DNA of 64,000 nt, taken from assembly GCF_030142075.1 (NCBI RefSeq), contig NZ_CP126241.1:3286001-3350000 (forward strand), given 5' to 3'. Positions 1-64,000 of the stretch are shown here, in pieces (the stretch's first letter is position 1; the number at the start of each line of letters is the position of its first letter). The stretch is from Arthrobacter sp. zg-Y20 (GTDB lineage: Bacteria; Actinomycetota; Actinomycetes; Actinomycetales; Micrococcaceae). The notes below the pieces were generated by a model that was not told the origin of the DNA, ran no database searches, and saw only the letters and a program-made list of their open reading frames with translations. Made by a program: the position numbers and the translations under genes.

Positions 1-432
1 CCGGCGGCGCTGGCCGGAGGAGACGGAATCCGGCACGGCGTCGGCGCGGTCCTGCAGCCCGAAGAAGTCCAGTTCCGCGTCGACGGCGGCGTCCGGGTCC
101 GGCACGGAATGGCCGCGGGCCACCAGCTGCAGGTGTTCGCGGAGCGACAGCGACGGGAAGAAGGCGTCCTCGTCAAAGAGGGCGGCGACCTGGCGGCGGA
201 AGGGGATGGCGTCCTCATTGGCGGGCAGGCCGTGCACCCGCACCTCGCCGTCGAGCATCAACTGTTTGCCGGCAATCGTGCGGGCGGCAGTGGACTTGCC
301 GGCCCCGTTGAAACCGACGACGCCGAGGATCTCCCCGGGCGACGCGGAGGCGGTGATCGCCCCGCAGACGGGAGCGCCGGCGTAGCCCACCAGCAGTTGG
401 GAAATCTCGAGCACGAGCCCGGCAGCAGTCAT
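1..432 (-). CDS. ABC transporter ATP-binding protein, 3' part cut by window edge
   Basis: This is the N-terminal part of an ABC ATPase that would energise import or export across the membrane. The reverse strand reads MTAAGLVLEISQLLVGYAGA and then a Walker A loop, GFNGAGKST, near residue 45. A Q-loop region follows (RRQVAALFDEDAFFPSLSLREHL), and the start of the signature motif (VSSGQRRR) lies at the window edge. The Walker B and H-loop fall outside the window. ATG at 432 is chosen; an in-frame GTG lies two codons upstream at 438. The next gene on the same strand begins 49 bases upstream and is probably a separate riboswitch-controlled unit. The transported substrate cannot be told from this fragment. 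Confidence 0.85.
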   Translation of the reverse strand, partial: MTAAGLVLEISQLLVGYAGAPVCGAITASASPGEILGVVGFNGAGKSTAARTIAGKQLMLDGEVRVHGLPANEDAIPFRRQVAALFDEDAFFPSLSLREHLQLVARGHSVPDPDAAVDAELDFFGLQDRADAVPDSVSSGQRRR

Positions 433-480
433 GCCCACCAATGTAGCGGGGCGGGCGGGCCGTTCAGGCCAAGGACATGT

Positions 481-795
481 CTAGTGCAGCGACTTCAACC
501 CGATCACGCCGCCCACAATCATGGCCAGGAACAGGATCTTCAGCAGGGACACGGATTCGGCGCCGGTGGCCATGCCGTAAATGACGGTCAGAGTGGCGCC
601 GATCCCCACCCACACGGCGTACGACGTGCCCAGCGGCAGTTCGCGCATGGCGTACGCGAGCCCGGCCATGCTCGCGACAAGCGCGGTGACGAAGATGGCG
701 GACGGCCAGAAGCGGCTGAACCCCTGCGACTTGTCCAGGGCGGTGGCCCACACTGCCTCCAGGACACCGGACAGAACTAGAACAATCCATGACAT
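481..795 (-). CDS. SMR-family guanidinium exporter (Gdx/SugE type)
   Basis: A 104-residue small multidrug resistance protein with four predicted transmembrane helices, the usual length for the family. It begins MSWIVLVLSGVLEAVWATAL and carries the family's conserved glutamate in the first helix (LEAVWA). GTSYAVWVGIGA in helix 3 is typical of the Gdx/SugE branch rather than EmrE. Gdx proteins are known guanidinium/proton antiporters. Here the gene lies 13 bases below a guanidine-III riboswitch, which supports guanidinium as the substrate. ATG at 795 follows a GGGAGA ribosome-binding site that directly abuts the riboswitch. A much longer in-frame extension upstream has no support, because it would run through the riboswitch and the intergenic repeats. 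Confidence 0.93.
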   Translation of the reverse strand: MSWIVLVLSGVLEAVWATALDKSQGFSRFWPSAIFVTALVASMAGLAYAMRELPLGTSYAVWVGIGATLTVIYGMATGAESVSLLKILFLAMIVGGVIGLKSLH

Positions 796-808
796 GGCAA
801 TCTCCCAC

Positions 809-850
809 GGGCCGTCTTGTCGCACACCGGGTACGGCACCCCTCGTCCGG
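809..850 (-). promoter_or_regulatory. Guanidine-III riboswitch
   Basis: On the reverse strand this stretch starts CCGGACGAGG, continues TGCCGTACCCGG and ends ACAAGACGGCCC. These are the conserved blocks of the guanidine-III pseudoknot aptamer as I recall it from Thermobifida fusca. It ends about four bases before the GGGAGA ribosome-binding site of the Gdx exporter at 481-795. That fits the translational control known for this class, in which bound guanidinium frees the ribosome-binding site. Identification is from remembered sequence; a covariance-model search would settle it. Confidence 0.88.
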
Positions 851-934
851 GAGACCGTGTCGCGGCCTCCCTTCCACGGTCGCACGCACGGGTGCCGGGG
901 GCAACTCGGGGCGAGGCGTGCTGCCGGTGCGGAC

Positions 935-1024
935 GAAAAGGCAAAAATTACCGTCACGGGGATCGAAAAGGCACAAATTACCGGTTTCCGGGGCGAAAAA
1001 CGGTAATTTGTGCCTTCTCGTTTC
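935..1024. repeat. 30-bp direct repeats with a 16-bp inverted copy
   Basis: The 16-mer AAGGCACAAATTACCG occurs at 968-983. A one-mismatch direct copy lies 30 bp upstream at 938-953, and a perfect inverted copy lies at 1001-1016. Each unit starts GAAAA with a 30-bp period (935, 965, 995). The array lies between the divergent guanidinium exporter leader and the GNAT gene. It could be a repressor-binding array or an intergenic palindromic repeat. It is distinct from the 19-bp repeat family found elsewhere in the window. Confidence 0.75.
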
Positions 1025-1059
1025 GACCGGGCGACACCCGCAGCAACTAGAGTGGCCGC

Positions 1060-1608
1060 ATGCCGCAGCTGATCGCCCCCACTGCCGCACTGGAGGGCGC
1101 CTGGCGTCAGGCCCGCGCGGAGTGGGGCCCGGGCGTCCACGAGGACGGGTTCGGGCTGCGGCCGGAGGACGACGTCGAAACCTCCGCCGGGTTCTCGGCC
1201 TGGCTCCGGCGGCTGGCGGCGGACACCGGCTGCACCTACCGGTGGATCGTCTCCGGCGGGCAGGTGCTGGGCGGGATCGCCCTGCGTCACGGCGACGCCG
1301 ACGCGGTGCGCCGGGCCGGGAACATCGGCTACGGCATCCGCCCCTCCGCCCGGCGGCAGGGCCATGCGGTGGCCGCGCTGCGGGCCATGCTCGACGAGGC
1401 GCGGGAGCTGGGCCTGCCCGAAGTGCTGCTGATCTGCGGGAAGGAGAACACCGCCTCCGCCCGCACCATCGAATGGGCCGGCGGCATCCCGGCCGGTCCC
1501 GCCGTCGGTCCCGGCAGCGGCGCGACTGGCCGCGGCAGCGGCCGCGGTGGCAGCGGCGCGAGGATGCGGAAGTATGTCATCTCCACGGGTGCAGGCACCG
1601 CGGACTGA
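1060..1608 (+). CDS. GNAT-family N-acetyltransferase
   Basis: A 182-residue Gcn5-related acetyltransferase, expected to transfer an acetyl group from acetyl-CoA to an amine; the acceptor is unknown. The central segment NIGYGIRPSARRQGHAVAAL holds the acetyl-CoA pyrophosphate loop (RRQGHA), followed by the helix leading to ENTASARTIEWAGG, the usual C-terminal GNAT motif. The last 45 residues are low-complexity Gly/Ser/Arg and look like a disordered tail. ATG at 1060 has no strong ribosome-binding site, so it may be translated from a leaderless or near-leaderless message. It is divergent from the guanidinium exporter, with the repeat array at 935-1024 between them. Confidence 0.82.
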   Translation: MPQLIAPTAALEGAWRQARAEWGPGVHEDGFGLRPEDDVETSAGFSAWLRRLAADTGCTYRWIVSGGQVLGGIALRHGDADAVRRAGNIGYGIRPSARRQGHAVAALRAMLDEARELGLPEVLLICGKENTASARTIEWAGGIPAGPAVGPGSGATGRGSGRGGSGARMRKYVISTGAGTAD

Positions 1609-1682
1609 AGCTCTGACACGTCCGGCCCCTGCAGGAAGCACCGCGCATTGACGTGAGCCGGGGCGGCGGTCAGCGTGGATTC

Positions 1683-3080
1683 ATGACAGAACCGGACGCT
1701 GCAGGCGCAGGCAGAAATGCCGCCGCCCCAGGCCCGGACACTGACCCGGGGCCGGGGCCGGGGCCTGCGGCTACCGCACTGGACTCAGCCTTTTTCGCCT
1801 TCAGCGGCCTCGCCGCGATTTGGTTCGCCGTCCTGCTGTTCCAAAGATCGCTGGAGCTGGGGCTGGGGCACATCGGGTTCCTTATCGTGTTCTGGGCGGC
1901 GCTGGCCTACCTGGTGCTGCCGCGGGTGGACCGGATCCTGACAAAGATCTTCATCCCGGACTACTTCATGGGACGGACCCGCACCAATGCCGGTTTGTTC
2001 GGGGACGCCGTCAACCTTGCGTTCCTGGGCACCGAGGAACAGCTCCGCGGAGCGCTGGGCCGGGCCGGCTGGCATCTGGCGGACCCGGTGACGCTGTCCA
2101 GCAGTTGGCGGATTGTCTCCTCGACCCTGCTGCACCGCAGCTACCCGTATGCGCCGGTGAGTCCGCTGCTGCTGTTCGGCCGGGAACAGGATTTCGCCTA
2201 CGAGCAGGAAGTGGACGGCAACCCGCGGCAACGCCACCACGTGCGGTTCTGGCGCTGCCCGGAGGGCTGGATGCTGCCAGGAGGCATTGCCTCCGACTGG
2301 CTGGCGGCAGCGTCCTTCGACCGCGCCGTCGGCCTGTCCCTGTTCACGCTGCAAGTCACCCACCGGGTCGGCGAAAACATCGACGCCGAACGGGACTACC
2401 TCGTCTCCACCATGGAAGAGAACTCCCCGGAGATCTCGGTGCAGGTCATCAAGAACTTCTCCTCGGGCTACCACTCGCGCAACGGCGGCGGTGATTCGAT
2501 CGCCACCGACGGTGATCTGCCGGTGGTAGACCTGGCCCGCATACCGGAGGAGGCCGGAGAACAGGAGGAGCTGGCGGCGATCAACCGGACCGGTTCCGGC
2601 GCCCTCTCCCGGCTGCCACTTCACCGGCCTGCTCCGGTGGTCTTCGGTGCCGTCCTGGTGTTCCTGCGCGGAGTCGCGGCTTTCACGGTGGCCTCGCCGT
2701 TCCTGGCCCGGTTTGCCAATGGGCCCTGGGTGACCCAACTGCTGGGCGAAGACAGCCAGGGGCTCGCGGATATGGGCAGCGCCTACGCTCCGGCCAGCGT
2801 CTCGCTGACTGTGTTCGCCGGCGTGGAAGCGGTGCTGGCCGTGCTGATCCTGCGCGGCAGCAACATTGCCCGGGTCTCGGCCATGTCCCTGAGCTCCGCG
2901 GCCATCATCCTGCAGGTGGTTACGGTGTTCAGCCAGCCCGGGGTGCCGCTGGGCTCGAACCTGTTCGGGTATTCCTTCGACATCCTGCTGATCCTGGCCC
3001 TGTCCAGCAGCCGGGCCAGGATCTACGCCCGTATGCACGGCCGCCGCCACCTGCACCGGCGTGTGCAGCAGACTGGGTAG
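1683..3080 (+). CDS. LssY C-terminal domain membrane protein with DoxX-like tail
   Basis: A 465-residue membrane protein. After a Pro/Gly-rich N-terminus come two hydrophobic helices (about residues 35-85). A soluble segment (about 90-270), with DYFMGRTRTNAGLFGDAVN and later FDRAVGLSLFTLQVTHRVGENIDAERD, matches my recall of the LssY C-terminal family. The C-terminal 130 residues form four helices reminiscent of a DoxX-type bundle, but no catalytic motif is visible. ATG at 1683 is preferred; an in-frame GTG lies at 1653. The product is known only by domain, and LssY-like proteins have been linked loosely to membrane or secretion functions. It converges with the gene at 3103-4059. Confidence 0.75.
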   Translation: MTEPDAAGAGRNAAAPGPDTDPGPGPGPAATALDSAFFAFSGLAAIWFAVLLFQRSLELGLGHIGFLIVFWAALAYLVLPRVDRILTKIFIPDYFMGRTRTNAGLFGDAVNLAFLGTEEQLRGALGRAGWHLADPVTLSSSWRIVSSTLLHRSYPYAPVSPLLLFGREQDFAYEQEVDGNPRQRHHVRFWRCPEGWMLPGGIASDWLAAASFDRAVGLSLFTLQVTHRVGENIDAERDYLVSTMEENSPEISVQVIKNFSSGYHSRNGGGDSIATDGDLPVVDLARIPEEAGEQEELAAINRTGSGALSRLPLHRPAPVVFGAVLVFLRGVAAFTVASPFLARFANGPWVTQLLGEDSQGLADMGSAYAPASVSLTVFAGVEAVLAVLILRGSNIARVSAMSLSSAAIILQVVTVFSQPGVPLGSNLFGYSFDILLILALSSSRARIYARMHGRRHLHRRVQQTG

Positions 3081-3102
3081 GCGGATTGGCTGGGCGGACC
3101 GG

Positions 3103-4059
3103 TTAGGCAGTGCGGCGGGTAACCATGCGCACAAGCACCCCGGCCACACCCAGCGCTGCGGCCAGCACCACCGTCCCCACGGCTCCGGGCGAATCCAGCG
3201 CTGCCGTAAAGGAGCCTGCGGCGTATTCCTGCATCAGCGCCAGGTCACCCCGGAAAACGCGTGTGCCCAGTGCCCCGGCGACGGCGTCGAACAGGACCGG
3301 GACCGTCCACAGCAGTGCCAGATCCACCACCCATACTGCCGCGCGGCCCATCCGGTCAGGCGGACACCAGGCCAGGGCCAGCCCCGCCAGCACCGCCGGG
3401 AACCAGTGGCCCAGCATCGAGACCACCGGAGGCAGGGCGAAGGACTCCCAGAACACCTCGCCCCAGGCAAACAGCCACTCCCCCGCCGGCACCGCCGCCA
3501 AGCCGATCCCCAGCGCCGCCACGGCCTTGCTCCGCGACCGAACGGCCAGGAGCACCACCACCGCAGCCGCTATTGCCGCGACCACCCCGGCCAGCAGCCC
3601 GTAGAAGTAAAGGTCGCCCAGGCTGCCCATAAGCAGCCCGTCGCCCAGGACCGAAAAGGACTGCACCGCGGCGGCGACCTGCACCAGCAGCAGTCCCGCG
3701 GCCGCCCAGCCGACCGCTGTCCAATGGCGGGCCGGAGCCCACCAGCGCAGGCCTAAGGCAGCCACCAGTCCGCCGGTAACCATCAGGCCTACGATCCGGA
3801 TGGCCATGTACTGGCTCAACGGCAGCAATGCCACGGGCATATCCTCGGGCATGGTCTGGAAGGCCCACAGATTCTGCACCGGCAGCACCATGCCGGTAGC
3901 GACCCAGGGCGCCAATCCCACCAGTCCGGCAAACACGCCGATTCCCAGTGCGATCAGCACCAGCGTGGCGACCGGGTGCTGCCGGCCGGCATACGTGCCT
4001 GGGCGGGCATCGCCGTCGTCGTGACTGGGCCGGCCCGGCTGCGCTGCGCTGTGACTCAT
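3103..4059 (-). CDS. Polytopic membrane protein of unknown function
   Basis: A 318-residue protein with an N-terminal hydrophilic stretch of about 30 residues, then roughly eight hydrophobic segments rich in Ala, Val, Gly and Leu (for example VATLVLIALGIGVFAGLVGL and VVAAIAAAVVVLLAV). I recognise no family motif. ATG at 4059 (MSHSAAQ) sits behind a GGGGGGAA ribosome-binding site. A longer in-frame start at 4092 is less likely. The neighbours do not indicate a pathway: downstream is a convergent LssY-type membrane gene and upstream is an AraC regulator on the same strand with about 80 bases between. Confidence 0.7.
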   Translation of the reverse strand: MSHSAAQPGRPSHDDGDARPGTYAGRQHPVATLVLIALGIGVFAGLVGLAPWVATGMVLPVQNLWAFQTMPEDMPVALLPLSQYMAIRIVGLMVTGGLVAALGLRWWAPARHWTAVGWAAAGLLLVQVAAAVQSFSVLGDGLLMGSLGDLYFYGLLAGVVAAIAAAVVVLLAVRSRSKAVAALGIGLAAVPAGEWLFAWGEVFWESFALPPVVSMLGHWFPAVLAGLALAWCPPDRMGRAAVWVVDLALLWTVPVLFDAVAGALGTRVFRGDLALMQEYAAGSFTAALDSPGAVGTVVLAAALGVAGVLVRMVTRRTA

Positions 4060-4139
4060 GGAATTCCCCCCGGAAGCTGTTGGGCACCGCACCGGACCGC
4101 GCCCGGAAGTGCTGCGGACAGCCTAACGGCGCCAGGCGC

Positions 4140-5096
4140 CTAGTTCGACGCCGCGAGCCCGCGCATCCGGGTGCGGTAGCGAAGCGGGGACTCCCCGATG
4201 CTGCGTTTGAAGGCCGTGCTGAAGGAGCTTTCCGAGGAAAAGCCCAGGTCCAGGGCGAGCGACCGGATCCGGACGTCCCCGGAGCGCAGCTCCCGCTGCG
4301 CCACCAGCATCCGCCAGTTGTTCAGGTAGGTGCGCGGCGGAGTGCCGGCCACCTCACGGAACCGTTCAGCGAAGGCGGTGCGGGACATCGCTGCCGCACG
4401 CGCCAGCTCTTCCAGGGACCAGGGTTTGTCCGGCCGGGAGTGGATCAGTGCGACGGCGGGCCGCAGGCGGTCATCGGTCAGCAGTTTCAGCCAGCCGCTG
4501 GGCAGCTCCGCCTCTTCCAGAAAGGCCCGGAGCACGTCCACCAGCAGCAGCTGCCCGTACTGCCGGACCGCGAACTCCGATCCCATCCGCGCGTTGGACA
4601 CCTCCGCGAAGAGCCGCTCCATCAGCCCGTGCATGTGCGGGGCGGCTGCGGAGCCGGAGCGGATGTGCGCCACGGGCGGCAGGGCCTGCAGCAGCAGTTC
4701 CCGCCCGGCATCATTGACGGCAATCCGGCCGCCGATGATGATGTCCTCCTCGCCGGGTTCCCCCTCCCCCACGCGGACAAAGGTGCCGCTGGCCGGCGGA
4801 TCCAGCCGGACCGGCACGCTGTCCCCGGGGCCTTCCCCGGCGCCGCCCCCGTTGCAGCCCTCCAACCGGAGCCAGGTGCGGCCGTTGAGCACGGCCACCT
4901 CGCCGGCTTCCAAAAGCAGCGGGGTTTCTGCGCCGTTGGTGGACACCCGCATGGACCCCTGCACCACGGCGAAGAACTTCAGGTCCTCCTCCAGCAGGCT
5001 TTCCGACTCCCAGCGCCCGTGCACCGCCGTACTGCCCGAGATGATCCCGCGCACCTCAATGAAGTCCAGCACTTCCGACAACCGGTCATTCGCCAT
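4140..5096 (-). CDS. AraC-family transcriptional regulator with cupin sensor
   Basis: A 318-residue regulator. Residues 1-190 form a cupin-like sensor (FFAVVQGSMRVS, then LLLEAGEVAVLNGRTWLRL), as in the AraC group with a Cupin_6-type N-terminus. The last 100 residues hold the two helix-turn-helix units: LARAAAMSRTAFAERFREV and IRSLALDLGFSSESSFSTAFKR, ending IGESPLRYR. It is divergent from an SDR oxidoreductase at 5211-5948, and in Actinobacteria this arrangement usually means the regulator controls the reductase. The 114-base gap contains GCGGA and TCCGC half-sites flanking an AT-rich core, a possible operator. The inducer is unknown. Confidence 0.9.
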   Translation of the reverse strand: MANDRLSEVLDFIEVRGIISGSTAVHGRWESESLLEEDLKFFAVVQGSMRVSTNGAETPLLLEAGEVAVLNGRTWLRLEGCNGGGAGEGPGDSVPVRLDPPASGTFVRVGEGEPGEEDIIIGGRIAVNDAGRELLLQALPPVAHIRSGSAAAPHMHGLMERLFAEVSNARMGSEFAVRQYGQLLLVDVLRAFLEEAELPSGWLKLLTDDRLRPAVALIHSRPDKPWSLEELARAAAMSRTAFAERFREVAGTPPRTYLNNWRMLVAQRELRSGDVRIRSLALDLGFSSESSFSTAFKRSIGESPLRYRTRMRGLAASN

Positions 5097-5210
5097 GTTT
5101 GTACTCTAGAGCAATAAATGCGGACTTTAAGTTATTCCGCGTACAGATTTTCGCGGGCAGACTGGAAGGCGTCCTCCAGTTCGGAGGAAAAGTTTTCTTT
5201 AGGAGTTCCC

Positions 5211-5948
5211 ATGAATGACAGCATGATTACCCTCGTCACCGGCGCCAACAAGGGCATTGGCCGGCAGATCGCCGGGCAGCTGTCCGCGCTTGGCCACACC
5301 GTGGTGGTGGCCGCACGGAGCGCCGTCGCCGGCGAACGGGCAGCGGCAGAGCTGCGGGCCGAGGGCGGCGACGCCTTTGCCGTGGTCCTGGATGTCACTG
5401 ACCGCGACTCGGTGGAAGCCGCCGCCGACGCGGTCAAAACCCGTTTCGGCCGTCTGGATGCCCTGGTCAACAACGCCGGCATCGTCGCGACGCCGGGGGT
5501 CAGCTTTGCCGCCCAGCAGCCCGGCTCGGTGGACGTCAATGAGATCCGTTCCGTTTTCGACACCAACTTCTTCGGCGTCATCAACGTAACCTCGGCGTTC
5601 CTGCCACTGCTGCGCCTGTCCCGGACCCCGCGGATCGTCAACGTCTCCAGCGTGGCGGGATCGCTCACGGCGGTCTCCGATCCGGCCAATACCGACCCGA
5701 TCGCGGCCGGCTACGCCCCCTCCAAGACGGCACTGACCTCGCTGACACTGCAGTACGCGAAGGGCCTTGCGCCGGAAGGGATCCTGGTCAATGCGGTGTG
5801 CCCCGGCTTTGTGGCCACGGACTTGAATGGTTTCCGCGGTACCCGCACCCCGGAACAGGGCGCTCGGGCTGCGGTGCGGATGGCCACCATTCCCGCCAAC
5901 GGTCCCACCGGCACGTTCAGCGACGAAGACGGCCCGCTGCCCTGGTAA
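5211..5948 (+). CDS. Short-chain dehydrogenase/reductase (SDR)
   Basis: A 245-residue classical SDR. It shows the NAD(P)-binding TGANKGIG motif near residue 10, NNAG near residue 85, a catalytic Ser region (NVSSVAGSL) and YAPSK (the YxxxK pair) near residue 170. The family reduces or oxidises carbonyl/alcohol groups; the closest feel is the plant-type carbonyl reductase branch, judging by TGANKGIG. An R follows in the cofactor region (AARS), suggesting NADP(H). ATG at 5211 follows a clean AGGAG; in-frame upstream starts are weaker. It is divergent from the AraC-type gene at 4140-5096, its likely regulator. Confidence 0.92.
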   Translation: MNDSMITLVTGANKGIGRQIAGQLSALGHTVVVAARSAVAGERAAAELRAEGGDAFAVVLDVTDRDSVEAAADAVKTRFGRLDALVNNAGIVATPGVSFAAQQPGSVDVNEIRSVFDTNFFGVINVTSAFLPLLRLSRTPRIVNVSSVAGSLTAVSDPANTDPIAAGYAPSKTALTSLTLQYAKGLAPEGILVNAVCPGFVATDLNGFRGTRTPEQGARAAVRMATIPANGPTGTFSDEDGPLPW

Positions 5949-6139
5949 CTGCGTACCGGGCAGGGCGGCAGGGTGGCAGGGTAGTCCGGACCAGGCGGCC
6001 TTGCCGCCGTGTCCGCTCAAAACCGGTACTAGCCATGCCGACGCCGGGCGGTTAGGATCTGGATAGCCTGCGGCACGCTTGTGCCGGACGTGCCGGACGC
6101 GTTCCCGCCGTGGGCTCCGCTATCGGGGGATGGATCGGC

Positions 6140-6766
6140 TTGGAAACTCGGAGTTCAGGTATTTTCGCGGCGCTGCTGCTGGCCGGTCTGCTCGCCGGGT
6201 GCGGTGCCACCGATGCCGAGATGAACGAGGCCCGCGCCCGCGCCGAGGCCAGTGCAAGCCCGTCGCAGGCAAAAAGGACCCTGCGTCCCTGCCCGGGCGG
6301 GGAAATTCTGCGTACGGAACCGTCCGGCATGCAGAGCATTAGGCCGGAATGCTACGACCAGGCCGTTGCCGAAGCCATCGCCGAATTCCCGGAGCCGCTG
6401 CCTGCCGGTGTGGAATGGCAGGTTGAAACCACCGACTTCAGCGACCCCGAGGTCCGGGCGAAGCTGGGCGACATCAGCATCGCGGACGGCAACCAGGACA
6501 ACGATGTGGCCGCCTACTGGCTCTGCGCCTGGATGGACGCCTATATCTCAGCCTCAGACGCCGGTGACGCGGCAGCACAGGAACAAAGCATGGGTTACCT
6601 GGCCAAGTACACGAGCCTGCCGGCATCCCGGGAATACATGGTTAACCCGGAGGTCTTTGACGCAGCCGTAGTTGAGCCTGCCAGGGCCGGGAATCCCGCA
6701 AAACTCCGGGAGTACTACAAGGGCAGCTGCTCGGCCTTTCAACGGGCGGCGCATCCGGGATCCTAA
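6140..6766 (+). CDS. Secreted lipoprotein of unknown function
   Basis: A protein of about 208 residues with a short basic N-region (ETR), a hydrophobic helix and a lipobox LLAGC, so the mature protein should be lipid-anchored at the membrane. The mature part is acidic and has several cysteines (RPCPGGE, RPECYDQ, WLCAW, GSCSAF) that may pair. No domain is recognised. TTG at 6140 is chosen because GGGGGA lies nine bases upstream and it yields a normal signal peptide; a GTG at 6110 is an in-frame alternative. Its stop shares bases with the stop of the convergent VanZ gene. Confidence 0.72.
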   Translation: METRSSGIFAALLLAGLLAGCGATDAEMNEARARAEASASPSQAKRTLRPCPGGEILRTEPSGMQSIRPECYDQAVAEAIAEFPEPLPAGVEWQVETTDFSDPEVRAKLGDISIADGNQDNDVAAYWLCAWMDAYISASDAGDAAAQEQSMGYLAKYTSLPASREYMVNPEVFDAAVVEPARAGNPAKLREYYKGSCSAFQRAAHPGS

Positions 6767-7305
6767 CCGGGGCGGCCCGCTCCGGCCGGAAGCCTTCGGC
6801 GAAAGGCGGGCAGGAGCAGCATTCCCCGGTAGATGCCGTACCCGAGGGGAGCTCCTCCGGTATTGGCCAGCAGGTCATTCACGTCCGCAACATGACCGCC
6901 GTTCCACAAAACGGCGTTGGCGTACTGCAGCAGTTCCATGGTGAGGCTGACCAGGAACCCCACGAGCAACACCCGTGGTGCCGAACGGATGCGGGAGATG
7001 AGCGGCAGGAGCATGCCCAGAGGGATGAACACCAGGATGTTTTGCAAAATGTCATCCCACTCTGCGTTCTGCAGCGGGACCAGGTTCAGGCTCCCCCAAC
7101 GCGGGCTGGAGCCGGCCGCAAACTGAATCGGGAAGAGCGTGTTCCCGATAACACCGGCACCGTAGACGCACATGACGGCGCTCACCAGAACCCGCGGAAC
7201 GGTCAGGTCCCCCCTGCGGTGCAGCCGCCACAGCAGAACGGTGAAAACCACCACGGCCAGCGGGATGACCACCGGGTACGCGGTGATCTCATAATGGGGA
7301 CGCAT
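6763..7305 (-). CDS. VanZ-family membrane protein
   Basis: A 180-residue protein with about five hydrophobic segments. The family hallmarks are visible: NLVPLQNAEWDDILQNILVFIPLG and SLTMELLQYA followed by ADVNDLLANTGGAPLGYGIY. VanZ proteins are membrane proteins, some of which raise teicoplanin tolerance; the biochemical role of most is unknown. The stop codon overlaps that of the convergent lipoprotein gene by four bases. The ASCH gene at 7315-7809 ends nine bases upstream on the same strand, so the two may be co-transcribed. Confidence 0.88.
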   Translation of the reverse strand: MRPHYEITAYPVVIPLAVVVFTVLLWRLHRRGDLTVPRVLVSAVMCVYGAGVIGNTLFPIQFAAGSSPRWGSLNLVPLQNAEWDDILQNILVFIPLGMLLPLISRIRSAPRVLLVGFLVSLTMELLQYANAVLWNGGHVADVNDLLANTGGAPLGYGIYRGMLLLPAFRRRLPAGAGRPG

Positions 7306-7314
7306 TCCAGACTC

Positions 7315-7809
7315 CTATTGGGCGGGCCAAACCACCTCGAAGCGCTCGAACACCAACTCGTCGGACTCGCACCAGCTGCCGCCCCGCGCGGCTGCGGTGC
7401 GCTCCCAGAACCGTTGATGTTCCCGCCGCCAGGAGTCCAGGCTGAGATCGTCCTCCCCCTCATCGCGGGCGAGAGCTTCATCAGCATCGTCGAATGTGCC
7501 GAGCCTAAGCTCCGTGGTCCGCAGGATCACCCGCGGCACGCCGTCGCCGTCGCACACAATCCAGTGAAGCCCGATGCGCGGCAGGGGCTCGCCCTCGTCC
7601 ACGTATTCGGCAACGTGCGAGGAAGTGGCGCGTTTGGTGCCGTCCAGCACCAGGGCCAGCAGTTCGTCGGCCAGGGCCGAAGAGTCACCGAACGCCTCGA
7701 CGTTGTAGGTTCCGGCGGCAGCCGCTTGGGCAGGGAACGCTGCTGCATAGGCATCCCAGAGGTTCGCGGCGGCGTCGAAGTCCAGCTCCGGCGAAAAAGG
7801 CTCATTCAT
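7315..7809 (-). CDS. ASCH-domain protein
   Basis: A 164-residue protein. Residues 45-150 show the ASCH pattern: FGDSSALADELLALVLDGTKRATSS, with the GTKxATSS turn, then GLHWIVCDGDGVPRVILRTTEL and a C-terminal FERFEVVWPA strand. ASCH is a PUA-like fold proposed to bind RNA or modified nucleotides; some members hydrolyse N4-acetylcytidine. ATG at 7809 (MNEPFSP) is preferred over a distant upstream ATG at 7878, since the longer form adds an unrelated basic leader. It lies just upstream of the VanZ gene on the same strand. Confidence 0.85.
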   Translation of the reverse strand: MNEPFSPELDFDAAANLWDAYAAAFPAQAAAAGTYNVEAFGDSSALADELLALVLDGTKRATSSHVAEYVDEGEPLPRIGLHWIVCDGDGVPRVILRTTELRLGTFDDADEALARDEGEDDLSLDSWRREHQRFWERTAAARGGSWCESDELVFERFEVVWPAQ

Positions 7810-8004
7810 ACCGGCAAGTCTGCCACTGCCGTTACTCCCGGCCTGGACAAAGCCATCCTTGAACCCTTTCCGCATCAAAGTGCGCTATTTTCAGCACATG
7901 CCGGAGAAGGATGTCGGCCCGCAAATGACCGTGGCTGCGAAAACTCGCAAGTCCCCCAACTTTCGCGACGATTTGCTGCGGGCCGACACCCTCACCGTAC
8001 ATGA

Positions 8005-8020
8005 TCGGAACATGTTCCGA
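8005..8020. promoter_or_regulatory. Perfect 16-bp palindrome, candidate operator
   Basis: TCGGAACATGTTCCGA is a perfect 16-bp dyad 41 bases upstream of the chosen start of the ImmA/IrrE gene. The position suits autoregulation by the XRE/EspR-like protein encoded last in the same operon (10733-11164). It differs from the actinobacterial LexA box, whose half-sites are two bases further apart. Confidence 0.6.
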
Positions 8021-8060
8021 AATAGACTAATTGCTCAGCCCGGAAATTGAGGATCCAGAT

Positions 8061-8531
8061 TTGTCCAAGACCCTGCACGAAACGGCACAGGAAGCGTTTC
8101 AGCGCCTCCGGCTGCCTGCCCGTGTCACCCTTGATTCCCTGATTGAACGTGTTCAGGTGCTGCGTAACCGCCGGATGGTGATCATTGAAAGCGACAAACT
8201 CACGGGCACCAAGATCTGCGGACTGTGGATTCCCCGGGAGCATGTGGACGTGGTCTATCACTCCGCCACCAGGGGCGTGCTGCACCGCCAGCAAATGATC
8301 CTCCACGAACTGGCCCACATGATCCTCAGGCACGATGAAGCTGAAGGCGCCACCTGGCAGGGCATCAAGGCTTTCCAGGAGCTTTCCGGTGAAGTGGTGG
8401 CAAAGGCCCTGGCCCGCGGGGATTTCCGGTCCGATCTGGAAGCCACAGCCGAATACCTGGCAGACCTCCTAGCCGCCGCCATCAGGGAATCCAGCCAGGA
8501 AATCTACAGCTACGAGGCCTATTTCGAATGA
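8061..8531 (+). CDS. ImmA/IrrE-family metallopeptidase
   Basis: A protein of about 156 residues. It carries the zinc-binding HExxH motif in QMILHELAHMIL at about residue 85, preceded by a strand (RRMVIIESDKLTG), as in ImmA/IrrE peptidases. ImmA-type enzymes cleave a partner repressor, usually an XRE protein. A partner candidate, the EspR-like regulator, closes this operon at 10733-11164. TTG at 8061 is preferred because GAGGA lies eight bases upstream; another TTG at 8031 is possible. Its end overlaps the next ATG by four bases (ATGA), so the genes are translationally coupled. Confidence 0.85.
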   Translation: MSKTLHETAQEAFQRLRLPARVTLDSLIERVQVLRNRRMVIIESDKLTGTKICGLWIPREHVDVVYHSATRGVLHRQQMILHELAHMILRHDEAEGATWQGIKAFQELSGEVVAKALARGDFRSDLEATAEYLADLLAAAIRESSQEIYSYEAYFE

Positions 8532-9529
8532 TCACTATTCTTGTTTCCGTCTTTATGTGGCTGCTTGTCCTGACCCTGCTGCTGCGTGCGCGTTCCCGAC
8601 CCGACAACACCATGCTGAAAGCCGCCGTCGTCATAGCTGCGTCGCTTACCACCAACATCAATGGCGTTTATCTGTGGGCGGCGCACCAATTGCCCTGGCC
8701 CAATGCCCTGGACCTGGTCTCGAATATTTTCCTGATTGCCGGCATTTACTATCTGTCCCGCGCAATCGCCCGCGGAGCAGCGGCCGGAGACACCGGCGCG
8801 GCTCCGGGGCAGCGCTGGATTCCCGCCGCTGCCGGCGCCACCATCCTCGTTATGGTGGTGAGCTTCGCTTTCATTGACGATCCGGCTGTATCAACCACTT
8901 TTATGCTGGATTACGGGGATCAGACGGCCGCGGCGATCTATTCGGGTATCCAGTACCTGTACCTCTTTGCCGTGCTGGCGGGAACGTTGCTCACCTGCAT
9001 CCGGAATGTGCCGCACATGCGGCGACGGCGCTTCCGGGCCGGGTTTAGGATCATCGGCTGGGGCTGCTGCGCCGGGATGGGGCTGTGCTCATCGGTGATC
9101 GTGATGGATGTAGCCCACGTAGCGGGTGCCGAAAGCCTGATGCGGGCTGTCGGCACGGTCTATGACATCTCCTATGCCCTGACGGTGCTGCTGCTGGCGT
9201 CCGGCCTGGCCGTTCCGCCACTGGGCAGGGTCCTGAGCGAATTCAGCGTCCGCCGGCAGATTCAGGAACTGGAACCGCAGGTAAAAGCCCTGTGGCTGTC
9301 CACCGTAGCCATGGCTCCGGCGGTCAGCCTGCTCGGCACCACGGCGGGGAGTGTTGCCGCTGGTCCCGAGAAAACCGCGCGGGACGCCACCGACACGATT
9401 CACCGCCTGGTGATCGAGATCCATGACTGGATAAATGTCAGCGGCCAGCCCGCACTGTCCGTGGAGCATCAGTCCGTCCTGGCCCGAGCGGAAGCGCTGT
9501 GCTTGCAGCAGGGCCGGGCCGTCCGGTGA
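8528..9529 (+). CDS. MAB_1171c-type membrane protein (putative transporter)
   Basis: A 333-residue protein with seven predicted N-terminal membrane helices and a C-terminal cytoplasmic tail of about 110 residues (EFSVRRQIQELEPQVKALW, then TIHRLVIEIHDWINV). The layout matches what is usually annotated as MAB_1171c-family putative transporter, which in Actinobacteria often sits with ImmA/IrrE and XRE genes. No transport motif is evident, and a membrane sensor role is equally possible. It overlaps the upstream protease gene by four bases, and its own stop overlaps the GTG of the next gene. Confidence 0.78.
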   Translation: MITILVSVFMWLLVLTLLLRARSRPDNTMLKAAVVIAASLTTNINGVYLWAAHQLPWPNALDLVSNIFLIAGIYYLSRAIARGAAAGDTGAAPGQRWIPAAAGATILVMVVSFAFIDDPAVSTTFMLDYGDQTAAAIYSGIQYLYLFAVLAGTLLTCIRNVPHMRRRRFRAGFRIIGWGCCAGMGLCSSVIVMDVAHVAGAESLMRAVGTVYDISYALTVLLLASGLAVPPLGRVLSEFSVRRQIQELEPQVKALWLSTVAMAPAVSLLGTTAGSVAAGPEKTARDATDTIHRLVIEIHDWINVSGQPALSVEHQSVLARAEALCLQQGRAVR

Positions 9530-10728
9530 ACCGGTTCAAGGCGGCGCTTCTGGCCTCCGCCGCAGCCGTCGCCGCGCTCCCGCTGCTGGCCGGGCCTCTC
9601 ATCCGCGCCCAGGCAACCGATGCCGCGCAGAGCAGGCGGCTGGTTCCGGTCCGCGGCCACGGCCAACAGGATTCACGCATGTACCTGGATTTTGATCCCG
9701 CCGGGTTCGCGGCCCACCCGGGGCGCCTGAGCATGCGCGCCGCGTCCGGGGGCGAACTCATCGTCCTCGGGCCTCCCGTCCTCGAACCGCCCGCCGCAAC
9801 CTGTGCCACCCCACCCCGGGTTTTCCCTGGGCAGCCGCTCCGGGGACTGCGGCGGACCGTGGAACGAGGCGATCCCGCCCGTGTTCTCCACGACGGCAAG
9901 GGACAGCTCAGCGGCCACCTCGGGGAAACCCCGGCCGATTTCGGTTTCCGGTACGAGGACGTGCAGATCGGCGGCTTGCCCGCCTGGGTTCTCCCCGCCG
10001 AAGGTCCCGGTGATGTATGGGTCATTCACGTCCACGGACTGGGGAGCTCGCGGAGCCAGTGCCTGCGTGGAGTCCGGGCGTTTTCCCGGCTCGGCTACAC
10101 CTCGCTGCTTCCCTCCTACCGGACCTCACTGGACCTTCCCGGGCGGCAGCGGCGCAGTCACCTAGGTGTCAGCGAGTGGACCGAAATCGAAACAGCACGC
10201 CGCTACGCGCTGGCCTGCGGAGCCCGCAGGATCATCTTCGTTGGCTGGTCGCTGGGCGCCTCCATTGTCGCGCGCGTTCTGCAGGAATCCCCGGACGGGA
10301 GCACGGCCGGTGCCCTCCTCGTCTCCCCCGCCCTGGACTGGCCCGCCATCATCACCGCACATTTGCGGAAGGCCGGCTGCCCGGAATTCGCCGCCCGCTG
10401 GCTGCCGTCTACCGTCAATATTCTTCGCCCCCGGGGCGAACCGGTAATCCGGTGGCACCAGATGCCGGGCGTCACCATGCAAAGCTATCCAGCGACCCCG
10501 ACTATGATTCTTCATGGCTCAGATGATCAATCAGTGCCCGTAGAGCTTTCCCGGATATTCACGTCCAGGCACTTGGCCTCTGTGCAGCTCATTGAGTTTG
10601 CCGGTGCCCATCACACGCTGGAATGGAATTCCGCCCCGGCGTTATGGGATGAGGCCGTCACTGCCTGGTGCCATTCCCTCGGGCTGGCAGGAGAACACTC
10701 CATCGAAGACTTTTCGGAGGCGAAATAA
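9526..10728 (+). CDS. Alpha/beta hydrolase, N-terminally membrane-associated
   Basis: A 400-residue hydrolase. The N-terminal 30 residues look like a signal peptide or membrane anchor (FKAALLASAAAVAALPLLAG). The hydrolase core has an oxyanion-type HVHGLGSS, a nucleophile elbow GWSLGA (Ser near residue 245), an acid in GSDDQSVP and a catalytic His in FAGAHHTLEW near the C-terminus. The substrate is unknown. The gene is coupled by a GTGA overlap to the membrane gene before it and is followed four bases later by an EspR-like regulator. It therefore appears to be an integral part of this four-gene operon, which is not usual for the ImmA/MAB_1171c pair as I know it. Confidence 0.85.
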   Translation: MNRFKAALLASAAAVAALPLLAGPLIRAQATDAAQSRRLVPVRGHGQQDSRMYLDFDPAGFAAHPGRLSMRAASGGELIVLGPPVLEPPAATCATPPRVFPGQPLRGLRRTVERGDPARVLHDGKGQLSGHLGETPADFGFRYEDVQIGGLPAWVLPAEGPGDVWVIHVHGLGSSRSQCLRGVRAFSRLGYTSLLPSYRTSLDLPGRQRRSHLGVSEWTEIETARRYALACGARRIIFVGWSLGASIVARVLQESPDGSTAGALLVSPALDWPAIITAHLRKAGCPEFAARWLPSTVNILRPRGEPVIRWHQMPGVTMQSYPATPTMILHGSDDQSVPVELSRIFTSRHLASVQLIEFAGAHHTLEWNSAPALWDEAVTAWCHSLGLAGEHSIEDFSEAK

Positions 10729-10732
10729 AACC

Positions 10733-11164
10733 GTGACCGGTGAGAGCGCCGCGCAGCGCAACCTAAAAGACGCCCAGATCCTTGCCCGGAAAATCGATCT
10801 GCTGTTGGACGTGGTGGTCACCGCCGAGGGCAGGCCCTACGAATTCCAGGACATCCAGTCCGCCCTGGCGGACAAAGGCGTCAAACTGTCCCGCACCCGC
10901 TGGCACCACATCAAAGCCGGGGACGCGACCGTGCGGCAGCCTTCGGAAGTCCTGGCGGCCCTGGCCGAATTCTTCGACGTTAATCCTGATTACCTGCTCG
11001 AATCGGACGGCAAGGTACCTGAGCGCATCCAGCATGAACTGGAACTTCTGGCCGCCATGCGCCGCGCCAAGGTCAAGGAATTCGCCACACGGACACTGGC
11101 CGAAGTCGACAATGAAACCCTGGACGCAATAGCTGCCCTCCTGGACGACTCCACAAAATACTGA
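10733..11164 (+). CDS. EspR/XRE-like helix-turn-helix regulator
   Basis: A 143-residue protein. The N-terminal half contains a lambda-repressor-like helix-turn-helix (QDIQSALADKGVKLSRTRWHHIKAG), then VRQPSEVLAALAEFFDVNPDYLLE, a pattern close to mycobacterial EspR and Streptomyces relatives. The C-terminal helices (ELELLAAMRRAKVKEFATRTL) resemble the EspR dimerisation region. GTG at 10733 is used, four bases after the preceding stop. As last gene of the operon it may bind the palindrome at 8005-8020 and be cut by the ImmA-like protease; both are inferences. A strong terminator-like hairpin follows. Confidence 0.83.
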   Translation: MTGESAAQRNLKDAQILARKIDLLLDVVVTAEGRPYEFQDIQSALADKGVKLSRTRWHHIKAGDATVRQPSEVLAALAEFFDVNPDYLLESDGKVPERIQHELELLAAMRRAKVKEFATRTLAEVDNETLDAIAALLDDSTKY

Positions 11165-11171
11165 CCACTTC

Positions 11172-11213
11172 GACGACGACGGCGGTACCGCCCGAGGTGC
11201 CGCCGTCGTCGTC
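11172..11213 (+). terminator. Hairpin terminator after the ImmA/EspR-like operon
   Basis: A perfect 14-bp stem, GACGACGACGGCGG paired with CCGCCGTCGTCGTC, with a 14-base loop, just after the regulator's stop. It lacks a clear T-run, as is common in high-GC Actinobacteria. It separates this operon from the convergent monooxygenase gene. Confidence 0.7.
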
Positions 11214-11244
11214 TGCGGTGGAACTTGCCTAGTGCAGCACTTCC

Positions 11245-13143
11245 CTAGTGCTGCACTTGGCGGGCCGGCAGCAGCGGGGTGAAGAACTGCGCCAGTTCCG
11301 CGGTGGCCGTCAGCGGCAGCACGTTGGCCACGTACTGGTCCGGCCGGACCACCACTACGGCGCCGCTGCGGGAGATGCCGCGGGCCTCGAAAATGTCCGC
11401 CGCCGGGTCCGTGCCGTAGACCTTCGCCAGGTCATTGAGCTGGAACGGTCCGACCTGCGGCTTGAACACGGCCGGCACGGCGTTGATGTCAATGCCGGTG
11501 TGGTCCTGCTGGTAAATAACCTTGACGTCGAACCACGCGTCGCGGTCCAGGCCTGCCGGGGTAGCGGCCAGCGGCGACTCCGGGGCGGTGTCCAGCCAGT
11601 CGGCCAACGCGGTGAGGGCCGAGTCCGTGCCGGCCGGCGCGGCGTCCGCGAACACGTAGATCCGCCAACGGCCGTCGGCCCGGGCCTGGTGGCCCAACTG
11701 CACCGGGTTGGTGTCGCTGACCCGCAGCACCGGCGCTGACTTGAAGCGCTTGCCGAGGGTAAAGCCGGCGGCCAAATCCTGGTGCGTACCCTCGGCGACC
11801 AGCAGGGAGCGCGTGTACTCGGTCATGAACCCGGCCGGGAATTCGGCGGTGCGCACGTAGAAGTCCTCCAGGTCCGAGGGGTTCTCGAACTCCTCGGGCT
11901 TCTTGGCCATGAGGCTGGACCATTCCTTGTCGAAATCGATGAGGTTCTTTGCCACCACCTGGCGTTCGGCCGAGTAGGTGGAGAGCAGCGCCTCGGGGCT
12001 GCGGCCGTCCAGCACGTGGCCGAGCTTCCAGCCGATGTTGAAGCCGTCCTGCATGGACACGTTCATGCCCTGCCCGGCCTTGGCGCTGTGCGTGTGGCAG
12101 GCGTCGCCGGTAATGAACACCCGCGGGCTACGGGCGCCGAGGTCCTCGGGCCGCACGTCGTCGAACCGGTCCGTGAGCCGGTGGCCCACCTCGTACACAC
12201 TGTGCCAGGCCACGTTGCGGACATCGAGCGTGTAGGGGGCGAGGATGCCGTTGGCCTTGGCGATGATCTCGTCGATGGTGGTTTTCCGGACCGCCCCGTT
12301 GTCGTCGTCGGGGACCACGCCCAGGTCCACGTACATGCGGAACAGGTGCCCGCCCTCGCGCGGAATGAGCAGGATGGACCCGCCGTTGGAGGACTGGATG
12401 GCGCACTTGGTGCGGATGTCCGGGAAATCCGTGGTGGCCAGCACGTCCATGACGCCCCAGGCGTGGTTGGCCTGGTCACCGTCCAGGGTGCAACCGATGG
12501 AGTCGCGGACCTTGCTGCGCGCGCCGTCGGCACCCACCACGTACTTGGCTTTCACCGTCCGCTCGGTGCCCTCGAGCGGGCCGGCGGTATGCCGGAGGGT
12601 GACGGTGACCGGATACTCGGCGGCGTCGTCGACCTCCAGGCCCACAAATTCCAGGCCGTAGTCCGGGGCCATGCGGGCCGGCGAGTTGGCCATGAACCGG
12701 GCGAAGTAGTCCAGCACGCGGGCTTGGTTCACAATCAGGTGCGGAAATTCGCTGATCCCGGCCGGATCATCAAGGGCGCGGCCGGCGCGGACAATGCGCG
12801 AGGGGTCCTCGGGGTCCGGGCGCCAGAAGCACATTTCCGTGATCCGGTACGCCTCGGCGGTGATTTCCTGAGCGAATCCGAAGGCCTGGAAGGTTTCCAC
12901 GCTGCGGGCCTGGATGCCGTCGGCCTGGCCGATCACCAGCCGCCCGTCACGGCGCTCCACAATCCGGGTGGTGACGTTGGGGAACTGGGACAGCTGCGCC
13001 GCGGCGAGCATGCCGGCGGGGCCGGTGCCGACAATCAGCACGTCCACTTCCCCGGGCAAGTCTGCGGGCCGGTCGACGCCGACGCCGGCGGCGGGTTCGA
13101 TGCGCGGGTCGCCGGATACGTAGCCGTGGTGGTGGAACTGCAC
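11245..13143 (-). CDS. FAD-dependent aromatic monooxygenase (phenol/3-hydroxybenzoate hydroxylase type)
   Basis: A 632-residue group A flavoprotein hydroxylase. The N-terminal FAD fingerprint is VDVLIVGTGPAGMLAAAQL near residue 35. The second FAD motif is VFITGDACHTHSAKAGQGMN (GD motif) near residue 345, followed by DGFNIGWKL. The last 160 residues form the thioredoxin-like C-terminal domain seen in phenol 2-monooxygenase and 3-hydroxybenzoate 4-monooxygenase, and the length matches. It would add a hydroxyl group to a phenolic ring using NAD(P)H and oxygen. GTG at 13143 follows GAGGAC. There is no catabolic gene next to it; upstream is a relic of an AraC regulator, possibly its former controller. 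Confidence 0.9.
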   Translation of the reverse strand: MQFHHHGYVSGDPRIEPAAGVGVDRPADLPGEVDVLIVGTGPAGMLAAAQLSQFPNVTTRIVERRDGRLVIGQADGIQARSVETFQAFGFAQEITAEAYRITEMCFWRPDPEDPSRIVRAGRALDDPAGISEFPHLIVNQARVLDYFARFMANSPARMAPDYGLEFVGLEVDDAAEYPVTVTLRHTAGPLEGTERTVKAKYVVGADGARSKVRDSIGCTLDGDQANHAWGVMDVLATTDFPDIRTKCAIQSSNGGSILLIPREGGHLFRMYVDLGVVPDDDNGAVRKTTIDEIIAKANGILAPYTLDVRNVAWHSVYEVGHRLTDRFDDVRPEDLGARSPRVFITGDACHTHSAKAGQGMNVSMQDGFNIGWKLGHVLDGRSPEALLSTYSAERQVVAKNLIDFDKEWSSLMAKKPEEFENPSDLEDFYVRTAEFPAGFMTEYTRSLLVAEGTHQDLAAGFTLGKRFKSAPVLRVSDTNPVQLGHQARADGRWRIYVFADAAPAGTDSALTALADWLDTAPESPLAATPAGLDRDAWFDVKVIYQQDHTGIDINAVPAVFKPQVGPFQLNDLAKVYGTDPAADIFEARGISRSGAVVVVRPDQYVANVLPLTATAELAQFFTPLLPARQVQH

Positions 13144-13301
13144 GGATGTCCTCACTTCGTTGTGCCGTAGGTGCCGCCGCACGGCTTTCTTCAAGCGTGT
13201 TCGATATTCGGGCACGCCGTTCGATAGCCGGAGGGGTGTAGCCACTGTACGGGAGGCATGACACAGGTCACAATTTCCCGGCCCGTTCCGTTGGGACGGA
13301 A

Positions 13302-13395
13302 ATCGACCGGTTTGGGAAGATTCGACCGGTTTGGGAAGAATCGACCGGTTTGCAGCGGAGGGATTTCCCAAAATGGCAGCAAAATCCCAAACCCC
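13302..13395. repeat. 19-bp repeat array 1 (CCGG-N9-CCCAAA family)
   Basis: The unit TCGACCGGTTTGGGAAGAA recurs at 13303, 13322 and 13341, an exact 19-bp period. A segment CAGCGGAGGGATTTCCCAAA follows, and then GGCAGCAAAATCCCAAAC. The same CAGCGGAGGGATTTCCCAAA block occurs in array 3 at 15561-15580. Read on the reverse strand the unit is CCGG-N9-CCCAAA, shared with the other arrays in the window. Confidence 0.85.
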
Positions 13396-13557
13396 AGGTG
13401 GCGGATGGGTCTGGCGCAGTCCCGGTTGTTGGAAGGCTCGACGTCGATCTCCGCCCTGGCCGGCGAGCTCGGCTACCGATCCGGGGCAGCCTCCGCCCGG
13501 GCCTTCCTGCGGGTGGTGGGGCAAACGCCGGGATCGGTCCGCACACGGCGTGACGCT
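13393..13557 (+). pseudogene. Relic of an AraC-family DNA-binding domain
   Basis: About 55 residues, RWRMGLAQSRLLEGSTSISA followed by LAGELGYRSG and RAFLRVVGQTPGSVR, clearly match the C-terminal half of an AraC-type double helix-turn-helix. There is no upstream domain and no start codon of its own. Translation upstream and downstream reads through 19-bp repeat arrays. The fragment therefore looks like the remnant of a regulator broken up or captured between repeat arrays. It lies upstream of the monooxygenase gene on the opposite strand. Confidence 0.7.
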
Positions 13558-13563
13558 GCAGCT

Positions 13564-13655
13564 TCCCGTTTCTGCTGCCATCTCCCGCTTCTGCTGCCGT
13601 CTCCCGCTTCTGCTGCCGCTTCAAACCGGCAGCAGAATCCCAAACCGGCAGGGAA
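13564..13655. repeat. 19-bp repeat array 2
   Basis: TTCTGCTGCC recurs three times with a 19-bp period (13570, 13589, 13608). Facing copies of the reverse unit follow: CCGGCAGCAGAATCCCAAA at about 13626, then CCGGCAGGG. The array is an inverted arrangement of 19-bp units between the AraC relic and the stop of the MFS gene at 13671. Confidence 0.8.
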
Positions 13656-13670
13656 AATCAGCTGCCCGCA

Positions 13671-14897
13671 CTACAACCGGCGGGCTGCAGCGGAGGTGCC
13701 GCATGTCAGGGTTACGGCCACCAGCGCGCCGCCGGAAACCAGCACGGCAGCGCAGGCACCGCTTGTATCGCTGAGCCGGCCCAGCAGGTTGTTCGCGAAC
13801 AGCACCGGCAGCGTCTGCACAAACAGGCTGATGGACTGGATCCGGGAAAGGTATTCGTCCGGCACCTCGGTCAGGAGCACCGGCGCCGCCTTCGCCACGA
13901 AGTACCCGGTTCCGCAGCCTGCCGCCACGCAGGCCGCCCCGGCCCACCCCGGCGTCGGAACCACCGCGACGGCGAGCATGGCCAGTCCCGTGACCGCGGT
14001 GCCGGCCAGTGCAGGCATCCGGGTGAGGCGGGAGTGCGGGCGGAGCAGGAAGAGGACCGAACTCAGCAGCACGCCCGCGCCGTAGGCTCCAGCCATGCTG
14101 CCGGTTGCGGCGCCGGGCCAGCCCTGGTCCTGGGCCAGCAGCGGCAGCAGCAGCCCGGTCAGCGGAATGACGAAGCCGGCAATGAAGGCCAGCAGCACCA
14201 GGATCACCCGGACCGCCGGTGTCCGGAGGGCATAGGCCAGCCCGTCCCGGACCGCCACCGAGAGGTTCCTGCCACTGGAGGCACGGGCCACGGGAAGCCG
14301 CCGGGTGCGCAGGGACAGCAGAATCAGGAACATGACGGCGAACCCGGCAGTGGCTGCCGCGGTGCCGCCCTGCAGGGACAGCACCATCACCACCACTCCT
14401 CCCAGCACCGGTCCCGCGATGCCGATCAGCTGGAGCACAATCTGCCGGGCTGCGGCGGCCTGCCGCATCTGGCCGGGCGGGACCAGGTAGCGGGGGAAGG
14501 CGCCGGAGGCCGGGCGGTAAAACGCATCCGCAACACCCATCAGCCCGGCAGCCGTCATCAGGACCCACAAGGGCGTTCCCACCGACAGCACCACCACGGT
14601 GAGCACGGCACAGACCACCACCATCAGACCGTCTGCCGTAACCATCACCGCCCAGGCCCCGAACCGGTCTGCCACCGACCCTCCCCACAGCGACAGCAGC
14701 AGGCGAGGCAACAGTCCAGCGCTGAGCACCAGTCCGGCTGCGGTGCCGCTGGTCCCGGCCGCCACCCAGGCCAAGCCGAAGGTCAGCACGGCGTTGCCCG
14801 CCACCGTCCAGATGAACCCGAACAGCCACCAGCGGTACGCCCCCGGCAGCCGGGTGGGTTGATGCGCAGCGCGCAGGTCCGTGCTGGCAGAGCTCAT
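13671..14897 (-). CDS. MFS transporter
   Basis: A 408-residue major facilitator protein with about 12 hydrophobic helices. The loop between helices 2 and 3 reads GGSVADRFGAWAVM, the usual MFS motif A region, and GVADAFYRPASGAFPRYLVP follows helix 4, as in MFS_3-type efflux proteins. The substrate is unknown; drug or metabolite export is most likely. ATG at 14897 follows a GGGGGATA ribosome-binding site. It is divergent from an ArsR-type regulator, with symmetrical operator-like sequences between them. Confidence 0.88.
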   Translation of the reverse strand: MSSASTDLRAAHQPTRLPGAYRWWLFGFIWTVAGNAVLTFGLAWVAAGTSGTAAGLVLSAGLLPRLLLSLWGGSVADRFGAWAVMVTADGLMVVVCAVLTVVVLSVGTPLWVLMTAAGLMGVADAFYRPASGAFPRYLVPPGQMRQAAAARQIVLQLIGIAGPVLGGVVVMVLSLQGGTAAATAGFAVMFLILLSLRTRRLPVARASSGRNLSVAVRDGLAYALRTPAVRVILVLLAFIAGFVIPLTGLLLPLLAQDQGWPGAATGSMAGAYGAGVLLSSVLFLLRPHSRLTRMPALAGTAVTGLAMLAVAVVPTPGWAGAACVAAGCGTGYFVAKAAPVLLTEVPDEYLSRIQSISLFVQTLPVLFANNLLGRLSDTSGACAAVLVSGGALVAVTLTCGTSAAARRL

Positions 14898-14914
14898 GCG
14901 TATCCCCCCATTTT

Positions 14915-14966
14915 GAACTGATCCAGAAGTCCAGATCACTTGTGATCCAGAACAATAGATCAGTTC
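14915..14966. promoter_or_regulatory. Nested operator dyads between the MFS gene and its regulator
   Basis: GAACTGATC (14915-14923) is mirrored by GATCAGTTC (14958-14966). Inside them lies GATCACTTGTGATC (14934-14947), a 14-bp dyad. The nested symmetry is centred in the 93-base gap between the MFS start at 14897 and the regulator start at 14991. It is a likely binding site for that winged-helix regulator. Confidence 0.75.
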
Positions 14967-14990
14967 GGCGGTGCCGTCTATGCTTTTCCC

Positions 14991-15509
14991 ATGGAGCGGG
15001 ACAGGGACGCCACGGCAGCGGAAGCAAAAGCACTGGCGCACCCGGTGCGCATCCGGATTCTGCAGGCACTGCGCGGGGAAGCCAAAACCAACAAGGAAAT
15101 TGCCGCCGAGCTGGGCACCACGCCGGGGGCGACCCTGCACCACATCAACCGCCTTGTGGACCAGGGGTTCATCGTGGTCCAGGCCGAGCGCGCCGGCAGG
15201 CGTGGAGCGCGGGAAGTGCCGTATCTGGCCACCGGCAAAACGGCTACCCTGTCCTTCCCGGGCACCAGCGCAGAGTCGATGAGCGTCCGCAACGCCATCC
15301 TGCGCTCCGGACTGGATTCCTATGCGGCGGCACCGGAAGCGGACCGTTTCGGCGAAGCGTCCTACACCCTGCACCTGACCCCGGACCGGCTCGAAGCCTT
15401 CCGGGCCCAGCTGGCGGCGGTGGTGCGCGAGTTCAAGGACGACCTGCCCGGGGCCGGCAGCGACAAGTACGGCTTCTTCTGGGCCGGTTTCCGGCATACG
15501 TCGGGGTAA
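14991..15509 (+). CDS. ArsR-type winged-helix transcriptional regulator
   Basis: A 172-residue regulator with an N-terminal winged helix: LAHPVRIRILQALRG, then TNKEIAAELGTTPGATLHHINRLVDQGFI. There is no cysteine or histidine metal box, so it is unlikely to be a metalloregulator. A C-terminal domain of about 90 residues (ADRFGEASYTLHLTPDRLEAF) may bind the ligand. It is divergent from an MFS transporter, with a nested dyad between them, so it probably represses the pump. The stop at 15509 is followed at once by a 19-bp repeat array. Confidence 0.88.
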   Translation: MERDRDATAAEAKALAHPVRIRILQALRGEAKTNKEIAAELGTTPGATLHHINRLVDQGFIVVQAERAGRRGAREVPYLATGKTATLSFPGTSAESMSVRNAILRSGLDSYAAAPEADRFGEASYTLHLTPDRLEAFRAQLAAVVREFKDDLPGAGSDKYGFFWAGFRHTSG

Positions 15510-15512
15510 ACC

Positions 15513-15612
15513 CCGCGGTTTGGGAAAAACCGTACGGTTTGGGAAATTCCTGCCGTTCCGCAGCGGAGGGATTTCCCAAACCGGCAGCAGAATCCCAAAA
15601 CGGAGGGAAAAG
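15513..15612. repeat. 19-bp repeat array 3
   Basis: CGGTTTGGGAA recurs at 15516 and 15535 (19-bp period). CAGCGGAGGGATTTCCCAAA (15561-15580) and CCGGCAGCAGAATCCCAAAA follow. The array fills the gap between the convergent ends of the winged-helix regulator and the UvrA-like gene. It could form long hairpins acting as a bidirectional terminator. Confidence 0.85.
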
Positions 15613-18006
<2,394 letters not shown>

Positions 18007-18035
18007 TGGTGCTCCCTCCGCCGCCGGGACCCGCC

Positions 18036-18100
18036 CCGCCGTCGTTCCGATTCTGCCCGGTCCCGGAGGGCGCGGCAACGCTTAGCCGGAACGACGGCGG
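18036..18100. promoter_or_regulatory. 14-bp inverted repeat in the UvrA-like/flavoprotein divergent region
   Basis: CCGCCGTCGTTCCG (18036-18049) and CGGAACGACGGCGG (18087-18100) are perfect inverted copies 37 bases apart. They lie between two divergent starts, so they could be an operator pair or a leader hairpin for either gene. Confidence 0.5.
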
Positions 18101-18242
18101 CGGGCCGGGGCGGGCGGGCGGGTTCCCGGCGCGAACTTCCGAGCCGGGGATGTACAGGCAGCCTTCCGCTTCCCTAGCGTTTAACCAGGCCGGGGTGGTC
18201 TGCCGAACCGCGCAGCCGTGCGCCCCACCGAGAGAAAAGACC

Positions 18243-19628
18243 ATGCTTACCGACACCGACCTCGAAGACCTCCGCGCCGCCGTCCGGGGACCCGTCAGTT
18301 TCCCCGGGGATCCGGGTTATGACACTGACACCATGACAGTGAACCCCACCCTGATGCACCGCCCCGAGGCGGTGCTGGGCGCGGCCGGCGCCGCCGACGT
18401 GCAGGCCGCGGTCCGCTGGGCCGGCGAGCGTGGCATTCCGCTGGCGGTCCAGGCCACCGGACATTCTGTTTCCTCGCCCATGGACGAGGGCCTGCTGATT
18501 AATACCTCCCGGCTGCAGGACGTGGTGATCAACCCCGACGACGGCACCGCCACGGTAGGGGCCGGCGTCCGGTGGCGCACCCTGCTGCAGCAGACCGTGC
18601 CGCTGGGCCTGACCGGAGCCCATGGCTCCTCCGGCACCGTGGGCATTGTGGGATATTCCGCCGGCGGGGGGCTGCCGGTGATGGGCCGCGCCCTGGGCTT
18701 CGGCAGCGACCATGTGCGCAGCATCGAAGTGGTGACCCCGGACGGCCGGATGCGGCACGTGGACTCGGAGGGCGACGACGCCGAGCTGTTCACGCTGCTG
18801 CGCGGCGGCAAGGGGAATTTCGGCATCATCACCGCCATGACGCACGAGCTGACACCGTTCCAGGAGTTCTACGGCGGCGGCCTGATGTATCCGGAAGCCG
18901 CCGGACCGGGGGTGCTGCAGGCCTTCCTGGATTGGACGGCGCAGCTGCCCTCGGACGCCTCCGCATCGTTGGCCTTCCTGCATCTGCCGGATGTCCCGTT
19001 CCTGCCCGAGGAACTGCGCGGCACGGCGCCGGTGCACGTGCGGTTCGCGCTCTTCGGCAGCCGCGAAGAGGGAGACCTGCTGATTGAACCTATGCGCCGG
19101 GTGTCCGTGCCGTTTATGGACACCATCGGCCCCATGGACTACTCAGGCATTGGCAGCATCCACATGGATCCGGACGGCCCGATGCCCACTATGGAGCGCG
19201 GCGCCCTGCTGTCCTCGCTGCCCGCTGCGGAGCTGCTGGAACAGGTGGGCCCGGGCTCGGACACCCCGCTGATGATGACCGAGATCCGGCAGATGGGAGG
19301 GGCAATGGACACTGAGCCGGACATTGAGGATGTGGTACCCGGCCGCGGATCCGCGTTCCACCTGTTTACAGTGGGGCTCAACGCACCGCCCATCGCTGAC
19401 GCGACTGCTTCCGCCCTGGAACGGCTCAGTGCGGCCACGGCCGCGTACTCCACCGGCACCATGGTGAACATGCACGGTCCGGCCGGGGATCCCCGGGACC
19501 GGCGGCGCGCCTGGGAGCCGGCAGCCTTCGAGCGGCTGCAGGAGGCCAAGGCCGTCTATGATCCGCAGAACCTCTTCCGCTTCGGCCACGCGGTGCCGTT
19601 GCCGGAACCCGGCACCTCCATGCAGTAG
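18243..19628 (+). CDS. FAD-linked oxidoreductase, berberine-bridge-enzyme type
   Basis: A 461-residue VAO/BBE-fold flavoprotein. The FAD-binding part has RWAGERGIPLAVQATGHSVSSP, whose His is the usual covalent flavin attachment site, and TVGIVGYSAGGGLPVMGRALGF. The position that holds the second attachment Cys in bicovalent members reads SSGTVG, so only monocovalent FAD is expected. The C-terminus has the family's YDPQNLFRFGHAV. It oxidises an unknown alcohol or sugar-like substrate. ATG at 18243 lies nine bases after GAGAAAAG. Confidence 0.88.
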   Translation: MLTDTDLEDLRAAVRGPVSFPGDPGYDTDTMTVNPTLMHRPEAVLGAAGAADVQAAVRWAGERGIPLAVQATGHSVSSPMDEGLLINTSRLQDVVINPDDGTATVGAGVRWRTLLQQTVPLGLTGAHGSSGTVGIVGYSAGGGLPVMGRALGFGSDHVRSIEVVTPDGRMRHVDSEGDDAELFTLLRGGKGNFGIITAMTHELTPFQEFYGGGLMYPEAAGPGVLQAFLDWTAQLPSDASASLAFLHLPDVPFLPEELRGTAPVHVRFALFGSREEGDLLIEPMRRVSVPFMDTIGPMDYSGIGSIHMDPDGPMPTMERGALLSSLPAAELLEQVGPGSDTPLMMTEIRQMGGAMDTEPDIEDVVPGRGSAFHLFTVGLNAPPIADATASALERLSAATAAYSTGTMVNMHGPAGDPRDRRRAWEPAAFERLQEAKAVYDPQNLFRFGHAVPLPEPGTSMQ

Positions 19629-19679
19629 GGCTATATTCAGCCCTGTCACGGCAGGACGGGTGCAACGAAAGGCGCGGGC

Positions 19680-20645
19680 ATGGCGAAGCTTGATTTACGG
19701 GTCCGGTTGGTGGGCAAGGTGCTGGGGGCGGTCTCGGTTTCACGCCTGAGCGAGAAGCAGATCCTGGCGAACCAGCAGCGGAGCATCCGGCACAACCCCG
19801 TGACCGACTGGTTGCTGGGCGGCCTTGCACCCGGAGTCGACGTCCGGGAAGACGCTGCCGCCGGCGACGAGGGCCGCATCCCCGTCCGCGTCTACCGGCC
19901 GGCGGACTCCGCGGAAGCACTGCCGCTGGTAGTCCTGATTCACGGGGGCGGCTGGACCACCGGGACGTTGGATGTCTATGACGGCATCGCCAGCACCATT
20001 GCCCGGGACGCGCGCGCCGTCGTCGTCTCCCTGGCCTACCGGCTGGCCCCGACACACCCGTGGCCGGCCGCGGCGGAGGACTGTTACGCCGCGCTGTGTG
20101 ATGTCGCGGGGCGGGCCGCGGAATGGAACGCCGACGCCGGCCGCCTCGCCGTGGTGGGCGACAGTGCCGGCGGCAACCTGGCTGCGGTCCTGACGCTGAT
20201 GTCCCGGGACCGGTCCGGGCCCGGAATCATCTTCCAGGGCCTGGTGTATCCCGCCACGGACCTGACCATGGGCAGTGCCTCCATTGAGGAGAACGCGCAA
20301 GCCCCCATCCTCACGAAGTCCGACATGCACCGCTACGGCAATCTCTACGTGCCGGACAAGGAGGACCGGAAGCACCCCTATGCCTCTCCCCTGCTCGCTC
20401 CCGACCACACCGGCCTGCCGCCGGCATTGATCCAGGTGGCCGAGCACGACCCGCTGCGCGACGACGGACTGCGCTATGGGGCGGCACTGCGGGCTGCAGG
20501 TGTACCGGTGCGCGTCAGCACCTACGTGGGCATGCCGCACGGCTACCTCGCGTTTCCGCGCCTGTTCCGCAGCGCATCGCAGGCGCTGGCAGAACTATGC
20601 AGTGAGCTGCGCCGGGCACTGGCTCCTGCACAGCAGGCGGGCTAG
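19680..20645 (+). CDS. Alpha/beta hydrolase of the hormone-sensitive-lipase family
   Basis: A 321-residue esterase or lipase. LIHGGGW (oxyanion HGGG) lies near residue 88, VGDSAGGNLAA is the nucleophile elbow near 160, HDPLRDDG holds the acid near 260 and GMPHGYLAF the catalytic His near 290. These are the family IV bacterial esterase hallmarks. The physiological substrate is unknown; short-chain carboxylic esters are usual. It is preceded by the flavoprotein gene on the same strand with 51 bases between. Its stop overlaps that of the next convergent gene in a shared CTAG. Confidence 0.92.
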   Translation: MAKLDLRVRLVGKVLGAVSVSRLSEKQILANQQRSIRHNPVTDWLLGGLAPGVDVREDAAAGDEGRIPVRVYRPADSAEALPLVVLIHGGGWTTGTLDVYDGIASTIARDARAVVVSLAYRLAPTHPWPAAAEDCYAALCDVAGRAAEWNADAGRLAVVGDSAGGNLAAVLTLMSRDRSGPGIIFQGLVYPATDLTMGSASIEENAQAPILTKSDMHRYGNLYVPDKEDRKHPYASPLLAPDHTGLPPALIQVAEHDPLRDDGLRYGAALRAAGVPVRVSTYVGMPHGYLAFPRLFRSASQALAELCSELRRALAPAQQAG

Positions 20646-21040
20646 GGCGTGCCGGCCAGTGCCATCAGCGGCCACATCAGGACCCAGAGCAGGAACATGC
20701 CCAGGAACAACCAGGCACCGGCCTTGGGATTGCCGCCGCGCCAGGAGAGCAGCAGGACCACACCGCTGATCAGCAGCCCGGCCAGCCATCCCGGCCCCAT
20801 CCACACGGTGCCGAAAGTCCAGCCGTCCACCTCCAGGGACAGCCGGAACAAGCCGTACGCAATCGGCATGGTGAGCAAGAAACCGGCCAATCCCAGTGTC
20901 AGCGCAATCCCGCCGGACCAGCCCAGCCGGACCGGTTCGGTCCCGGGCGTTTGTTCGTCCGGCGCGCTTGCGGGGGCTCCCTGCTGCGGAGCATATGGGT
21001 GGGCCGGGGTGTCCTGCCGGGACATGTCCTGCTGCGGCAC
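20642..21040 (-). CDS. Small membrane protein with proline-rich N-terminus
   Basis: A 132-residue protein with a Gln/Pro-rich N-terminus (SRQDTPAHPYAPQQGAP) of about 45 residues and three hydrophobic segments, the last two flanking a SWRGGNPKAGAW turn. I recognise no family. GTG at 21040 follows GGAAGGAACCAC, a good ribosome-binding site. It sits 14 bases downstream of the triplet-repeat protein gene on the same strand, so the two are probably one transcript. The function is unknown. Confidence 0.65.
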   Translation of the reverse strand: MPQQDMSRQDTPAHPYAPQQGAPASAPDEQTPGTEPVRLGWSGGIALTLGLAGFLLTMPIAYGLFRLSLEVDGWTFGTVWMGPGWLAGLLISGVVLLLSWRGGNPKAGAWLFLGMFLLWVLMWPLMALAGTP

Positions 21041-21054
21041 GTGGTTCCTTCCGA

Positions 21055-21426
21055 TCAGCGGTTCGGGGCGGCGGAACGGCGGCGGCGCGAGCGCGTACGA
21101 CGGCGGGACTGTCCCTGAGAGCGAGACTGCGCCTGAGAGCGCGACTGCGCCGGAGTACGGGGGCCAGGCTGGATACGCGGAGCGGTTCCAGCCCCGGCGG
21201 CCATGATTCCCGCCTTGGACCGGGAGGACATCACGGACCCGACGGACAGCCAGGACATCACCGCGGCGGCGGACAGGGCGGAGCCGATCGCCAGCAGGGA
21301 CCCGAAGGAACCGATCGACCCAATAGAGCAGACGGATCCCACACTGCCAATGGACAGCACGGAGTTCTTGGAACCGACGGACAGCACCGACCCCGAGGAC
21401 CACAGCGATAACACCGATCGTTCCAT
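21055..21426 (-). CDS. Ser-X-X triplet-repeat protein with basic tail
   Basis: A 123-residue protein of unknown function. From residue 4 to about 72 it is built of some 23 consecutive three-residue units beginning with Ser, with hydrophobic or Gly in the other places (SVL SVG, SIG SVG, SIG SIG SFG). Such strict three-residue periodicity suggests an elongated repeat structure or a membrane-associated filament. The last 40 residues are rich in Arg, Ser and Gln (QSRSQGQSRRRTRSRRRR) and could bind nucleic acid or acidic lipid. ATG at 21426 follows GGAAAGGG. I recall similar small proteins in other Actinobacteria without a known role. It is divergent from the genes at 21579-22399. Confidence 0.7.
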   Translation of the reverse strand: MERSVLSLWSSGSVLSVGSKNSVLSIGSVGSVCSIGSIGSFGSLLAIGSALSAAAVMSWLSVGSVMSSRSKAGIMAAGAGTAPRIQPGPRTPAQSRSQAQSRSQGQSRRRTRSRRRRSAAPNR

Positions 21427-21530
21427 GCTGACCCTTTCCGTCCCGGCGTATCGCCTCGACGCCCCTACCCTAACCCGGCAGGCGGCGCCTGTCCCCGACT
21501 CGTCCAGGATCAGTCGATGCCAAGAAACGA

Positions 21531-21577
21531 TGTCAAGAAACCGTTGACGCCTGCCTGATGTCAAGTTCTAATTGACA
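21531..21577. promoter_or_regulatory. Two tandem TGTCAA-N7-TTGACR operators
   Basis: TGTCAA at 21531-21536 with TTGACG at 21544-21549, and TGTCAA at 21559-21564 with TTGACA at 21572-21577, form two identical-geometry inverted repeats 28 bp apart. A further degenerate TGCCAAG lies at 21518. They occupy the promoter region of the gene at 21579 and face the divergent triplet-repeat gene. The helix-turn-helix protein at 21857-22399 is a natural candidate to bind them. Confidence 0.7.
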
Positions 21578-21578
21578 C

Positions 21579-21860
21579 ATGAGAGCATCCCGAACCTTCA
21601 ACATTGTTTACGCCGTCGCCCTCATCCTTGTGGGCGCCGCGCTCCTGGCTGCCTGGCTGCTGCTGGACATGGCCAGCTTGTGGGAGGGCTTCTGCCTGGG
21701 CGCCGGGATTACGTTGCTTGCGGCCGGGATTTACGTCGCCGTGGCCTTCGTGTGGAAGGGAAGCACGGACGCCAGCGGCACCGAATACTGGCTGCCCAGC
21801 CGGGACACCGGCGGTTCCGCCGGGCCGCTGCCGGGTCCCAAGGGCGGCGGGCAGCCGTGA
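21579..21860 (+). CDS. Small two-helix membrane protein
   Basis: A 93-residue protein with two hydrophobic helices (FNIVYAVALILVGAALLAAW and LGAGITLLAAGIYVAVAFVW) and a Gly/Pro-rich tail. No family is recognised. The ATG directly follows the second TGTCAA/TTGACA operator-like dyad, so the message is leaderless or nearly so. The stop overlaps the GTG of the DNA-binding protein at 21857, giving translational coupling. The pair may be a membrane partner and its regulator; this is inference. Confidence 0.75.
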   Translation: MRASRTFNIVYAVALILVGAALLAAWLLLDMASLWEGFCLGAGITLLAAGIYVAVAFVWKGSTDASGTEYWLPSRDTGGSAGPLPGPKGGGQP

Positions 21861-22399
21861 GCGGCAGCAAACCGGTCACCGATCTGCAGGAACAGATCGG
21901 CAGCCTGATCCTCGGGGACCGCGGCGAAGCCGGTGCCCTCAGTGAGGAGGAGCATCTAGCCCTGGTGGCACGGGCCGCCGCAGCGGAGCGGGCCAGCCAG
22001 GAGTTGCAGCGGCGGGCCGTCATGGCGGCCCGCGGTGCAGGCGTCAGCTGGGCTGCCCTGGGCCGGGAGCTTGGCATGACGCGGCAGGCGGTCCAGCAGC
22101 GGTTCGGCGGACACCCGGACGCCGCGGAGCCCGATGCCCGCGAGCGCTGGCTTGGTCCCGTCACCGCCTTCGACGAATTGCGCGAACTGGAGCTCGCGGG
22201 GCGGCTGGGCTGGCGGACCGTGGGGGCCGAGCTGCTGCGGCACCGGATGCTGCAGACCGACACCCAGTGGGAGCACCGCCGTGTCCTCTGGACCCGTCCG
22301 GTCCACTACTACGAAACGGACGGCTGGCAGCTGGGCTGCCGGGCCTTTCCCTGGCTGTATCTGGTGCGGGACCTGCATATACCGCCGGTGGGCGAGTAA
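21857..22399 (+). CDS. Helix-turn-helix DNA-binding protein
   Basis: A 180-residue protein. Residues 35-85 carry a helical segment and a clear helix-turn-helix (VSWAALGRELGMTRQAVQQRF), of the kind often seen in actinobacterial single-domain regulators. The C-terminal 90 residues, with several Trp and Tyr (WEHRRVLWTRPVHYYETDGW), are unassigned. GTG at 21857 overlaps the previous stop (GTGA). The tandem TGTCAA/TTGACR dyads upstream of the coupled gene are plausible targets. It ends next to the convergent aldo/keto reductase gene. Confidence 0.75.
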   Translation: MSGSKPVTDLQEQIGSLILGDRGEAGALSEEEHLALVARAAAAERASQELQRRAVMAARGAGVSWAALGRELGMTRQAVQQRFGGHPDAAEPDARERWLGPVTAFDELRELELAGRLGWRTVGAELLRHRMLQTDTQWEHRRVLWTRPVHYYETDGWQLGCRAFPWLYLVRDLHIPPVGE

Positions 22400-23245
22400 T
22401 CACTCCATCTTCACGCCGCTGAGCCGGGCCACGGCCTCGGGGTCCGTGTGGTCGAAGAACATGGACTTCCCGGTATCCAGATCGGCGATGGCTGCCATTT
22501 CCTGCGGACTGAGCTCGAAACCGAACGAGTCCAGGTTCGCGGCCATCCGGTCCGGGTTCACGGTCTTGGGAATCACCACGATGCCGCGCTGGATCAGCCA
22601 GCGCAGCACCACCTGGGCAATGGACTTGCCGTGGGCTTCCGCAACGGCACTAAGTGTCGGATGCGAGAACAGGTTGTTCTTTCCCTCCGCGAACGGGGCC
22701 CAGGACTCCTGCCGGACACCGTGCTCGGTCATCATCTCGTTTTCGACCGCCCGCTGATAGAACGGGTTCGTTTCGATCTGGTTCACGGCCGGGGTGATCT
22801 CGTTGTGGATGATCAGGTCCAGCAGCCGGTCCGAGGTGAAGTTGGAGACCCCGATGGCCCGGGCGCCGCCGTCGTTGTAGATCTGTTCCATCACCCGCCA
22901 CTCCCCGTACACGTCGCCGAAGGGCTGGTGGATCAGGTACAGGTCCACGTAGTCCATGCCCAGGTTCTGCAGCGAATTCTGGAACGCCGGGCCGGTGCCC
23001 GTCTCTCCGTTGTCCTGGATCCAGAGCTTGGTGGTAATAAACAGCTGGTCCCGCGGGATGCCGCTGCTGCGGACGGCCCGCCCCACGGCGTCCTCATTCT
23101 GGTAGGCGGCCGCCGTGTCCAGGGAGCGGTAACCCGCTTCCAGCGCGTTGGCCACCACCTGCTCGGTGTCCTCCGGCGGGACCTGGTAAACGCCGAAACC
23201 AAGGACCGGCATTTCCACGCCGTTATTCAGGGTGAAGGTATCCAT
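22400..23245 (-). CDS. Aldo/keto reductase (2,5-diketogluconate-reductase type)
   Basis: A 281-residue NADPH-dependent reductase of the (beta/alpha)8 family. It shows [18 protein letters not shown] (catalytic Asp and Tyr region), FITTKLW (catalytic Lys) and YLIHQPFG (catalytic His), then GVSNF and the C-terminal phosphate-binding [18 protein letters not shown]. The length and motifs fit the actinobacterial AKR5-like group that reduces small aldehydes and ketones. ATG at 23245 lies after a GGAAAACCCC stretch. A cupin gene lies upstream on the same strand, 46 bases away, likely in one operon. Confidence 0.93.
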
Positions 23246-23291
23246 CGGGGTTTTCCTTTCGTGGCGGGGCTGCAGCGGATACTGACCGTGG

Positions 23292-23690
23292 TTACAGGGC
23301 GCCGTATTCCGCGTCGGTGACCAGCTCTCCCCATTCGGATTCCTGGCCCACCGGCGGCGCCTCCCACATGGCCAGATGAGTCATCAGGCTGTTCCGGGCG
23401 GCACCGTGCCAGTGCCACTCCCCCGGCGGCGTGTAGATGGTGTCGCCGGGCCGCACCTGGACAATGAGTCCGCCCAGGGACTGGACCAGCCCGTACCCCT
23501 CGGTGACGTGCAGGGTCTGCCCGACGGCGTGGGCGTGCCAGGCAGTGCGGGCACCGGGGGCAAAATGCACGGCGTTCACCCGCATCCGCGAGGGGGCCGG
23601 CTTCGGTGCTGCAATGACCTCAAACCAGACGTCGCCGGTGAACATGTTGGCCGGACCTTTGACGCTCGGGTGGCGCGGTTCCACTTCCAT
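23292..23690 (-). CDS. Cupin-domain protein
   Basis: A 132-residue single-domain cupin. Motif 1 is [15 protein letters not shown] (metal-ligand His pair and Glu) at about residues 50-65, and motif 2 is [16 protein letters not shown] at about 82-97, with a further His. Proteins of this carboxymuconolactone/quercetin-like cupin group are often metal-dependent enzymes or sensors. It is followed by the aldo/keto reductase gene in probable operon, which suggests a small-molecule detoxification role; the substrate is unknown. Confidence 0.88.
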
Positions 23691-23845
23691 GGGATCTCCC
23701 TTGGGGATGCGGCAGCCGGCGTGCCGTTTGAACCGGCACGGGACTCCTTGGACCCCTCCGACACTACAAGCGTGCGGGCTGATGCGGGAGGGGGCAGGCG
23801 CGCTGTGGCCCCGGCTGCCGCGTTCCCCTGGAGATGCTCCGGCGC

Positions 23846-24730
23846 TTAGCCGTGCCGTCCGCGTGGCATGAGGGTGAGCGCAATGACCACAACGCCGGCC
23901 GCCAGAGCGCCCAGACCCAGGACCGCCATCTGGGAGGGGGAGCCGCTGGCGTCGGTGCCGGTATAGGCCAGCGCACTGCGGCAGGGTCGCACCGTGTTGC
24001 CGCTTACCGGGTCAACCAGCGCACCATCAGGTCCCACCGTGGCAACCGGAAGCCCTGCAGCTTCAGCAGCTGAAATTGCCGCTGCGGCGTCCGGACAGGT
24101 GCAGTTGGCTGCGCCTCCGCCGCCAGATGCTGCACCCCCGCCACCCTGGGTGGCTGTGCCCGTGGTCGGACCCGGCGTCGGCGTGCCCGTGGTCGGACCC
24201 GGCGTCGGCGTGCCCGTGGTCGGACCCGGCGTCGGCGTGCCGGTGGTCGGACCCGGCGTCGGCGTGCCCGTGGTCGGACTCGGCGTCGGCGTGCCCGTGG
24301 TCGGACTCGGCGTCGGCGTGCCCGTGGTCGGACTCGGCGTCGGCGTATCCGTTGTGGGGCAGGGGGTGGGAGCGGGTGAGGTGGTAGGTGGCGTGTCAGA
24401 GCAGCCGTTGGCCAGGAATTGCGCGGCCCGGGCCGGGTCCTCACGCCACGTAGCGCTTCCGTTGTAGCCCTCAAAGGGCGGCACGATGTCCCCCTGGTGG
24501 CTGTCATGGCCATTGCCGCCAAACACCGAGGACGTACTCACGTTTTGGTAGTTGTAAACACCCTCCGGCTGGCCCTGGGGGTGGTGGCAAATGCTGACCT
24601 TGCCGGCCCCCAGGGCGGGGGACGTTTGTGCCGGAAGAGTCACGGCCTGTGCAGGCCCGGCGATTCCAAGAAATGCGAGGACAAAAACAGCTAGGAAACT
24701 TAGTACACGGATGTGGGGGAGTCGTTTCAT
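23846..24730 (-). CDS. Sortase-anchored surface protein with TPTPGPTT repeats
   Basis: A 294-residue exported protein: signal peptide (MKRLPHIRVLSFLAVFVLAF ending AQA), then a globular part with ICHHPQGQPEGVYNYQNV and HDSHQGDIVPPFEGY, a His/Cys-rich pattern recurring in actinobacterial surface proteins. Next is a stalk of eight-residue Thr/Pro repeats (residues about 130-200), a Gly-rich linker, and a C-terminal sorting signal LAYTG with a hydrophobic helix and RGRHG tail. It should be covalently attached to the wall by a class E-like sortase. ATG at 24730 has AGGAG ten bases upstream. No sortase gene lies nearby. The ligand is unknown. Confidence 0.85.
   Translation of the reverse strand: MKRLPHIRVLSFLAVFVLAFLGIAGPAQAVTLPAQTSPALGAGKVSICHHPQGQPEGVYNYQNVSTSSVFGGNGHDSHQGDIVPPFEGYNGSATWREDPARAAQFLANGCSDTPPTTSPAPTPCPTTDTPTPSPTTGTPTPSPTTGTPTPSPTTGTPTPGPTTGTPTPGPTTGTPTPGPTTGTPTPGPTTGTATQGGGGAASGGGGAANCTCPDAAAAISAAEAAGLPVATVGPDGALVDPVSGNTVRPCRSALAYTGTDASGSPSQMAVLGLGALAAGVVVIALTLMPRGRHG
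24166..24357. repeat. 24-bp coding tandem repeats in the surface-protein stalk
   Basis: About eight copies of a 24-bp unit (GTCGGCGTGCCCGTGGTCGG and variants on the + strand) encode the Thr/Pro repeats of the surface protein. The copies are nearly identical, in two sub-types differing at one codon (Gly or Ser), which suggests recent slippage expansion. The copy number is expected to vary between strains. Confidence 0.9.
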
Positions 24731-25110
24731 GGCGGTGGTGCTCCTGCCGACGAGGGTGCGCTGAGTGAGCCATACCCGCCTGGCGGCAGGCATGGCCGGA
24801 TGCAGGCCTGGCGGGGGAATGGACGCAGCGCCGATGGCAAGAGGCCTGGCCCGTTCGCTAATCCGCTGGCCCGGCAGTGGTGAAAGATTCCGGGTGAATT
24901 GCTGGTAGCGGGATTGAGACTACGCGGGAGCCAAGTAGCGCAATAGAGTATTTGCCCATACTGCTTCGAGCAGTTCTAACTTTTTTACGCGTATTTGGAA
25001 TGCACGATTTCTGTCAACGCACAGCACTGTTTTTGCCGGAAACCCGGGGTGTTTATCAGTGGCTTCCCCCTCGGGGAGGTCCACGGGCCGGCACGCTGGC
25101 CCGCGGGAGA
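24731..25110. other. Intergenic region between surface protein and MerR gene
   Basis: About 380 bases with no credible gene. The right end holds CGGGCC-N8-GGCCCG (about 25084-25103), a possible terminator for the MerR-type gene that ends at 25111. The middle (about 24950-25050) is AT-richer than its surroundings, with no repeat or known motif recognised; the promoter of the surface-protein gene should lie in its left part. Confidence 0.5.
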
Positions 25111-25914
25111 TTAGACCCGTTCCACCGGCTGCTGCAGCTCCGTCACCCAGTCCGCCTGGTCATCGGATACCGCACGGACGTACACCTCACGGCACGGTCC
25201 GGAGGGTGCAAACCCTCGGGCAACGATCTCGGCATGGACGGCCTGCCAGCTTTCCCCAATCCGGTCCATGGCGCCCAAGTGCACACCGCAGATGGCCGCG
25301 GGCACCGAGGGCAGGTCCACCACTTCCACGCCCTCGGGAGTGGCCGGGCCGACGACATAGCCGGCCAGGATGCGCATACCCTCCTCGCCCATCTCGTACT
25401 GGGCGATCGGTGTATCCAGGGAAGCACCCGCCGCGGACAGCGCCGCCCCCACTGCATCAAAAAGCGGCCCAACAACGCCGGCTACCTCCGGCTGTTCGGC
25501 AACAACGGCGGTGCGGGCGGCCAGCCGGACGGCGGGCAGGGACTTGGAGATGATTTCGATCTGGGACATGGCATTTTCCTTTTCAATGAGGTGGAGCCTG
25601 CGCTCGACGTCGATGAGCCGTGCGGTTGCCGTCCGTTGCTCGCGTTCCACCTCGGCGCGCCGGACGCGGAGCATGTCCGCAATCCGGCCTGCGTCCACAC
25701 CGGCTTCGAGGATGGAGGCAATGTCCTCCAGGCCGAAACCGAGCTGACGGAGGGCGACAATCCGGTGCAGCCGCTCCAGCTGTGCGGGATCGTAGGAACG
25801 GTAACCGCTGAACTCATCCACGTGGGCGGGAACGAGCAGCCCGGCGGTGTCCCAGTGCCGCAGCATGCGGTGGGTCACCTGCCCGATCTGTGCGAACGCT
25901 CCGATGGATAACAT
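25111..25914 (-). CDS. MerR-family regulator with GyrI-like effector domain
   Basis: A 267-residue regulator. The N-terminal MerR winged helix reads IGAFAQIGQVTHRMLRHWDT, then GLLVPAHVDEFSGYRSYDPAQL and a coiled-coil linker (residues 75-120). The C-terminal 150 residues form a GyrI/BmrR-like small-molecule domain with repeated beta strands. Such proteins activate multidrug efflux or detoxification genes when hydrophobic compounds bind. No efflux gene is adjacent; the divergent neighbour is a mycothiol-dependent isomerase-like gene at 26105, a possible target. Confidence 0.9.
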   Translation of the reverse strand: MLSIGAFAQIGQVTHRMLRHWDTAGLLVPAHVDEFSGYRSYDPAQLERLHRIVALRQLGFGLEDIASILEAGVDAGRIADMLRVRRAEVEREQRTATARLIDVERRLHLIEKENAMSQIEIISKSLPAVRLAARTAVVAEQPEVAGVVGPLFDAVGAALSAAGASLDTPIAQYEMGEEGMRILAGYVVGPATPEGVEVVDLPSVPAAICGVHLGAMDRIGESWQAVHAEIVARGFAPSGPCREVYVRAVSDDQADWVTELQQPVERV

Positions 25915-26104
25915 GCTTCAGTTCTCCTGCCTGCCACTGTGTCAGGGTCAAGTATCGCGTCCCGCAAGCTTCACACGGGGGGGGGTTATCCCTACTCCGC
26001 CCGGATCCCGAGGTGGTGCAACGGGACACGCGCCCGGCCGCCCGCGCTAGGCTGGCGTCCGTCACTGCCAACGCGGGCGGTGAGGGAGGAAAACTGGTGG
26101 CCCC

Positions 26105-26746
26105 ATGACTATTGACGGGAATCTCACCCTTGACGCGAATCCCGAACGTGCAACCCAGCTGTGCGCCGAGGCGCAGGCACGGTTGCTGGGCACCGTGGCG
26201 GGCCTGACCGACGCCGAGGTCCGCGGGCCCAGCCTGTTGCCGGGCTGGACCGTTGGACACGTCCTCACCCATTTGGCACGCAACGCCGACGGCCTTGGCA
26301 GACGGATCGACGGCGCCCTCGACGGCCGGGATGTCCCCAAGTACCCGGGCGGCACAGCGCAGCGGGAAGGTGACATCGAGGCCGGGGCGGGCAGGTCCGC
26401 ACAGGAAATCATCAGCGATCTCGCGAACAGCCAAACAATGCTCGAGACCGTCCTGGCCCGATATGCCGAGGCAGGTTTCCCCAACGGACACTTCCTGGGC
26501 AGCGAGCACTACGGGGTGGCGGCCTGTCCGGCGCACCGGCTGCGCGAAGTGGAGATGCACCATGCCGACCTCGGACTGGGATACGGACCGGCTGACTGGC
26601 CCGAAGAATACGTGGAATGGGACCTGCCGGTGCTGCTGGCCACGGTTCCGGAGCGGCTTGCCTCGGCCTCGGACCGGCGGATGTTCATGGCCTGGCTTGC
26701 GGGCCGCGGGCCCTTGGCTGCCGCCCCGGCTCTCGATCCGTGGTGA
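26105..26746 (+). CDS. Mycothiol-dependent maleylpyruvate isomerase family protein
   Basis: A 213-residue protein of the DinB-like MDMPI family. It has LLPGWTVGHVLTHLARNADG with the first metal His, and RLREVEMHHADLGLGY with the Glu and His that complete the zinc site. These four-helix-bundle enzymes use mycothiol, the thiol of Actinobacteria. True maleylpyruvate isomerase acts in gentisate breakdown, but no gentisate gene is visible here, so the substrate is uncertain. ATG at 26105 has GAGGGAGGA upstream at a slightly long spacing. It is divergent from the MerR-type gene. Confidence 0.85.
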   Translation: MTIDGNLTLDANPERATQLCAEAQARLLGTVAGLTDAEVRGPSLLPGWTVGHVLTHLARNADGLGRRIDGALDGRDVPKYPGGTAQREGDIEAGAGRSAQEIISDLANSQTMLETVLARYAEAGFPNGHFLGSEHYGVAACPAHRLREVEMHHADLGLGYGPADWPEEYVEWDLPVLLATVPERLASASDRRMFMAWLAGRGPLAAAPALDPW

Positions 26747-26766
26747 CGGCGCCCTGGTGATAGTCC

Positions 26767-27897
26767 TTACCGGCAGACGCTCGCCCGCAGCGCACCGAAC
26801 GGTTCCCAGAAGTAGTCGAAGCTGTCCTGCGGTCCGCTCATAAACCGCTGGGTGAAAACCACACCCGCGTCGCCGTTGGGATACACCGCGGCGCTGGTGC
26901 CGGAACCGCCGGCCCAACCCCACATCCCGGGTTCGGACCACGGGGCGCCCGGCCCGGTCTGCACCGCGGTCATGAACCCCCAGGATTCATCCGGCCCGGA
27001 CATCTCGATCATGCCGGTCCGCTGCGGGGAGGTGAGCTGGTCATCGGTCATCTGCTGCCGCAGGGACGCGGGCAGCACGGCGTCGTCGGCCAGCTGTGCC
27101 AGGAACCGCAAATAGTCGGGCACGGTGGACACCAGGCCACCGGCCAGTGATTCGAATATCGGGGGCGCTGCCATGGCGTCCCGGTAGGAGACCGCTTCCT
27201 TCAATTGACCGTCCACTGCCTCGTACACGGTAGGGAACGTGTCCTTTCCGGTAGGAAACCCGGTGCCGGTGAGCCCGAAGGGTCCATTGACCCGCTCCTG
27301 CAGCAACTGACCAACTGAGCTGTCGGCGGCCTTGGCCATCACCACCGAGAGGAGGTCCGCGCATGAGTGATACATCCACAGGTCCCCCGGCTGATGCGCC
27401 AGCGGCAGAGCAGCGAGGCGGGCCAGATACTCCTCGTGAGTCAGGTCCGGCGGGTTCGGACCCCACAGCAGGTCGCGGGTGGCGGCGGCGTAGGGTGTGG
27501 GCGCGAAGTCGATGCCGAATCCTGCGGTGAAGGTCAGCAGGTGACGCAGGGTGATCGGCCCGCGGGCGGGGACCGAGACGGACAGTGGCGCATCGGGTGT
27601 GGCGAGCACGCGCAGGTGCCCCAGCACGGGGAACATGCGGGACACGTCCTCATCCAGTTCCAGGGTGCCGTCTGCGAGCAGGCTCAGGGCCAGGGCGCCG
27701 CCCAGCAGCTTGCTCAATGAGGAAATGCGGAACGGGGTGTCCTCGCCCATTGGCGCGGACCGCCCAACACCCAGCGAACCGGTCGCGAAGATCTCTGTCT
27801 GCCCGTTAAGCCGGATACCCGCCACCAGCCCCGGGCACCAGCCGGATTCAACGGTCTCGGACAGTTTGTCCCACAGCGGTGCACCGATGCCTGGCAT
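26767..27897 (-). CDS. Serine hydrolase, class C beta-lactamase fold
   Basis: A 376-residue protein of the beta-lactamase/transpeptidase-like family. The SxxK motif is SSLSKLLGG near residue 62, and the YxN/S motif is WMYHSCADLL near residue 175. WGWAGGSGTSA near the C-terminus occupies the place of the KTG-type motif. There is no signal peptide, so it is probably a cytoplasmic esterase or peptidase rather than an antibiotic-resistance enzyme. ATG at 27897 is chosen because longer starts would run into the promoter of the divergent VOC gene at 27978. Confidence 0.85.
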   Translation of the reverse strand: MPGIGAPLWDKLSETVESGWCPGLVAGIRLNGQTEIFATGSLGVGRSAPMGEDTPFRISSLSKLLGGALALSLLADGTLELDEDVSRMFPVLGHLRVLATPDAPLSVSVPARGPITLRHLLTFTAGFGIDFAPTPYAAATRDLLWGPNPPDLTHEEYLARLAALPLAHQPGDLWMYHSCADLLSVVMAKAADSSVGQLLQERVNGPFGLTGTGFPTGKDTFPTVYEAVDGQLKEAVSYRDAMAAPPIFESLAGGLVSTVPDYLRFLAQLADDAVLPASLRQQMTDDQLTSPQRTGMIEMSGPDESWGFMTAVQTGPGAPWSEPGMWGWAGGSGTSAAVYPNGDAGVVFTQRFMSGPQDSFDYFWEPFGALRASVCR

Positions 27898-27977
27898 GGG
27901 TCCACTGTCCGCTGGCCATGCCGGGGAGTCAACGGCCACGGTCCCCGCAGCGGTATCGGCAGCGTATGCTGTGCCGC

Positions 27978-28388
27978 ATGACGGCACCCATGGTTTACGT
28001 CCTGTTTCCGGGCACTGCGCGCAAAGCCCTCACCTTTTATGCCGGAGTGTTCGGCGGTGAGCTATCGCTGCATACGAACCGGGACTTCGGCAGCGGCGGC
28101 GCGCCGGACGCGGTTGCGCACGGAGTCCTGGATGGCCCTGTCGCCCTGGCCGGAGCAGATACCGACGGGCCGGAACAGAACGTCCGGATGGAGGGGGTCA
28201 TGCTCTCCCTGCTCGGGACCGGCGAACCGGAACTCCTGCATAGCTGGTTTAGCCGGCTTGCGGCCGACGGCCGGATCGTGGACCCGCTTGGCCCCAAGCC
28301 GTGGGGCGCTTCGGACGGTCAGGTCATTGACCGATACGGACTGCACTGGCTGATCGGCTACGAACCGAAGGCACAGGACCAGAAGTGA
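27978..28388 (+). CDS. VOC-superfamily protein (PhnB-like)
   Basis: A 136-residue protein of the vicinal-oxygen-chelate fold. PMVYVLFPGTARKALTFYAGVFGGEL is the typical PhnB/3-demethylubiquinone-like start, and GQVIDRYGLHWLIGYE is the usual end. Such proteins are glyoxalase-like enzymes or binding proteins; no function can be assigned. ATG at 27978. The stop overlaps the GTG of the next gene by four bases, so the two are translationally coupled. Confidence 0.88.
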   Translation: MTAPMVYVLFPGTARKALTFYAGVFGGELSLHTNRDFGSGGAPDAVAHGVLDGPVALAGADTDGPEQNVRMEGVMLSLLGTGEPELLHSWFSRLAADGRIVDPLGPKPWGASDGQVIDRYGLHWLIGYEPKAQDQK

Positions 28389-29506
28389 GCGGCCGCCTCG
28401 TCCTTCTCGGTGCCAGCGGATATACCGGCACCCTGGTGTTGGACGCGCTGATCCGGCGCGGCGTGCGTCCCGTCCTCGCCGGACGCAATACCGCCGCACT
28501 GTCTTCCCTGGCGCGGGACCACGGCGGGTTGGAGTTCACTGCCGCAGATGCCGGCGATACCGGCAGTATCCGGCGGCTGCTGAATCCCGGCGACGTGCTG
28601 ATCACCACCGTGGGGCCCTTTGAACGGTTCGGCCTGGGGGTGGCGGAAGCTGCCGTGCAGGCCGGTGCGCGCTACATCGACACCACCGGCGAGGTGGGGT
28701 TTGTCCGCACCCTGCAGGAGCGGTTCGGACGGCAGGCAGAGGAAACCGGCGCCGTGCTGTTGCCTGCGTTCGGATATGACTACGTACCGGGCATCCTGGC
28801 CGGCGCCCTGGCGGCGCAGCAGGCCGGAGAAGCCGGACGGAGGCTCGACGTCGGATACTTCACCGCGGGCGCGCTGAGTCCAGGGCTCAGCCAGGGTACC
28901 CGGACCACCATGCGCGACGGCTTGTTCCTGCCCGCAGTGCGGTTGAGGGACGGGCATCTGGTGGAAGAACGGGTGGCAGCAGATGTCCATGTTTTCCCGG
29001 TGAGCGGTTCCCGCCGGGGACACAAAGCGGGCTTCCTGGTTCCCGGAACGGAAGTCCTGTTCCTACCCGATGCCTTCCCCCAGCTGGATAGCGTGTCGGT
29101 GTACAACGGCTGGTTCCCTTCCCTCAGCCGGGCAATCAGCCTGGCATCCGCAGCCAGCCATGCGATCGGAAAGTCGGCCCGGGGCCGCCGCCTGCTGGAG
29201 AACCTGTCCGCTCCCCTGATCGGGAAACCCGGCGGACCGGACAGCGCCCGGCGCGCAAAAACCCGTACACAGGTGGTGGCCGCCGTGACTGGGAGGGACG
29301 GAAGCCTGCTCTCGGCCGTGCAGCTCACCGGGCCCAATGTCTACACGTTGACCGGTGAGCTGATCGCTTGGGGAGCGGAGCAGCTGCGCGACCGGCAGGA
29401 CCTGGACCCGGGTGTGGCCAGTCCCCTCAGCGCCTTCGGCCTCGAGGATCTGGCCAGCGGCTGCGCCGGCCTGGGTCTGGTGCCGGTGGAGGGCCGCCGG
29501 GCATAG
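28385..29506 (+). CDS. Saccharopine-dehydrogenase-like NAD(P)-binding protein
   Basis: A 373-residue protein with an N-terminal Rossmann fold ([20 protein letters not shown]) and VLAGRN, then [10 protein letters not shown] and [11 protein letters not shown]. These match the saccharopine dehydrogenase NADP-binding family, which includes mycobacterial trans-acting enoyl reductases. The C-terminal part is family-typical but uninformative. GTG at 28385 overlaps the stop of the VOC gene. It may reduce a lipid or polyketide intermediate; no biosynthetic cluster is nearby. Confidence 0.85.
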
Positions 29507-29556
29507 GCACCGCCCCTTTGCCTTTCCCCAGCCGTGCTCGTAGAGTCGGTTCCAGT

Positions 29557-29628
29557 GACACGGGGTGCCGTAAGGCTGAGATGAAACCCGTTGAACCTGA
29601 TCTAGTTAGAACTAGCGAAGGGATGTCG
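29557..29628 (+). promoter_or_regulatory. TPP riboswitch (THI element)
   Basis: The conserved aptamer blocks are in order: ACACGGGGTGC, GGCTGAGATGAAACCC, TTGAACCTGATCTAGTTAGA and ACTAGCGAAGGGATGT. The 3' end merges into the GAAGGG ribosome-binding site of thiM, so binding of thiamine pyrophosphate probably blocks translation initiation. The element governs the thiM-thiE-thiD operon. Confidence 0.97.
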
Positions 29629-29631
29629 CGG

Positions 29632-30453
29632 ATGACTATTCGCCTGACACCGTTAACCGTTTCCAACCATCTGTCGCGCCTGCGCGCCGAACCGCCGCTC
29701 GTGCAATGCCTGACCAACGCCGTGGTCACCAACTTCACTGCCAACGTGCTGCTGGCACTCGGCGCCGCCCCGGCCATGACGGATATCCCCGGCGAGGCGG
29801 GCCCGTTTGCCCGGGTTGCTTCCGCCGTGCTGATCAATCTTGGCACTCCGCATGCCGACCAGCGCACAGCCATGCTCGAAGCCGCCGAAGCAGCCAATGC
29901 CGCCGGAACGCCTTGGGTGCTTGACCCGGTGGCCGTGGGCAGCCTTCCGGTCCGCACCGCCCTGGCCTCGGAACTGCTGGCCCTGCGCCCCACCGCCGTC
30001 CGCGCCAATGCCTCGGAGATAATGGCCCTCGCCGGGCTCGGCTCGGGCGGTCGCGGTGTTGACGCCACCGATAACCCCGAGGACGCCCTGCCTGCCGCGT
30101 CCCTGCTTGCAGCCAAGTACGGCTGCATCGTGGCCGTCTCCGGCGCCACCGATGTCATCACTGACGGCACGGACACCTTGCGGCTGAGCAACGGGACCTC
30201 CCTGCTCACTAAGGTCACCGGCGGCGGTTGCGCCCTTGGCGCGGTTACCGCGGCGTTCCTTGCGGTTGCCGGCGACGCCGGGCCCGACGGCGGCGGGCTG
30301 GTGGCGGCGGCCGCCGCCACTGCGGCCTATACCGTGGCGGCCGAGCATGCCGCAGCCTCCGCGTCCGGCCCGGGCAGCTTCGCTCCGATCTTCCTCGACG
30401 CCCTCTGGCACCTGGATGCGGAGCTCGTAGCCGAACGGCTGGCCGCCGCGTGA
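29632..30453 (+). CDS. thiM: Hydroxyethylthiazole kinase ThiM
   Basis: A 273-residue kinase that phosphorylates 4-methyl-5-(2-hydroxyethyl)thiazole for thiamine salvage. Family motifs are present: [24 protein letters not shown] at the substrate site, [25 protein letters not shown] and the ATP/anion-hole [18 protein letters not shown]. The length is normal. ATG at 29632 is ten bases after GAAGGG; an ATG at 29623 lies too close to it. The TPP riboswitch upstream controls it, and its stop overlaps the thiE start. Confidence 0.96.
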
Positions 30454-31136
30454 ACACTGCATCTTTCCCGGACTCCGGCCGCCTCCGCGAAGGTGCGCGG
30501 AACACCGGCATCTACCTCGTTACCGACACCCTCTTGTGCGGGGCCCGGGGCGTGACCGAAACCGTGCGGGCCGCCGTGGCCGGCGGCATCCGGACGGTGC
30601 AGGTCCGGGAAAAGCAGGCTTCCGCTGCCGACTTTTACCAGCTGGTGTTGGCCGTGGCTTCAGCCATCGGGGACCGCGCCCTGGTACTGGTTGATGACCG
30701 GGTGGACATTTACCTGGCTGCCCGGACCGCGGGCGCCGAAGTGCACGGGGTGCACGTTGGCCAAAGCGACCTGCCCGCCGGCGCGGTGCGGCGGCTGGTG
30801 GGACCGGACGCCGTTGTCGGGCTGACCGCCAACACGGAGCGGCATCTGGCTGCCGTTGGCGCGCTCCCCGCCGGGACCGTGGACTACCTGGGTGCCGGCG
30901 TCATCCGGCCCACCAGCACCAAACCGGACCACCCCGAACCGTTGGGAATAAGCGGTTTCCAATCCTTCGCTGCCTCCTCGCCGCTGCCGTGCGTTGCGAT
31001 CGGTGGGATCCAGCCCGCCGACGTCGTTGCGCTGCGCGCCGCCGGCGCTTCCGGAATTGCCGTGGTTTCAGCTGTCTGCGCTGCTGTTGATCCCCGCAGG
31101 GCGGCAGAGGAACTGGTGGCGGCATGGAACCGGTGA
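30450..31136 (+). CDS. thiE: Thiamine-phosphate synthase ThiE
   Basis: A 228-residue TIM-barrel enzyme joining hydroxymethylpyrimidine pyrophosphate to thiazole phosphate. It shows [20 protein letters not shown] (substrate phosphate site), [37 protein letters not shown] and CVAIGGIQ, the canonical ThiE series. GTG at 30450 overlaps the thiM stop by four bases. Its end overlaps the start of thiD by 13 bases, so the three genes are tightly coupled. Confidence 0.96.
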
Positions 31137-31993
31137 AAGTCCCCCGGGTGCTGAGCATTGCCGGCACCGATCCCACGGGCGGAGCCGGCATTCAGGCCGA
31201 CCTGAAATCCATTGCGGCCACCGGTGGCTACGGTATGGCCGTAATCACCGCCCTCGTGGCGCAGAACACCGTTGGCGTGCGCTCGGTGCACACGCCTCCG
31301 GTGGCGTTCCTCCGCGAGCAGCTCACCGCCGTCAGCGACGACGTCGTTATTGACGCCGTGAAGATCGGCATGCTGGGCACTGTGGAAACTATTGAGGCCG
31401 TCTCTGAATGGTTGACTGCCGTCCGTCCGCCCGCCGTGGTGCTGGATCCGGTCATGATTGCCACAAGCGGTGACCGGCTGCTGAACGCCGATGCCGAGGA
31501 TGCCATGCGGCGGCTGCTGGGCGGGGTGCATCTGGTGACCCCCAACCTTCCCGAACTCGCGGTACTGGTGGGGGACGCCTGCGCCGGCAGCTGGGACGAG
31601 GCGCTGGGCCAGGGCGTCCGCCTGGCGCGGGCCCACGGGGTGGCGGTGCTGGTGAAGGGCGGTCACCTTGCCGGCCCGGCGGCCCCGGATGCGCTGGTCA
31701 GCATCGGCGGCGACGGCGCGGTACGCACCGCCGAGGTGAGCTCGGCCCGAGTGGACACCGTGAACACGCACGGCACCGGCTGCTCGCTGTCCTCCGCACT
31801 CGCCACACTGTATGCGCGGTCCGGGAATTGGGAAGTGGCGCTGCAGGCGGCCAAGGCCTGGCTGCAGGAGGCCTTGGAAACCGCTGATGAGCTGGACGTC
31901 GGGACCGGCCATGGACCCGTCAATCACTTCCACGGGGTGTGGGCCCACGGCCTGGCGGACATGCCGGGCGACGGCAGCCACTCCGTAGCCTAA
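31124..31993 (+). CDS. thiD: Hydroxymethylpyrimidine (phosphomethylpyrimidine) kinase ThiD
   Basis: A 289-residue ribokinase-fold enzyme that phosphorylates HMP and HMP-phosphate. Motifs: LSIAGTDPTGGAGIQADLKS at the N-terminus, GYGMAVITALVAQNT, VKIGMLG, VLDPVMIATSG and the anion hole NTHGTGCSLSSALA. The length is normal and there is no fused C-terminal domain. It completes a salvage operon thiM-thiE-thiD; no de novo genes (thiC, thiG) are visible, so this locus is for recovery of thiazole and pyrimidine moieties. Confidence 0.96.
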   Translation: MEPVKVPRVLSIAGTDPTGGAGIQADLKSIAATGGYGMAVITALVAQNTVGVRSVHTPPVAFLREQLTAVSDDVVIDAVKIGMLGTVETIEAVSEWLTAVRPPAVVLDPVMIATSGDRLLNADAEDAMRRLLGGVHLVTPNLPELAVLVGDACAGSWDEALGQGVRLARAHGVAVLVKGGHLAGPAAPDALVSIGGDGAVRTAEVSSARVDTVNTHGTGCSLSSALATLYARSGNWEVALQAAKAWLQEALETADELDVGTGHGPVNHFHGVWAHGLADMPGDGSHSVA

Positions 31994-32556
31994 GGCTGTC
32001 TGAGCGAGGAGAAAACCAGCAGGTCCCGGCGCTGCCCGGCGATCACCATGTAGCTGCGCAGCAGGCCTTCACGCTCAAAACCGGCGGATTCGGCGGTGCG
32101 GATGGAAGCGGCGTTCCACGGCTCGATGTACAGCTCCATGCGCTGCACTTCGGGAATGGACCAGGCGAACTCCGCCACCGCGCGCAGGGCGTTTCCGGCG
32201 TAGCCGCGGCGGCGGGCAGCGGGGATGATTCCGTAGCCCGCCTGCGTGCGGCCGTGCGGCAGTTCCCAGCCCCACAGGCCGACCTGTCCCACTACCGTGT
32301 CCGTCTCCGCGTCGGTGATGGCGAAGGAGAAACCCGATCCTTTGTCGTGGAGCTGCCGCTGCCGCTCCAGCCACTCCAGCGCCTGCTCGTGGTCCGCGTT
32401 GGCGGGCAGGCTGCCGACGGTGGGAAAGTACTCGTCCCGGGCCATCTCCATCACCATTGGGGCGTCCTCATCGCGGAAAGCCCGCAGGCGCACATTGCCG
32501 TACTGCGGGTCGGTCGAGGGCCAGGGCGGGATGCCGGTGCTGGATTCCATGGGCAT
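31990..32556 (-). CDS. GNAT-family acetyltransferase (RimJ-like)
   Basis: A 188-residue acetyltransferase. NVRLRAFRDEDAPMVMEMARD is the usual RimJ/RimL-type start, GYGIIPAARRRGYAGNALRAV carries the acetyl-CoA loop (RRRGYAG), and ELYIEPWNAASIRTAESAGF is the C-terminal helix region. It probably acetylates a protein N-terminus or a small amine; the acceptor is unknown. The stop overlaps that of thiD by four bases on the opposite strand. Confidence 0.9.
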   Translation of the reverse strand: MPMESSTGIPPWPSTDPQYGNVRLRAFRDEDAPMVMEMARDEYFPTVGSLPANADHEQALEWLERQRQLHDKGSGFSFAITDAETDTVVGQVGLWGWELPHGRTQAGYGIIPAARRRGYAGNALRAVAEFAWSIPEVQRMELYIEPWNAASIRTAESAGFEREGLLRSYMVIAGQRRDLLVFSSLRQP

Positions 32557-32598
32557 AGCTTGCCACGCCCGGCGCCGGCATTCCCGGTATTGGTGCGT

Positions 32599-32787
32599 TT
32601 ACTTGCGGCCGAACAGCTTTCCGAGCCAGCTCGATCCGCCCGCCTGGGCGCCCACGGCCGTCGCGGCATTGGTGCTGCACGTGCAGCGGTCCGCCTTGGG
32701 GACATTGTTCATGACCTGGTCCACGTGGTTGCCGCATCCGGCCCAGGTGGTCTTGCCGCACTTGCGGCAGCTGACTGCTCGGCACAT
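32599..32787 (-). CDS. Small Cys-rich zinc-ribbon-like protein
   Basis: A 62-residue protein with CRAVSCRKCGKTTWAGCGNH and DRCTCS, giving six or more Cys/His that could bind zinc, and a C-terminal LGKLFGRK. I recall highly similar orphan proteins in many Actinobacteria without a known role. It is divergent from the CstB-like gene, and three ATACCCC-type operators lie in the shared promoter region (32839-32934). It may therefore belong to the same sulfide-responsive regulon. ATG at 32787 has AAGGAG seven bases upstream. Confidence 0.85.
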   Translation of the reverse strand: MCRAVSCRKCGKTTWAGCGNHVDQVMNNVPKADRCTCSTNAATAVGAQAGGSSWLGKLFGRK

Positions 32788-32838
32788 TTTGAACTCCTTC
32801 TTCGACTTGCTAAAGCACTTGTTCCATCATCCTGACAG

Positions 32839-32934
32839 ATACCCCTAGGGGTATGCAAAACTGAGGCGCCCGGGTTTGGCACCATACCCCCAGGGGTATT
32901 ACGGTTGAAGCAGATCGGATACCCCCGGGGGTGT
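32839..32934. promoter_or_regulatory. Three CsoR/CstR-type operators
   Basis: ATACCCCTAGGGGTAT (32839-32854, perfect), ATACCCCCAGGGGTAT (32884-32899) and ATACCCCCGGGGGTGT (32919-32934) are 16-bp palindromes of the CsoR/CstR operator class. They lie between the Cys-rich small gene and the CstB-like gene. The third ends 25 bases before the CstB-like ATG and should block its promoter. Confidence 0.9.
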
Positions 32935-32959
32935 CTAACCGCAACACAAAGGAGACAAC

Positions 32960-34357
32960 ATGCTGCTCGAACGCATCTACGACGAGGATCTGGCCCAGGC
33001 CAGCTACTTCATCGGGTGCCAGCGCAAGGGCGAGGCAGTGGTGGTGGACGCCCGCCGGGACATCAGCCCCTATCTGGAACTAGCCGCCGCCAACGGCATG
33101 CGCATTGTTGCAGTGACGGAAACCCACATTCACGCCGATTACCTCTCCGGCACCCGCGAACTGGCCGCCGCCACCGGCGCCGAGATGTATGTTTCCGGCG
33201 AAGGCGGCACCCACTGGCAGTACCGCTTCGAGGCCCACCGCCTGCACGACGGCGACACCGTGGCCCTGGGCAACATCACCCTCAAGGCCGTCCACACCCC
33301 CGGCCACACACCGGAGCACCTTTCCTTCCTGGTCACCGACGGCGCCTTCAGCAAGGACCCCGGTTACCTGCTTTCCGGCGACTTCGTGTTCTCCGGCGAC
33401 CTCGGCCGGCCGGACCTGCTGGATGAAGCCGCCGCCGGAGTGGACACCCGCTTCGAGGGCGCTCGGCAGATCTTCCGCAGCCTGCAGCAGAAGTTCCTCA
33501 CCCTCCCGGACCACATCGCCGTTTACCCGGGGCACGGCTCCGGCAGCGCCTGCGGCAAGGCCCTGGGCGCCCTGCCCTCCACGACCGTGGGCTACGAGCG
33601 GCTCTACTCCTGGTGGGGGCCGTACCTGGCAGCCAATGATGAGCAGGGCTTCGTGGATGACCTGCTCAACGGCCAGCCGGATGCCCACGCCTACTTCGGC
33701 CGGATGAAGCGTGAAAACCGGCAGGGCCCTGCCGTCATGGGCGAACGTCCCGAGCTGGAAGAACTCACGGCCGACGACGTCGCGCGCGGCCTCGAGGAGG
33801 ACGGGATCACCTTTGTGGACACCCGCCCCCACACCGCCGTGCATGCGGGAACCGTGGCCGGTTCCGTCAACATCCCTGCAGGCAACAAGACCGCCAGCTT
33901 CGGCGCCTGGGCCGTGGACCCGGAAACGGACAGCCGCCCGCTGGTCCTCCTCGCCGCTGACGCCGCAGCCGCCCGCGAAATGTGGGACCACCTGGTCCGT
34001 GTGGGCATCGACAAGGTAGCCGGCTACACCACCAGCCTCGAAGGCCTGCCCTCCTACAACCCGCAGCGCATCCTTCCGGAAGACCTGGCCGGCTTCGACG
34101 CCGCACTGGTACTGGATGTACGCAACAAAACCGAACACATTGACGGCCACATCCCCGGCTCCAGCCAGCTCAGCGCCGGGCGGGTCCTGTGGAACCAGGA
34201 CCAGCTGCCGGCCGGGGCCAGCATCGTGACGTACTGCCAGAGCGGTGTACGCAACTCGGTGGCCGCCAGCACGCTGCGCCGCGCAGGGTTCGACGTCGTC
34301 GAGCTCGAGGGCAGCTACGCCGGCTGGAAGCAGTGGAAGGACGCCCAGGAGGCCTAA
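32960..34357 (+). CDS. Persulfide dioxygenase-rhodanese fusion, CstB-like
   Basis: A 465-residue protein. Residues 1-250 are a metallo-beta-lactamase-fold persulfide dioxygenase: THIHADYLSGTREL supplies the iron-binding His-His-Asp, and HTPGHTPEHLSF and SGDFVFSGDLGRPDL follow. A first rhodanese-like domain (about 265-355) lacks a catalytic Cys (VLLAADAAAAREMW). The second (about 365-460) has the active loop YCQSGVRNS. This is exactly the CstB layout: it oxidises low-molecular-weight persulfides, releasing thiosulfate or sulfite. It has a strong AAAGGAGA ribosome-binding site and three CstR-type operators upstream. Confidence 0.93.
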   Translation: MLLERIYDEDLAQASYFIGCQRKGEAVVVDARRDISPYLELAAANGMRIVAVTETHIHADYLSGTRELAAATGAEMYVSGEGGTHWQYRFEAHRLHDGDTVALGNITLKAVHTPGHTPEHLSFLVTDGAFSKDPGYLLSGDFVFSGDLGRPDLLDEAAAGVDTRFEGARQIFRSLQQKFLTLPDHIAVYPGHGSGSACGKALGALPSTTVGYERLYSWWGPYLAANDEQGFVDDLLNGQPDAHAYFGRMKRENRQGPAVMGERPELEELTADDVARGLEEDGITFVDTRPHTAVHAGTVAGSVNIPAGNKTASFGAWAVDPETDSRPLVLLAADAAAAREMWDHLVRVGIDKVAGYTTSLEGLPSYNPQRILPEDLAGFDAALVLDVRNKTEHIDGHIPGSSQLSAGRVLWNQDQLPAGASIVTYCQSGVRNSVAASTLRRAGFDVVELEGSYAGWKQWKDAQEA

Positions 34358-34384
34358 CCGCCGCCTGCAGGCAACACACGCAAA

Positions 34385-34418
34385 AAGGGGGGTGCCCCGC
34401 ATCGCGGAGCATCCCCTT
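34385..34418. terminator. Convergent terminator between CstB-like and CstR-like genes
   Basis: AAGGGG-GGTGCCCCGC, a short ATC loop, then GCGGAGCATCCCCTT form a long imperfect hairpin between the converging stops. An A-run on one side (T-run on the other strand) fits termination of the minus-strand repressor message and perhaps of both. Confidence 0.65.
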
Positions 34419-34427
34419 CACACCGGA

Positions 34428-35321
<894 letters not shown>

Positions 35322-35325
<4 letters not shown>

Positions 35326-36086
35326 CAGTCGCCTTCGCGGCAACCCTGCTGCTCTCCGTGCTGATCGGGCTTTCGCTCGGCCTGCTCGGCGGTGGCGGGT
35401 CCATCCTCACCGTGCCGATACTCACCTACGTCGCCGGGCTGAATCCCCGCGAGGCAATTGCCTCCTCGCTGTTCGTTGTCGGCGCGACTTCCGCGGTGAG
35501 TGTCCTCGGGCATGCCCGCAAGGGCAGGGTGATGTGGCGCACCGGGCTGCTGTTCGGCGCGGCCGGCATGGTCGGCGCCTTCGGCGGCGGCCAGGTGGGA
35601 GGCCGCCTGCCGGAGACCGTCCTGATGGTGGCGTTCGCCGCCATGATGCTGGCTGCCTCCGTGGCCATGATCCGCGGCCGCAGGGGTGCCCCGGCCGACA
35701 GTCGGACGGGCGAGCAGCCGGCGCCGAAGGTACTGCTGATGGGGCTGGTCATCGGATTGGTGGCAGGACTGGTGGGTGCAGGCGGCGGTTTCCTGATTGT
35801 GCCCGCGCTGGCGCTGCTGGGCGGGCTGACCATGCCAGCCGCCGTCGCAACGTCGCTGGTGGTGATTTCCTTGCAGTCGCTGGCCGGACTGGGCGGCTAC
35901 CTCACCACCGTGAACCTTAACTGGCCGCTGGTAGGCGCAGTTACCGTATTGGCCGTCCTCGGCTCCCTCGTCGGCGCCCGGCTGGCCGGAAAGATTCCGG
36001 AAGCCGCACTTCGGCGCGGCTTCGGGCTCTTTGTGCTGGTCATGGGGATGTTCGTCCTGGCCCAGGAGCTGCTGGGCCTGCGCTAG
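35322..36086 (+). CDS. TauE/SafE-family sulfite/organosulfonate exporter
   Basis: A 254-residue membrane protein with about eight helices in two pseudo-repeats. Each repeat starts with the family glycine motif: LSLGLLGGGGSILTVPIL and VAGLVGAGGGFLIVPALALL. TauE/SafE proteins export sulfite, sulfoacetate or related anions, which suits the products of persulfide oxidation by the CstB-like enzyme. ATG at 35322 has AAGGA eight bases upstream and overlaps the shifted frame of the rhodanese gene. Regulation by the CstR-like protein through the operator at 34720 is likely. Confidence 0.92.
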
Positions 36087-36218
36087 GCGCGCGCGGACCG
36101 CCTTCTAGCCCCCGGGTTTTCCCACACTCTGGTGCTGCGGCGGTTGGTGTTTCCCCATCCGGCACCCACGCCACACTCGGTGGGATCTTGTGCAAGCAGC
36201 ACCTAGTTAGAGCAGAGC

Positions 36219-36246
36219 GCCGGCAGGGGTATTTTCCCCTGCCGGC
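36219..36246 (+). terminator. Rho-independent terminator after the exporter gene
   Basis: GCCGGCAGGGG, loop TATTTT, CCCCTGCCGGC, followed by CCCCTTTTAT: a perfect 11-bp stem and a T-run. It closes the rhodanese-exporter unit and also marks the left edge of the AT-richer segment. Confidence 0.85.
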
Positions 36247-36318
36247 CCCTTTTATACGGGCCGGATCTGTCCTGCCCGCCGATGAAGGCGGCCGAAGGCC
36301 CCCGCGGGCCCCTCCGGC

Positions 36319-36870
36319 CTAATGACCCAGGCTCCGCTGACCACCAATTTCTTGAAATCTTTGTGCAACACTGTCCAGCTGCCCACCGAACTCCTCTAGC
36401 CAAGGTTCCATGTTCCGAGGAGATGCTTCAAGCCACCAAGTCTCTCCGGACCCGGTTCCGGTATGCTGACCTTTGGTCCCGATAACAAATATATCGAGGT
36501 CAGACTTCGGTATTAACCAAGCGTGCATATCAAACGGTGACAAGCCGAGGCATAAGCAGTAGTCATAGTCTCCCTGCCGGATTTGTTGAAACCGGTAATA
36601 TCCGGTATCCCAGAGGGTCGAGAACTTGACCTGAACAAGAGTGCCGCCGAAGTCCAAATAGATCTGGTTTTTTATAGTCAGCTGCTGAGGGAACATCCCA
36701 TAGAGGTTTGCCCAACCGGTTACTAATCGCCGTGAGATGGACCCTTTTGTCGCTGATGGCTGTGCTAAAACCCATTTAAATGGACTATCGTCCCAAGCTT
36801 TACTGCCGGGATACTGAGACTCCATCCCTTGAACCAGCGAAGCTAAGTATTCTAGATCATGGCTAGTCAT
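36319..36870 (-). CDS. Predicted nuclease-like protein of the AT-richer insert
   Basis: A 183-residue protein unlike its neighbours in codon use. The core IYLDFGGTLVQVKFSTLW has the spacing of a PD-(D/E)xK-type active site (Asp, then QxK), and YYRFQQIRQGDYDYCLCLGL and HAWLIPKSDLDIF follow, a pattern I associate with restriction-endonuclease-like proteins. The C-terminus (EPWLEEFGGQLDSV) is characteristic of the same group. It may be a stand-alone defence nuclease; no methylase is adjacent. ATG at 36870 has GGGGGAG upstream. It is divergent from the Rex-like pair. The family call is tentative. Confidence 0.6.
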   Translation of the reverse strand: MTSHDLEYLASLVQGMESQYPGSKAWDDSPFKWVLAQPSATKGSISRRLVTGWANLYGMFPQQLTIKNQIYLDFGGTLVQVKFSTLWDTGYYRFQQIRQGDYDYCLCLGLSPFDMHAWLIPKSDLDIFVIGTKGQHTGTGSGETWWLEASPRNMEPWLEEFGGQLDSVAQRFQEIGGQRSLGH

Positions 36871-37228
36871 CGGAGCTCCCCCAGAGTGTGGTCAGGTCTT
36901 GCTTCTAACTTCGCGCAAACCTACACCCGCCTACGCCCCCGGTCCATACCGGAACGTATCGAAAGGTCAGAAACATTTTTCAGGTGGAATATTCCCACGT
37001 CCGCAAATCAATGAACTCTTACGAATATCTGAGACCTAGCACGCTGACAGCAGAGCAACGCTACTAGTTCCCAGCTTGCTCTGTGAACATCAGTGCAAAG
37101 TCCCGTGCACCCAACTCGCCATCGCCTCGTCTTGGTCATCCTTAGATTCGGTGCCCGGCCTCCTGACCATCTAGATGTAGGTCCTGAAACAGCGATGTGA
37201 ATGGTTTACTTGTCTCACAAACTTCATT
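36871..37228. other. AT-richer intergenic region of the insert
   Basis: About 360 bases between the nuclease-like gene and the Rex-like pair, with lower GC than the surrounding chromosome. I find no credible gene, tRNA, integrase or clear direct repeat. It must hold the two divergent promoters. CCGGTCCATACCGG (about 36939-36952) is a small dyad. Confidence 0.5.
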
Positions 37229-38215
37229 GTGGTGAGTGATATTTGCGCTGAGGCGCGGTTGGGGGTCATTAGAGTGGCGGGCGATCTAAAGCACGTAAAG
37301 CAACGCGAACGGACGATAGGGTTTTACGAGATTGTCGAGGTTGACCCGAAAGGCAATACCGTGCGAATGAATCACGTGGACTGGTCTCGTACACTCGCCG
37401 CTCTCGACGGTACGAAGCTAGGCGACCGAGTTTTCGAGGGCAGGAACCGCACTCTCATCGGCGAGACGATCTCTCATAACGGTGAGTTGCACCTAAAGAT
37501 GATGCGGGTGCGTGACGAGAGCGCGTGGATTAGCGTCTATCGACCTAGCGCCGATTCGGTGGAGGATCTCGACCTGAATGACTCCGCTCTTCTCGAAACT
37601 TCAATCGTCTCTTTTCTAAACTTTGGGAACATAATAGGACTGATCCAAGGCTCACCATCCGCACCAAGTCCAACAGCTGTGGCGGAGTGGATAAACGGTA
37701 TTGATCTGCTGACAAAGAAAATCGAAGTGCTACCGATCGTTTCCGAGGATACGAGCCGAAAACTGAGCTTGTCTTCGGAGACCTCTCGTATTGAAACACG
37801 AATCCATACCAGCAAAGCTGACGCGCTTGAGTCACACGGCTCCAAACTATCTGGGGTACTCCGGACAATTCGGCAGCAGTATGGTCCTATGACAGTGACG
37901 GTTATCCTGCAAGCCTCCCGGGCAAAGGCGCAATCGGAGGGGCGCCATATGTTGAGAGAGGAAGCGGGAACCCTGCTGGACGCGGCCGCTGGAGCAGACG
38001 TACAGTCGGCCAAGGCGAAGCTGATTTACCTGGATGCAGACGAAGAGGCAACGACCGAAGAAGTGAACTTTGTGAACCAAAAGATTACTGCAAAAAGGAA
38101 GATTGCTACGTTGTCCGAGGACGGCAGCCCTATTCGGAACGGTTCGGCCGTTGACGCCATTCTAAGTGCAGCCGCGGACCACGACGACGAACTACGCAGG
38201 ATAGTGGGTGGATAA
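37229..38215 (+). CDS. RexA-like soluble protein, candidate phage-defence sensor
   Basis: A protein of up to 328 residues with no match I can name with certainty. Its layout follows lambda RexA: a GFYEIVEVD start, a leucine-containing segment before residue 70, a GELHLKMMRVRDESAWISVY strand pair, then S(x)EDLDLNDSALLET and SFLNFGNIIGLIQGSPSAPS, which parallels the RexA SFLFVEGDTIGF region. A wlIEVLP-type segment (KIEVLPIVSED) and two alpha/beta segments follow. The start is uncertain: GTG at 37229, or GTG at 37274 with GGGGG eight bases upstream, which begins just before the RexA-like region. The four-helix membrane gene downstream mirrors RexB. GC is low for this genome, so it was probably acquired by transfer. 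Confidence 0.55.
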   Translation: MVSDICAEARLGVIRVAGDLKHVKQRERTIGFYEIVEVDPKGNTVRMNHVDWSRTLAALDGTKLGDRVFEGRNRTLIGETISHNGELHLKMMRVRDESAWISVYRPSADSVEDLDLNDSALLETSIVSFLNFGNIIGLIQGSPSAPSPTAVAEWINGIDLLTKKIEVLPIVSEDTSRKLSLSSETSRIETRIHTSKADALESHGSKLSGVLRTIRQQYGPMTVTVILQASRAKAQSEGRHMLREEAGTLLDAAAGADVQSAKAKLIYLDADEEATTEEVNFVNQKITAKRKIATLSEDGSPIRNGSAVDAILSAAADHDDELRRIVGG

Positions 38216-38273
38216 CTCAAATGTGTCGTCGCTGCCCCCTACACTGATGCCAGCCGAGCAGGAGGGGTCCGCG

Positions 38274-38846
38274 ATGAAGAACATGGTCCGTTGGATCGCC
38301 GATGCCTGGGTCGACCATATATGGATCGACGCATTCGCCGCGTGTCTAATTCTCGTCGGACACGTGGCTCTCGTCCTAACGACGAGCGGATTCGACTTCC
38401 TGGGCTACGCGTCCACTGCAGAAAGACGAGGGCTGTACTCGTCGGCGGCAATCGTCGTCTCCCTGCTGGGTGCCTTCAGCGGTGTTGTTATAGGACAAGC
38501 AGCTGCGGGCAAGGGAGACCGGATGAAGATGCTGAAAAAGGCAGGGGGGAAACCGCTTGCGGACAATTGGAGAAGTATCTATTTGGCCGCCATCACCGCT
38601 GCTGCTGCCTCCCTCGCTGCCATGGCCATCGATGTCGAGAAGCCCGGAGTTGCTGTTGGAGCAGTACTGATCATTCGATGGGTCTTCGAGGTCGCGTTGC
38701 TTTATACGGTCCTCAAATTCCTTCGGCTCGTAGTGTTGTTTCATCCAATCATCGAATCGTCCTCCCTTGATGACTCAGAGCTGGATGAGAAGTTATCTGA
38801 CGCGGCGGAAGTGACTCCGAAATGGGCCCAACGCAGGGCTGGATAA
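38274..38846 (+). CDS. Four-helix membrane protein, RexB-like partner
   Basis: A 190-residue protein with four hydrophobic helices: WIDAFAACLILVGHVALVL, YSSAAIVVSLLGAFSGVVIG, SIYLAAITAAAASLAAMAI and AVGAVLIIRWVFEVALLYTV. A basic loop (GDRMKMLKKAGGK) follows helix 2, as in RexB. The acidic tail (SSLDDSELDEKLSDA) is cytoplasmic or disordered. RexB is a membrane channel that depolarises infected cells; the same job is inferred here. ATG at 38274 follows AGGAGGGG; a GTG at 38208 overlapping the upstream stop is possible but weaker. Confidence 0.6.
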   Translation: MKNMVRWIADAWVDHIWIDAFAACLILVGHVALVLTTSGFDFLGYASTAERRGLYSSAAIVVSLLGAFSGVVIGQAAAGKGDRMKMLKKAGGKPLADNWRSIYLAAITAAAASLAAMAIDVEKPGVAVGAVLIIRWVFEVALLYTVLKFLRLVVLFHPIIESSSLDDSELDEKLSDAAEVTPKWAQRRAG

Positions 38847-38891
38847 CGGATTGATCAGAATGCGCAAACCGGCAGGAGCGCCGGCGGCCCT

Positions 38892-40274
38892 TTAGACCGA
38901 CCGGGTCTCGCCGGCCCGGTCGGTGAAAGCGGCCGTCAGGTTCCCCGCGAGCGCCTCCTCCACCCGGCGGCCCATGTCACGGATCTCCTCGTCGTCGGCA
39001 GCCACCATCTGGTTGCGCGCGGTCTCAAGTACCAGGGAGTTCTGCCGGCGGAGCTCCGCCCGCTGCGATTCGTTCACGGCGGTGGCCGCACAGTCGCGCA
39101 GCAGCCGCAGCACGGCGGTGAGCACAATAGGTTCGGAATGGGCGAAGCGGCGCACCGGGCCGCAGACCAGGTCCAGGAAATAGCGGTAGTCCCGGCCGTC
39201 GGTGACCAGGCGCTGCACCCCGTGGGCGTCTTGGTGCGCTTCGGGTCCCAGCCGGCGGCGCTGCAGGTCCACCAGCAGGTCCGCGCAGTACCCGGTGGCA
39301 TGGGCTGCAGTGATGGGGTCATTGATGCTCGGCGAGATGGCCTTCACCGCAATGTCGGTCAGCTGCCTCAGCCCCAGCGCCGCATCCTGCTCGGGAGTGC
39401 GTTCGTACCCGATTTCCAGGGACTCGGCCAAGGCGTTCCGGACCGCTGCAAGCGGCACGGTGCCGCCGTCGTCGACCCACACCCGGGCCACCGGGGAGCC
39501 GAGCGTCACGTGGTCGCCGGGCTGGACCATAATCCGCATTTTCAGCCCGTGCTTTTCCAGGGCGGCCATCAGCGGCTTCCAGTCCACCGTCTGCACAATC
39601 CCGCTGCGGCCCACGGGAACCAGGGTGCCGCCGTCGGGCACCGGGAATTCCTGCACCTCGCCCGTTTCGGAGAGCGGATACGTGTCGCGGAGCACGGCCA
39701 GACAGCTCTGGTGCGCGCTGCGCATCATGGTGTCCACCCGCAGGGACCGGGCAATGTGCCCGATAAAGAGCAGCAGCACAATCCCGGAGGCGATGCCCAG
39801 CACGTAGACCAGGCCCACCACCAGCACGGGCACCGGCCGGTCCGCGTCCATCCCGTGCAAACCGGTGATGCTGACCAGGAACGTTCCCAGCAGCACGCCC
39901 AGGACCGCCTGGGTGCGTACGTCGCGGGCAAATTCGCGCAGCAGCCGGGGCGAGAACTGCTGCGAAGCCAGCTGCAGCGCCACCACGGTCAGGGAAAAGG
40001 TCACGGTCACGGCGGTCATCACGCTGGTGGCCACGGTCTGCAGCAGGCTGGACGCGGCGTCGACGCCGGTGGGCCAGATCCAGCGGGCCCAGGCCACGTC
40101 GTCGCCCGGCCGGACCGGCATCAGCAGCAGGGTGACCAGCAGCGCCGCCAGGGAAGCACAGCTCGGCCAGAACCACATGGACGCGCGCAGTCCGTCCCGG
40201 GTGATCCGGAACCGCGGCTCGGGAACACGCGGACCGGGTGCGGCGGTGGTGGAACCGTGGGCTGGCTGAGCCAT
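38892..40274 (-). CDS. DUF2254 membrane protein
   Basis: A 460-residue protein. Four membrane helices occupy residues 30-175, including SVMTAVTVTFSLTVVALQLASQQFSPRLLR, the hallmark segment of DUF2254. A large soluble C-terminal part follows, with GLRQLTDIAVKAISPSINDP and MGRRVEEALAGN. The family is widespread and its function unknown; some members are suspected ion channels. ATG at 40274. It is on the same strand as the histidine kinase upstream, with about 67 bases between, and may be read through from it. Confidence 0.9.
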   Translation of the reverse strand: MAQPAHGSTTAAPGPRVPEPRFRITRDGLRASMWFWPSCASLAALLVTLLLMPVRPGDDVAWARWIWPTGVDAASSLLQTVATSVMTAVTVTFSLTVVALQLASQQFSPRLLREFARDVRTQAVLGVLLGTFLVSITGLHGMDADRPVPVLVVGLVYVLGIASGIVLLLFIGHIARSLRVDTMMRSAHQSCLAVLRDTYPLSETGEVQEFPVPDGGTLVPVGRSGIVQTVDWKPLMAALEKHGLKMRIMVQPGDHVTLGSPVARVWVDDGGTVPLAAVRNALAESLEIGYERTPEQDAALGLRQLTDIAVKAISPSINDPITAAHATGYCADLLVDLQRRRLGPEAHQDAHGVQRLVTDGRDYRYFLDLVCGPVRRFAHSEPIVLTAVLRLLRDCAATAVNESQRAELRRQNSLVLETARNQMVAADDEEIRDMGRRVEEALAGNLTAAFTDRAGETRSV

Positions 40275-40341
40275 CGGAGCCTCTCTAAAGGTGGGACTTT
40301 CGCGTACCTTCAGTCTGCCCGGAAGCCGGCGCCGCTTCCAC

Positions 40342-41892
40342 TCAGGGTTGGGGCAGGGAAACCGTAAACGTCGTCCCCCGTCCGGGCGCGCTGGTGAAGG
40401 TCAGGGTACCGCCGTGCGCTTCCACAATGTTCTTCGTGATCACCAGGCCCAGCCCGACGCCGGGAACCGCCGAGGCCACCGCCCCGCGGCTGCGGAAGAA
40501 CTTCGTGAAGACCTGTTCCTGCTCGGCCTGGCTCATCCCGACCCCGGTGTCTGCCACTTCCAGCAGCACATCTCCTGAGTCCTGCCACAACCGCACTCTG
40601 ACGGTGCCGCCGCCGGGCGAGTATTTCACCGCGTTGGACAGCAGGTTGTCCACCACCTGCGCCAACCGCTGCGGGTCTACCTCGGCGGTGAGTGACTCGG
40701 GCAGGTCGGGCCGCAGCTCGACCCGGTTGGACCGGGCTTTGGGCGCAACCGAGACAATGCCGGCCCGCACCACTTCGGCGAGGTTCACCGGCCGCCGCTC
40801 CGTCTTGGTAGTGCCGGACGCCACGGACAGCAGGTCCGAGACCAAGCCCAGCAGCCGCTCCGCATTGCGCAGGGCAACGTTCAACGCTGCAGTGACGTGC
40901 TCCGGCAGCCCCTCTTCGTCCAGGGCGAGATCCAGGTAGCCCAGGATGGAGGTCAGCGGGGTGCGCAGTTCATGCGAGACGCTGGCGACGAATTCGTCCT
41001 GCGCGGTGACGGCGTGCACCAATCGGGTGACGTCGGTGAAGGCGATCACGGTGCCGGTGAGCTCTTCGTCCGTCCGGATGGGGCGGGCGGAAATGTTCAG
41101 GGCCAACTGGTTGCCGCTGCCGGGACCAAACCAGACGACTTCGTCGGAGAAGGACTCGCCCGCGACGGCACGGCGTACGGGCCGTTCGAGGGCTGGGACG
41201 GGGGTCACCCGGTCCGGACCGAAGAGGATCCTGCCTCGATCGAAGACCTCCGTGTCCCCCATGATCTGGCCCCAGGTGGACATGAGGTGCGTGTTGGCCA
41301 GCACTTTTTCGCCGTGTGCGTCCAGGACGAGCAGGCCGACGTCGGCGGCGTTCAGGATCGTTTCCAGCAGCGCCTGGCTCTTCCGGCTCGCGGCCAGGTT
41401 TTCCTGCAGGATGGCGTCTTTTTCCTCCAGGGCCTTCTGGTTCTTTCGCACTTCTGCCTCTGCCGCGGCGCGGGCATTGTCGGCCGCTTCGGCCTTCCGC
41501 AGGGCCTCCACCAGATCCCGCTCGTAGCGTGTGCGCTCGGAGGCATTGAATACGGAAATCCGGTCCGGGCCGGCGTCGCCGTCATTGCCGGCTCCGGGGG
41601 CACGGACACCGGAGAGCAGCACCGGAATCCGGCTGCCGTCCTCAGCCACGAGCTCCACGGCCATCTCGTTGAAGCAGCCGGACACCGCCAGCTGCGGCAC
41701 GGCGTGGGAGGCAAACAGCACCCGGTCCCCCACCGGCAGCAGGTCAAGGATGCTGCCGCCCAGGAGGTGTTCACGCGTATGCCCGGTCCAGGACAGCAGC
41801 TTGCGGTTGACGTCCAGGATCGTGCCGTCCGTTTCGAGGACGAGATATCCGGAAGCCGCTTCGTGGAAATGGGCCTCGTAGTCGTTAGGCAT
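40342..41892 (-). CDS. PAS-PAS sensor histidine kinase (module 1)
   Basis: A 516-residue soluble kinase with no membrane helix. PAS 1 covers about residues 5-120 (FHEAASGYLVLETDGTILDVN), a coiled coil 125-185, PAS 2 about 185-295, then HisKA with SVSHELRTPLTS (phospho-His near 305) and an intact HATPase: NLLSNAVKYS (N box), DTGVGMS (G1), KFFRS (F box) and GVGLGL (G2). No response regulator is adjacent. The start overlaps the end of the RsbQ-like hydrolase gene by eight bases, so the hydrolase probably feeds a small-molecule signal to the first PAS domain, as RsbQ does for RsbP. Confidence 0.92.
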   Translation of the reverse strand: MPNDYEAHFHEAASGYLVLETDGTILDVNRKLLSWTGHTREHLLGGSILDLLPVGDRVLFASHAVPQLAVSGCFNEMAVELVAEDGSRIPVLLSGVRAPGAGNDGDAGPDRISVFNASERTRYERDLVEALRKAEAADNARAAAEAEVRKNQKALEEKDAILQENLAASRKSQALLETILNAADVGLLVLDAHGEKVLANTHLMSTWGQIMGDTEVFDRGRILFGPDRVTPVPALERPVRRAVAGESFSDEVVWFGPGSGNQLALNISARPIRTDEELTGTVIAFTDVTRLVHAVTAQDEFVASVSHELRTPLTSILGYLDLALDEEGLPEHVTAALNVALRNAERLLGLVSDLLSVASGTTKTERRPVNLAEVVRAGIVSVAPKARSNRVELRPDLPESLTAEVDPQRLAQVVDNLLSNAVKYSPGGGTVRVRLWQDSGDVLLEVADTGVGMSQAEQEQVFTKFFRSRGAVASAVPGVGLGLVITKNIVEAHGGTLTFTSAPGRGTTFTVSLPQP

Positions 41893-42700
41893 GTCGTTCC
41901 GTCTTAAGGAAGTCGTGGACGGCCTGCGCCGTCAGGCGGGGTGCGCTGAGATGGGGCAGGTTTCCCCGGACCGCCAGCATTGTGCGGGTGCCGGCGGGAA
42001 GATGTTCGAACAGATAGTTGGAGGCCGACGCAGGGCTGAGCGGATCATCCCGGGTTTGCAGGACCAAGGCCGGAACCCGCACCCGGGGCAGCAGGTGCCG
42101 TACGTCCGCGGCCAGGGACATCTGCAGGAAGTCGCGGACATAGTCCGGGTGCAACCGGCACAGCCGGTCGGCAAAGTATGAACTGAGGCCGGAGCCGGGT
42201 TCCTTGCCCACCACTCCCGGCGCGACGGCCGCCACCCACAGCGGGTAGTTCGCGTCCACGGAGCGCAGCAGCTCCTCAGCTTCTGCGGGCTCGAAACCGC
42301 CCACATAACCGTCGTCGTTCAGATAGCGGGCCGTACCGCCCAGCAGGACCAACCGTCCGATCCGCGGGGTCCGGGTGGCTGCGGACAATCCCATCATGCC
42401 CGCGATGCTGTGGCCCACAATGGTCGCGTCCTGCAGGTCCAGGACCTCCAGGACCTCCATCAGGTCTGCCAGGTACGCCTCCAGGGATGCGTACCGGAGC
42501 GGGTCGTAGGCCTCCGGATCCGCGCCGCCGGTGCCGACGTGGTCCAGCAGCACCACCCGGTGGGTATCGGTGAATTCCGGCAGGATCGGGTCCCAGACCA
42601 CCTGGTCGCAGCCGAAGCCTTGTACCAGCACGAGCACCGGGCCGTCGGGGCGTCCAAGCACCCGGACGTTGTTTCTCCGGATGACTGCATCAGCGTTCAT
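41885..42700 (-). CDS. RsbQ/KAI2-like alpha/beta hydrolase (module 1)
   Basis: A 271-residue hydrolase very like Bacillus RsbQ and the plant KAI2/D14 receptors: IRRNNVRVLGRPDGPVLVLV, then QGFGCDQVVWD, DHVGTGGADPEAYD, the nucleophile elbow GHSIAG (Ser near residue 96), the acid in TRDDPLSP and the His in NLPHLSAP. RsbQ supplies or senses a hydrophobic ligand for a PAS-containing partner; here that partner is the overlapping histidine kinase. ATG at 42700 lies within a hairpin-rich leader carrying a 31-codon upstream frame (42690-42785). A second copy of this two-gene module lies at 45596-48032. Confidence 0.93.
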   Translation of the reverse strand: MNADAVIRRNNVRVLGRPDGPVLVLVQGFGCDQVVWDPILPEFTDTHRVVLLDHVGTGGADPEAYDPLRYASLEAYLADLMEVLEVLDLQDATIVGHSIAGMMGLSAATRTPRIGRLVLLGGTARYLNDDGYVGGFEPAEAEELLRSVDANYPLWVAAVAPGVVGKEPGSGLSSYFADRLCRLHPDYVRDFLQMSLAADVRHLLPRVRVPALVLQTRDDPLSPASASNYLFEHLPAGTRTMLAVRGNLPHLSAPRLTAQAVHDFLKTERHA

Positions 42701-42785
42701 GCTGCCGCCGAAAGGTTTGGCGGGAAAAGGGCAGCGAAGCGCAGGGGCTCGCGGCGGCGGAGAGCCTGCGGACAGCGGTACGCAT
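42690..42785 (-). pseudogene. 31-codon upstream frame, possible relic of a WxL-type signal peptide
   Basis: An ATG placed directly after AAGGTCTCTACTTCA starts MRTAVRRLSAAASPCASLPF and runs into the RsbQ-like start, overlapping it out of frame. The same leader sequence (AAAGGTCTCTACCTCC) precedes the WxL-like gene at 49246-49794, which begins MRKATRISLTLGVSAALL. The small frame may be the remains of that gene after deletion, or a regulatory leader peptide. Evidence is limited to leader similarity and start position. Confidence 0.35.
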
Positions 42786-42789
42786 TGAA

Positions 42790-43015
42790 GTAGAGACCTT
42801 ACGTTGAGACTGTGCCTGCTGCCGATGAGAGGCCGGCAGTGGAGACGCACTTGGTAAGTACGCTTATCCCCGCTGAAATTCTTGCAGACTGCCGCACGGC
42901 AACGAAATCGGCAGTTTTGGCCGGGACAGGGTTTTGCGCGGAGGGCTCCGTTTCTCAGACGGAGCCCACCGCGCGCGGGGCACAGAACGGCACCGCCACT
43001 CCGCGGGGTCTCTAC
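42790..43015. promoter_or_regulatory. Paired hairpin leader elements (copies D and C)
   Basis: Minus strand: hairpin at 42819-42839 (loop containing CTCTCA) followed by GGTCTCTAC at 42798-42790. Plus strand: GGGCTCCG, loop TTTCTCAGA, CGGAGCCC (42943-42967), then a GCGGGGC...GCACCGC stem, then GGTCTCTAC at 43007-43015. The same elements occur at 49799-50083. The two copies face away from each other in the 577-base gap between the RsbQ-like and DHA2 pump genes. Confidence 0.6.
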
Positions 43016-43228
43016 CTCCCACGGGGCACCGATACTTGCACGGAACTCTCAAGAAAGGCGCAGGTTTAACGCAAGGACAGCCAAATCAGCGGTTTGGTAG
43101 GAAGCGGCACCGCCGGGGCCAGTGCTGCGGCCCTCGCCACCGATCCCTGGAAACTTGCCTACGAATGGGTATTAGTTCCCTCACACTGGCGCCGGATATG
43201 TACAGCGCACACCGGGCGGCGGCGTATC

Positions 43229-43260
43229 GTTGACTTAAATCAACCTTTGACATCCGTCAA
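43229..43260. promoter_or_regulatory. MarR-type operators upstream of the DHA2 pump
   Basis: GTTGACTTAAATCAAC (43229-43244) is a near-perfect 16-bp dyad, and TTTGACATCCGTCAAC (from 43246) a second TTGAC/GTCAA pair, ending 17 bases before the pump's ATG. They are the likely sites for the MarR-type protein encoded just after the pump. Confidence 0.75.
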
Positions 43261-43277
43261 CCACTTTTGGAGTGTGC

Positions 43278-45023
43278 ATGTCCGTCTCCCCTGCCCTGCA
43301 GGATGCCCGCGCCGAGGCTGAAGCCGCGGCAAAACGCAAACACCGCGAAGTCCTCCAGGCCCTGACCGGCCTGCTGCTGGGCATGTTCGTCTCGATGCTG
43401 GCAAGCACCGTGGTGAGCACCTCGCTTCCGGTGATCATTTCCGACCTCGAAGGCGACCAGGCCGCCTTCACCTGGGTGGTCACCGCCACCCTGCTGGCCA
43501 CCGCTGTGTCCACTCCGGTCTGGGGCAAACTGGCCGACCTGCTTAACCGCAAGGTCCTGGTCCAGCTGGCACTGATCATCTTCATTGTCGCCAGTGCCGC
43601 GGCAGGCTTTGCGCAGAACACGGACTGGCTGATCGCCATGCGCGTGATCCAGGGCATCGGCGCCGGCGGTCTGGGCGCGCTGACCCAGATCATCATGGCG
43701 GACATCATTTCCCCGCGTGAGCGCGGCCGCTACATGGGCCTGTTCGGCGCGGTGATGGCTTTGTCCACCGTGGGCGGCCCGCTGATCGGCGGCGTCATCA
43801 CCGACTCCGTCAACTGGCGCTGGAACTTCTACGTCGCGGTGCCGCTGGCCGCCGTCGCGCTCTTTATGATTCAGAAGACCCTGCACCTGCCCGCCCTGAA
43901 GAAGCGCAAGGTCACCATTGACTACGCCGGCATCATCCTGCTGGCCGCTTCGGTCTCGGTACTGCTGATCTGGGTCTCCCTGGTGGGCACCGACTTCGAC
44001 TGGATCAGTGCTGCCACCGCATGGATGGTGGGCGGTTCCCTGGTGGGCCTGGCCGCCTTTGTGTTCGTGGAGCTGAAGTCCTCCGAGCCGGTCATCCCCT
44101 TGACCCTGTTCCGTAACCGCACCTTCACCTTCTCGGTGATCGGCTCCCTCGCCGTCGGCGTGGCAATGTTCGGCACCTCTGTGTTCCTGTCCCAGTACAT
44201 GCAGCTGGCCCGCGGTGCTTCGGCAACCATGTCCGGCATCATGACCATTCCGATGATGGGCGGCCTGCTGATTGTCTCTACCCTCGTAGGCAAGATGATC
44301 ACCAAGACCGGCAGGTGGAAGGCCTACGTGGTCTCCGGTGCGGTCATCCTCACGGTAGCCCTGGTGCTGATGGGCACCATCGAATACGACACCAACTTCT
44401 GGCTGGTTTCCCTCTACATGTTCCTGCTGGGTGCCGGCGTGGGCATGGTCATGCAGAACCTGGTGCTGGTGGTGCAGAACGATGTCCCCACCCGTGACCT
44501 GGGTGTGGCCAGCTCCGGCATCAACTTCTTCCGCACCATCGGCGGCACCATCGGCGTTTCGGCGCTGGGCGCCGTGCTTGCCACCCAGGTCACCGACCGG
44601 ATGGCGGAAAAGCAGGGCGAATTGATGGGCGCCATCATGTCGCTGGGCGAACAGGGCAAGGAAGTTGCCGCTTCCCTGACTTCCGGGGCCATCCCAGCTG
44701 TGAGCGCCCTGCCGGAGCCGGTGCGGGTAATCGTGGAATCCGTCTACGGTTCCTCCGTTGCGCACATCTTCATGATCGCCGCTCCGCTGGGCCTCCTCAC
44801 GCTGCTGGCCGTGCTGTTCCTGCCAAACCTGGAACTGGGCAGCATGACCCGGCACGAGAAGATGCAGGCGGAATCGAAGGGTGCCACCACCGCCGTCGAC
44901 GGCGAAGCAGCCCTAGAAACCGCTGAGCACACCGCGGGAGACACTACAGATCGGATCACCGCGGATGCGCAGGCCGCTGCCGGCCAGAATCCGGATGTTC
45001 CTGGCGGAAAGCGCGAGAACTAG
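43278..45023 (+). CDS. DHA2-family MFS multidrug efflux pump
   Basis: A 581-residue proton-driven exporter with 14 predicted helices. LPVIISDLEGDQAAFTWVVTATLL in helix 1-2, GKLADLLNRKVLV (motif A) and RVIQGIGAGGLGALTQIIMADI (helix 4-5, motif C neighbourhood) are typical of the EmrB/QacA branch. The C-terminal 55 residues are acidic, Thr/Ala-rich and probably disordered. ATG at 43278 follows TTGGAG. The MarR-type gene starts two bases after its stop, and MarR-type dyads precede it, so the pair is a self-regulated drug-response unit. Confidence 0.93.
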   Translation: MSVSPALQDARAEAEAAAKRKHREVLQALTGLLLGMFVSMLASTVVSTSLPVIISDLEGDQAAFTWVVTATLLATAVSTPVWGKLADLLNRKVLVQLALIIFIVASAAAGFAQNTDWLIAMRVIQGIGAGGLGALTQIIMADIISPRERGRYMGLFGAVMALSTVGGPLIGGVITDSVNWRWNFYVAVPLAAVALFMIQKTLHLPALKKRKVTIDYAGIILLAASVSVLLIWVSLVGTDFDWISAATAWMVGGSLVGLAAFVFVELKSSEPVIPLTLFRNRTFTFSVIGSLAVGVAMFGTSVFLSQYMQLARGASATMSGIMTIPMMGGLLIVSTLVGKMITKTGRWKAYVVSGAVILTVALVLMGTIEYDTNFWLVSLYMFLLGAGVGMVMQNLVLVVQNDVPTRDLGVASSGINFFRTIGGTIGVSALGAVLATQVTDRMAEKQGELMGAIMSLGEQGKEVAASLTSGAIPAVSALPEPVRVIVESVYGSSVAHIFMIAAPLGLLTLLAVLFLPNLELGSMTRHEKMQAESKGATTAVDGEAALETAEHTAGDTTDRITADAQAAAGQNPDVPGGKREN

Positions 45024-45024
45024 C

Positions 45025-45489
45025 GTGACGACGCCGGCGGCCGAGGAAGCCGCTGAGGCGACCATGGAGTCCTCGATCGCGGCAGTCGAGCGGCAGTTTG
45101 CGCACATGCTGACCGCAACGCGGCGGACCTTCAAGGACGCAGCCCTGGCTGTCCACCCCTCGCTGCAGCCGCTCGGGTTCACGGTCATGATGACCCTGTA
45201 CCAGGGCACGGAATGCCAGCAGGGGGCGGTGGCGGAAGCCCTGCAGGTGGACAAGGCGCTGTTGAGCAGGACCGTCTCACAGCTGGAGGCCCTGGGCCTG
45301 GTGTGCCGGCGCGCGGATCCTTCTGACGGGCGGGCCCAGCTCCTGGACCTGACCCCCGAGGGACGGGCCCGGTTCGAGTCCTCGCATTCGGCTAAGCGAT
45401 CCCGCCTGCGGGGCCGTTTGGAAACGTGGAATCCGGCCGAGGTGCAGCAGCTCGCGGACCTGCTGACCAAGCTCAATGAGCGTCCCTGA
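45025..45489 (+). CDS. MarR-family repressor of the DHA2 pump
   Basis: A 154-residue winged-helix protein: QGAVAEALQVDKALLSRTVSQLEALGLVCRR is the recognition part and ADPSDGRAQLLDLTPEGRARF the wing, both canonical for MarR. GTG at 45025 is two bases after the pump's stop; ATG at 45064 is an alternative that also keeps the whole domain. It probably binds the TTGAC/GTCAA dyads at 43229-43260 and releases them on drug binding. A strong bidirectional terminator follows. Confidence 0.9.
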   Translation: MTTPAAEEAAEATMESSIAAVERQFAHMLTATRRTFKDAALAVHPSLQPLGFTVMMTLYQGTECQQGAVAEALQVDKALLSRTVSQLEALGLVCRRADPSDGRAQLLDLTPEGRARFESSHSAKRSRLRGRLETWNPAEVQQLADLLTKLNERP

Positions 45490-45507
45490 GGTTTAGGGAA
45501 TACAGTG

Positions 45508-45547
45508 CAGCAGTGGCCGGCAACCTTCGGGTTGCCGGCCACTGCTG
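45508..45547. terminator. Bidirectional terminator with TTCG loop
   Basis: CAGCAGTGGCCGGCAACC and GGTTGCCGGCCACTGCTG form a perfect 18-bp stem capped by a TTCG tetraloop, between the convergent MarR-type and histidine kinase genes. Confidence 0.9.
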
Positions 45548-45595
45548 TTCCCGAAGGCGGCGCCGCCCGGGCGCGGGCCTACGCGGCGGACCGGT

Positions 45596-47224
45596 TTACC
45601 GGTTGAGGGCGGCAATCTCCGCGCTGACCGGAAGGTTGACCCGGTAAACGGTCCCCTCCCCGGGATTATTGACGAAGGTCAGGTCACCTCCATGCTCTTC
45701 GATGATGCTCTTGGCTGCCGCCAATCCTGCCCCCGGAGTAACCGAAGCAAGGGCACGGCGGGAACGCGCGAACTTCGGTGCAGCCTTTTCCTTTTCGGCC
45801 TCGCCGGATCCCATGCCGGTATCGGCAATCCGAAGGCAGACAGTCTGCCCTTGCTGCCACAGATGCACATACACGGTTCCACCCGCCGGCGAAGCCTGCA
45901 CCGCACTGACCAGCAGGTTGCCGACCACCTGGGAAAGCTTCTGCGGATCAACATCCACCACAGTGGAGACCGGGACATCCGTGAGGAAATCGACTTGGCG
46001 GTTCTTTGAACGGGCTGAGGTGATACCCGCGCGGACAGCATCCGCAAGGTTCACCGGGCGGCGCTGCGGTTTGCTGGTTTCCGAAGGCACGGCCACCATG
46101 CCGGAAACCGTCGCGAAGAGGCGTTCAGAATTGCGCACCGCAACATCCAGCGCGCCGCGCAGGTGGGGTGCCAGCCTGCTGTCCTCCAGCACCAGATCTA
46201 GGTATCCCATAATCGAGGTCAGCGGCGTCCTCAGCTCGTGCGAAAGGTTGGCGGCGAATTCCTCCTGCGCGGCGACGGCACGGGCCAACCGGGTGACCTC
46301 GTGGACCGCTAAAACCGATCCGGAGAACGCACCGTTGGCTTTGATGGGGCTGGCCGAAACACTCACTGCGATTTGGTTGTCCCCGGTACCCAGCCACAGC
46401 TGCTGATCCGTAAAGACTTTACCCGAAGAAGCCCGGAGGACGGGGCTTTCCGCCTTCGGCAGGGGCGTCACGCGGTCCGCAGCCAAGACCTGGTCCGGCT
46501 TGTGACCAAGGGGCACCCCCGCAGCCGACGGCCAGATGGAAGACAGATAGTCGTTTGACAGCACTGCGTTCCCTTGGGCATCAACTGCCAGCAGACCCGT
46601 ATCAGCAGCATTCAGCACCGTTTCCAGCAGAGCGTTTTCCGTGGTTTTCTCAGCCAGGCCCTCCTGCAGGAGCCGGTTCTTTGCCTCCAACGCCCGCTGT
46701 TTTTCCCGCAGTTCCGCCTCAACCTCTGCGCGGGCTGCTTCTGCGGCCTCCGCCTTTTCCAGGGCATCCACAAGCTCGCGTTCCCTGATTCGGCGGGCAG
46801 AGGCCTTGACCACGGTGACGCGGTCTATTGTTCCGCCGTCCGGCCGGGTGGACCGTACGGCGGAAAGGAGGACGGAGAGGTATTCTCCGTCCTTGCAGAG
46901 CAGATCCGCTACCAGTTCGTTGACGCTTCCGGCCACTGCCAATTGCGGTACCACGTAGGAGGCGAACACCACCTGAACTGCTCTGGGCATTAGCTCCGCG
47001 ACGTTGCCGCCGAGAAGTTTTTCCCGCCGGTGCCCGGTCCAGCCGGCAAATGTTTCGTTGACGTCGAGGATTGCTCCATCCGGTGACAGGATGAGGTAGC
47101 CGGAGGGTGCCTCATGGAAATGTGCCGCATAGTCGGGAGTTGTTTCCGCTCCCCGGGGCCCGGCATTTTTCCGCAGGCGCGCGGATTTACGCGTTGTGGC
47201 GGTTTTCCGCAGTGTCCTAGCCAC
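45596..47224 (-). CDS. PAS-PAS histidine kinase paralogue with degraded ATPase (module 2)
   Basis: A 542-residue paralogue of the kinase at 40342-41892, with the same PAS, coiled-coil, PAS, HisKA, HATPase order; the phospho-His motif is intact (NLSHELRTPLTS). The ATP-binding lid is altered. The N box reads NLLVSAVQAS, so the magnesium-binding second Asn is Ser. The G2 box reads GAGLAA instead of GxGLGL, and the F box is KFARS. G1 (DTGMGSG) remains. It is probably inactive or weak as a kinase, perhaps a ligand-sensing partner of module 1. GTG at 47224 overlaps the RsbQ-like stop by eight bases, as in module 1; a longer frame to 47317 is unlikely. Confidence 0.88.
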   Translation of the reverse strand: MARTLRKTATTRKSARLRKNAGPRGAETTPDYAAHFHEAPSGYLILSPDGAILDVNETFAGWTGHRREKLLGGNVAELMPRAVQVVFASYVVPQLAVAGSVNELVADLLCKDGEYLSVLLSAVRSTRPDGGTIDRVTVVKASARRIRERELVDALEKAEAAEAARAEVEAELREKQRALEAKNRLLQEGLAEKTTENALLETVLNAADTGLLAVDAQGNAVLSNDYLSSIWPSAAGVPLGHKPDQVLAADRVTPLPKAESPVLRASSGKVFTDQQLWLGTGDNQIAVSVSASPIKANGAFSGSVLAVHEVTRLARAVAAQEEFAANLSHELRTPLTSIMGYLDLVLEDSRLAPHLRGALDVAVRNSERLFATVSGMVAVPSETSKPQRRPVNLADAVRAGITSARSKNRQVDFLTDVPVSTVVDVDPQKLSQVVGNLLVSAVQASPAGGTVYVHLWQQGQTVCLRIADTGMGSGEAEKEKAAPKFARSRRALASVTPGAGLAAAKSIIEEHGGDLTFVNNPGEGTVYRVNLPVSAEIAALNR

Positions 47225-48032
47225 CGTGGACCTCGCCCAGGTACTCCAGGATGGCCCGTGCAGTTGCCCCGGGAGAGCTGACGTGCGGCATGCTTCCGCG
47301 GCCTTCCAGCAATGCAAAGGTGCCGCCTGGAAGATGATCGCGCAGGTGCTGCGTTGCCGTGCCCGGGGTCAACGGGTCCAGGGGCGTCTGCAGGATTAAC
47401 GCGGGCGTGTGGATCAAGGGCAGAAGATGCCGGATGTCCGTGGTGAAGGACATCCGCAGGAAGTCTCGGACGTATTCCGGATTCAGGCGGCATAACCGTT
47501 CGGCCAGCTCCGAGCGCGCCGCGGATCCGGCAGGTGTCCCGGCCACAGCAGCGGCCGCAGCTGTGGCCCACAAGGGATAGTTGGCCTCCGTCGCATCCAG
47601 GACCATGTCTATGTCCTGCGGGTCCAGCCCGCCCGCATATTCGCCGTCGTTCAGGTAACCGGGCGAGGTGCAAAGCAGGACCAGCCGTCCGATCCGCGGA
47701 TTGTCCACCGCAGCGGCCAGTGCCATGGTGCCGGCAATACTGTGGCCCACGATGGTAGCGTCCTGGAGATCTAGGGCGGCCAAAACCTCCTCCAGATCGC
47801 TCAGGTAGCCGGCCAATGCTGCATACTTCACTGCGTCGTAGGCGGTGGGATCGGCGCCGCCGGTGCCCACGTGGTCGAACAGGACCACTTTGTACTTGTC
47901 CGTAAACTCCGGCAGCATCCGGTCCCAGATCACCTGGTCGCACCCGAATCCCTGCACCAGCACAAGCGCGGGGCCCTCCGCGGGTCCCAAAACCTGCACG
48001 TTGTTACGGTAAAGAACCTTTTCCGTGTTCAC
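47217..48032 (-). CDS. RsbQ/KAI2-like alpha/beta hydrolase (module 2)
   Basis: A 271-residue paralogue of the protein at 41885-42700, of equal length: LYRNNVQVLGPAEGPALVLV, QGFGCDQVIWD, DHVGTGGADPTAYD, GHSIAG with the nucleophile Ser, TPLDPLTP with the acid and SMPHVSSP with the His. The catalytic triad is complete. GTG at 48032. It lies between the DUF916-like gene upstream and the kinase paralogue, overlapping the latter by eight bases. Divergence from copy 1 is substantial, so the duplication is not recent. Confidence 0.92.
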   Translation of the reverse strand: MNTEKVLYRNNVQVLGPAEGPALVLVQGFGCDQVIWDRMLPEFTDKYKVVLFDHVGTGGADPTAYDAVKYAALAGYLSDLEEVLAALDLQDATIVGHSIAGTMALAAAVDNPRIGRLVLLCTSPGYLNDGEYAGGLDPQDIDMVLDATEANYPLWATAAAAAVAGTPAGSAARSELAERLCRLNPEYVRDFLRMSFTTDIRHLLPLIHTPALILQTPLDPLTPGTATQHLRDHLPGGTFALLEGRGSMPHVSSPGATARAILEYLGEVHGG

Positions 48033-48102
48033 TTTCAGCCTGCCTTCCGAAAACCTGACGTATTCCCTTGTCCTGCAGTAGAGCCCGGGATCCAACCGGG
48101 GC

Positions 48103-49092
48103 TTACGGGCGCCGGGGGGTCCCTCCGGAACGCCTGCGTCGGTAGAGCCAAATGAACATGCCGGCAACCAGGAGAACGGCAGCCGCCACCGCGGCAGCAA
48201 GGGCCGGACCGTTCCCCGGTTCGGCCGGTGGAACCGCCTCGGTGCCGTTGAACGTCAGATCCGCCTCGGCCTGGGCCGTGGCCAGCCCGCTCTTCAGGTC
48301 CAGTTGGGCGTGCCAGGAGCCGGAGGGCAACTCCGGATCCAGGGTGACCGTCACCGGCGCAGATTCTCCCGGGGGGATGGTGACCATACTGTCCAGGGAA
48401 ACGGGGCCGGCCGAGAGACCGCCCGGCCCGGCGCTAAGTGTCAGGTTCCCCTGCACGTCGATTGTTCGTCCGCCGGTGTTGTTCACCTCGGCGGTGATCC
48501 GGCGGACGCCGTCCACGTTTTGTCCTGGCTGCAGGGAGCCCGCGGTGAAGGCAGCGGGCGGCCCGTTGCCGGCACCTACGGAGAGGTAGACGCGGATACC
48601 AACCCTGCTGGCCGTGACCACCTGGGTATCGGGTGCAGGCGCGGACCGGACCTCCGCCCACAGGACGGCAAACTGCTCACCCTCGGGTGCGTCGCCCGGC
48701 ACCGCAATCTCCACCACAGCCTGGGCACTCTCACCTGCCGCAAGGTCCACCACCGGCGTATCCGTCTCGATCCATCCGGTGAGTTCGTTCCGGTCCTCCC
48801 GCGCCAACCCGGTGAAGGAGCCGTCCCTTACCTCGGCGGCCGAGACATAAAGCGCAATGGACTGCCGTTCGGTGGAGTTGTTCTGCACCTCGACCCGGCG
48901 CTTAACAGTTGTTCCGGGCGGAAGGTTATCCACTATGTAGGACCGGGCCCTCGGATCCGCCTGCCTGGCCTCGGGAATGTCGACCAGCCGGATGCCGATT
49001 CCCCCGGCCGGGGGAGTATCTGCGGCATATGACGCCGTGGCGGGGGCGAACAGGAAAAGCGCGGCAAGTAAACCGCTATATAAGGTACGCAA
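48103..49092 (-). CDS. DUF916-like surface protein, WxL partner
   Basis: A 329-residue exported, membrane-anchored protein: signal peptide ending ASYAADTP, then IGIRLVDIPEARQADPRARS and YIVDNLPPGTTVKRRVEVQN, the start of the DUF916 (WxL-interacting) domain. A second immunoglobulin-like domain follows (about 190-280), and the protein ends with a single helix and an RRRRSGG tail. In Firmicutes such proteins bind WxL proteins at the cell surface; here a WxL-like protein is encoded directly upstream. It is part of a minus-strand operon ending with the RsbQ-like hydrolase and kinase. Confidence 0.83.
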   Translation of the reverse strand: MRTLYSGLLAALFLFAPATASYAADTPPAGGIGIRLVDIPEARQADPRARSYIVDNLPPGTTVKRRVEVQNNSTERQSIALYVSAAEVRDGSFTGLAREDRNELTGWIETDTPVVDLAAGESAQAVVEIAVPGDAPEGEQFAVLWAEVRSAPAPDTQVVTASRVGIRVYLSVGAGNGPPAAFTAGSLQPGQNVDGVRRITAEVNNTGGRTIDVQGNLTLSAGPGGLSAGPVSLDSMVTIPPGESAPVTVTLDPELPSGSWHAQLDLKSGLATAQAEADLTFNGTEAVPPAEPGNGPALAAAVAAAVLLVAGMFIWLYRRRRSGGTPRRP

Positions 49093-49205
49093 AAAAAGAC
49101 CCCTGGCAGGCAGCAGAAAAATACGGCATGAAAAAGCGAATACAGCGCTGGGAATAGCGCCGGAAAACGGCGGCCGCGGGTTAGCCGGCCAATCGCAAAA
49201 GTGGT

Positions 49206-49238
49206 GTCGTCCCGGAAAGCCGGGCCTCCCGGGACGAC
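49206..49238 (-). terminator. Hairpin after the WxL-like gene
   Basis: GTCGTCCCGG and CCCGGGACGAC form a GC-rich stem of at least eight pairs with a loop of about 15 bases, seven bases past the WxL-like stop. Without a T-run it may attenuate rather than end transcription into the DUF916-like gene. Confidence 0.55.
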
Positions 49239-49245
49239 AGCCGCG

Positions 49246-49794
49246 CTAAAGGACCGAGTGGGTCAGAGTTGCCTTGTATGTTCCAGCCAAGGCGTCATCG
49301 GGAACCGGGACACTAAGGGTGGCATTCCATTCAGCCGTATTGTTGCCGCGGACGCCCGACGCCAGTACGGCGTCTTCCGCCCTGGTTGATTCGCTGTCGC
49401 CAGCCAGGGTGACGGGAGCCGAGACAAGCGATTCGATAGTACCCGTGTGCGTAAGGCTTTCTTCTGCGGCTGAATAGGTGGCGCCGGCGGCCGGGATCGG
49501 CTTCGCCCCGGCAACCTCAGTTGTGAAGTCGCTCAAGGACACCGAAACGCTCCAGCTGCCGAGGACGGCGCGGTCATCGGCCACCGCGACGCCGGGAACA
49601 GCGAAGGTTGCGGGCGTGCCGGGCTTCAGTTCCGTGGATTCAAGGGCCTGGACAACGTTAATTCCGAGGATTCCGCCCTGAACCTCGATGGTGGCCGAGG
49701 AACCATCCTCAGCTGCCGAAGCGGGAATGGCAGAAGTGCTCAGCAGGGCAGCTGAAACGCCGAGGGTAAGTGAAATACGGGTTGCTTTACGCAT
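49246..49794 (-). CDS. WxL-like secreted surface protein
   Basis: A 182-residue exported protein: signal peptide MRKATRISLTLGVSAALLST ending ASAAEDG, then a beta-rich domain with GSWSVSVSLSDFT, VLASGVRGNNTAEWNATLSV and GTYKATLTHSVL. Strand order and the paired aromatic-x-Leu-like ends resemble the WxL wall-binding domain. The following gene encodes a DUF916-like partner, which supports that reading. ATG at 49794 directly follows a hairpin leader ending AAAGGTCTCTACCTCC. The protein probably stays on the cell surface; its ligand is unknown. Confidence 0.7.
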   Translation of the reverse strand: MRKATRISLTLGVSAALLSTSAIPASAAEDGSSATIEVQGGILGINVVQALESTELKPGTPATFAVPGVAVADDRAVLGSWSVSVSLSDFTTEVAGAKPIPAAGATYSAAEESLTHTGTIESLVSAPVTLAGDSESTRAEDAVLASGVRGNNTAEWNATLSVPVPDDALAGTYKATLTHSVL

Positions 49795-50210
49795 GGAGGT
49801 AGAGACCTTTGTGTTGATTCATAAACCACCGGTGAGATTGCCGGTGCCGGAGATGCGCCTGAGAAACGCATTTGACTCTCCGCTGGAAATGTAACAGAGC
49901 ATCGGTAGATAAAAAAATTCATGCATTTGCATGAAGTGGGCACGTGCTCGCCGGGCCAATGCTCGAATATCCCGGTCTGACCGGGATGCAGGCTTTACGA
50001 AGAGGGCTTCGTTTCTCAGGCGAAGCCCTCTTCGCGCGGGGTGGTTGTGATTAACCGCACCGCAAGTCTGTAGGGGTCTCTACGTCCCACAGCCTACTGA
50101 TCTTTCCATGCCATCCTCAGTGGCAGCTCGGGTTCCCCGCAAGATATGACAAATTTCACTCCGGGATGCCTCCTGTGCGGGTGCCACCCCCCCCCCAGTC
50201 CGGCCGCCCG
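49795..50210. other. Intergenic region between WxL-like gene and MarR-type gene
   Basis: This 416-base gap contains the paired hairpin elements A and B and an AT-rich centre (about 49890-49945, with ATGCATTTGCAT) that probably holds the promoter of the WxL-RsbQ-kinase operon. Beyond B (50084-50210) I see no gene of convincing length and no known motif. Confidence 0.6.
49799..50083. promoter_or_regulatory. Paired hairpin leader elements (copies A and B)
   Basis: Minus strand, leading into the WxL-like gene: hairpin ATGCG, loop TTTCTCAGG, CGCAT (49853-49871), a second hairpin (49827-49846), then GGTCTCTAC (49807-49799). Plus strand: a 13-bp stem GAAGAGGGCTTCG, loop TTTCTCAGG, CGAAGCCCTCTTC (49999-50033), a GCGGGG...CACCGC stem and GGTCTCTAC (50075-50083). 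Loop sequence and the 47-54-base spacing between loop and GGTCTCTAC are shared with 42943-43015. Confidence 0.62.
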
Positions 50211-50699
50211 CTACCGCTGCGTCGGTACGCCGCCGGTCAGTTCCCCCAAGATCCTCGCCAGCTCGGCCCTATCCTGCGGTTCCAGCACGGAGAAGAACTC
50301 GTCGGCCTCGCGTTTGCGGTCCGCCAACACCTTCTCCCGCAGCTTCTCCCCCTCCACGGTCAGCGTGAGCAGCGTGGCCCGCCGGTCCGCGGGGTGGGCG
50401 CTGCGTTCCACCAGCCCCTTGGCGGCAAGCTGGTCCACCACCTCGGTGGCTGAACGCGGCGCAATATGCAGCCGCTCGGCCAGCTCCTTCAACCGCAGCC
50501 CCGGCCCGCCGCCGTCCGGCCCGCCGCCGCCGGGGCCCCCCGCACTTTCCCCGGCCCGGCCCACAACATTCAGCGCCCGGAACTGGTGCGGCGTCAGCTC
50601 AAACGGGGCGAGCTGGAGCATCCACCGTTTGCGCAGCCCGCGGAATGCACCGTGCATCAGTTCTCCCAGGGCGGCCGGATCGGCGCGAGCATCAGTCAT
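50211..50699 (-). CDS. MarR-family regulator of the adjacent ABC exporter
   Basis: A 162-residue winged-helix regulator: LRLKELAERLHIAPRSATEVVDQLAAKGLVER is the DNA-binding part, and HPADRRATLLTLTVEGEKL the wing. A Gly/Pro-rich insert of about 18 residues (ESAGGPGGGGPDGGGPG) precedes it, which is unusual for MarR and probably a loop expansion. It is divergent from the ABC exporter gene at 50790; GGTAACC repeats lie between them. Confidence 0.9.
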   Translation of the reverse strand: MTDARADPAALGELMHGAFRGLRKRWMLQLAPFELTPHQFRALNVVGRAGESAGGPGGGGPDGGGPGLRLKELAERLHIAPRSATEVVDQLAAKGLVERSAHPADRRATLLTLTVEGEKLREKVLADRKREADEFFSVLEPQDRAELARILGELTGGVPTQR

Positions 50700-50717
50700 G
50701 GCACCAGTCTACCCATT

Positions 50718-50751
50718 TTGCGGTAACCACATAGTGAGGTAACCTCTGCAA
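50718..50751. promoter_or_regulatory. GGTAACC operator between MarR and ABC exporter
   Basis: Two GGTAACC heptamers (50722-50728 and 50738-50744) flank CACATAGTGA, enclosed by outer TTGC and GCAA. The site covers the divergent promoter region and is a likely MarR operator. Confidence 0.6.
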
Positions 50752-50789
50752 TAGCTGCCGCGTACGATCCCGGCAGCATAGGAGGACCC

Positions 50790-52664
50790 ATGGCTATACC
50801 CGGACTCGATACCGACCGCTCCGGCGGACCCCGCAGCCCAGCAGGAGAAGGCAGGCCCGGCGGCGGACCAGGCGGCGGCCGCGGCCCCGCAAAACTCAAC
50901 CCGGCGGACCGGAAGCAACTGAACCAGCACCCCGTCTCCCTGCGCCGCATCGCCGCGCTCTTCGCCCCGCACAAGGGGACCATCGCCGTCGTGGTGCTGC
51001 TCATCAGCGCCTCCTCCATGGTGAACCTGGCCCAGCCGTTCCTGGTCCGCGGCGTGATTGACAATGCGCTGCCGCAGCAAAACATCCGCTTGCTCGCCCT
51101 CCTCACCGCCTCGATGGTGGCCGTGGCCGCCGTGACCGCAGCCATCGGCGTGGTGCAGACCTGGATGGCCACCAGCATGGGCCAACGGGTGATGCACACC
51201 CTGCGCGTGGATCTGTTCACCCACCTGCAGGCCCAGTCGCTGGGCTTTTTCACCCGCACCCGCGGCGGTGAAGTGCAGTCCCGGCTCACACACGACATCT
51301 CCGGCATGCAGTCCGTGGTCACCACCACCGCCACGGGTGTGGCCTCCAACCTCACGACGGCGGTCGCCACCGCCGTCGCCATGGTGGCTCTCTCCCCCGG
51401 GCTGAGCCTGATCTCCCTGGTGGTGCTGCCACCGGCCATCTGGCTCTCGCGCCGGGTGGCGAAAATCCGCCGCGAAGTCACCGACGAACGCCAGCGCGAA
51501 CTCGCCGCCCTGCACACGCAGGTGGAGGAAGGCCTCTCGGTCTCCGGCGTGCGGCTGGCCAAGACCCTGGGCACCATCCCGCGAGACGCAGCCCGCTTCC
51601 GCGACCGCTCGGACAAGCTCGTAGGCCTGGAGCTGCGCAGCCAGCTGGCCGGGCGCTGGCGGATGGCCACCATGCAGATTGTCTTCGCCGCCATCCCCGC
51701 AGTCATCTACCTGGCCGCCGGCTTCCCCGCCACCAGCGGCGGGATGACCATCGGCACCCTGGTGGCGTTCACCGGCCTGCAGGGCGCCATCTTCCGCCCG
51801 GTGATGGGCCTGCTGAACATCGGCGTGCAGTGGGTGACCGCCCTGGCGTTCTTCAGCCGGATCTTTGAGTACCTGGACCTGGTGCCGCAGATCCGCCCCG
51901 CAGCCAACCCGGTCCGGCTGGATCCGGCCGCAGTGCGCGGCGAGGTCCGGTTCGAGGACGTGCGCTTCGCGTACGACGACGGCGCGGACGTCCTGCGGAA
52001 CATCAACATGATCCTTCCGGCCGGAACAGCCACCGCCGTCGTCGGCGCCACCGGCTCCGGCAAAAGCACGCTGGCCTCGCTGCTGCCGAGGCTGAATGAC
52101 ACCAGCTCAGGCACGGTTCTCATTGACGGCGTGGACGTGCGCGAAATAGCCCCCGAAGACCTGGCCCGGATTGTCGGCGTCGTCTCCCAGGAGAGCTACC
52201 TGATCCACGCCTCCGTGCGCGAGAACCTGCTGCTGGCGGATCCGGACGCCGGCGACGAGCAGCTCTGGTCCGCACTGGCCGCCGCCCGGATGGCGGACAC
52301 GGTCGGTGCCCTGCCCGAGGGCCTGGACACCATGGTGGGCGCCCGCGGGCACCGCTTCTCCGGCGGCGAGCAGCAGCGGCTGGCCATTGCCCGCACCATC
52401 CTGCGCAATCCGCCGGTGCTGGTGCTGGACGAGGCCACCTCCGCCCTGGACAACACCACCGAGGCGCAGGTGCAGGCGGCGCTGGAACACCTCTCCGCCG
52501 GGCGGACCACGCTGACCATCGCCCACCGGCTCTCCACCGTGGAAAACGCGGACCAGGTGGTGGTGCTCGACGCCGGGCGGATCGTGGAGCGCGGCACCCC
52601 GGCTGAGCTGCGGGCCGCAGACGGCGCGTTTGCCCGGCTGGCCGCACACAGCGCCGCGCGCTAA
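50790..52664 (+). CDS. ABC-type multidrug exporter, fused permease-ATPase
   Basis: A 624-residue half-transporter. After a Gly/Pro-rich N-terminus the six-helix permease spans about residues 60-350. The ATPase follows, with Walker A VGATGSGKST, Q-loop GVVSQESYLIHASVRENL, signature FSGGEQQRLAIARTIL, Walker B LVLDEATSALD and the H-loop AHRLSTV, all intact. It should work as a homodimer or with an unseen partner to export drugs or lipids. ATG at 50790 follows GGAGGACCC. It is probably repressed by the divergent MarR-type protein. Confidence 0.94.
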   Translation: MAIPGLDTDRSGGPRSPAGEGRPGGGPGGGRGPAKLNPADRKQLNQHPVSLRRIAALFAPHKGTIAVVVLLISASSMVNLAQPFLVRGVIDNALPQQNIRLLALLTASMVAVAAVTAAIGVVQTWMATSMGQRVMHTLRVDLFTHLQAQSLGFFTRTRGGEVQSRLTHDISGMQSVVTTTATGVASNLTTAVATAVAMVALSPGLSLISLVVLPPAIWLSRRVAKIRREVTDERQRELAALHTQVEEGLSVSGVRLAKTLGTIPRDAARFRDRSDKLVGLELRSQLAGRWRMATMQIVFAAIPAVIYLAAGFPATSGGMTIGTLVAFTGLQGAIFRPVMGLLNIGVQWVTALAFFSRIFEYLDLVPQIRPAANPVRLDPAAVRGEVRFEDVRFAYDDGADVLRNINMILPAGTATAVVGATGSGKSTLASLLPRLNDTSSGTVLIDGVDVREIAPEDLARIVGVVSQESYLIHASVRENLLLADPDAGDEQLWSALAAARMADTVGALPEGLDTMVGARGHRFSGGEQQRLAIARTILRNPPVLVLDEATSALDNTTEAQVQAALEHLSAGRTTLTIAHRLSTVENADQVVVLDAGRIVERGTPAELRAADGAFARLAAHSAAR

Positions 52665-52667
52665 CCG

Positions 52668-52745
52668 GATTTGCGACCGGTTTGCGCTGTTGCTGCCGGT
52701 TCAAACCGGCAGCAAAAGTCTAAACCGGCAGCAGAAGTTGAAGAG
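52668..52745. repeat. 19-bp repeat array 4
   Basis: CCGGCAGCAAAAGTCTAAA and CCGGCAGCAGAAGTTGAAG are adjacent 19-bp units, preceded by inverted copies (GACCGGTTTGC, TGCTGCCGGTTCAAACCGGC). The array lies between the end of the ABC exporter and the end of the convergent VOC gene, the same 3'-end placement as arrays 2 and 3. Confidence 0.8.
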
Positions 52746-53117
52746 CTAGGCCTGGCAGAGGCAGAACGGATGCCCGGCCGGATCCAGGAACACCCGGAAG
52801 CTGGTGCCGGGCTGGTGCGTATGCTTGGAGGCCCCGAGCAGAAGCACCGCTGCCTCGGCCTCATCCAGGTCATCCACATCCACGTCAATGTGCATCTGCT
52901 GCGGGATGTTCTGCTCCGGCCAGACCGGCGGAGTGTAATTCTCCACCTGCTGGAAGCAGTAGCGCTGCCCGGTGACGTCGGAAATTTCGGTCCAGTTGTC
53001 GTAGGGCTCATCCTCGTGCAGGTTCACCTTCCAGTCGAGGAGGGCGCCGTAGAAGGTGGCAAGGGCAACTGCGTCGGGGCAGTCAAGGACAGTGGTGGGA
53101 TAGCGAGCAATAGCCAT
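52746..53117 (-). CDS. VOC-superfamily (glyoxalase-like) protein
   Basis: A 123-residue single-domain VOC protein: YPTTVLDCPDAVALATFYGALLDWKV, then QQMHIDVDVDDLDEAEAAVLLLGAS and VFLDPAGHPFCLC, the standard glyoxalase-like order of strands. It may be a detoxification enzyme or a drug-binding protein of the bleomycin-resistance type; the substrate is unknown. It lies downstream of a MarR-type gene on the same strand, with 33 bases between. Confidence 0.88.
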   Translation of the reverse strand: MAIARYPTTVLDCPDAVALATFYGALLDWKVNLHEDEPYDNWTEISDVTGQRYCFQQVENYTPPVWPEQNIPQQMHIDVDVDDLDEAEAAVLLLGASKHTHQPGTSFRVFLDPAGHPFCLCQA

Positions 53118-53150
53118 GGCGTGAAGCCTAGATGCCGGTTGCGTACCCGG

Positions 53151-53606
53151 CTACCCCTTGGCCTGAAGCAACCGGTTCAACGCGCCCAGCGATTCCGAGG
53201 CAGCCTCCAGCGCTGCCTTCTGTTTGCCGTCCAGCTGCTCGATGGCTGCACGGACGGGCCCGGACCAGGCCGCGGCGATGGCTTCATTCTGTGCGCGGGC
53301 CTCCTCGGTGGGCACCAAGTGGCTGACACGCCGGTCGGTCGGGCTGCTGGTCCGGGTGAGCAGGCCCCGCTCGGTCAGGGTCCGCACTGCGGCGCTGGCG
53401 TTGCTTTGCTTCAGCCCCATGAGCCGCGCCACTTCCGTGACCGTGAGACCCGGTGCGTCCAGCACATGCTTCAGCAGGGCCAGTTCGGTGGCCGGCAGCG
53501 GATCAATTCCGGTGATCTCCGGCGCCCTGCGGTGGATGTTCCATGAAAGGTCCCGGAGCAGGTCGGCCACGGAGCGCTGCGCCTCGGGCTCGCCGTCGAT
53601 ACTCAT
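53151..53606 (-). CDS. MarR-family regulator of the Bcr/CflA pump
   Basis: A 151-residue regulator with LTVTEVARLMGLKQSNASAAVRTLTERGLLTR and the wing SSPTDRRVSHLVPTEEARA. ATG at 53606 has AGGA eight bases upstream; an in-frame ATG three codons earlier is too close to it. It is divergent from an MFS pump at 53699; the 92-base gap contains ACATATATATGT and GCATAT repeats suited to a MarR dimer. Confidence 0.9.
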   Translation of the reverse strand: MSIDGEPEAQRSVADLLRDLSWNIHRRAPEITGIDPLPATELALLKHVLDAPGLTVTEVARLMGLKQSNASAAVRTLTERGLLTRTSSPTDRRVSHLVPTEEARAQNEAIAAAWSGPVRAAIEQLDGKQKAALEAASESLGALNRLLQAKG

Positions 53607-53620
53607 GCTGACCATCCTAG

Positions 53621-53658
53621 CGCATATACTTACATATATATGTTGGCATATGTTATGC
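53621..53658. promoter_or_regulatory. AT-rich dyads between MarR gene and Bcr/CflA pump
   Basis: ACATATATATGT (53632-53643) is a perfect dyad, flanked by GCATATACT and GCATATGTTATGC. Such an AT-rich patch stands out in this genome and probably combines promoter and MarR operator. Confidence 0.65.
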
Positions 53659-53698
53659 TCGTTCGGCATTCTGACGGTTTAGAAAGAAAGACCCCTCC

Positions 53699-54982
53699 AT
53701 GACGAGCTCTCCGCTCCCCGCTCCACCCGCCAAGCGCCCCAACGGCGCACTGCTGACGGGAATCCTCGCCCTGCTAACCGCAGTGGCGCCGCTGTCCATC
53801 GACATGTACCTGCCGGCCTTCCCTCACATGGCACAGGATCTGGACACCACGGCCACCGGCATCCAGCTCACCATGACGGCCTTCCTGGTGGGCCTGGCCC
53901 TGGGCCAGCTGCTCATCGGCCCGCTCTCGGACGGTGTCGGCCGCCGCAAGCCCCTGCTGATCGGTTCCTTCGTTGCCCTGCTGGCCACAGTGGTCTGTGC
54001 CCTGGCACCGAACGTGGAAATCCTCACAGCGGCCCGCTTCCTGCAGGGCCTGGGCGGTGCGGCCGGTATTGTGCTGGCCCGTGCCATTGTCTCCGACACT
54101 TCCCGCGGCCCGGCCGCCGCGAAACTGCTGGGCGTGCTGACCATGATCAGCGTCATCGCACCTGTGGTGGGCCCGCTGGCGGGCGGCGCCATCCTGTCCG
54201 CCGGCAGCTGGCGGACCGTGTTCTGGGTCCTGTCCATCCTCGTGCTGCTGATGTTCCTGGGGGCACTGTTCGGCGTTCGGGAAACGCTGAACGACGCCGA
54301 CCGGAACCGCGGCGGCCTCAAGACCACCTTCAAGGTGGCCGGCATCGTGCTGCGCAACCGCAACTACACCGGCTACCTGCTGACCTTCTGCTTCTCCTTC
54401 GCCGGGCTCTTCGCCTACATTGCCGCATCACCGTTCGTGGTGCAGAACATCCTCGGCCTGTCCGAAACCCGGTTCTCGCTGATCTTCGCCATGAACGCCG
54501 TCGCCATCACCATCGTTAGCGCCGTGGCCGCCGCGCTGGCCGGCAAGGCGCCCTACCGCACCATGATCAGCATCGGCCTGGCTGTGGGGCTCCTGGCTGC
54601 CGCCGGAATGCTCATCACCGTTGCCAACGGCACTCCCATGGTTCCCACCCTGGTGCTGTTCGCCGTGTTCCAGGGCTCCATGGGCATGATCTTCGGCAAC
54701 GCCACCGTGCTGGCGTTGGAGGAGGCAGGGCACCACGCCGGCACCGGTTCGGCCTTCCTTGGCTCCCTGCAGTTCCTGCTCGCCGCCCTTGTCTCCCCGC
54801 TGGTGGGCCTCTGGGGTGAGGATACCGGCGTGCCGATGGGTGCAGCCATGCTCGGCTTCCTGGTCCTGGCCGCGGCGTCCTACCTGCTGCTGACCCGCAA
54901 GGCTTCGAACGCAGTTCCGGACACGGCGGCGGACACGGCACCAGCCAGTGCTGCCGGGACGGACACGCACACCGCGGTCTAG
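53699..54982 (+). CDS. Bcr/CflA-family MFS multidrug exporter
   Basis: A 427-residue, 12-helix exporter. APLSIDMYLPAFPHMAQDL in helix 1 is the signature of the Bcr/CflA branch (SxDMYLPAxP), GPLSDGVGRRKPLLIG is motif A and RFLQGLGGAAGIVLARAIV follows in helix 4. Relatives export bicyclomycin, chloramphenicol or peptides. The C-terminal 25 residues are Ala/Thr/Asp-rich. ATG at 53699. A divergent MarR-type gene is the likely local regulator, and a strong terminator follows. Confidence 0.94.
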   Translation: MTSSPLPAPPAKRPNGALLTGILALLTAVAPLSIDMYLPAFPHMAQDLDTTATGIQLTMTAFLVGLALGQLLIGPLSDGVGRRKPLLIGSFVALLATVVCALAPNVEILTAARFLQGLGGAAGIVLARAIVSDTSRGPAAAKLLGVLTMISVIAPVVGPLAGGAILSAGSWRTVFWVLSILVLLMFLGALFGVRETLNDADRNRGGLKTTFKVAGIVLRNRNYTGYLLTFCFSFAGLFAYIAASPFVVQNILGLSETRFSLIFAMNAVAITIVSAVAAALAGKAPYRTMISIGLAVGLLAAAGMLITVANGTPMVPTLVLFAVFQGSMGMIFGNATVLALEEAGHHAGTGSAFLGSLQFLLAALVSPLVGLWGEDTGVPMGAAMLGFLVLAAASYLLLTRKASNAVPDTAADTAPASAAGTDTHTAV

Positions 54983-55005
54983 CCCAGCGGGCAGCACTCC
55001 AACAC

Positions 55006-55055
55006 AAACGGCAGGTGCCGCTCCCCCTTTTTTGGGGAAGCGGCACCTGCCGTTT
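55006..55055. terminator. Bidirectional terminator between Bcr/CflA pump and MMPL gene
   Basis: AAACGGCAGGTGCCGCT and AGCGGCACCTGCCGTTT form a perfect 17-bp stem around a CCCCCTTTTTTGGGG core. It serves the two converging transcripts. Confidence 0.92.
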
Positions 55056-55072
55056 TGGCTATCCGTAGAAGG

Positions 55073-57598
55073 CTAGCTGCGCGCGTGCGCCTCGACGTTG
55101 TCCGACGCCGGCTGGTCCTCCGCGTGCGGATGGCGGCGTTCCAGGGACGCGCCCTCGACGTCGACGTCCGGCAGGATCTTGTCCAGCCACTTCGGCAGCC
55201 ACCAGGCCTTGTCTCCGGCCAAGTGCATCAGGGCCGGAATCAGCAGCATCCGCACCACGAAGGCATCCACCAGGACACCGAAGGCCAGGGCGAAGCCGAT
55301 GGGCCGGATCATGGTGCTGTGCGAGAAGATGAAGCCGCCGAACACGGACACCATGATGATGGCCGCAGCCGTCACCACCGAGCGTCCGTTGCGGAAGCCC
55401 TGCATCACGGCCACCCGGGCCGGCGAGCCGTGGACGAAGGCCTCGCGCATGCCGGTGCCCAGGAACAGCATGTAGTCCATGGCCAGGCCGAACAGGATGC
55501 CCACCAGGATGGTCGGCAGGAAGTTCAGTACCGGGCCCGGGGTTTCCACGCCGAAGACGCCGGCGAGCCAGCCCCACTGGTAGATGGCCACCACGCCGCC
55601 GATCGCGGCGAAGTAGGACAGGATGAAGCCCAGCGTCGCGATGACCGGAACAAAGATGGACCGGAAGACCAGGATCAGGATCAGCAGGGACAGGCCCACC
55701 ACTACGCCCAGGTAGATCGGCAGGGCCTGGGACAGCTTCTCGGAGATGTCGATGTTGCCGCTGGCAGTGCCGGCCACACCCAGCTCCACGTCCCCGTTTT
55801 CGGTCTCCAGCGGGGACAGGTCCCGCAGGGTGTGCACCAGTTCCTCGGTGGATTCGCTGGTGGGGCCTTCGGCGGGAATCACCTGGAAGGCAGTGACGGT
55901 GCGGTCCTCGGAAGAGCCGACGGGGGCCACGGCCACTACGTCATCCTGGTCGAAGAGCTTCTGCGCAATCTCAGCCTGCGCCGCCGCGGATTCTTCCTCG
56001 GTGGGGTTGCCGGGAAGGTCCGCAACCACCAGCAGTGAACCGTTCTGGCCCTCGCCGAACTTCTGCGAGACCGTTTCGTAGGCCCGGTACTGGCTGGAGT
56101 CGTGGGCCTCGGAGGAACCGTCGGGCAGGTTGGTGCGCAGGTCCAGCGACGGAATGGCGATGACCAGCAGCCCCGCGATGGACAGCACCACGGTGAGTAC
56201 CGCACGCAGCGTGGACATCTGCTTCACCGGGATGCTTTCCGGCTTGCCGGCCGAAGCGGAGGCACCGTGGTCCTTCTCCGCCGCGGCCCGCTCCTTGCGG
56301 CTGAGGATCTTCCGGCCGGCCAGCTTGAGCAGTGCCGGAGTAAGCGTGGTGGCCACCAGCACGGCAATGGCCACGCAGGCCGCGCCCACGGTGCCCATCA
56401 GGCCCAGGAAGGGGATGCCGGTGATGTTCAGGGCCAGCAGGGCGATGAACACGGTGGTTCCGGCGAACACCACGGCGTTGCCGGAGGTGCCGTTGGCCAA
56501 GGCGATGGATTCCTCCAGCGCATAACCGGCCTTCAACTGGCGGCGGTGCCGGTTGACGATGAACAGGGCATAGTCGATGCCCACGGCCAGGCCGAGCATA
56601 ACGCCCAGGATGGGGGTCACGGACGCCATTTCGACGACGCCGGAGAAAGCCAGCGCACCGGCGGCGCCAACGCCCACGCCGATCAGCGCGGTCACCAGCG
56701 GCAGGCCGGCACCGATGAAGGTGCCCAGCATAACCACCAGCACAACCGCGGCGACCACCAGGCCAACCACCTCGCCCACACCCAGGATGCTGGGCACACC
56801 GGCGGAAACCTCGGATGAGAAGTCCACCTGCACGCCGTCGACGGGCTCATCTTCGAAGGCCGCTACGATAGCGTCCTTGGTTTCCTGCTCGACCTCCATC
56901 TGGGTCTCGCTGAAGACAACGTTGACCACTGCCGCGCTGCCGTCCTCGGACACAGTGCGGATTTCGGCGGCCGCGTCCAACAGGGCAGCACCCTGTTCGG
57001 CCTGGGCGGCACCGGCTTCCAGTTCTGCGCTCTTGGCATCAAGCTCGGCGCGGCTGGCGTCCAGCGTGGCCTGCTGAGCGTCCAGCTGCGCCAGCATTTC
57101 GGCGGGGGCACCGGCTGCTTCGGCCTGCTGCCGGGCGGCGTCGAGCTGGGCCTGGCCGTCCTCGAGCTGGGCCCGCCCCTGCTCGATCTGGGTGCGGCCG
57201 GCGTCGACCTGCGCCTGGCCGGACTGCAGCTGCTGGGCCTGGGCGGCGCGGTCCGCTTCGGTGCTGAACGGGTCCACGACGGTTTCCACGCCGTCAATGT
57301 CCGCAGCCTCGGTGATCAGTGCCGAGATGTCCTGCTTCTGGGCATCCGTGAAGGCCGAGCCGTCCTCGGTGCTGACCACCACGGAGCCGGAGCCGCCGGA
57401 AGCCTGCGGGAGTTTCTCCTGCAGGTGGTTGGTGACCTGCGTGGTGGGGGTGTCCGGGATGGAGAAGCCGGTGGCAAGCGTGCCGCCGAAGAGCATAAAA
57501 GCTCCTCCGGCAACCACAAGCACTCCGATCCATGCCGCAAGCACGGTTTTCGCGCGGCGGGCGGCCGCGGCTCCGAGGCGGTAGAGGAATTCAGCCAT
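55073..57598 (-). CDS. MMPL-family RND transporter
   Basis: An 841-residue membrane protein with the RND layout: one N-terminal helix, a large extracytoplasmic loop (about 40-230), five helices, a cytosolic stretch, then the second half. The GIDYALFIVNRHRRQL and AMDYMLFLGTGMREAF segments hold the proton-relay Asp-Tyr pairs typical of MmpL3-like proteins. The first loop contains a long Gln/Ala/Glu heptad-rich segment (about 120-210), likely a coiled coil, more often seen in YhgE/Pip-like proteins. It exports lipids or drugs. The TetR-type gene lies 33 bases upstream, in operon. Confidence 0.93.
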   Translation of the reverse strand: MAEFLYRLGAAAARRAKTVLAAWIGVLVVAGGAFMLFGGTLATGFSIPDTPTTQVTNHLQEKLPQASGGSGSVVVSTEDGSAFTDAQKQDISALITEAADIDGVETVVDPFSTEADRAAQAQQLQSGQAQVDAGRTQIEQGRAQLEDGQAQLDAARQQAEAAGAPAEMLAQLDAQQATLDASRAELDAKSAELEAGAAQAEQGAALLDAAAEIRTVSEDGSAAVVNVVFSETQMEVEQETKDAIVAAFEDEPVDGVQVDFSSEVSAGVPSILGVGEVVGLVVAAVVLVVMLGTFIGAGLPLVTALIGVGVGAAGALAFSGVVEMASVTPILGVMLGLAVGIDYALFIVNRHRRQLKAGYALEESIALANGTSGNAVVFAGTTVFIALLALNITGIPFLGLMGTVGAACVAIAVLVATTLTPALLKLAGRKILSRKERAAAEKDHGASASAGKPESIPVKQMSTLRAVLTVVLSIAGLLVIAIPSLDLRTNLPDGSSEAHDSSQYRAYETVSQKFGEGQNGSLLVVADLPGNPTEEESAAAQAEIAQKLFDQDDVVAVAPVGSSEDRTVTAFQVIPAEGPTSESTEELVHTLRDLSPLETENGDVELGVAGTASGNIDISEKLSQALPIYLGVVVGLSLLILILVFRSIFVPVIATLGFILSYFAAIGGVVAIYQWGWLAGVFGVETPGPVLNFLPTILVGILFGLAMDYMLFLGTGMREAFVHGSPARVAVMQGFRNGRSVVTAAAIIMVSVFGGFIFSHSTMIRPIGFALAFGVLVDAFVVRMLLIPALMHLAGDKAWWLPKWLDKILPDVDVEGASLERRHPHAEDQPASDNVEAHARS

Positions 57599-57631
57599 TT
57601 GAGGGTCTGTCCTTTTATGGTGGGTTGGGAA

Positions 57632-58300
57632 CTACGGGTGGAGTGATTTGGGGGAGGCCGGGTCCCGGACATAGCCGGAGCGCACCTTTTCAAGCAGCGC
57701 GTCCAGCAGTTCTGCCCAGACGCGGCGGGATTCGGGGGTATCCACGGCTCCGGTGGCGCAGTGCCAGTGGTGGTACAGCACGCCCAGACCGCTGGTGAGG
57801 GCACCGACCAGCAGGTCCACGCCCAGCTTGTTGGCTTCCGGATACCGGCCGAGCATAGCCGCGGAGAGCCGTTCGCTCAGTTCGGTGAACGCCCGCAGGG
57901 CAATCGGATGTGCCTGCGTCTGGGCCGGAGCAGGAATGGGCCCGTCTCCCAGCAGCCGGGTCAGATACGCCATGGGCGCCACCAGGTCCGCTGCTCGGAA
58001 CGCCTCGGCAATTTCGTCGAACATGGCCGGGCGTCCGACGTCGGAGGCCGGGACGGCGATCAGGCTCTCCACTGCGGAACTGAGGACGTCACTGCACACT
58101 TCCGACACAATGTCGCGGACTGAGGAGAAGTGGTTGAACACTGTGCGGCGCGAAACATCGGCGGCCTGGGCCAGCTCGTCCACGGTGAAATCGGTGCTCT
58201 GCCGCTCATGCATCAGCGCCGCCGCGGCTGCCACAATGGCCTGCCGGTGGCGGTCTTTTAGCGCCTTGCGGCGGTCTTCCGACGGAACACTGTTCAGCAC
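57632..58300 (-). CDS. TetR-family repressor of the MMPL operon
   Basis: A 222-residue regulator. The N-terminal helix-turn-helix reads FTVDELAQAADVSRRTVFNHFSSVRDIV; the C-terminal 150 residues are the ligand-binding helical domain. GTG at 58300 is chosen since a longer frame would cross the operator at 58321-58339. It heads the TetR-MMPL operon and should repress it through that operator. Confidence 0.92.
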   Translation of the reverse strand: MLNSVPSEDRRKALKDRHRQAIVAAAAALMHERQSTDFTVDELAQAADVSRRTVFNHFSSVRDIVSEVCSDVLSSAVESLIAVPASDVGRPAMFDEIAEAFRAADLVAPMAYLTRLLGDGPIPAPAQTQAHPIALRAFTELSERLSAAMLGRYPEANKLGVDLLVGALTSGLGVLYHHWHCATGAVDTPESRRVWAELLDALLEKVRSGYVRDPASPKSLHP

Positions 58301-58320
58301 GCTTACTACACTACGTGCAC

Positions 58321-58339
58321 GTTTGCACTCGGTGCAAAC
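58321..58339. promoter_or_regulatory. TetR operator
   Basis: GTTTGCAC-TCG-GTGCAAAC is a perfect 8-3-8 palindrome 20 bases upstream of the TetR-type GTG, with an overlapping GTGCAC to its left. The position suits autorepression of the TetR-MMPL unit. Confidence 0.85.
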
Positions 58340-58355
58340 GGTTCCGGCCGTCCCG

Positions 58356-59333
58356 CTAGTACCGGCTGCCCTCCGGCTGCGGGGCGTTGTCCAGCATCGC
58401 CAGGTCCTCGTCGCTGAGCACCAAATCCCCGGCCGCGACGTTGTCGCGCAGGTATTTGGGTGTTTTGGTCCCCGGGATGGGGATGACCCGCTGTCCCTGG
58501 GCCACCACCCACGCCAGCGCCACCTGGGCCGGCGTCGCGCCCACCCGTTCAGCGACGTCGCGCACCCGCTGCACAATGGCCAGGTTCGCCATCAGGTTCT
58601 CCTGCTGGAAGCGCGGAAGACGGCGGCGCATGTCATCCGGCGGGAGCTGGTCAAAGGAGGTGAACCGCCCGGTGAGGAACCCGCGGCCCAGCGGGGAAAA
58701 CGGCAGGAACGCGAGCCCGTTCTCCACGCAGTAGGGCACGACGTCGGCCAGCCTGTCCCGGGTCCACAGCGACAGTTCGGACTGCACCGCGGTGACCGGA
58801 TGCACCGACTGCGCCCGCTTAATCTCCTCCACGCTGGCCTCCGAAATGCCGATGGCGCGGGCTTTGCCGTCCCGGACCGTCTGCGCCATGGCACCCCAGG
58901 AATCTTCCAGCGGCACCTCCGGATCCACCCGGTGCAGGATGTACAGGTCCACGTGGTCCGTACCCAGCCGGCGGAGGCTGGCGTCGATGGACTGGCGGAT
59001 ATGGTCGGGGCTGCCGTTCTTCACCAACCCGGGCATGGTCCCCGCCGCCGGGGCCGCGTTGCTGACCTCCAGGCCAACCTTGGTGGAAAGCACGGCCCGC
59101 TCCCGGTAGCCGTCCTTCAGGGCCCGGCCCACCAGTTCCTCGTTCGTGTAGGGACCGTACACATCCGCCGTATCGATCAAGGTGGCGCCGAGTTCAATGG
59201 CGCCGCGGATCACCGAAATGGAGGTTTCCTCCTCCCGTTTGGCTTCCATGTCATAGGCGTAGCTCATGCCCATGCAGCCCAGGCCGATCACGCCGACCTC
59301 GGGTCCGTTGGTTCCCAGTGTGGTGGTACGCAT
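58356..59333 (-). CDS. Aldo/keto reductase (AKR, YajO/AKR13-like)
   Basis: A 325-residue reductase: GVIGLGCMGMSYAYD, LIDTADVYGPYTNEELVGRAL (catalytic Asp and Tyr), VLSTKVGLE (Lys) and YILHRVDPEVPLE (His), GISEASVEEI, and the C-terminal VIPIPGTKTPKYLRDNVAA for NADPH. The sequence order fits the AKR13 group, which reduces aldehydes and quinone-like compounds. ATG at 59333 sits after AGGGAGGAACC. It lies directly upstream of the TetR operator, but is probably a separate unit. Confidence 0.92.
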   Translation of the reverse strand: MRTTTLGTNGPEVGVIGLGCMGMSYAYDMEAKREEETSISVIRGAIELGATLIDTADVYGPYTNEELVGRALKDGYRERAVLSTKVGLEVSNAAPAAGTMPGLVKNGSPDHIRQSIDASLRRLGTDHVDLYILHRVDPEVPLEDSWGAMAQTVRDGKARAIGISEASVEEIKRAQSVHPVTAVQSELSLWTRDRLADVVPYCVENGLAFLPFSPLGRGFLTGRFTSFDQLPPDDMRRRLPRFQQENLMANLAIVQRVRDVAERVGATPAQVALAWVVAQGQRVIPIPGTKTPKYLRDNVAAGDLVLSDEDLAMLDNAPQPEGSRY

Positions 59334-59429
59334 TAGCGGGTTCCTCCCTGCGGTGCCTGCCTTACGGACCCGGGCGGGGCCGTAACCCTAGGCTAGGAGT
59401 GTCGCGGCCCGCGCGGGAGGGGCAGGCGC

Positions 59430-60311
59430 TTATCCGTTCAGATTCACTTCCAGCAGCCCGTCACGGACGCGGGTGGCAAAGCAGGGCTGCGGCGCCGTGG
59501 CCGGCCCGTGCACCACTTCGCCGCTCTGCACGGCGAAGGTGCTGCCGTGCCAGGGGCAGATGATGCACAGCTGGCCCTTCTCCTGGCGCAGTTCCCCCTC
59601 ATGCAGCGGTCCGCCGAGGTGGCTGCAGGTGTCGGCCAACACGGAAATGGAACCGTCGGCGGCGCCGTCGGTCCGCTTCAGCACCATCAGGTCCACCTCC
59701 CCCAGCCTTGCCCGCTGCGGTGTGCCGGAGGCAAAGGAGTCCACCGGGCCCAGGGAATGCCATCCGGGCGATACCTCTTCGGGCAGGTCATCGTTGCGGT
59801 TCACCCCGGCACCCTGCCGGTAGGACAGGTGCCCACCGAGGAACCCACCGATCATCGTGCTCGCCAGGCCGGCAAAACCCAGGGCCCGGCCCAGTCCCTG
59901 GCTACCGCGGAACCGCGCCAGCCAGGAACCTGAATAGAGTCCGAGGGCCAGGATGTTGGAGAGCTGGTGCACCACCCCGGTGCGCTGCTGCTCAGTATCC
60001 AACTCGGCGAAGTCCGCGGCTCCGGCGAGCGCAGTGGGAGCGGCGGACAACACGCCCACTCCTATCAGTGTCCGGGCGGCCCGCTCGTTGCCGGGCAGCA
60101 CATCCAGCACAGCGGCGGACACCCAGGCGCCCAACGGCACTACGATCATCAGCGGGTGCAGCGGGTGGCCCAGCGGGACGCCGTGCAGCACGTCCTTCAC
60201 CCCTGTGGGCAGCACGGTCCGCACGGAGCGGGCCACCCAGGAGGCGGCGGGATCCAGCCAGCCGGCGTTTTCCAGTTTGTCGGCAACGGTGACCAGTGGC
60301 AGGCGGCGCAT
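59430..60311 (-). CDS. Rieske [2Fe-2S] protein with DUF2231 membrane domain
   Basis: A 293-residue protein. Residues 1-165 hold a DUF2231 domain of four helices (HGVPLGHPLHPLMIVVPLGAW). The C-terminal 105 residues are a Rieske ferredoxin with CSHLGG and CPWHGSTF, the full Cys-His/Cys-His cluster set. Such fusions occur in Actinobacteria; the electron partner is unknown. ATG at 60311 is preferred over GTG at 60344, which lacks a ribosome-binding site. The gene lies downstream of the FAD dehydrogenase on the same strand, 81 bases away. Confidence 0.88.
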   Translation of the reverse strand: MRRLPLVTVADKLENAGWLDPAASWVARSVRTVLPTGVKDVLHGVPLGHPLHPLMIVVPLGAWVSAAVLDVLPGNERAARTLIGVGVLSAAPTALAGAADFAELDTEQQRTGVVHQLSNILALGLYSGSWLARFRGSQGLGRALGFAGLASTMIGGFLGGHLSYRQGAGVNRNDDLPEEVSPGWHSLGPVDSFASGTPQRARLGEVDLMVLKRTDGAADGSISVLADTCSHLGGPLHEGELRQEKGQLCIICPWHGSTFAVQSGEVVHGPATAPQPCFATRVRDGLLEVNLNG

Positions 60312-60392
60312 GGCTTCTCTTAGCGGGGCGGGAACGGTGCCCACAGACTAGGCAGCCGGGGCCGCGGGCGCCACCGAAAACGGCGGGAACTC

Positions 60393-61778
60393 TCAGATGG
60401 CCTTGCCCGGGTTGAGGATGCCCAGCGGATCCAGTGCGGCGCGGAGGGTGTTCATGACCTCCAGCGAGGTTCCGCCCAGCTCGTCTTCCAGCCAGTCCCG
60501 TTTCAACAGCCCGACGCCGTGTTCCCCGGTCAAGGTACCGCCCAGCCGGTGCGCCAGGTAGAACATCTCCCCCAGCGCCGCCTTGGCCGGTCCGGCGGTG
60601 ACCGATTCTTCGGGGTCCGTCACGATCATCGGGTGCAGGTTGCCGTCCGAGGCGTGCGCGATAGTGAAGATCCGCACCCCCGTGCGCGCGGAGATCTCTT
60701 CCAGCCCGCCCACCACCTCGGCCAGCTTGCCGCGGGGCACCCCAATGTCCCCGATGGACACCCGTCCCAGCTTCTCCAGCGACGGAATCGCTTCGCGCCG
60801 CGCGGTTATCAGGGCCGCGGCGTGCTCGTCATCCACCGCCTTCTCGCAGCTGCCCAGCGGCGACACAACGCCCATCACCACGTCCTGCTCCAGGAACGCG
60901 CCGTACCCGTCGGTCTGCACCAGCAGGAACGCTCCGCCCTTGGCGCGGTAGTCGGTGCCCATGGCCATGTCCACCGCCTCCAGCGTGGGCCCGTCCATCA
61001 GTTCCATCACCGAGGGCTGGATGCGGGCGGCGACGACGGCGGATGCAGCCCGCGCGGCGGCCGTGACGTCGGGGAAGAACGCGGCCACGGTGGCAGTGTG
61101 CACCGGCATCGGGCGCAACCGCAGGGTTGCTTCCACCACCACCCCGAGCGTTCCCTCCGAGCCGATCATCAGGGCATTCAGGTCATAGCCGCTGACCCCT
61201 TTTATGGTTTCACGGCCGGTCCGCAGCTCCCGTCCGTCGGCCAGGATAACGCGCAGGGCCAGCACCGATTCGCGGGTGACGCCGTACTTGGCGCAGCGCA
61301 TGCCGCCGGCGTTGGTGGCAATGTTCCCGCCGATGCTGCAGATGGCCGTGCTGGCCGGATCCGGGGCGTAGAACAGCCCGTATTCGGCGGCCGCGGCGTT
61401 GAGGTCTGCGTTCAGGACTCCCGGTTCCACCACGGCCAACTGCTCTTCCGGGTCAATCCGCAGGATCCGGTTCATGCCGGAGACATCCAGCACCAGTTCA
61501 CCGGCCCGGGCGGAGGATGCGGCTGCCAAACCGGTGCCGGCACCGCGGGGCACCACGGGAATCCGGTGCCGGGTGGCCAGCTGAAGGGTGGTGACGACGT
61601 CGTCGGCGGTCCGGGCGAACACCACGCCGTCCGGCAGCGACTCGGGGACATACCCGGAGCGGTCGGTGCTGACCCGCTTGCGGTCCTCTTCCAGGACGGA
61701 CACGGAAGGAAATGTGCTGAGGAAACCCGGTCCGCCCAGGGCGTTGCCGGGATCCGGATCGAGGGAGTGCGTACTCAC
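60393..61778 (-). CDS. FAD-linked 2-hydroxyacid dehydrogenase (GlcD/D-lactate type)
   Basis: A 461-residue VAO-fold flavoprotein. PVVPRGAGTGLAAASSA and SIGGNIATNAGGMRCAKYGVT are the FAD-binding segments, and AHASDGNLHPMI and GEHGVGLLKRDWL near the C-terminus are the catalytic hallmarks of D-lactate dehydrogenase and glycolate oxidase GlcD. The permease gene 42 bases upstream is of the lactate/glycolate LctP family, so oxidation of imported D-lactate or glycolate is the natural reading. The choice between the two substrates cannot be made from sequence. Confidence 0.92.
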   Translation of the reverse strand: MSTHSLDPDPGNALGGPGFLSTFPSVSVLEEDRKRVSTDRSGYVPESLPDGVVFARTADDVVTTLQLATRHRIPVVPRGAGTGLAAASSARAGELVLDVSGMNRILRIDPEEQLAVVEPGVLNADLNAAAAEYGLFYAPDPASTAICSIGGNIATNAGGMRCAKYGVTRESVLALRVILADGRELRTGRETIKGVSGYDLNALMIGSEGTLGVVVEATLRLRPMPVHTATVAAFFPDVTAAARAASAVVAARIQPSVMELMDGPTLEAVDMAMGTDYRAKGGAFLLVQTDGYGAFLEQDVVMGVVSPLGSCEKAVDDEHAAALITARREAIPSLEKLGRVSIGDIGVPRGKLAEVVGGLEEISARTGVRIFTIAHASDGNLHPMIVTDPEESVTAGPAKAALGEMFYLAHRLGGTLTGEHGVGLLKRDWLEDELGGTSLEVMNTLRAALDPLGILNPGKAI

Positions 61779-61820
61779 GGGATGACTCCTTTTGCTTCGG
61801 GGCGTTTGCGGTCGGGGCGC

Positions 61821-63638
61821 TCAGGGCACCATCCAGCCCAGGATCGAGGTGGACTGCAGCCAGATCAGCAGGGTGAGGAACGCGAGCAGGCCAAGGCTCC
61901 AGCCAATGAGCTTGCGCAGCAGCGTGGATTCGGCGCCGTTCAGGCCCACGGCGGCGGCGGCAATGGCCAGGTTCTGCAGCGAGAGCATCTTGCCCATCAC
62001 GCCGGCGGAGGAGTTGGCGGCGGCCATCAGCGTGGGTGAGAGTCCGGTTTCATTCGCCGCCGCCACCTGCAGGGCACCGAAGAGGGAGTTGGAGGAGGTG
62101 TCGGAGCCCGTCAGTGCCACGCCGATCCACCCGAGCAGCGGGGACAGGATGGCGAAGAAGCCGCCGGCGGAGGCCAGTGCGACCCCCAAGGTGGTGGTCT
62201 GCCCGGACAGGTTCATTACAAAGGACAGGGCCAGGACGGCGCAGACGGTCAGGATGGTCCAGCGCAACTGCACCAGGGTCTCGCCGTACACCCGGACCCC
62301 GCGCCGTGGCGTAATCCGGTACAGGATCATGGTGATGATGCCGGAGAAAAGCAGCAGGGTTCCGGTGGCGCGGATGTGGTCGAAGCGCAGGGTCTGGGCG
62401 GCCACGGGTTTGCCGTTGGAACCGGTGACGTCCAGGCCCGGCCAGGAGAACGTGGTGCTGCCGATGCTGGTCAGCCAGGTTTTGATGCCGGGGACCTGGG
62501 CCAGGGAGAACACGGCAATAATGACCAGGTAGGGGGCAACCGCCATCCACACGTCATGCCCGGAAGGCCGGCCGGTCCCCGCGGATGCACCGGTATCACC
62601 GCTGCCGCGCGCCCCGCCGTCTTCTTTGGGGACGCGGCCGCCGTCGCCGACGGCGGTGGCTCCCCCGGTGCCCGGGGCCCCCGTCGCTCCCGCGGCCAGA
62701 GGGTCGCTGCGGCCGGGTCCGGTGAGAGTATCCGCGCCGGCGGTTTCGGCTACGCGCTCCCCGGCCTCCTCCGCTTCCCGGGTTTCCCCGGTCATTCCGA
62801 TGATTTCCACCGGTTGCCAGACCCGCAGCATCAGCAGCACGGCCACCACGGTGACCACGGCGGCCACCACATCGGTGAGTTCCACAATGAAGAAGTTGGA
62901 CGCCACGAACTGGGACAGCCCGAAGGCCGCCCCGGCCACCAGGGCCACCGGCCAGGTCTGCCGCACCCCGCGTTTGCCGTCCACCAGGAAAACCAGGATC
63001 AGCGGAACCACCAGCGCTATAAAGGGTGTTTGCCGGCCGGTCATGGAGGACAGTTCCTGCAGCGGGATGCCGGTGACGCCGTTCAGGGCGATGATAGGTG
63101 CCGCCATGGCACCGAAGGCCACCGGCGCCGTATTGGCCAGCAGCGCCACGACGGCGGATTTGAGCGGCTTCATGCCGGCAGCCATCAGCATGGCCGAAGC
63201 AATGGCCACCGGAGCACCGAATCCGGCCAAGGATTCCAGCAGGGCGCCGAAGCAGAAAGCGATCAGGATGGAGAGGATGCGCAGGTCATCGGAGATCGAC
63301 CGGATGGTGCGGCCCAGCACCTCGAACCAGGGCGTGGCTACGGTGAGTTTGTAGATCCACAGGGCGTTGATCAGGATCCAGAGGATGGGGAAGACGGCGT
63401 AGAACGCGCCAAGCCCGGTGGCGGAGAGGACCTGCCCCACGGGCATCCGCCAGCCGAGGATGGCTAGGAGGATGGAGAGCACCAGGCTGATCAGGGCCGC
63501 CTGGTAGGCCTTCATCCGGAACACGCCCAGCATCACGAATAACAGGAGCAGGGGCAGCGCTGCAAGGATTGCGGACAGGGCCAGGGATCCGGCGATGGGT
63601 TCGAGCGGCTGTTGGAATGCGGCTACCTGCGTCTTCAC
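61821..63638 (-). CDS. Lactate/glycolate permease (LctP family)
   Basis: A 605-residue transporter with about 13 helices. Family signatures: FPILWILINALWIYKLTV, GALLESLAGFGAPVAIASAM and SPLLGWIGVALTGSDTSSN with GALQVAAANETGLSP. A low-complexity Gly/Ala/Asp-rich insert of about 75 residues (around 290-370, TGPGRSDPLAAGATGAPGTG) interrupts the middle loop; it is not typical of LctP and is probably disordered. GTG at 63638 follows AAGGGAG at good spacing; in-frame upstream codons have no support. It heads a permease-dehydrogenase operon. Confidence 0.94.
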   Translation of the reverse strand: MKTQVAAFQQPLEPIAGSLALSAILAALPLLLLFVMLGVFRMKAYQAALISLVLSILLAILGWRMPVGQVLSATGLGAFYAVFPILWILINALWIYKLTVATPWFEVLGRTIRSISDDLRILSILIAFCFGALLESLAGFGAPVAIASAMLMAAGMKPLKSAVVALLANTAPVAFGAMAAPIIALNGVTGIPLQELSSMTGRQTPFIALVVPLILVFLVDGKRGVRQTWPVALVAGAAFGLSQFVASNFFIVELTDVVAAVVTVVAVLLMLRVWQPVEIIGMTGETREAEEAGERVAETAGADTLTGPGRSDPLAAGATGAPGTGGATAVGDGGRVPKEDGGARGSGDTGASAGTGRPSGHDVWMAVAPYLVIIAVFSLAQVPGIKTWLTSIGSTTFSWPGLDVTGSNGKPVAAQTLRFDHIRATGTLLLFSGIITMILYRITPRRGVRVYGETLVQLRWTILTVCAVLALSFVMNLSGQTTTLGVALASAGGFFAILSPLLGWIGVALTGSDTSSNSLFGALQVAAANETGLSPTLMAAANSSAGVMGKMLSLQNLAIAAAAVGLNGAESTLLRKLIGWSLGLLAFLTLLIWLQSTSILGWMVP

Positions 63639-63793
63639 AAAAACTCCCTTGTTTTTGTTTCCACACCGTTTGCCCTCCGCCGTTTGGTGTTCCCGGGGGC
63701 TGCCCCGGGCGCATGTACGCGGTGAGGATGGGTCCGACACTAGGCCCGGGCTGTGCGCAGGGTCAACGGTTCAGGCGCATCTTAGACACAGCA

Positions 63794-63836
63794 GCCGCCG
63801 CGGTTCCCGTCCGTGAGGAGCGGGAGCCGCGGCGGC
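63794..63836. terminator. Hairpin downstream of the partial gene at the window end
   Basis: GCCGCCGCGG pairs with CCGCGGCGGC, extended by TTCCCG and CGGGAG, around a short loop. It lies 32 bases beyond the stop of the minus-strand gene entering at 64000 and probably terminates it. Confidence 0.75.
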
Positions 63837-63867
63837 GGGCGGTGCGGTGCTGCGTGGAGCCGCCGAC

Positions 63868-64000
63868 CTATTGCCGCGGATCGGGATTCTGCGGCTCTTC
63901 GCTCCCCATGTCGGCGGCACCGAAGAGTTTCTCCGCCGGGGAATTCGCGGCGCTGTTCGCGCGGGCCATCAATTCCGGATGATGCAGGTCCAGAGCCGGC
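63868..64000 (-). CDS. 3' end of an unidentified gene
   Basis: The last 43 codons of a gene entering from beyond the window: ALDLHHPELMARANSAANSP, then AEKLFGAADMGSEEPQNPDP and RQ before the stop. The composition (Ala, Pro, Asn, acidic) suggests a disordered C-terminal tail. Too little is present to name a family. It is followed by a terminator hairpin at 63794-63836. Confidence 0.6.
   Translation of the reverse strand, partial: PALDLHHPELMARANSAANSPAEKLFGAADMGSEEPQNPDPRQ

Follow-up and report, generated by a model that had tools for sequence, protein, structure and literature searches.

The window analysed here, a 64,000-nucleotide stretch of the Arthrobacter sp. zg-Y20 chromosome, holds a compact segment of low GC content between a gene that we take to be TauE-like and a DUF2254-type gene (Table 1). 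The segment carries a restriction-endonuclease-like gene and, divergent from it, a gene for a RexA-like soluble protein followed by a gene for a RexB-like membrane protein. A preceding sequence-only reading had described this arrangement with coordinates, strands and sizes that all proved correct, and the composition that it had noted was borne out as well: the GC fraction of 36320-38846 is 0.533, versus 0.616-0.701 in 225 windows of 2527 bp taken every 250 bp across the rest of the 64 kb, and third-position GC (GC3) is 0.52, 0.59 and 0.63 in the three genes of the segment compared to 0.88 in the DUF2254-type gene and 0.85 in the TauE-like gene.

Table 1. Features of the low-GC segment and its flanks, in window positions
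Feature	Position	Strand	Basis or remark
TauE-like membrane gene, flank of insert	35322-36086		
Inserted segment (approximate limits)	36194..38886	.	blastn synteny (empty site in G131, G223, G279, G204), low GC
Type II restriction-endonuclease-like gene, 183 aa, without adjacent methyltransferase	36319..36870	-	PADLOC, PHROG
Divergent intergenic region, ~360 bp	36871..37228	.	gene layout; presumed promoters of both transcription units
RexA-like soluble gene, 328 aa (GTG 37229) or 313 aa (GTG 37274)	37229..38215	+	
RexB-like four-helix membrane gene, 190 aa, basic loop after helix 2	38274..38846	+	AF2, alignment, linkage
DUF2254-type gene, other flank	38892-40274		name as in the sequence-only reading

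The segment is a true insertion, because the TauE-like gene adjoins the DUF2254 gene in four of the nine same-genus loci compared by blastn. The matching stretches are separated by just 2-4 bp in three of these empty sites (G223, G279 and G204); in the fourth (G131) the match includes 77 bp of intergenic sequence as well, and the 2,693 bp of the window correspond to 84 bp. At the other five loci the DUF2254 gene matches and a different neighbour takes the place of the TauE-like gene, so these loci are uninformative on the insertion. Overall, the DUF2254-type protein was matched in 22/29 same-genus genomes, some of the matches being weak. No tRNA was found in the 64-kb window, no clear terminal repeats at the ends of the insert in the repeat list, and no integrase among its genes. 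A scan for promoters and terminators gave matches no more numerous than expected by chance, the sole promoter-like one falling inside the restriction-like gene.

The soluble protein resembles lambda RexA in predicted fold and by profile

The sequence-only reading had proposed a RexAB-like pair, and comparison by structure and by profile leads from the soluble protein to lambda RexA and to no enzyme family. An AF2 model of middling confidence (pLDDT 77.5) predicts the RexA fold seen in PDB 8TWQ, a split globular domain with an inserted second domain, and VIA aligned 162 of 304 residues of the model with the lambda RexA structure. Superposition as one rigid body in Foldseek was poor (TM 0.39, rmsd 17.3), which may reflect a domain angle in the model that differs from that of lambda RexA. 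In profile-profile comparison, the soluble family matched the lambda RexA profile over the first half (P 7.5e-4, above 300/300 shuffles), at an HHsuite probability of just 25.5%. With the larger family profile, hhalign returned the very register that the sequence-only reading had proposed, in which the GFY start and the SFLNFGNIIG segment are set against lambda RexA, and a smaller profile placed the second of these stretches identically.

A 17-row profile of the soluble family gave no significant match when compared with CarolAnn gp44 or lambda RexA as lone sequences, nor did the soluble profile match a profile built from CarolAnn, Sbash and Sejanus. By profile, the window family lies closer to lambda RexA than to CarolAnn/Sbash. 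The same test detected no kinship between the lambda and the CarolAnn/Sbash profiles. The Pfam RexA model (PF15969) was not matched by the soluble protein at E up to 10, and at E up to 1 it also misses CarolAnn gp44, Sbash gp30 and Sejanus gp46; it therefore marks the lambda branch and not the fold family. Models of NCBIfam and PADLOC matched neither the soluble nor the membrane protein, and a sequence search of solved structures gave chance matches alone for both, indicating that RexA would have been missed by sequence search there. The one family returned by Pfam for the soluble protein was DUF6731 (PF20505), at 22.5 bits versus a cut-off of 27. As DUF6731 was matched in 0/396 genomes of the phylum and in 0/1 for the window's own genome, we do not place the protein in this family. 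No paper on DUF6731 was found in the open-licence PMC literature, and the family may itself be RexA-like.

Double substitution of R219 and K221 in lambda RexA abolishes DNA binding, according to the RexA structure paper (PMC11077077). In the window family, a lysine or arginine occupies position 238 in 15/22 and position 240 in 14/22 members (numbered from 37301), and K238 and K240 lie on the strand that follows the long helix of the second domain. From the order of these elements, as distinct from a residue alignment, we infer that the two are placed like R219 and K221. Their basic character is only suggestive of non-specific DNA binding by a dimer.

The membrane protein has the topology of RexB

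The start at ATG 38274 is directly preceded by a ribosome-site-like AGGAGGGG stretch, the mechanical ORF beginning at GTG 38208. The four-helix topology proposed for the product agrees with an AF2 model (pLDDT 82.5; helices 17-37, 48-78, 82-119 and 128-178), the last helix being split in two by a simple hydropathy scale, and the basic loop after helix 2 holds 7 K/R versus 2 D/E in 26 residues; the corresponding loop of lambda RexB has 5 K/R versus 1 D/E in 17 residues. Among 14 aligned membrane proteins, a set without the most divergent relatives, D19, R51, Y55, G66, G81, R83, L95, W99, D120, R151, L155 and D166 are invariant; G81, R83, L95 and W99 belong to the loop after helix 2, which thus carries a conserved G-x-R and a conserved W.

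Neither lambda RexB nor CarolAnn gp43 was significantly similar to the membrane protein (13 and 17 of 150 block-shuffles, respectively, scored equally high), Pfam RexB (PF15968) did not match it, and a fold search with its model gave no specific match, such searches being uninformative for helical bundles. With no RexB sequence kinship detectable, the assignment is made on position, four predicted helices and the basic loop.

The two genes are linked at all loci recovered

To assess linkage, loci were gathered by the soluble protein alone, the membrane protein being ignored. Besides the window, 26 distinct loci were obtained: the Gordonia phage RavenCo17, five Streptomyces-group linear plasmids, four genomes, one viral sequence (two contigs carry an identical pair and count as one locus) and 15 genome contigs, of which L029, from Enteractinococcus coprophilus, has the same sequence as L003 (G110). 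A small membrane gene on the same strand comes next after the soluble gene in 26/26, partners being recognised mostly by a simple hydropathy script that counted 2-5 segments; those of L013/L084 and L024 were identified separately. This linkage and the placement of the soluble protein by fold and profile both favour the sequence-only reading, which had named the opposite outcomes as refuting it.

The branch is sparse. The soluble protein was matched in 2/295 genomes of the family, namely the window's own and G110, and relatives were found in 5/394 genomes of the class, again counting the window's own; a search with the window sequence alone misses the copy in G548. In the other same-genus genomes searched, neither the soluble nor the restriction-like protein was matched. 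Members of the branch lie in contigs of Arthrobacter, Enteractinococcus, Herbidospora, Actinomycetospora and Streptomyces, on linear plasmids of Streptomyces and in one phage. When the window protein was run by tblastn against 50,697 phage records, among them CarolAnn, Blino, Sbash and Sejanus, RavenCo17 alone was returned at E up to 1. Scans of genome contigs and viral contigs with the single protein confirmed nothing, and a scan of viral contigs with a 22-row profile confirmed 0/108 stretches.

Of the relatives found, those closest to the pair are RavenCo17 gp42 (47% identity to the soluble protein, 92% covered) and the ORF downstream of it (44% identity to the membrane protein, 71% covered), which is unannotated in the record. 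No paper on RavenCo17 was found in the open-licence PMC literature. In this phage genome, unlike in the window, the pair lies between an immunity repressor and an integrase (order gp43, gp42, membrane ORF, gp41). The G548 copy has a comparable setting: an HTH protein (HTH_26 at 21.4 bits versus a cut-off of 22), the rexA-like and rexB-like genes, two small ORFs and a serine recombinase. Both layouts resemble that of the lambda immunity region, in which rexAB lies behind cI.

The window pair is solitary: a long divergent region precedes it, and no cI-like repressor lies beside it. The plasmid copies lie at most ~31 kb from an end of the linear record in 5/5; a helicase-associated gene is found upstream of the pair in 5/5, directly adjoining it in 4/5, and no repressor-integrase module is annotated directly beside the pair, HTH regulators occurring a few kb off in L004 and L006. 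Six upstream genes of chromosomal copies were scanned: five have no Pfam family, the other being the HTH gene of G548. A wider survey covered 121 of 156 genes within 4.5 kb of 19 loci, called by a simple GC3 script and not by a gene finder, after 35 overlapping, short or large ORFs had been dropped by eye. Among the neighbour families listed (25 of 97 from Pfam and 25 of 87 from PADLOC) are GajB-type helicases, type IV and Mrr nucleases, type I and IIG restriction enzymes, transposases and integrases. Since helicase matches are common in any genome and the survey had no background sample, we claim no enrichment in defence islands.

The restriction-like gene has no methyltransferase beside it

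The gene read from the letters as nuclease-like matched PADLOC model PDLC03515 (REase_II, E 2.2e-39) and also PHROG 6927 (E 2e-4), and a sequence search at E up to 1 returned no relative of known structure. Its product was matched in 5/290 family genomes, including its own. A DPPF methyltransferase gene immediately precedes the restriction-like gene in three of the four relatives (L081-L083) but not in the fourth (L080, in G236), and a tblastn search of the relatives' methyltransferases against the 64-kb window gave no significant match (best E 0.54). Across the whole window genome, Pfam N6_N4_Mtase was matched once and DNA_methylase not at all. The N6_N4_Mtase gene is 0.69 Mb from the insert, and its product shares 64% identity with the partner methyltransferase of the relatives; it was matched in 29/29 same-genus genomes, with best identities of 90-97% outside its own genome and the match in G685 consisting of two pieces, and each of the relatives' four genomes has a 77-82% match, one with an internal stop. 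As this methylase appears to belong to the core of the genus, a lone restriction enzyme could live on its protection, assuming that the two recognise a common site. No RexAB-like pair was noticed beside the four restriction relatives, and pair and restriction gene were seen together in the window alone, so a joint function is speculation; the restriction-like gene looks like cargo separate from the pair.

Discussion

Fold, profile match and the 26/26 linkage support the view that 37229-38846 is probably an abortive-infection (phage-exclusion) module of RexAB type, whose branch differs in sequence from both lambda and CarolAnn/Sbash, and that, as part of the same reading, the pair came as a small horizontally acquired insert into an actinobacterial chromosome; defence activity is predicted for it. 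By extension from the lambda, CarolAnn, Sbash and P. putida systems, we infer the following course. The RexA-like protein would act as a dimer that clasps DNA and serves as infection sensor, triggered by phage DNA-protein intermediates or by a phage protein. On sensing infection it would touch the membrane protein at the basic loop joining helices 2 and 3, a site proposed because substitutions in this loop abolish Sbash defence as described for that phage (PMC6426596, PMC6426606). This contact would open the membrane protein or oligomerise it into a pore, leading to membrane depolarisation and a drop in ATP, and growth of the infected cell would halt before phage release.

The chief rival to this channel model reverses the roles, with the soluble protein as antiviral effector held inactive by the membrane protein until infection, as published for Butters gp30/gp31 (PMC7542560, PMC12894663). 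Both mechanisms share the anatomy seen here, with a soluble gene ahead of a four-helix membrane gene, and the conserved loop of the membrane protein fits an active partner, though it fits an anchor too; as the P. putida authors describe it, however, three of four Rex-like systems besides lambda act via the membrane protein (PMC12894663), and we regard the reversed arrangement as rather improbable here. Lambda RexA is also reported to bias the CI/Cro switch (PMC11077077), and two relatives, RavenCo17 and G548, sit in repressor-recombinase modules, so the window pair might be a prophage remnant that tunes repressor control and has no exclusion role in its host. The copies in the window and on the five linear plasmids have intact frames and no repressor-integrase module annotated directly beside them, which argues against such a switch accessory and makes it unlikely.

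We likewise give little credence to a two-layer cassette, in which the solitary core methylase of the genus would shield the host's sites from a restriction enzyme that has no methylase of its own, and the RexAB pair would act as an alarm for the breaks or recombination intermediates that restriction creates in incoming phage DNA. Least plausible of all is an RdgC-like DNA-binding protein of RexA fold, serving a housekeeping-type function or plasmid maintenance, that lies beside an unrelated membrane protein: a housekeeping role misfits both the sparse occurrence (2/295 family and 5/394 class genomes) and the strict pairing with the membrane gene, and it would be a highly improbable account. 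A search of the open-licence PMC literature for RexA together with RdgC and abortive infection found no paper.

The RexAB-type module that we favour shares with lambda RexA-RexB (PF15969/PF15968) the RexA fold and the profile similarity of the first half, a soluble gene ahead of a membrane gene whose product has a basic loop between helices 2 and 3, and, in two relatives, a position behind a repressor or repressor-like gene. It differs in size (328/190 aa versus 279/144 aa), in the chromosomal setting of the window copy without cI or cro, and in the failure of both proteins to match Pfam RexA or RexB, with no detectable similarity to RexB. CarolAnn gp44/gp43 and Sbash gp30/gp31, whose defence has been demonstrated according to the reports on these phages (PMC6426596, PMC6426606), share actinobacterial hosts, the two-gene order and a four-helix membrane partner, whereas neither protein of the window pair has detectable sequence similarity to theirs. 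CarolAnn has a repressor beside its pair. A cI-like repressor ahead of rexAB is usual and not universal, being absent for Sbash and Butters as stated in the RexA structure paper (PMC11077077). Butters gp30/gp31, compared by its published description, also combines a soluble with a four-pass membrane protein (PMC7542560) and differs in that its soluble protein is the effector (PMC7542560, PMC12894663). RexABpp of P. putida (PP_5643/PP_5644), likewise compared by description, is similar in that its RexA kinship emerged from HHpred and structure and not from BLAST, and in that its four-helix membrane partner, without detectable RexB homology, was assigned by position and topology as was the window protein; it differs in residing in a cryptic prophage of a pseudomonad (PMC12894663).

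The sequence-only reading had further held that the system is not usually listed among defence families. This does not apply to RexAB as such, which DefenseFinder lists and which its authors report, across some 21,000 genomes, in Proteobacteria only, naming limited models as a possible cause (PMC9090908); it does apply to the window branch, since Pfam RexA/RexB and the PADLOC and NCBIfam models miss both proteins. RexAB-like pairs have been published for the actinobacteriophages Sbash, CarolAnn, Butters and others (PMC11077077, PMC12894663, PMC6426596, PMC6426606, PMC7542560), five such systems having been described by the count of the P. putida authors (PMC12894663), and titles and abstract starts of the open-licence PMC papers found on the subject revealed no RexAB-type defence pair in Streptomyces. 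Within the searches named here, four things are new: the branch itself, its occurrence away from obvious prophages, the membrane partner that the RavenCo17 record leaves unannotated, and an assignment made by structure. By profile, the branch might join Toast, DumpsterDude, PCoral7, Rubeelu, Butters or P. putida RexA; the sequences compared were those of lambda, CarolAnn, Sbash and Sejanus.

A profile built from the sequences of the branch would let defence finders count it. Its copies outside obvious prophages also offer a setting for studying exclusion separately from the lysis-lysogeny switch, a point left unsettled by the authors of the RexA structure (PMC11077077).

Counterparts of the RexA-RexB-like pair

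The pair lies at most ~31 kb from one end of a linear Streptomyces-group plasmid in all five records (L004-L008), and in these plasmid copies a helicase-associated gene is found upstream of it. The prophage-like module of genome G548 comprises, in order, an HTH repressor-like gene, the rexA-like and rexB-like genes, two small ORFs and a serine recombinase. In Gordonia phage RavenCo17, a membrane-protein ORF whose product is 44% identical to the membrane protein of the window adjoins gp42, itself recorded as hypothetical.

The RexA-like soluble gene (window 37229-38215) matched DUF6731, a Pfam family of unknown function, at a sub-threshold 22.5 bits, a hint that this family may be RexA-like; the DUF6731 match in Methanocaldococcus jannaschii was also below the cut-off.

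The restriction-like gene and a solitary methylase

Features of the window and of the compared loci
Feature	Location	Strand	Remark
Type II restriction-enzyme-like gene	window 36319-36870	-	own methylase absent
Solitary methylase gene	G000:C1:2627691-2628515 (window's own genome)		matched in same-genus genomes
Membrane-protein ORF	OP434446.1 33026-33481 (L001, RavenCo17)		no annotation in record; flanked by gp42 and integrase
Prophage-like module	L084 8492-12964 (G548)		gene content
77-bp intergenic stretch	window 36117-36193		
Inverted second motif copy	window 36874-36891		

The intergenic stretch is 78% conserved in genome G131, where the neighbouring DNA is not conserved, and its CCACACTC motif recurs in inverted orientation immediately upstream of the restriction-like gene.

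A match to the solitary methylase was present in 29/29 same-genus genomes, and this methylase is 64% identical to the methylase partner adjoining relatives of the restriction-like gene. It is possible that the core methylome licenses a restriction enzyme lacking a methylase of its own.
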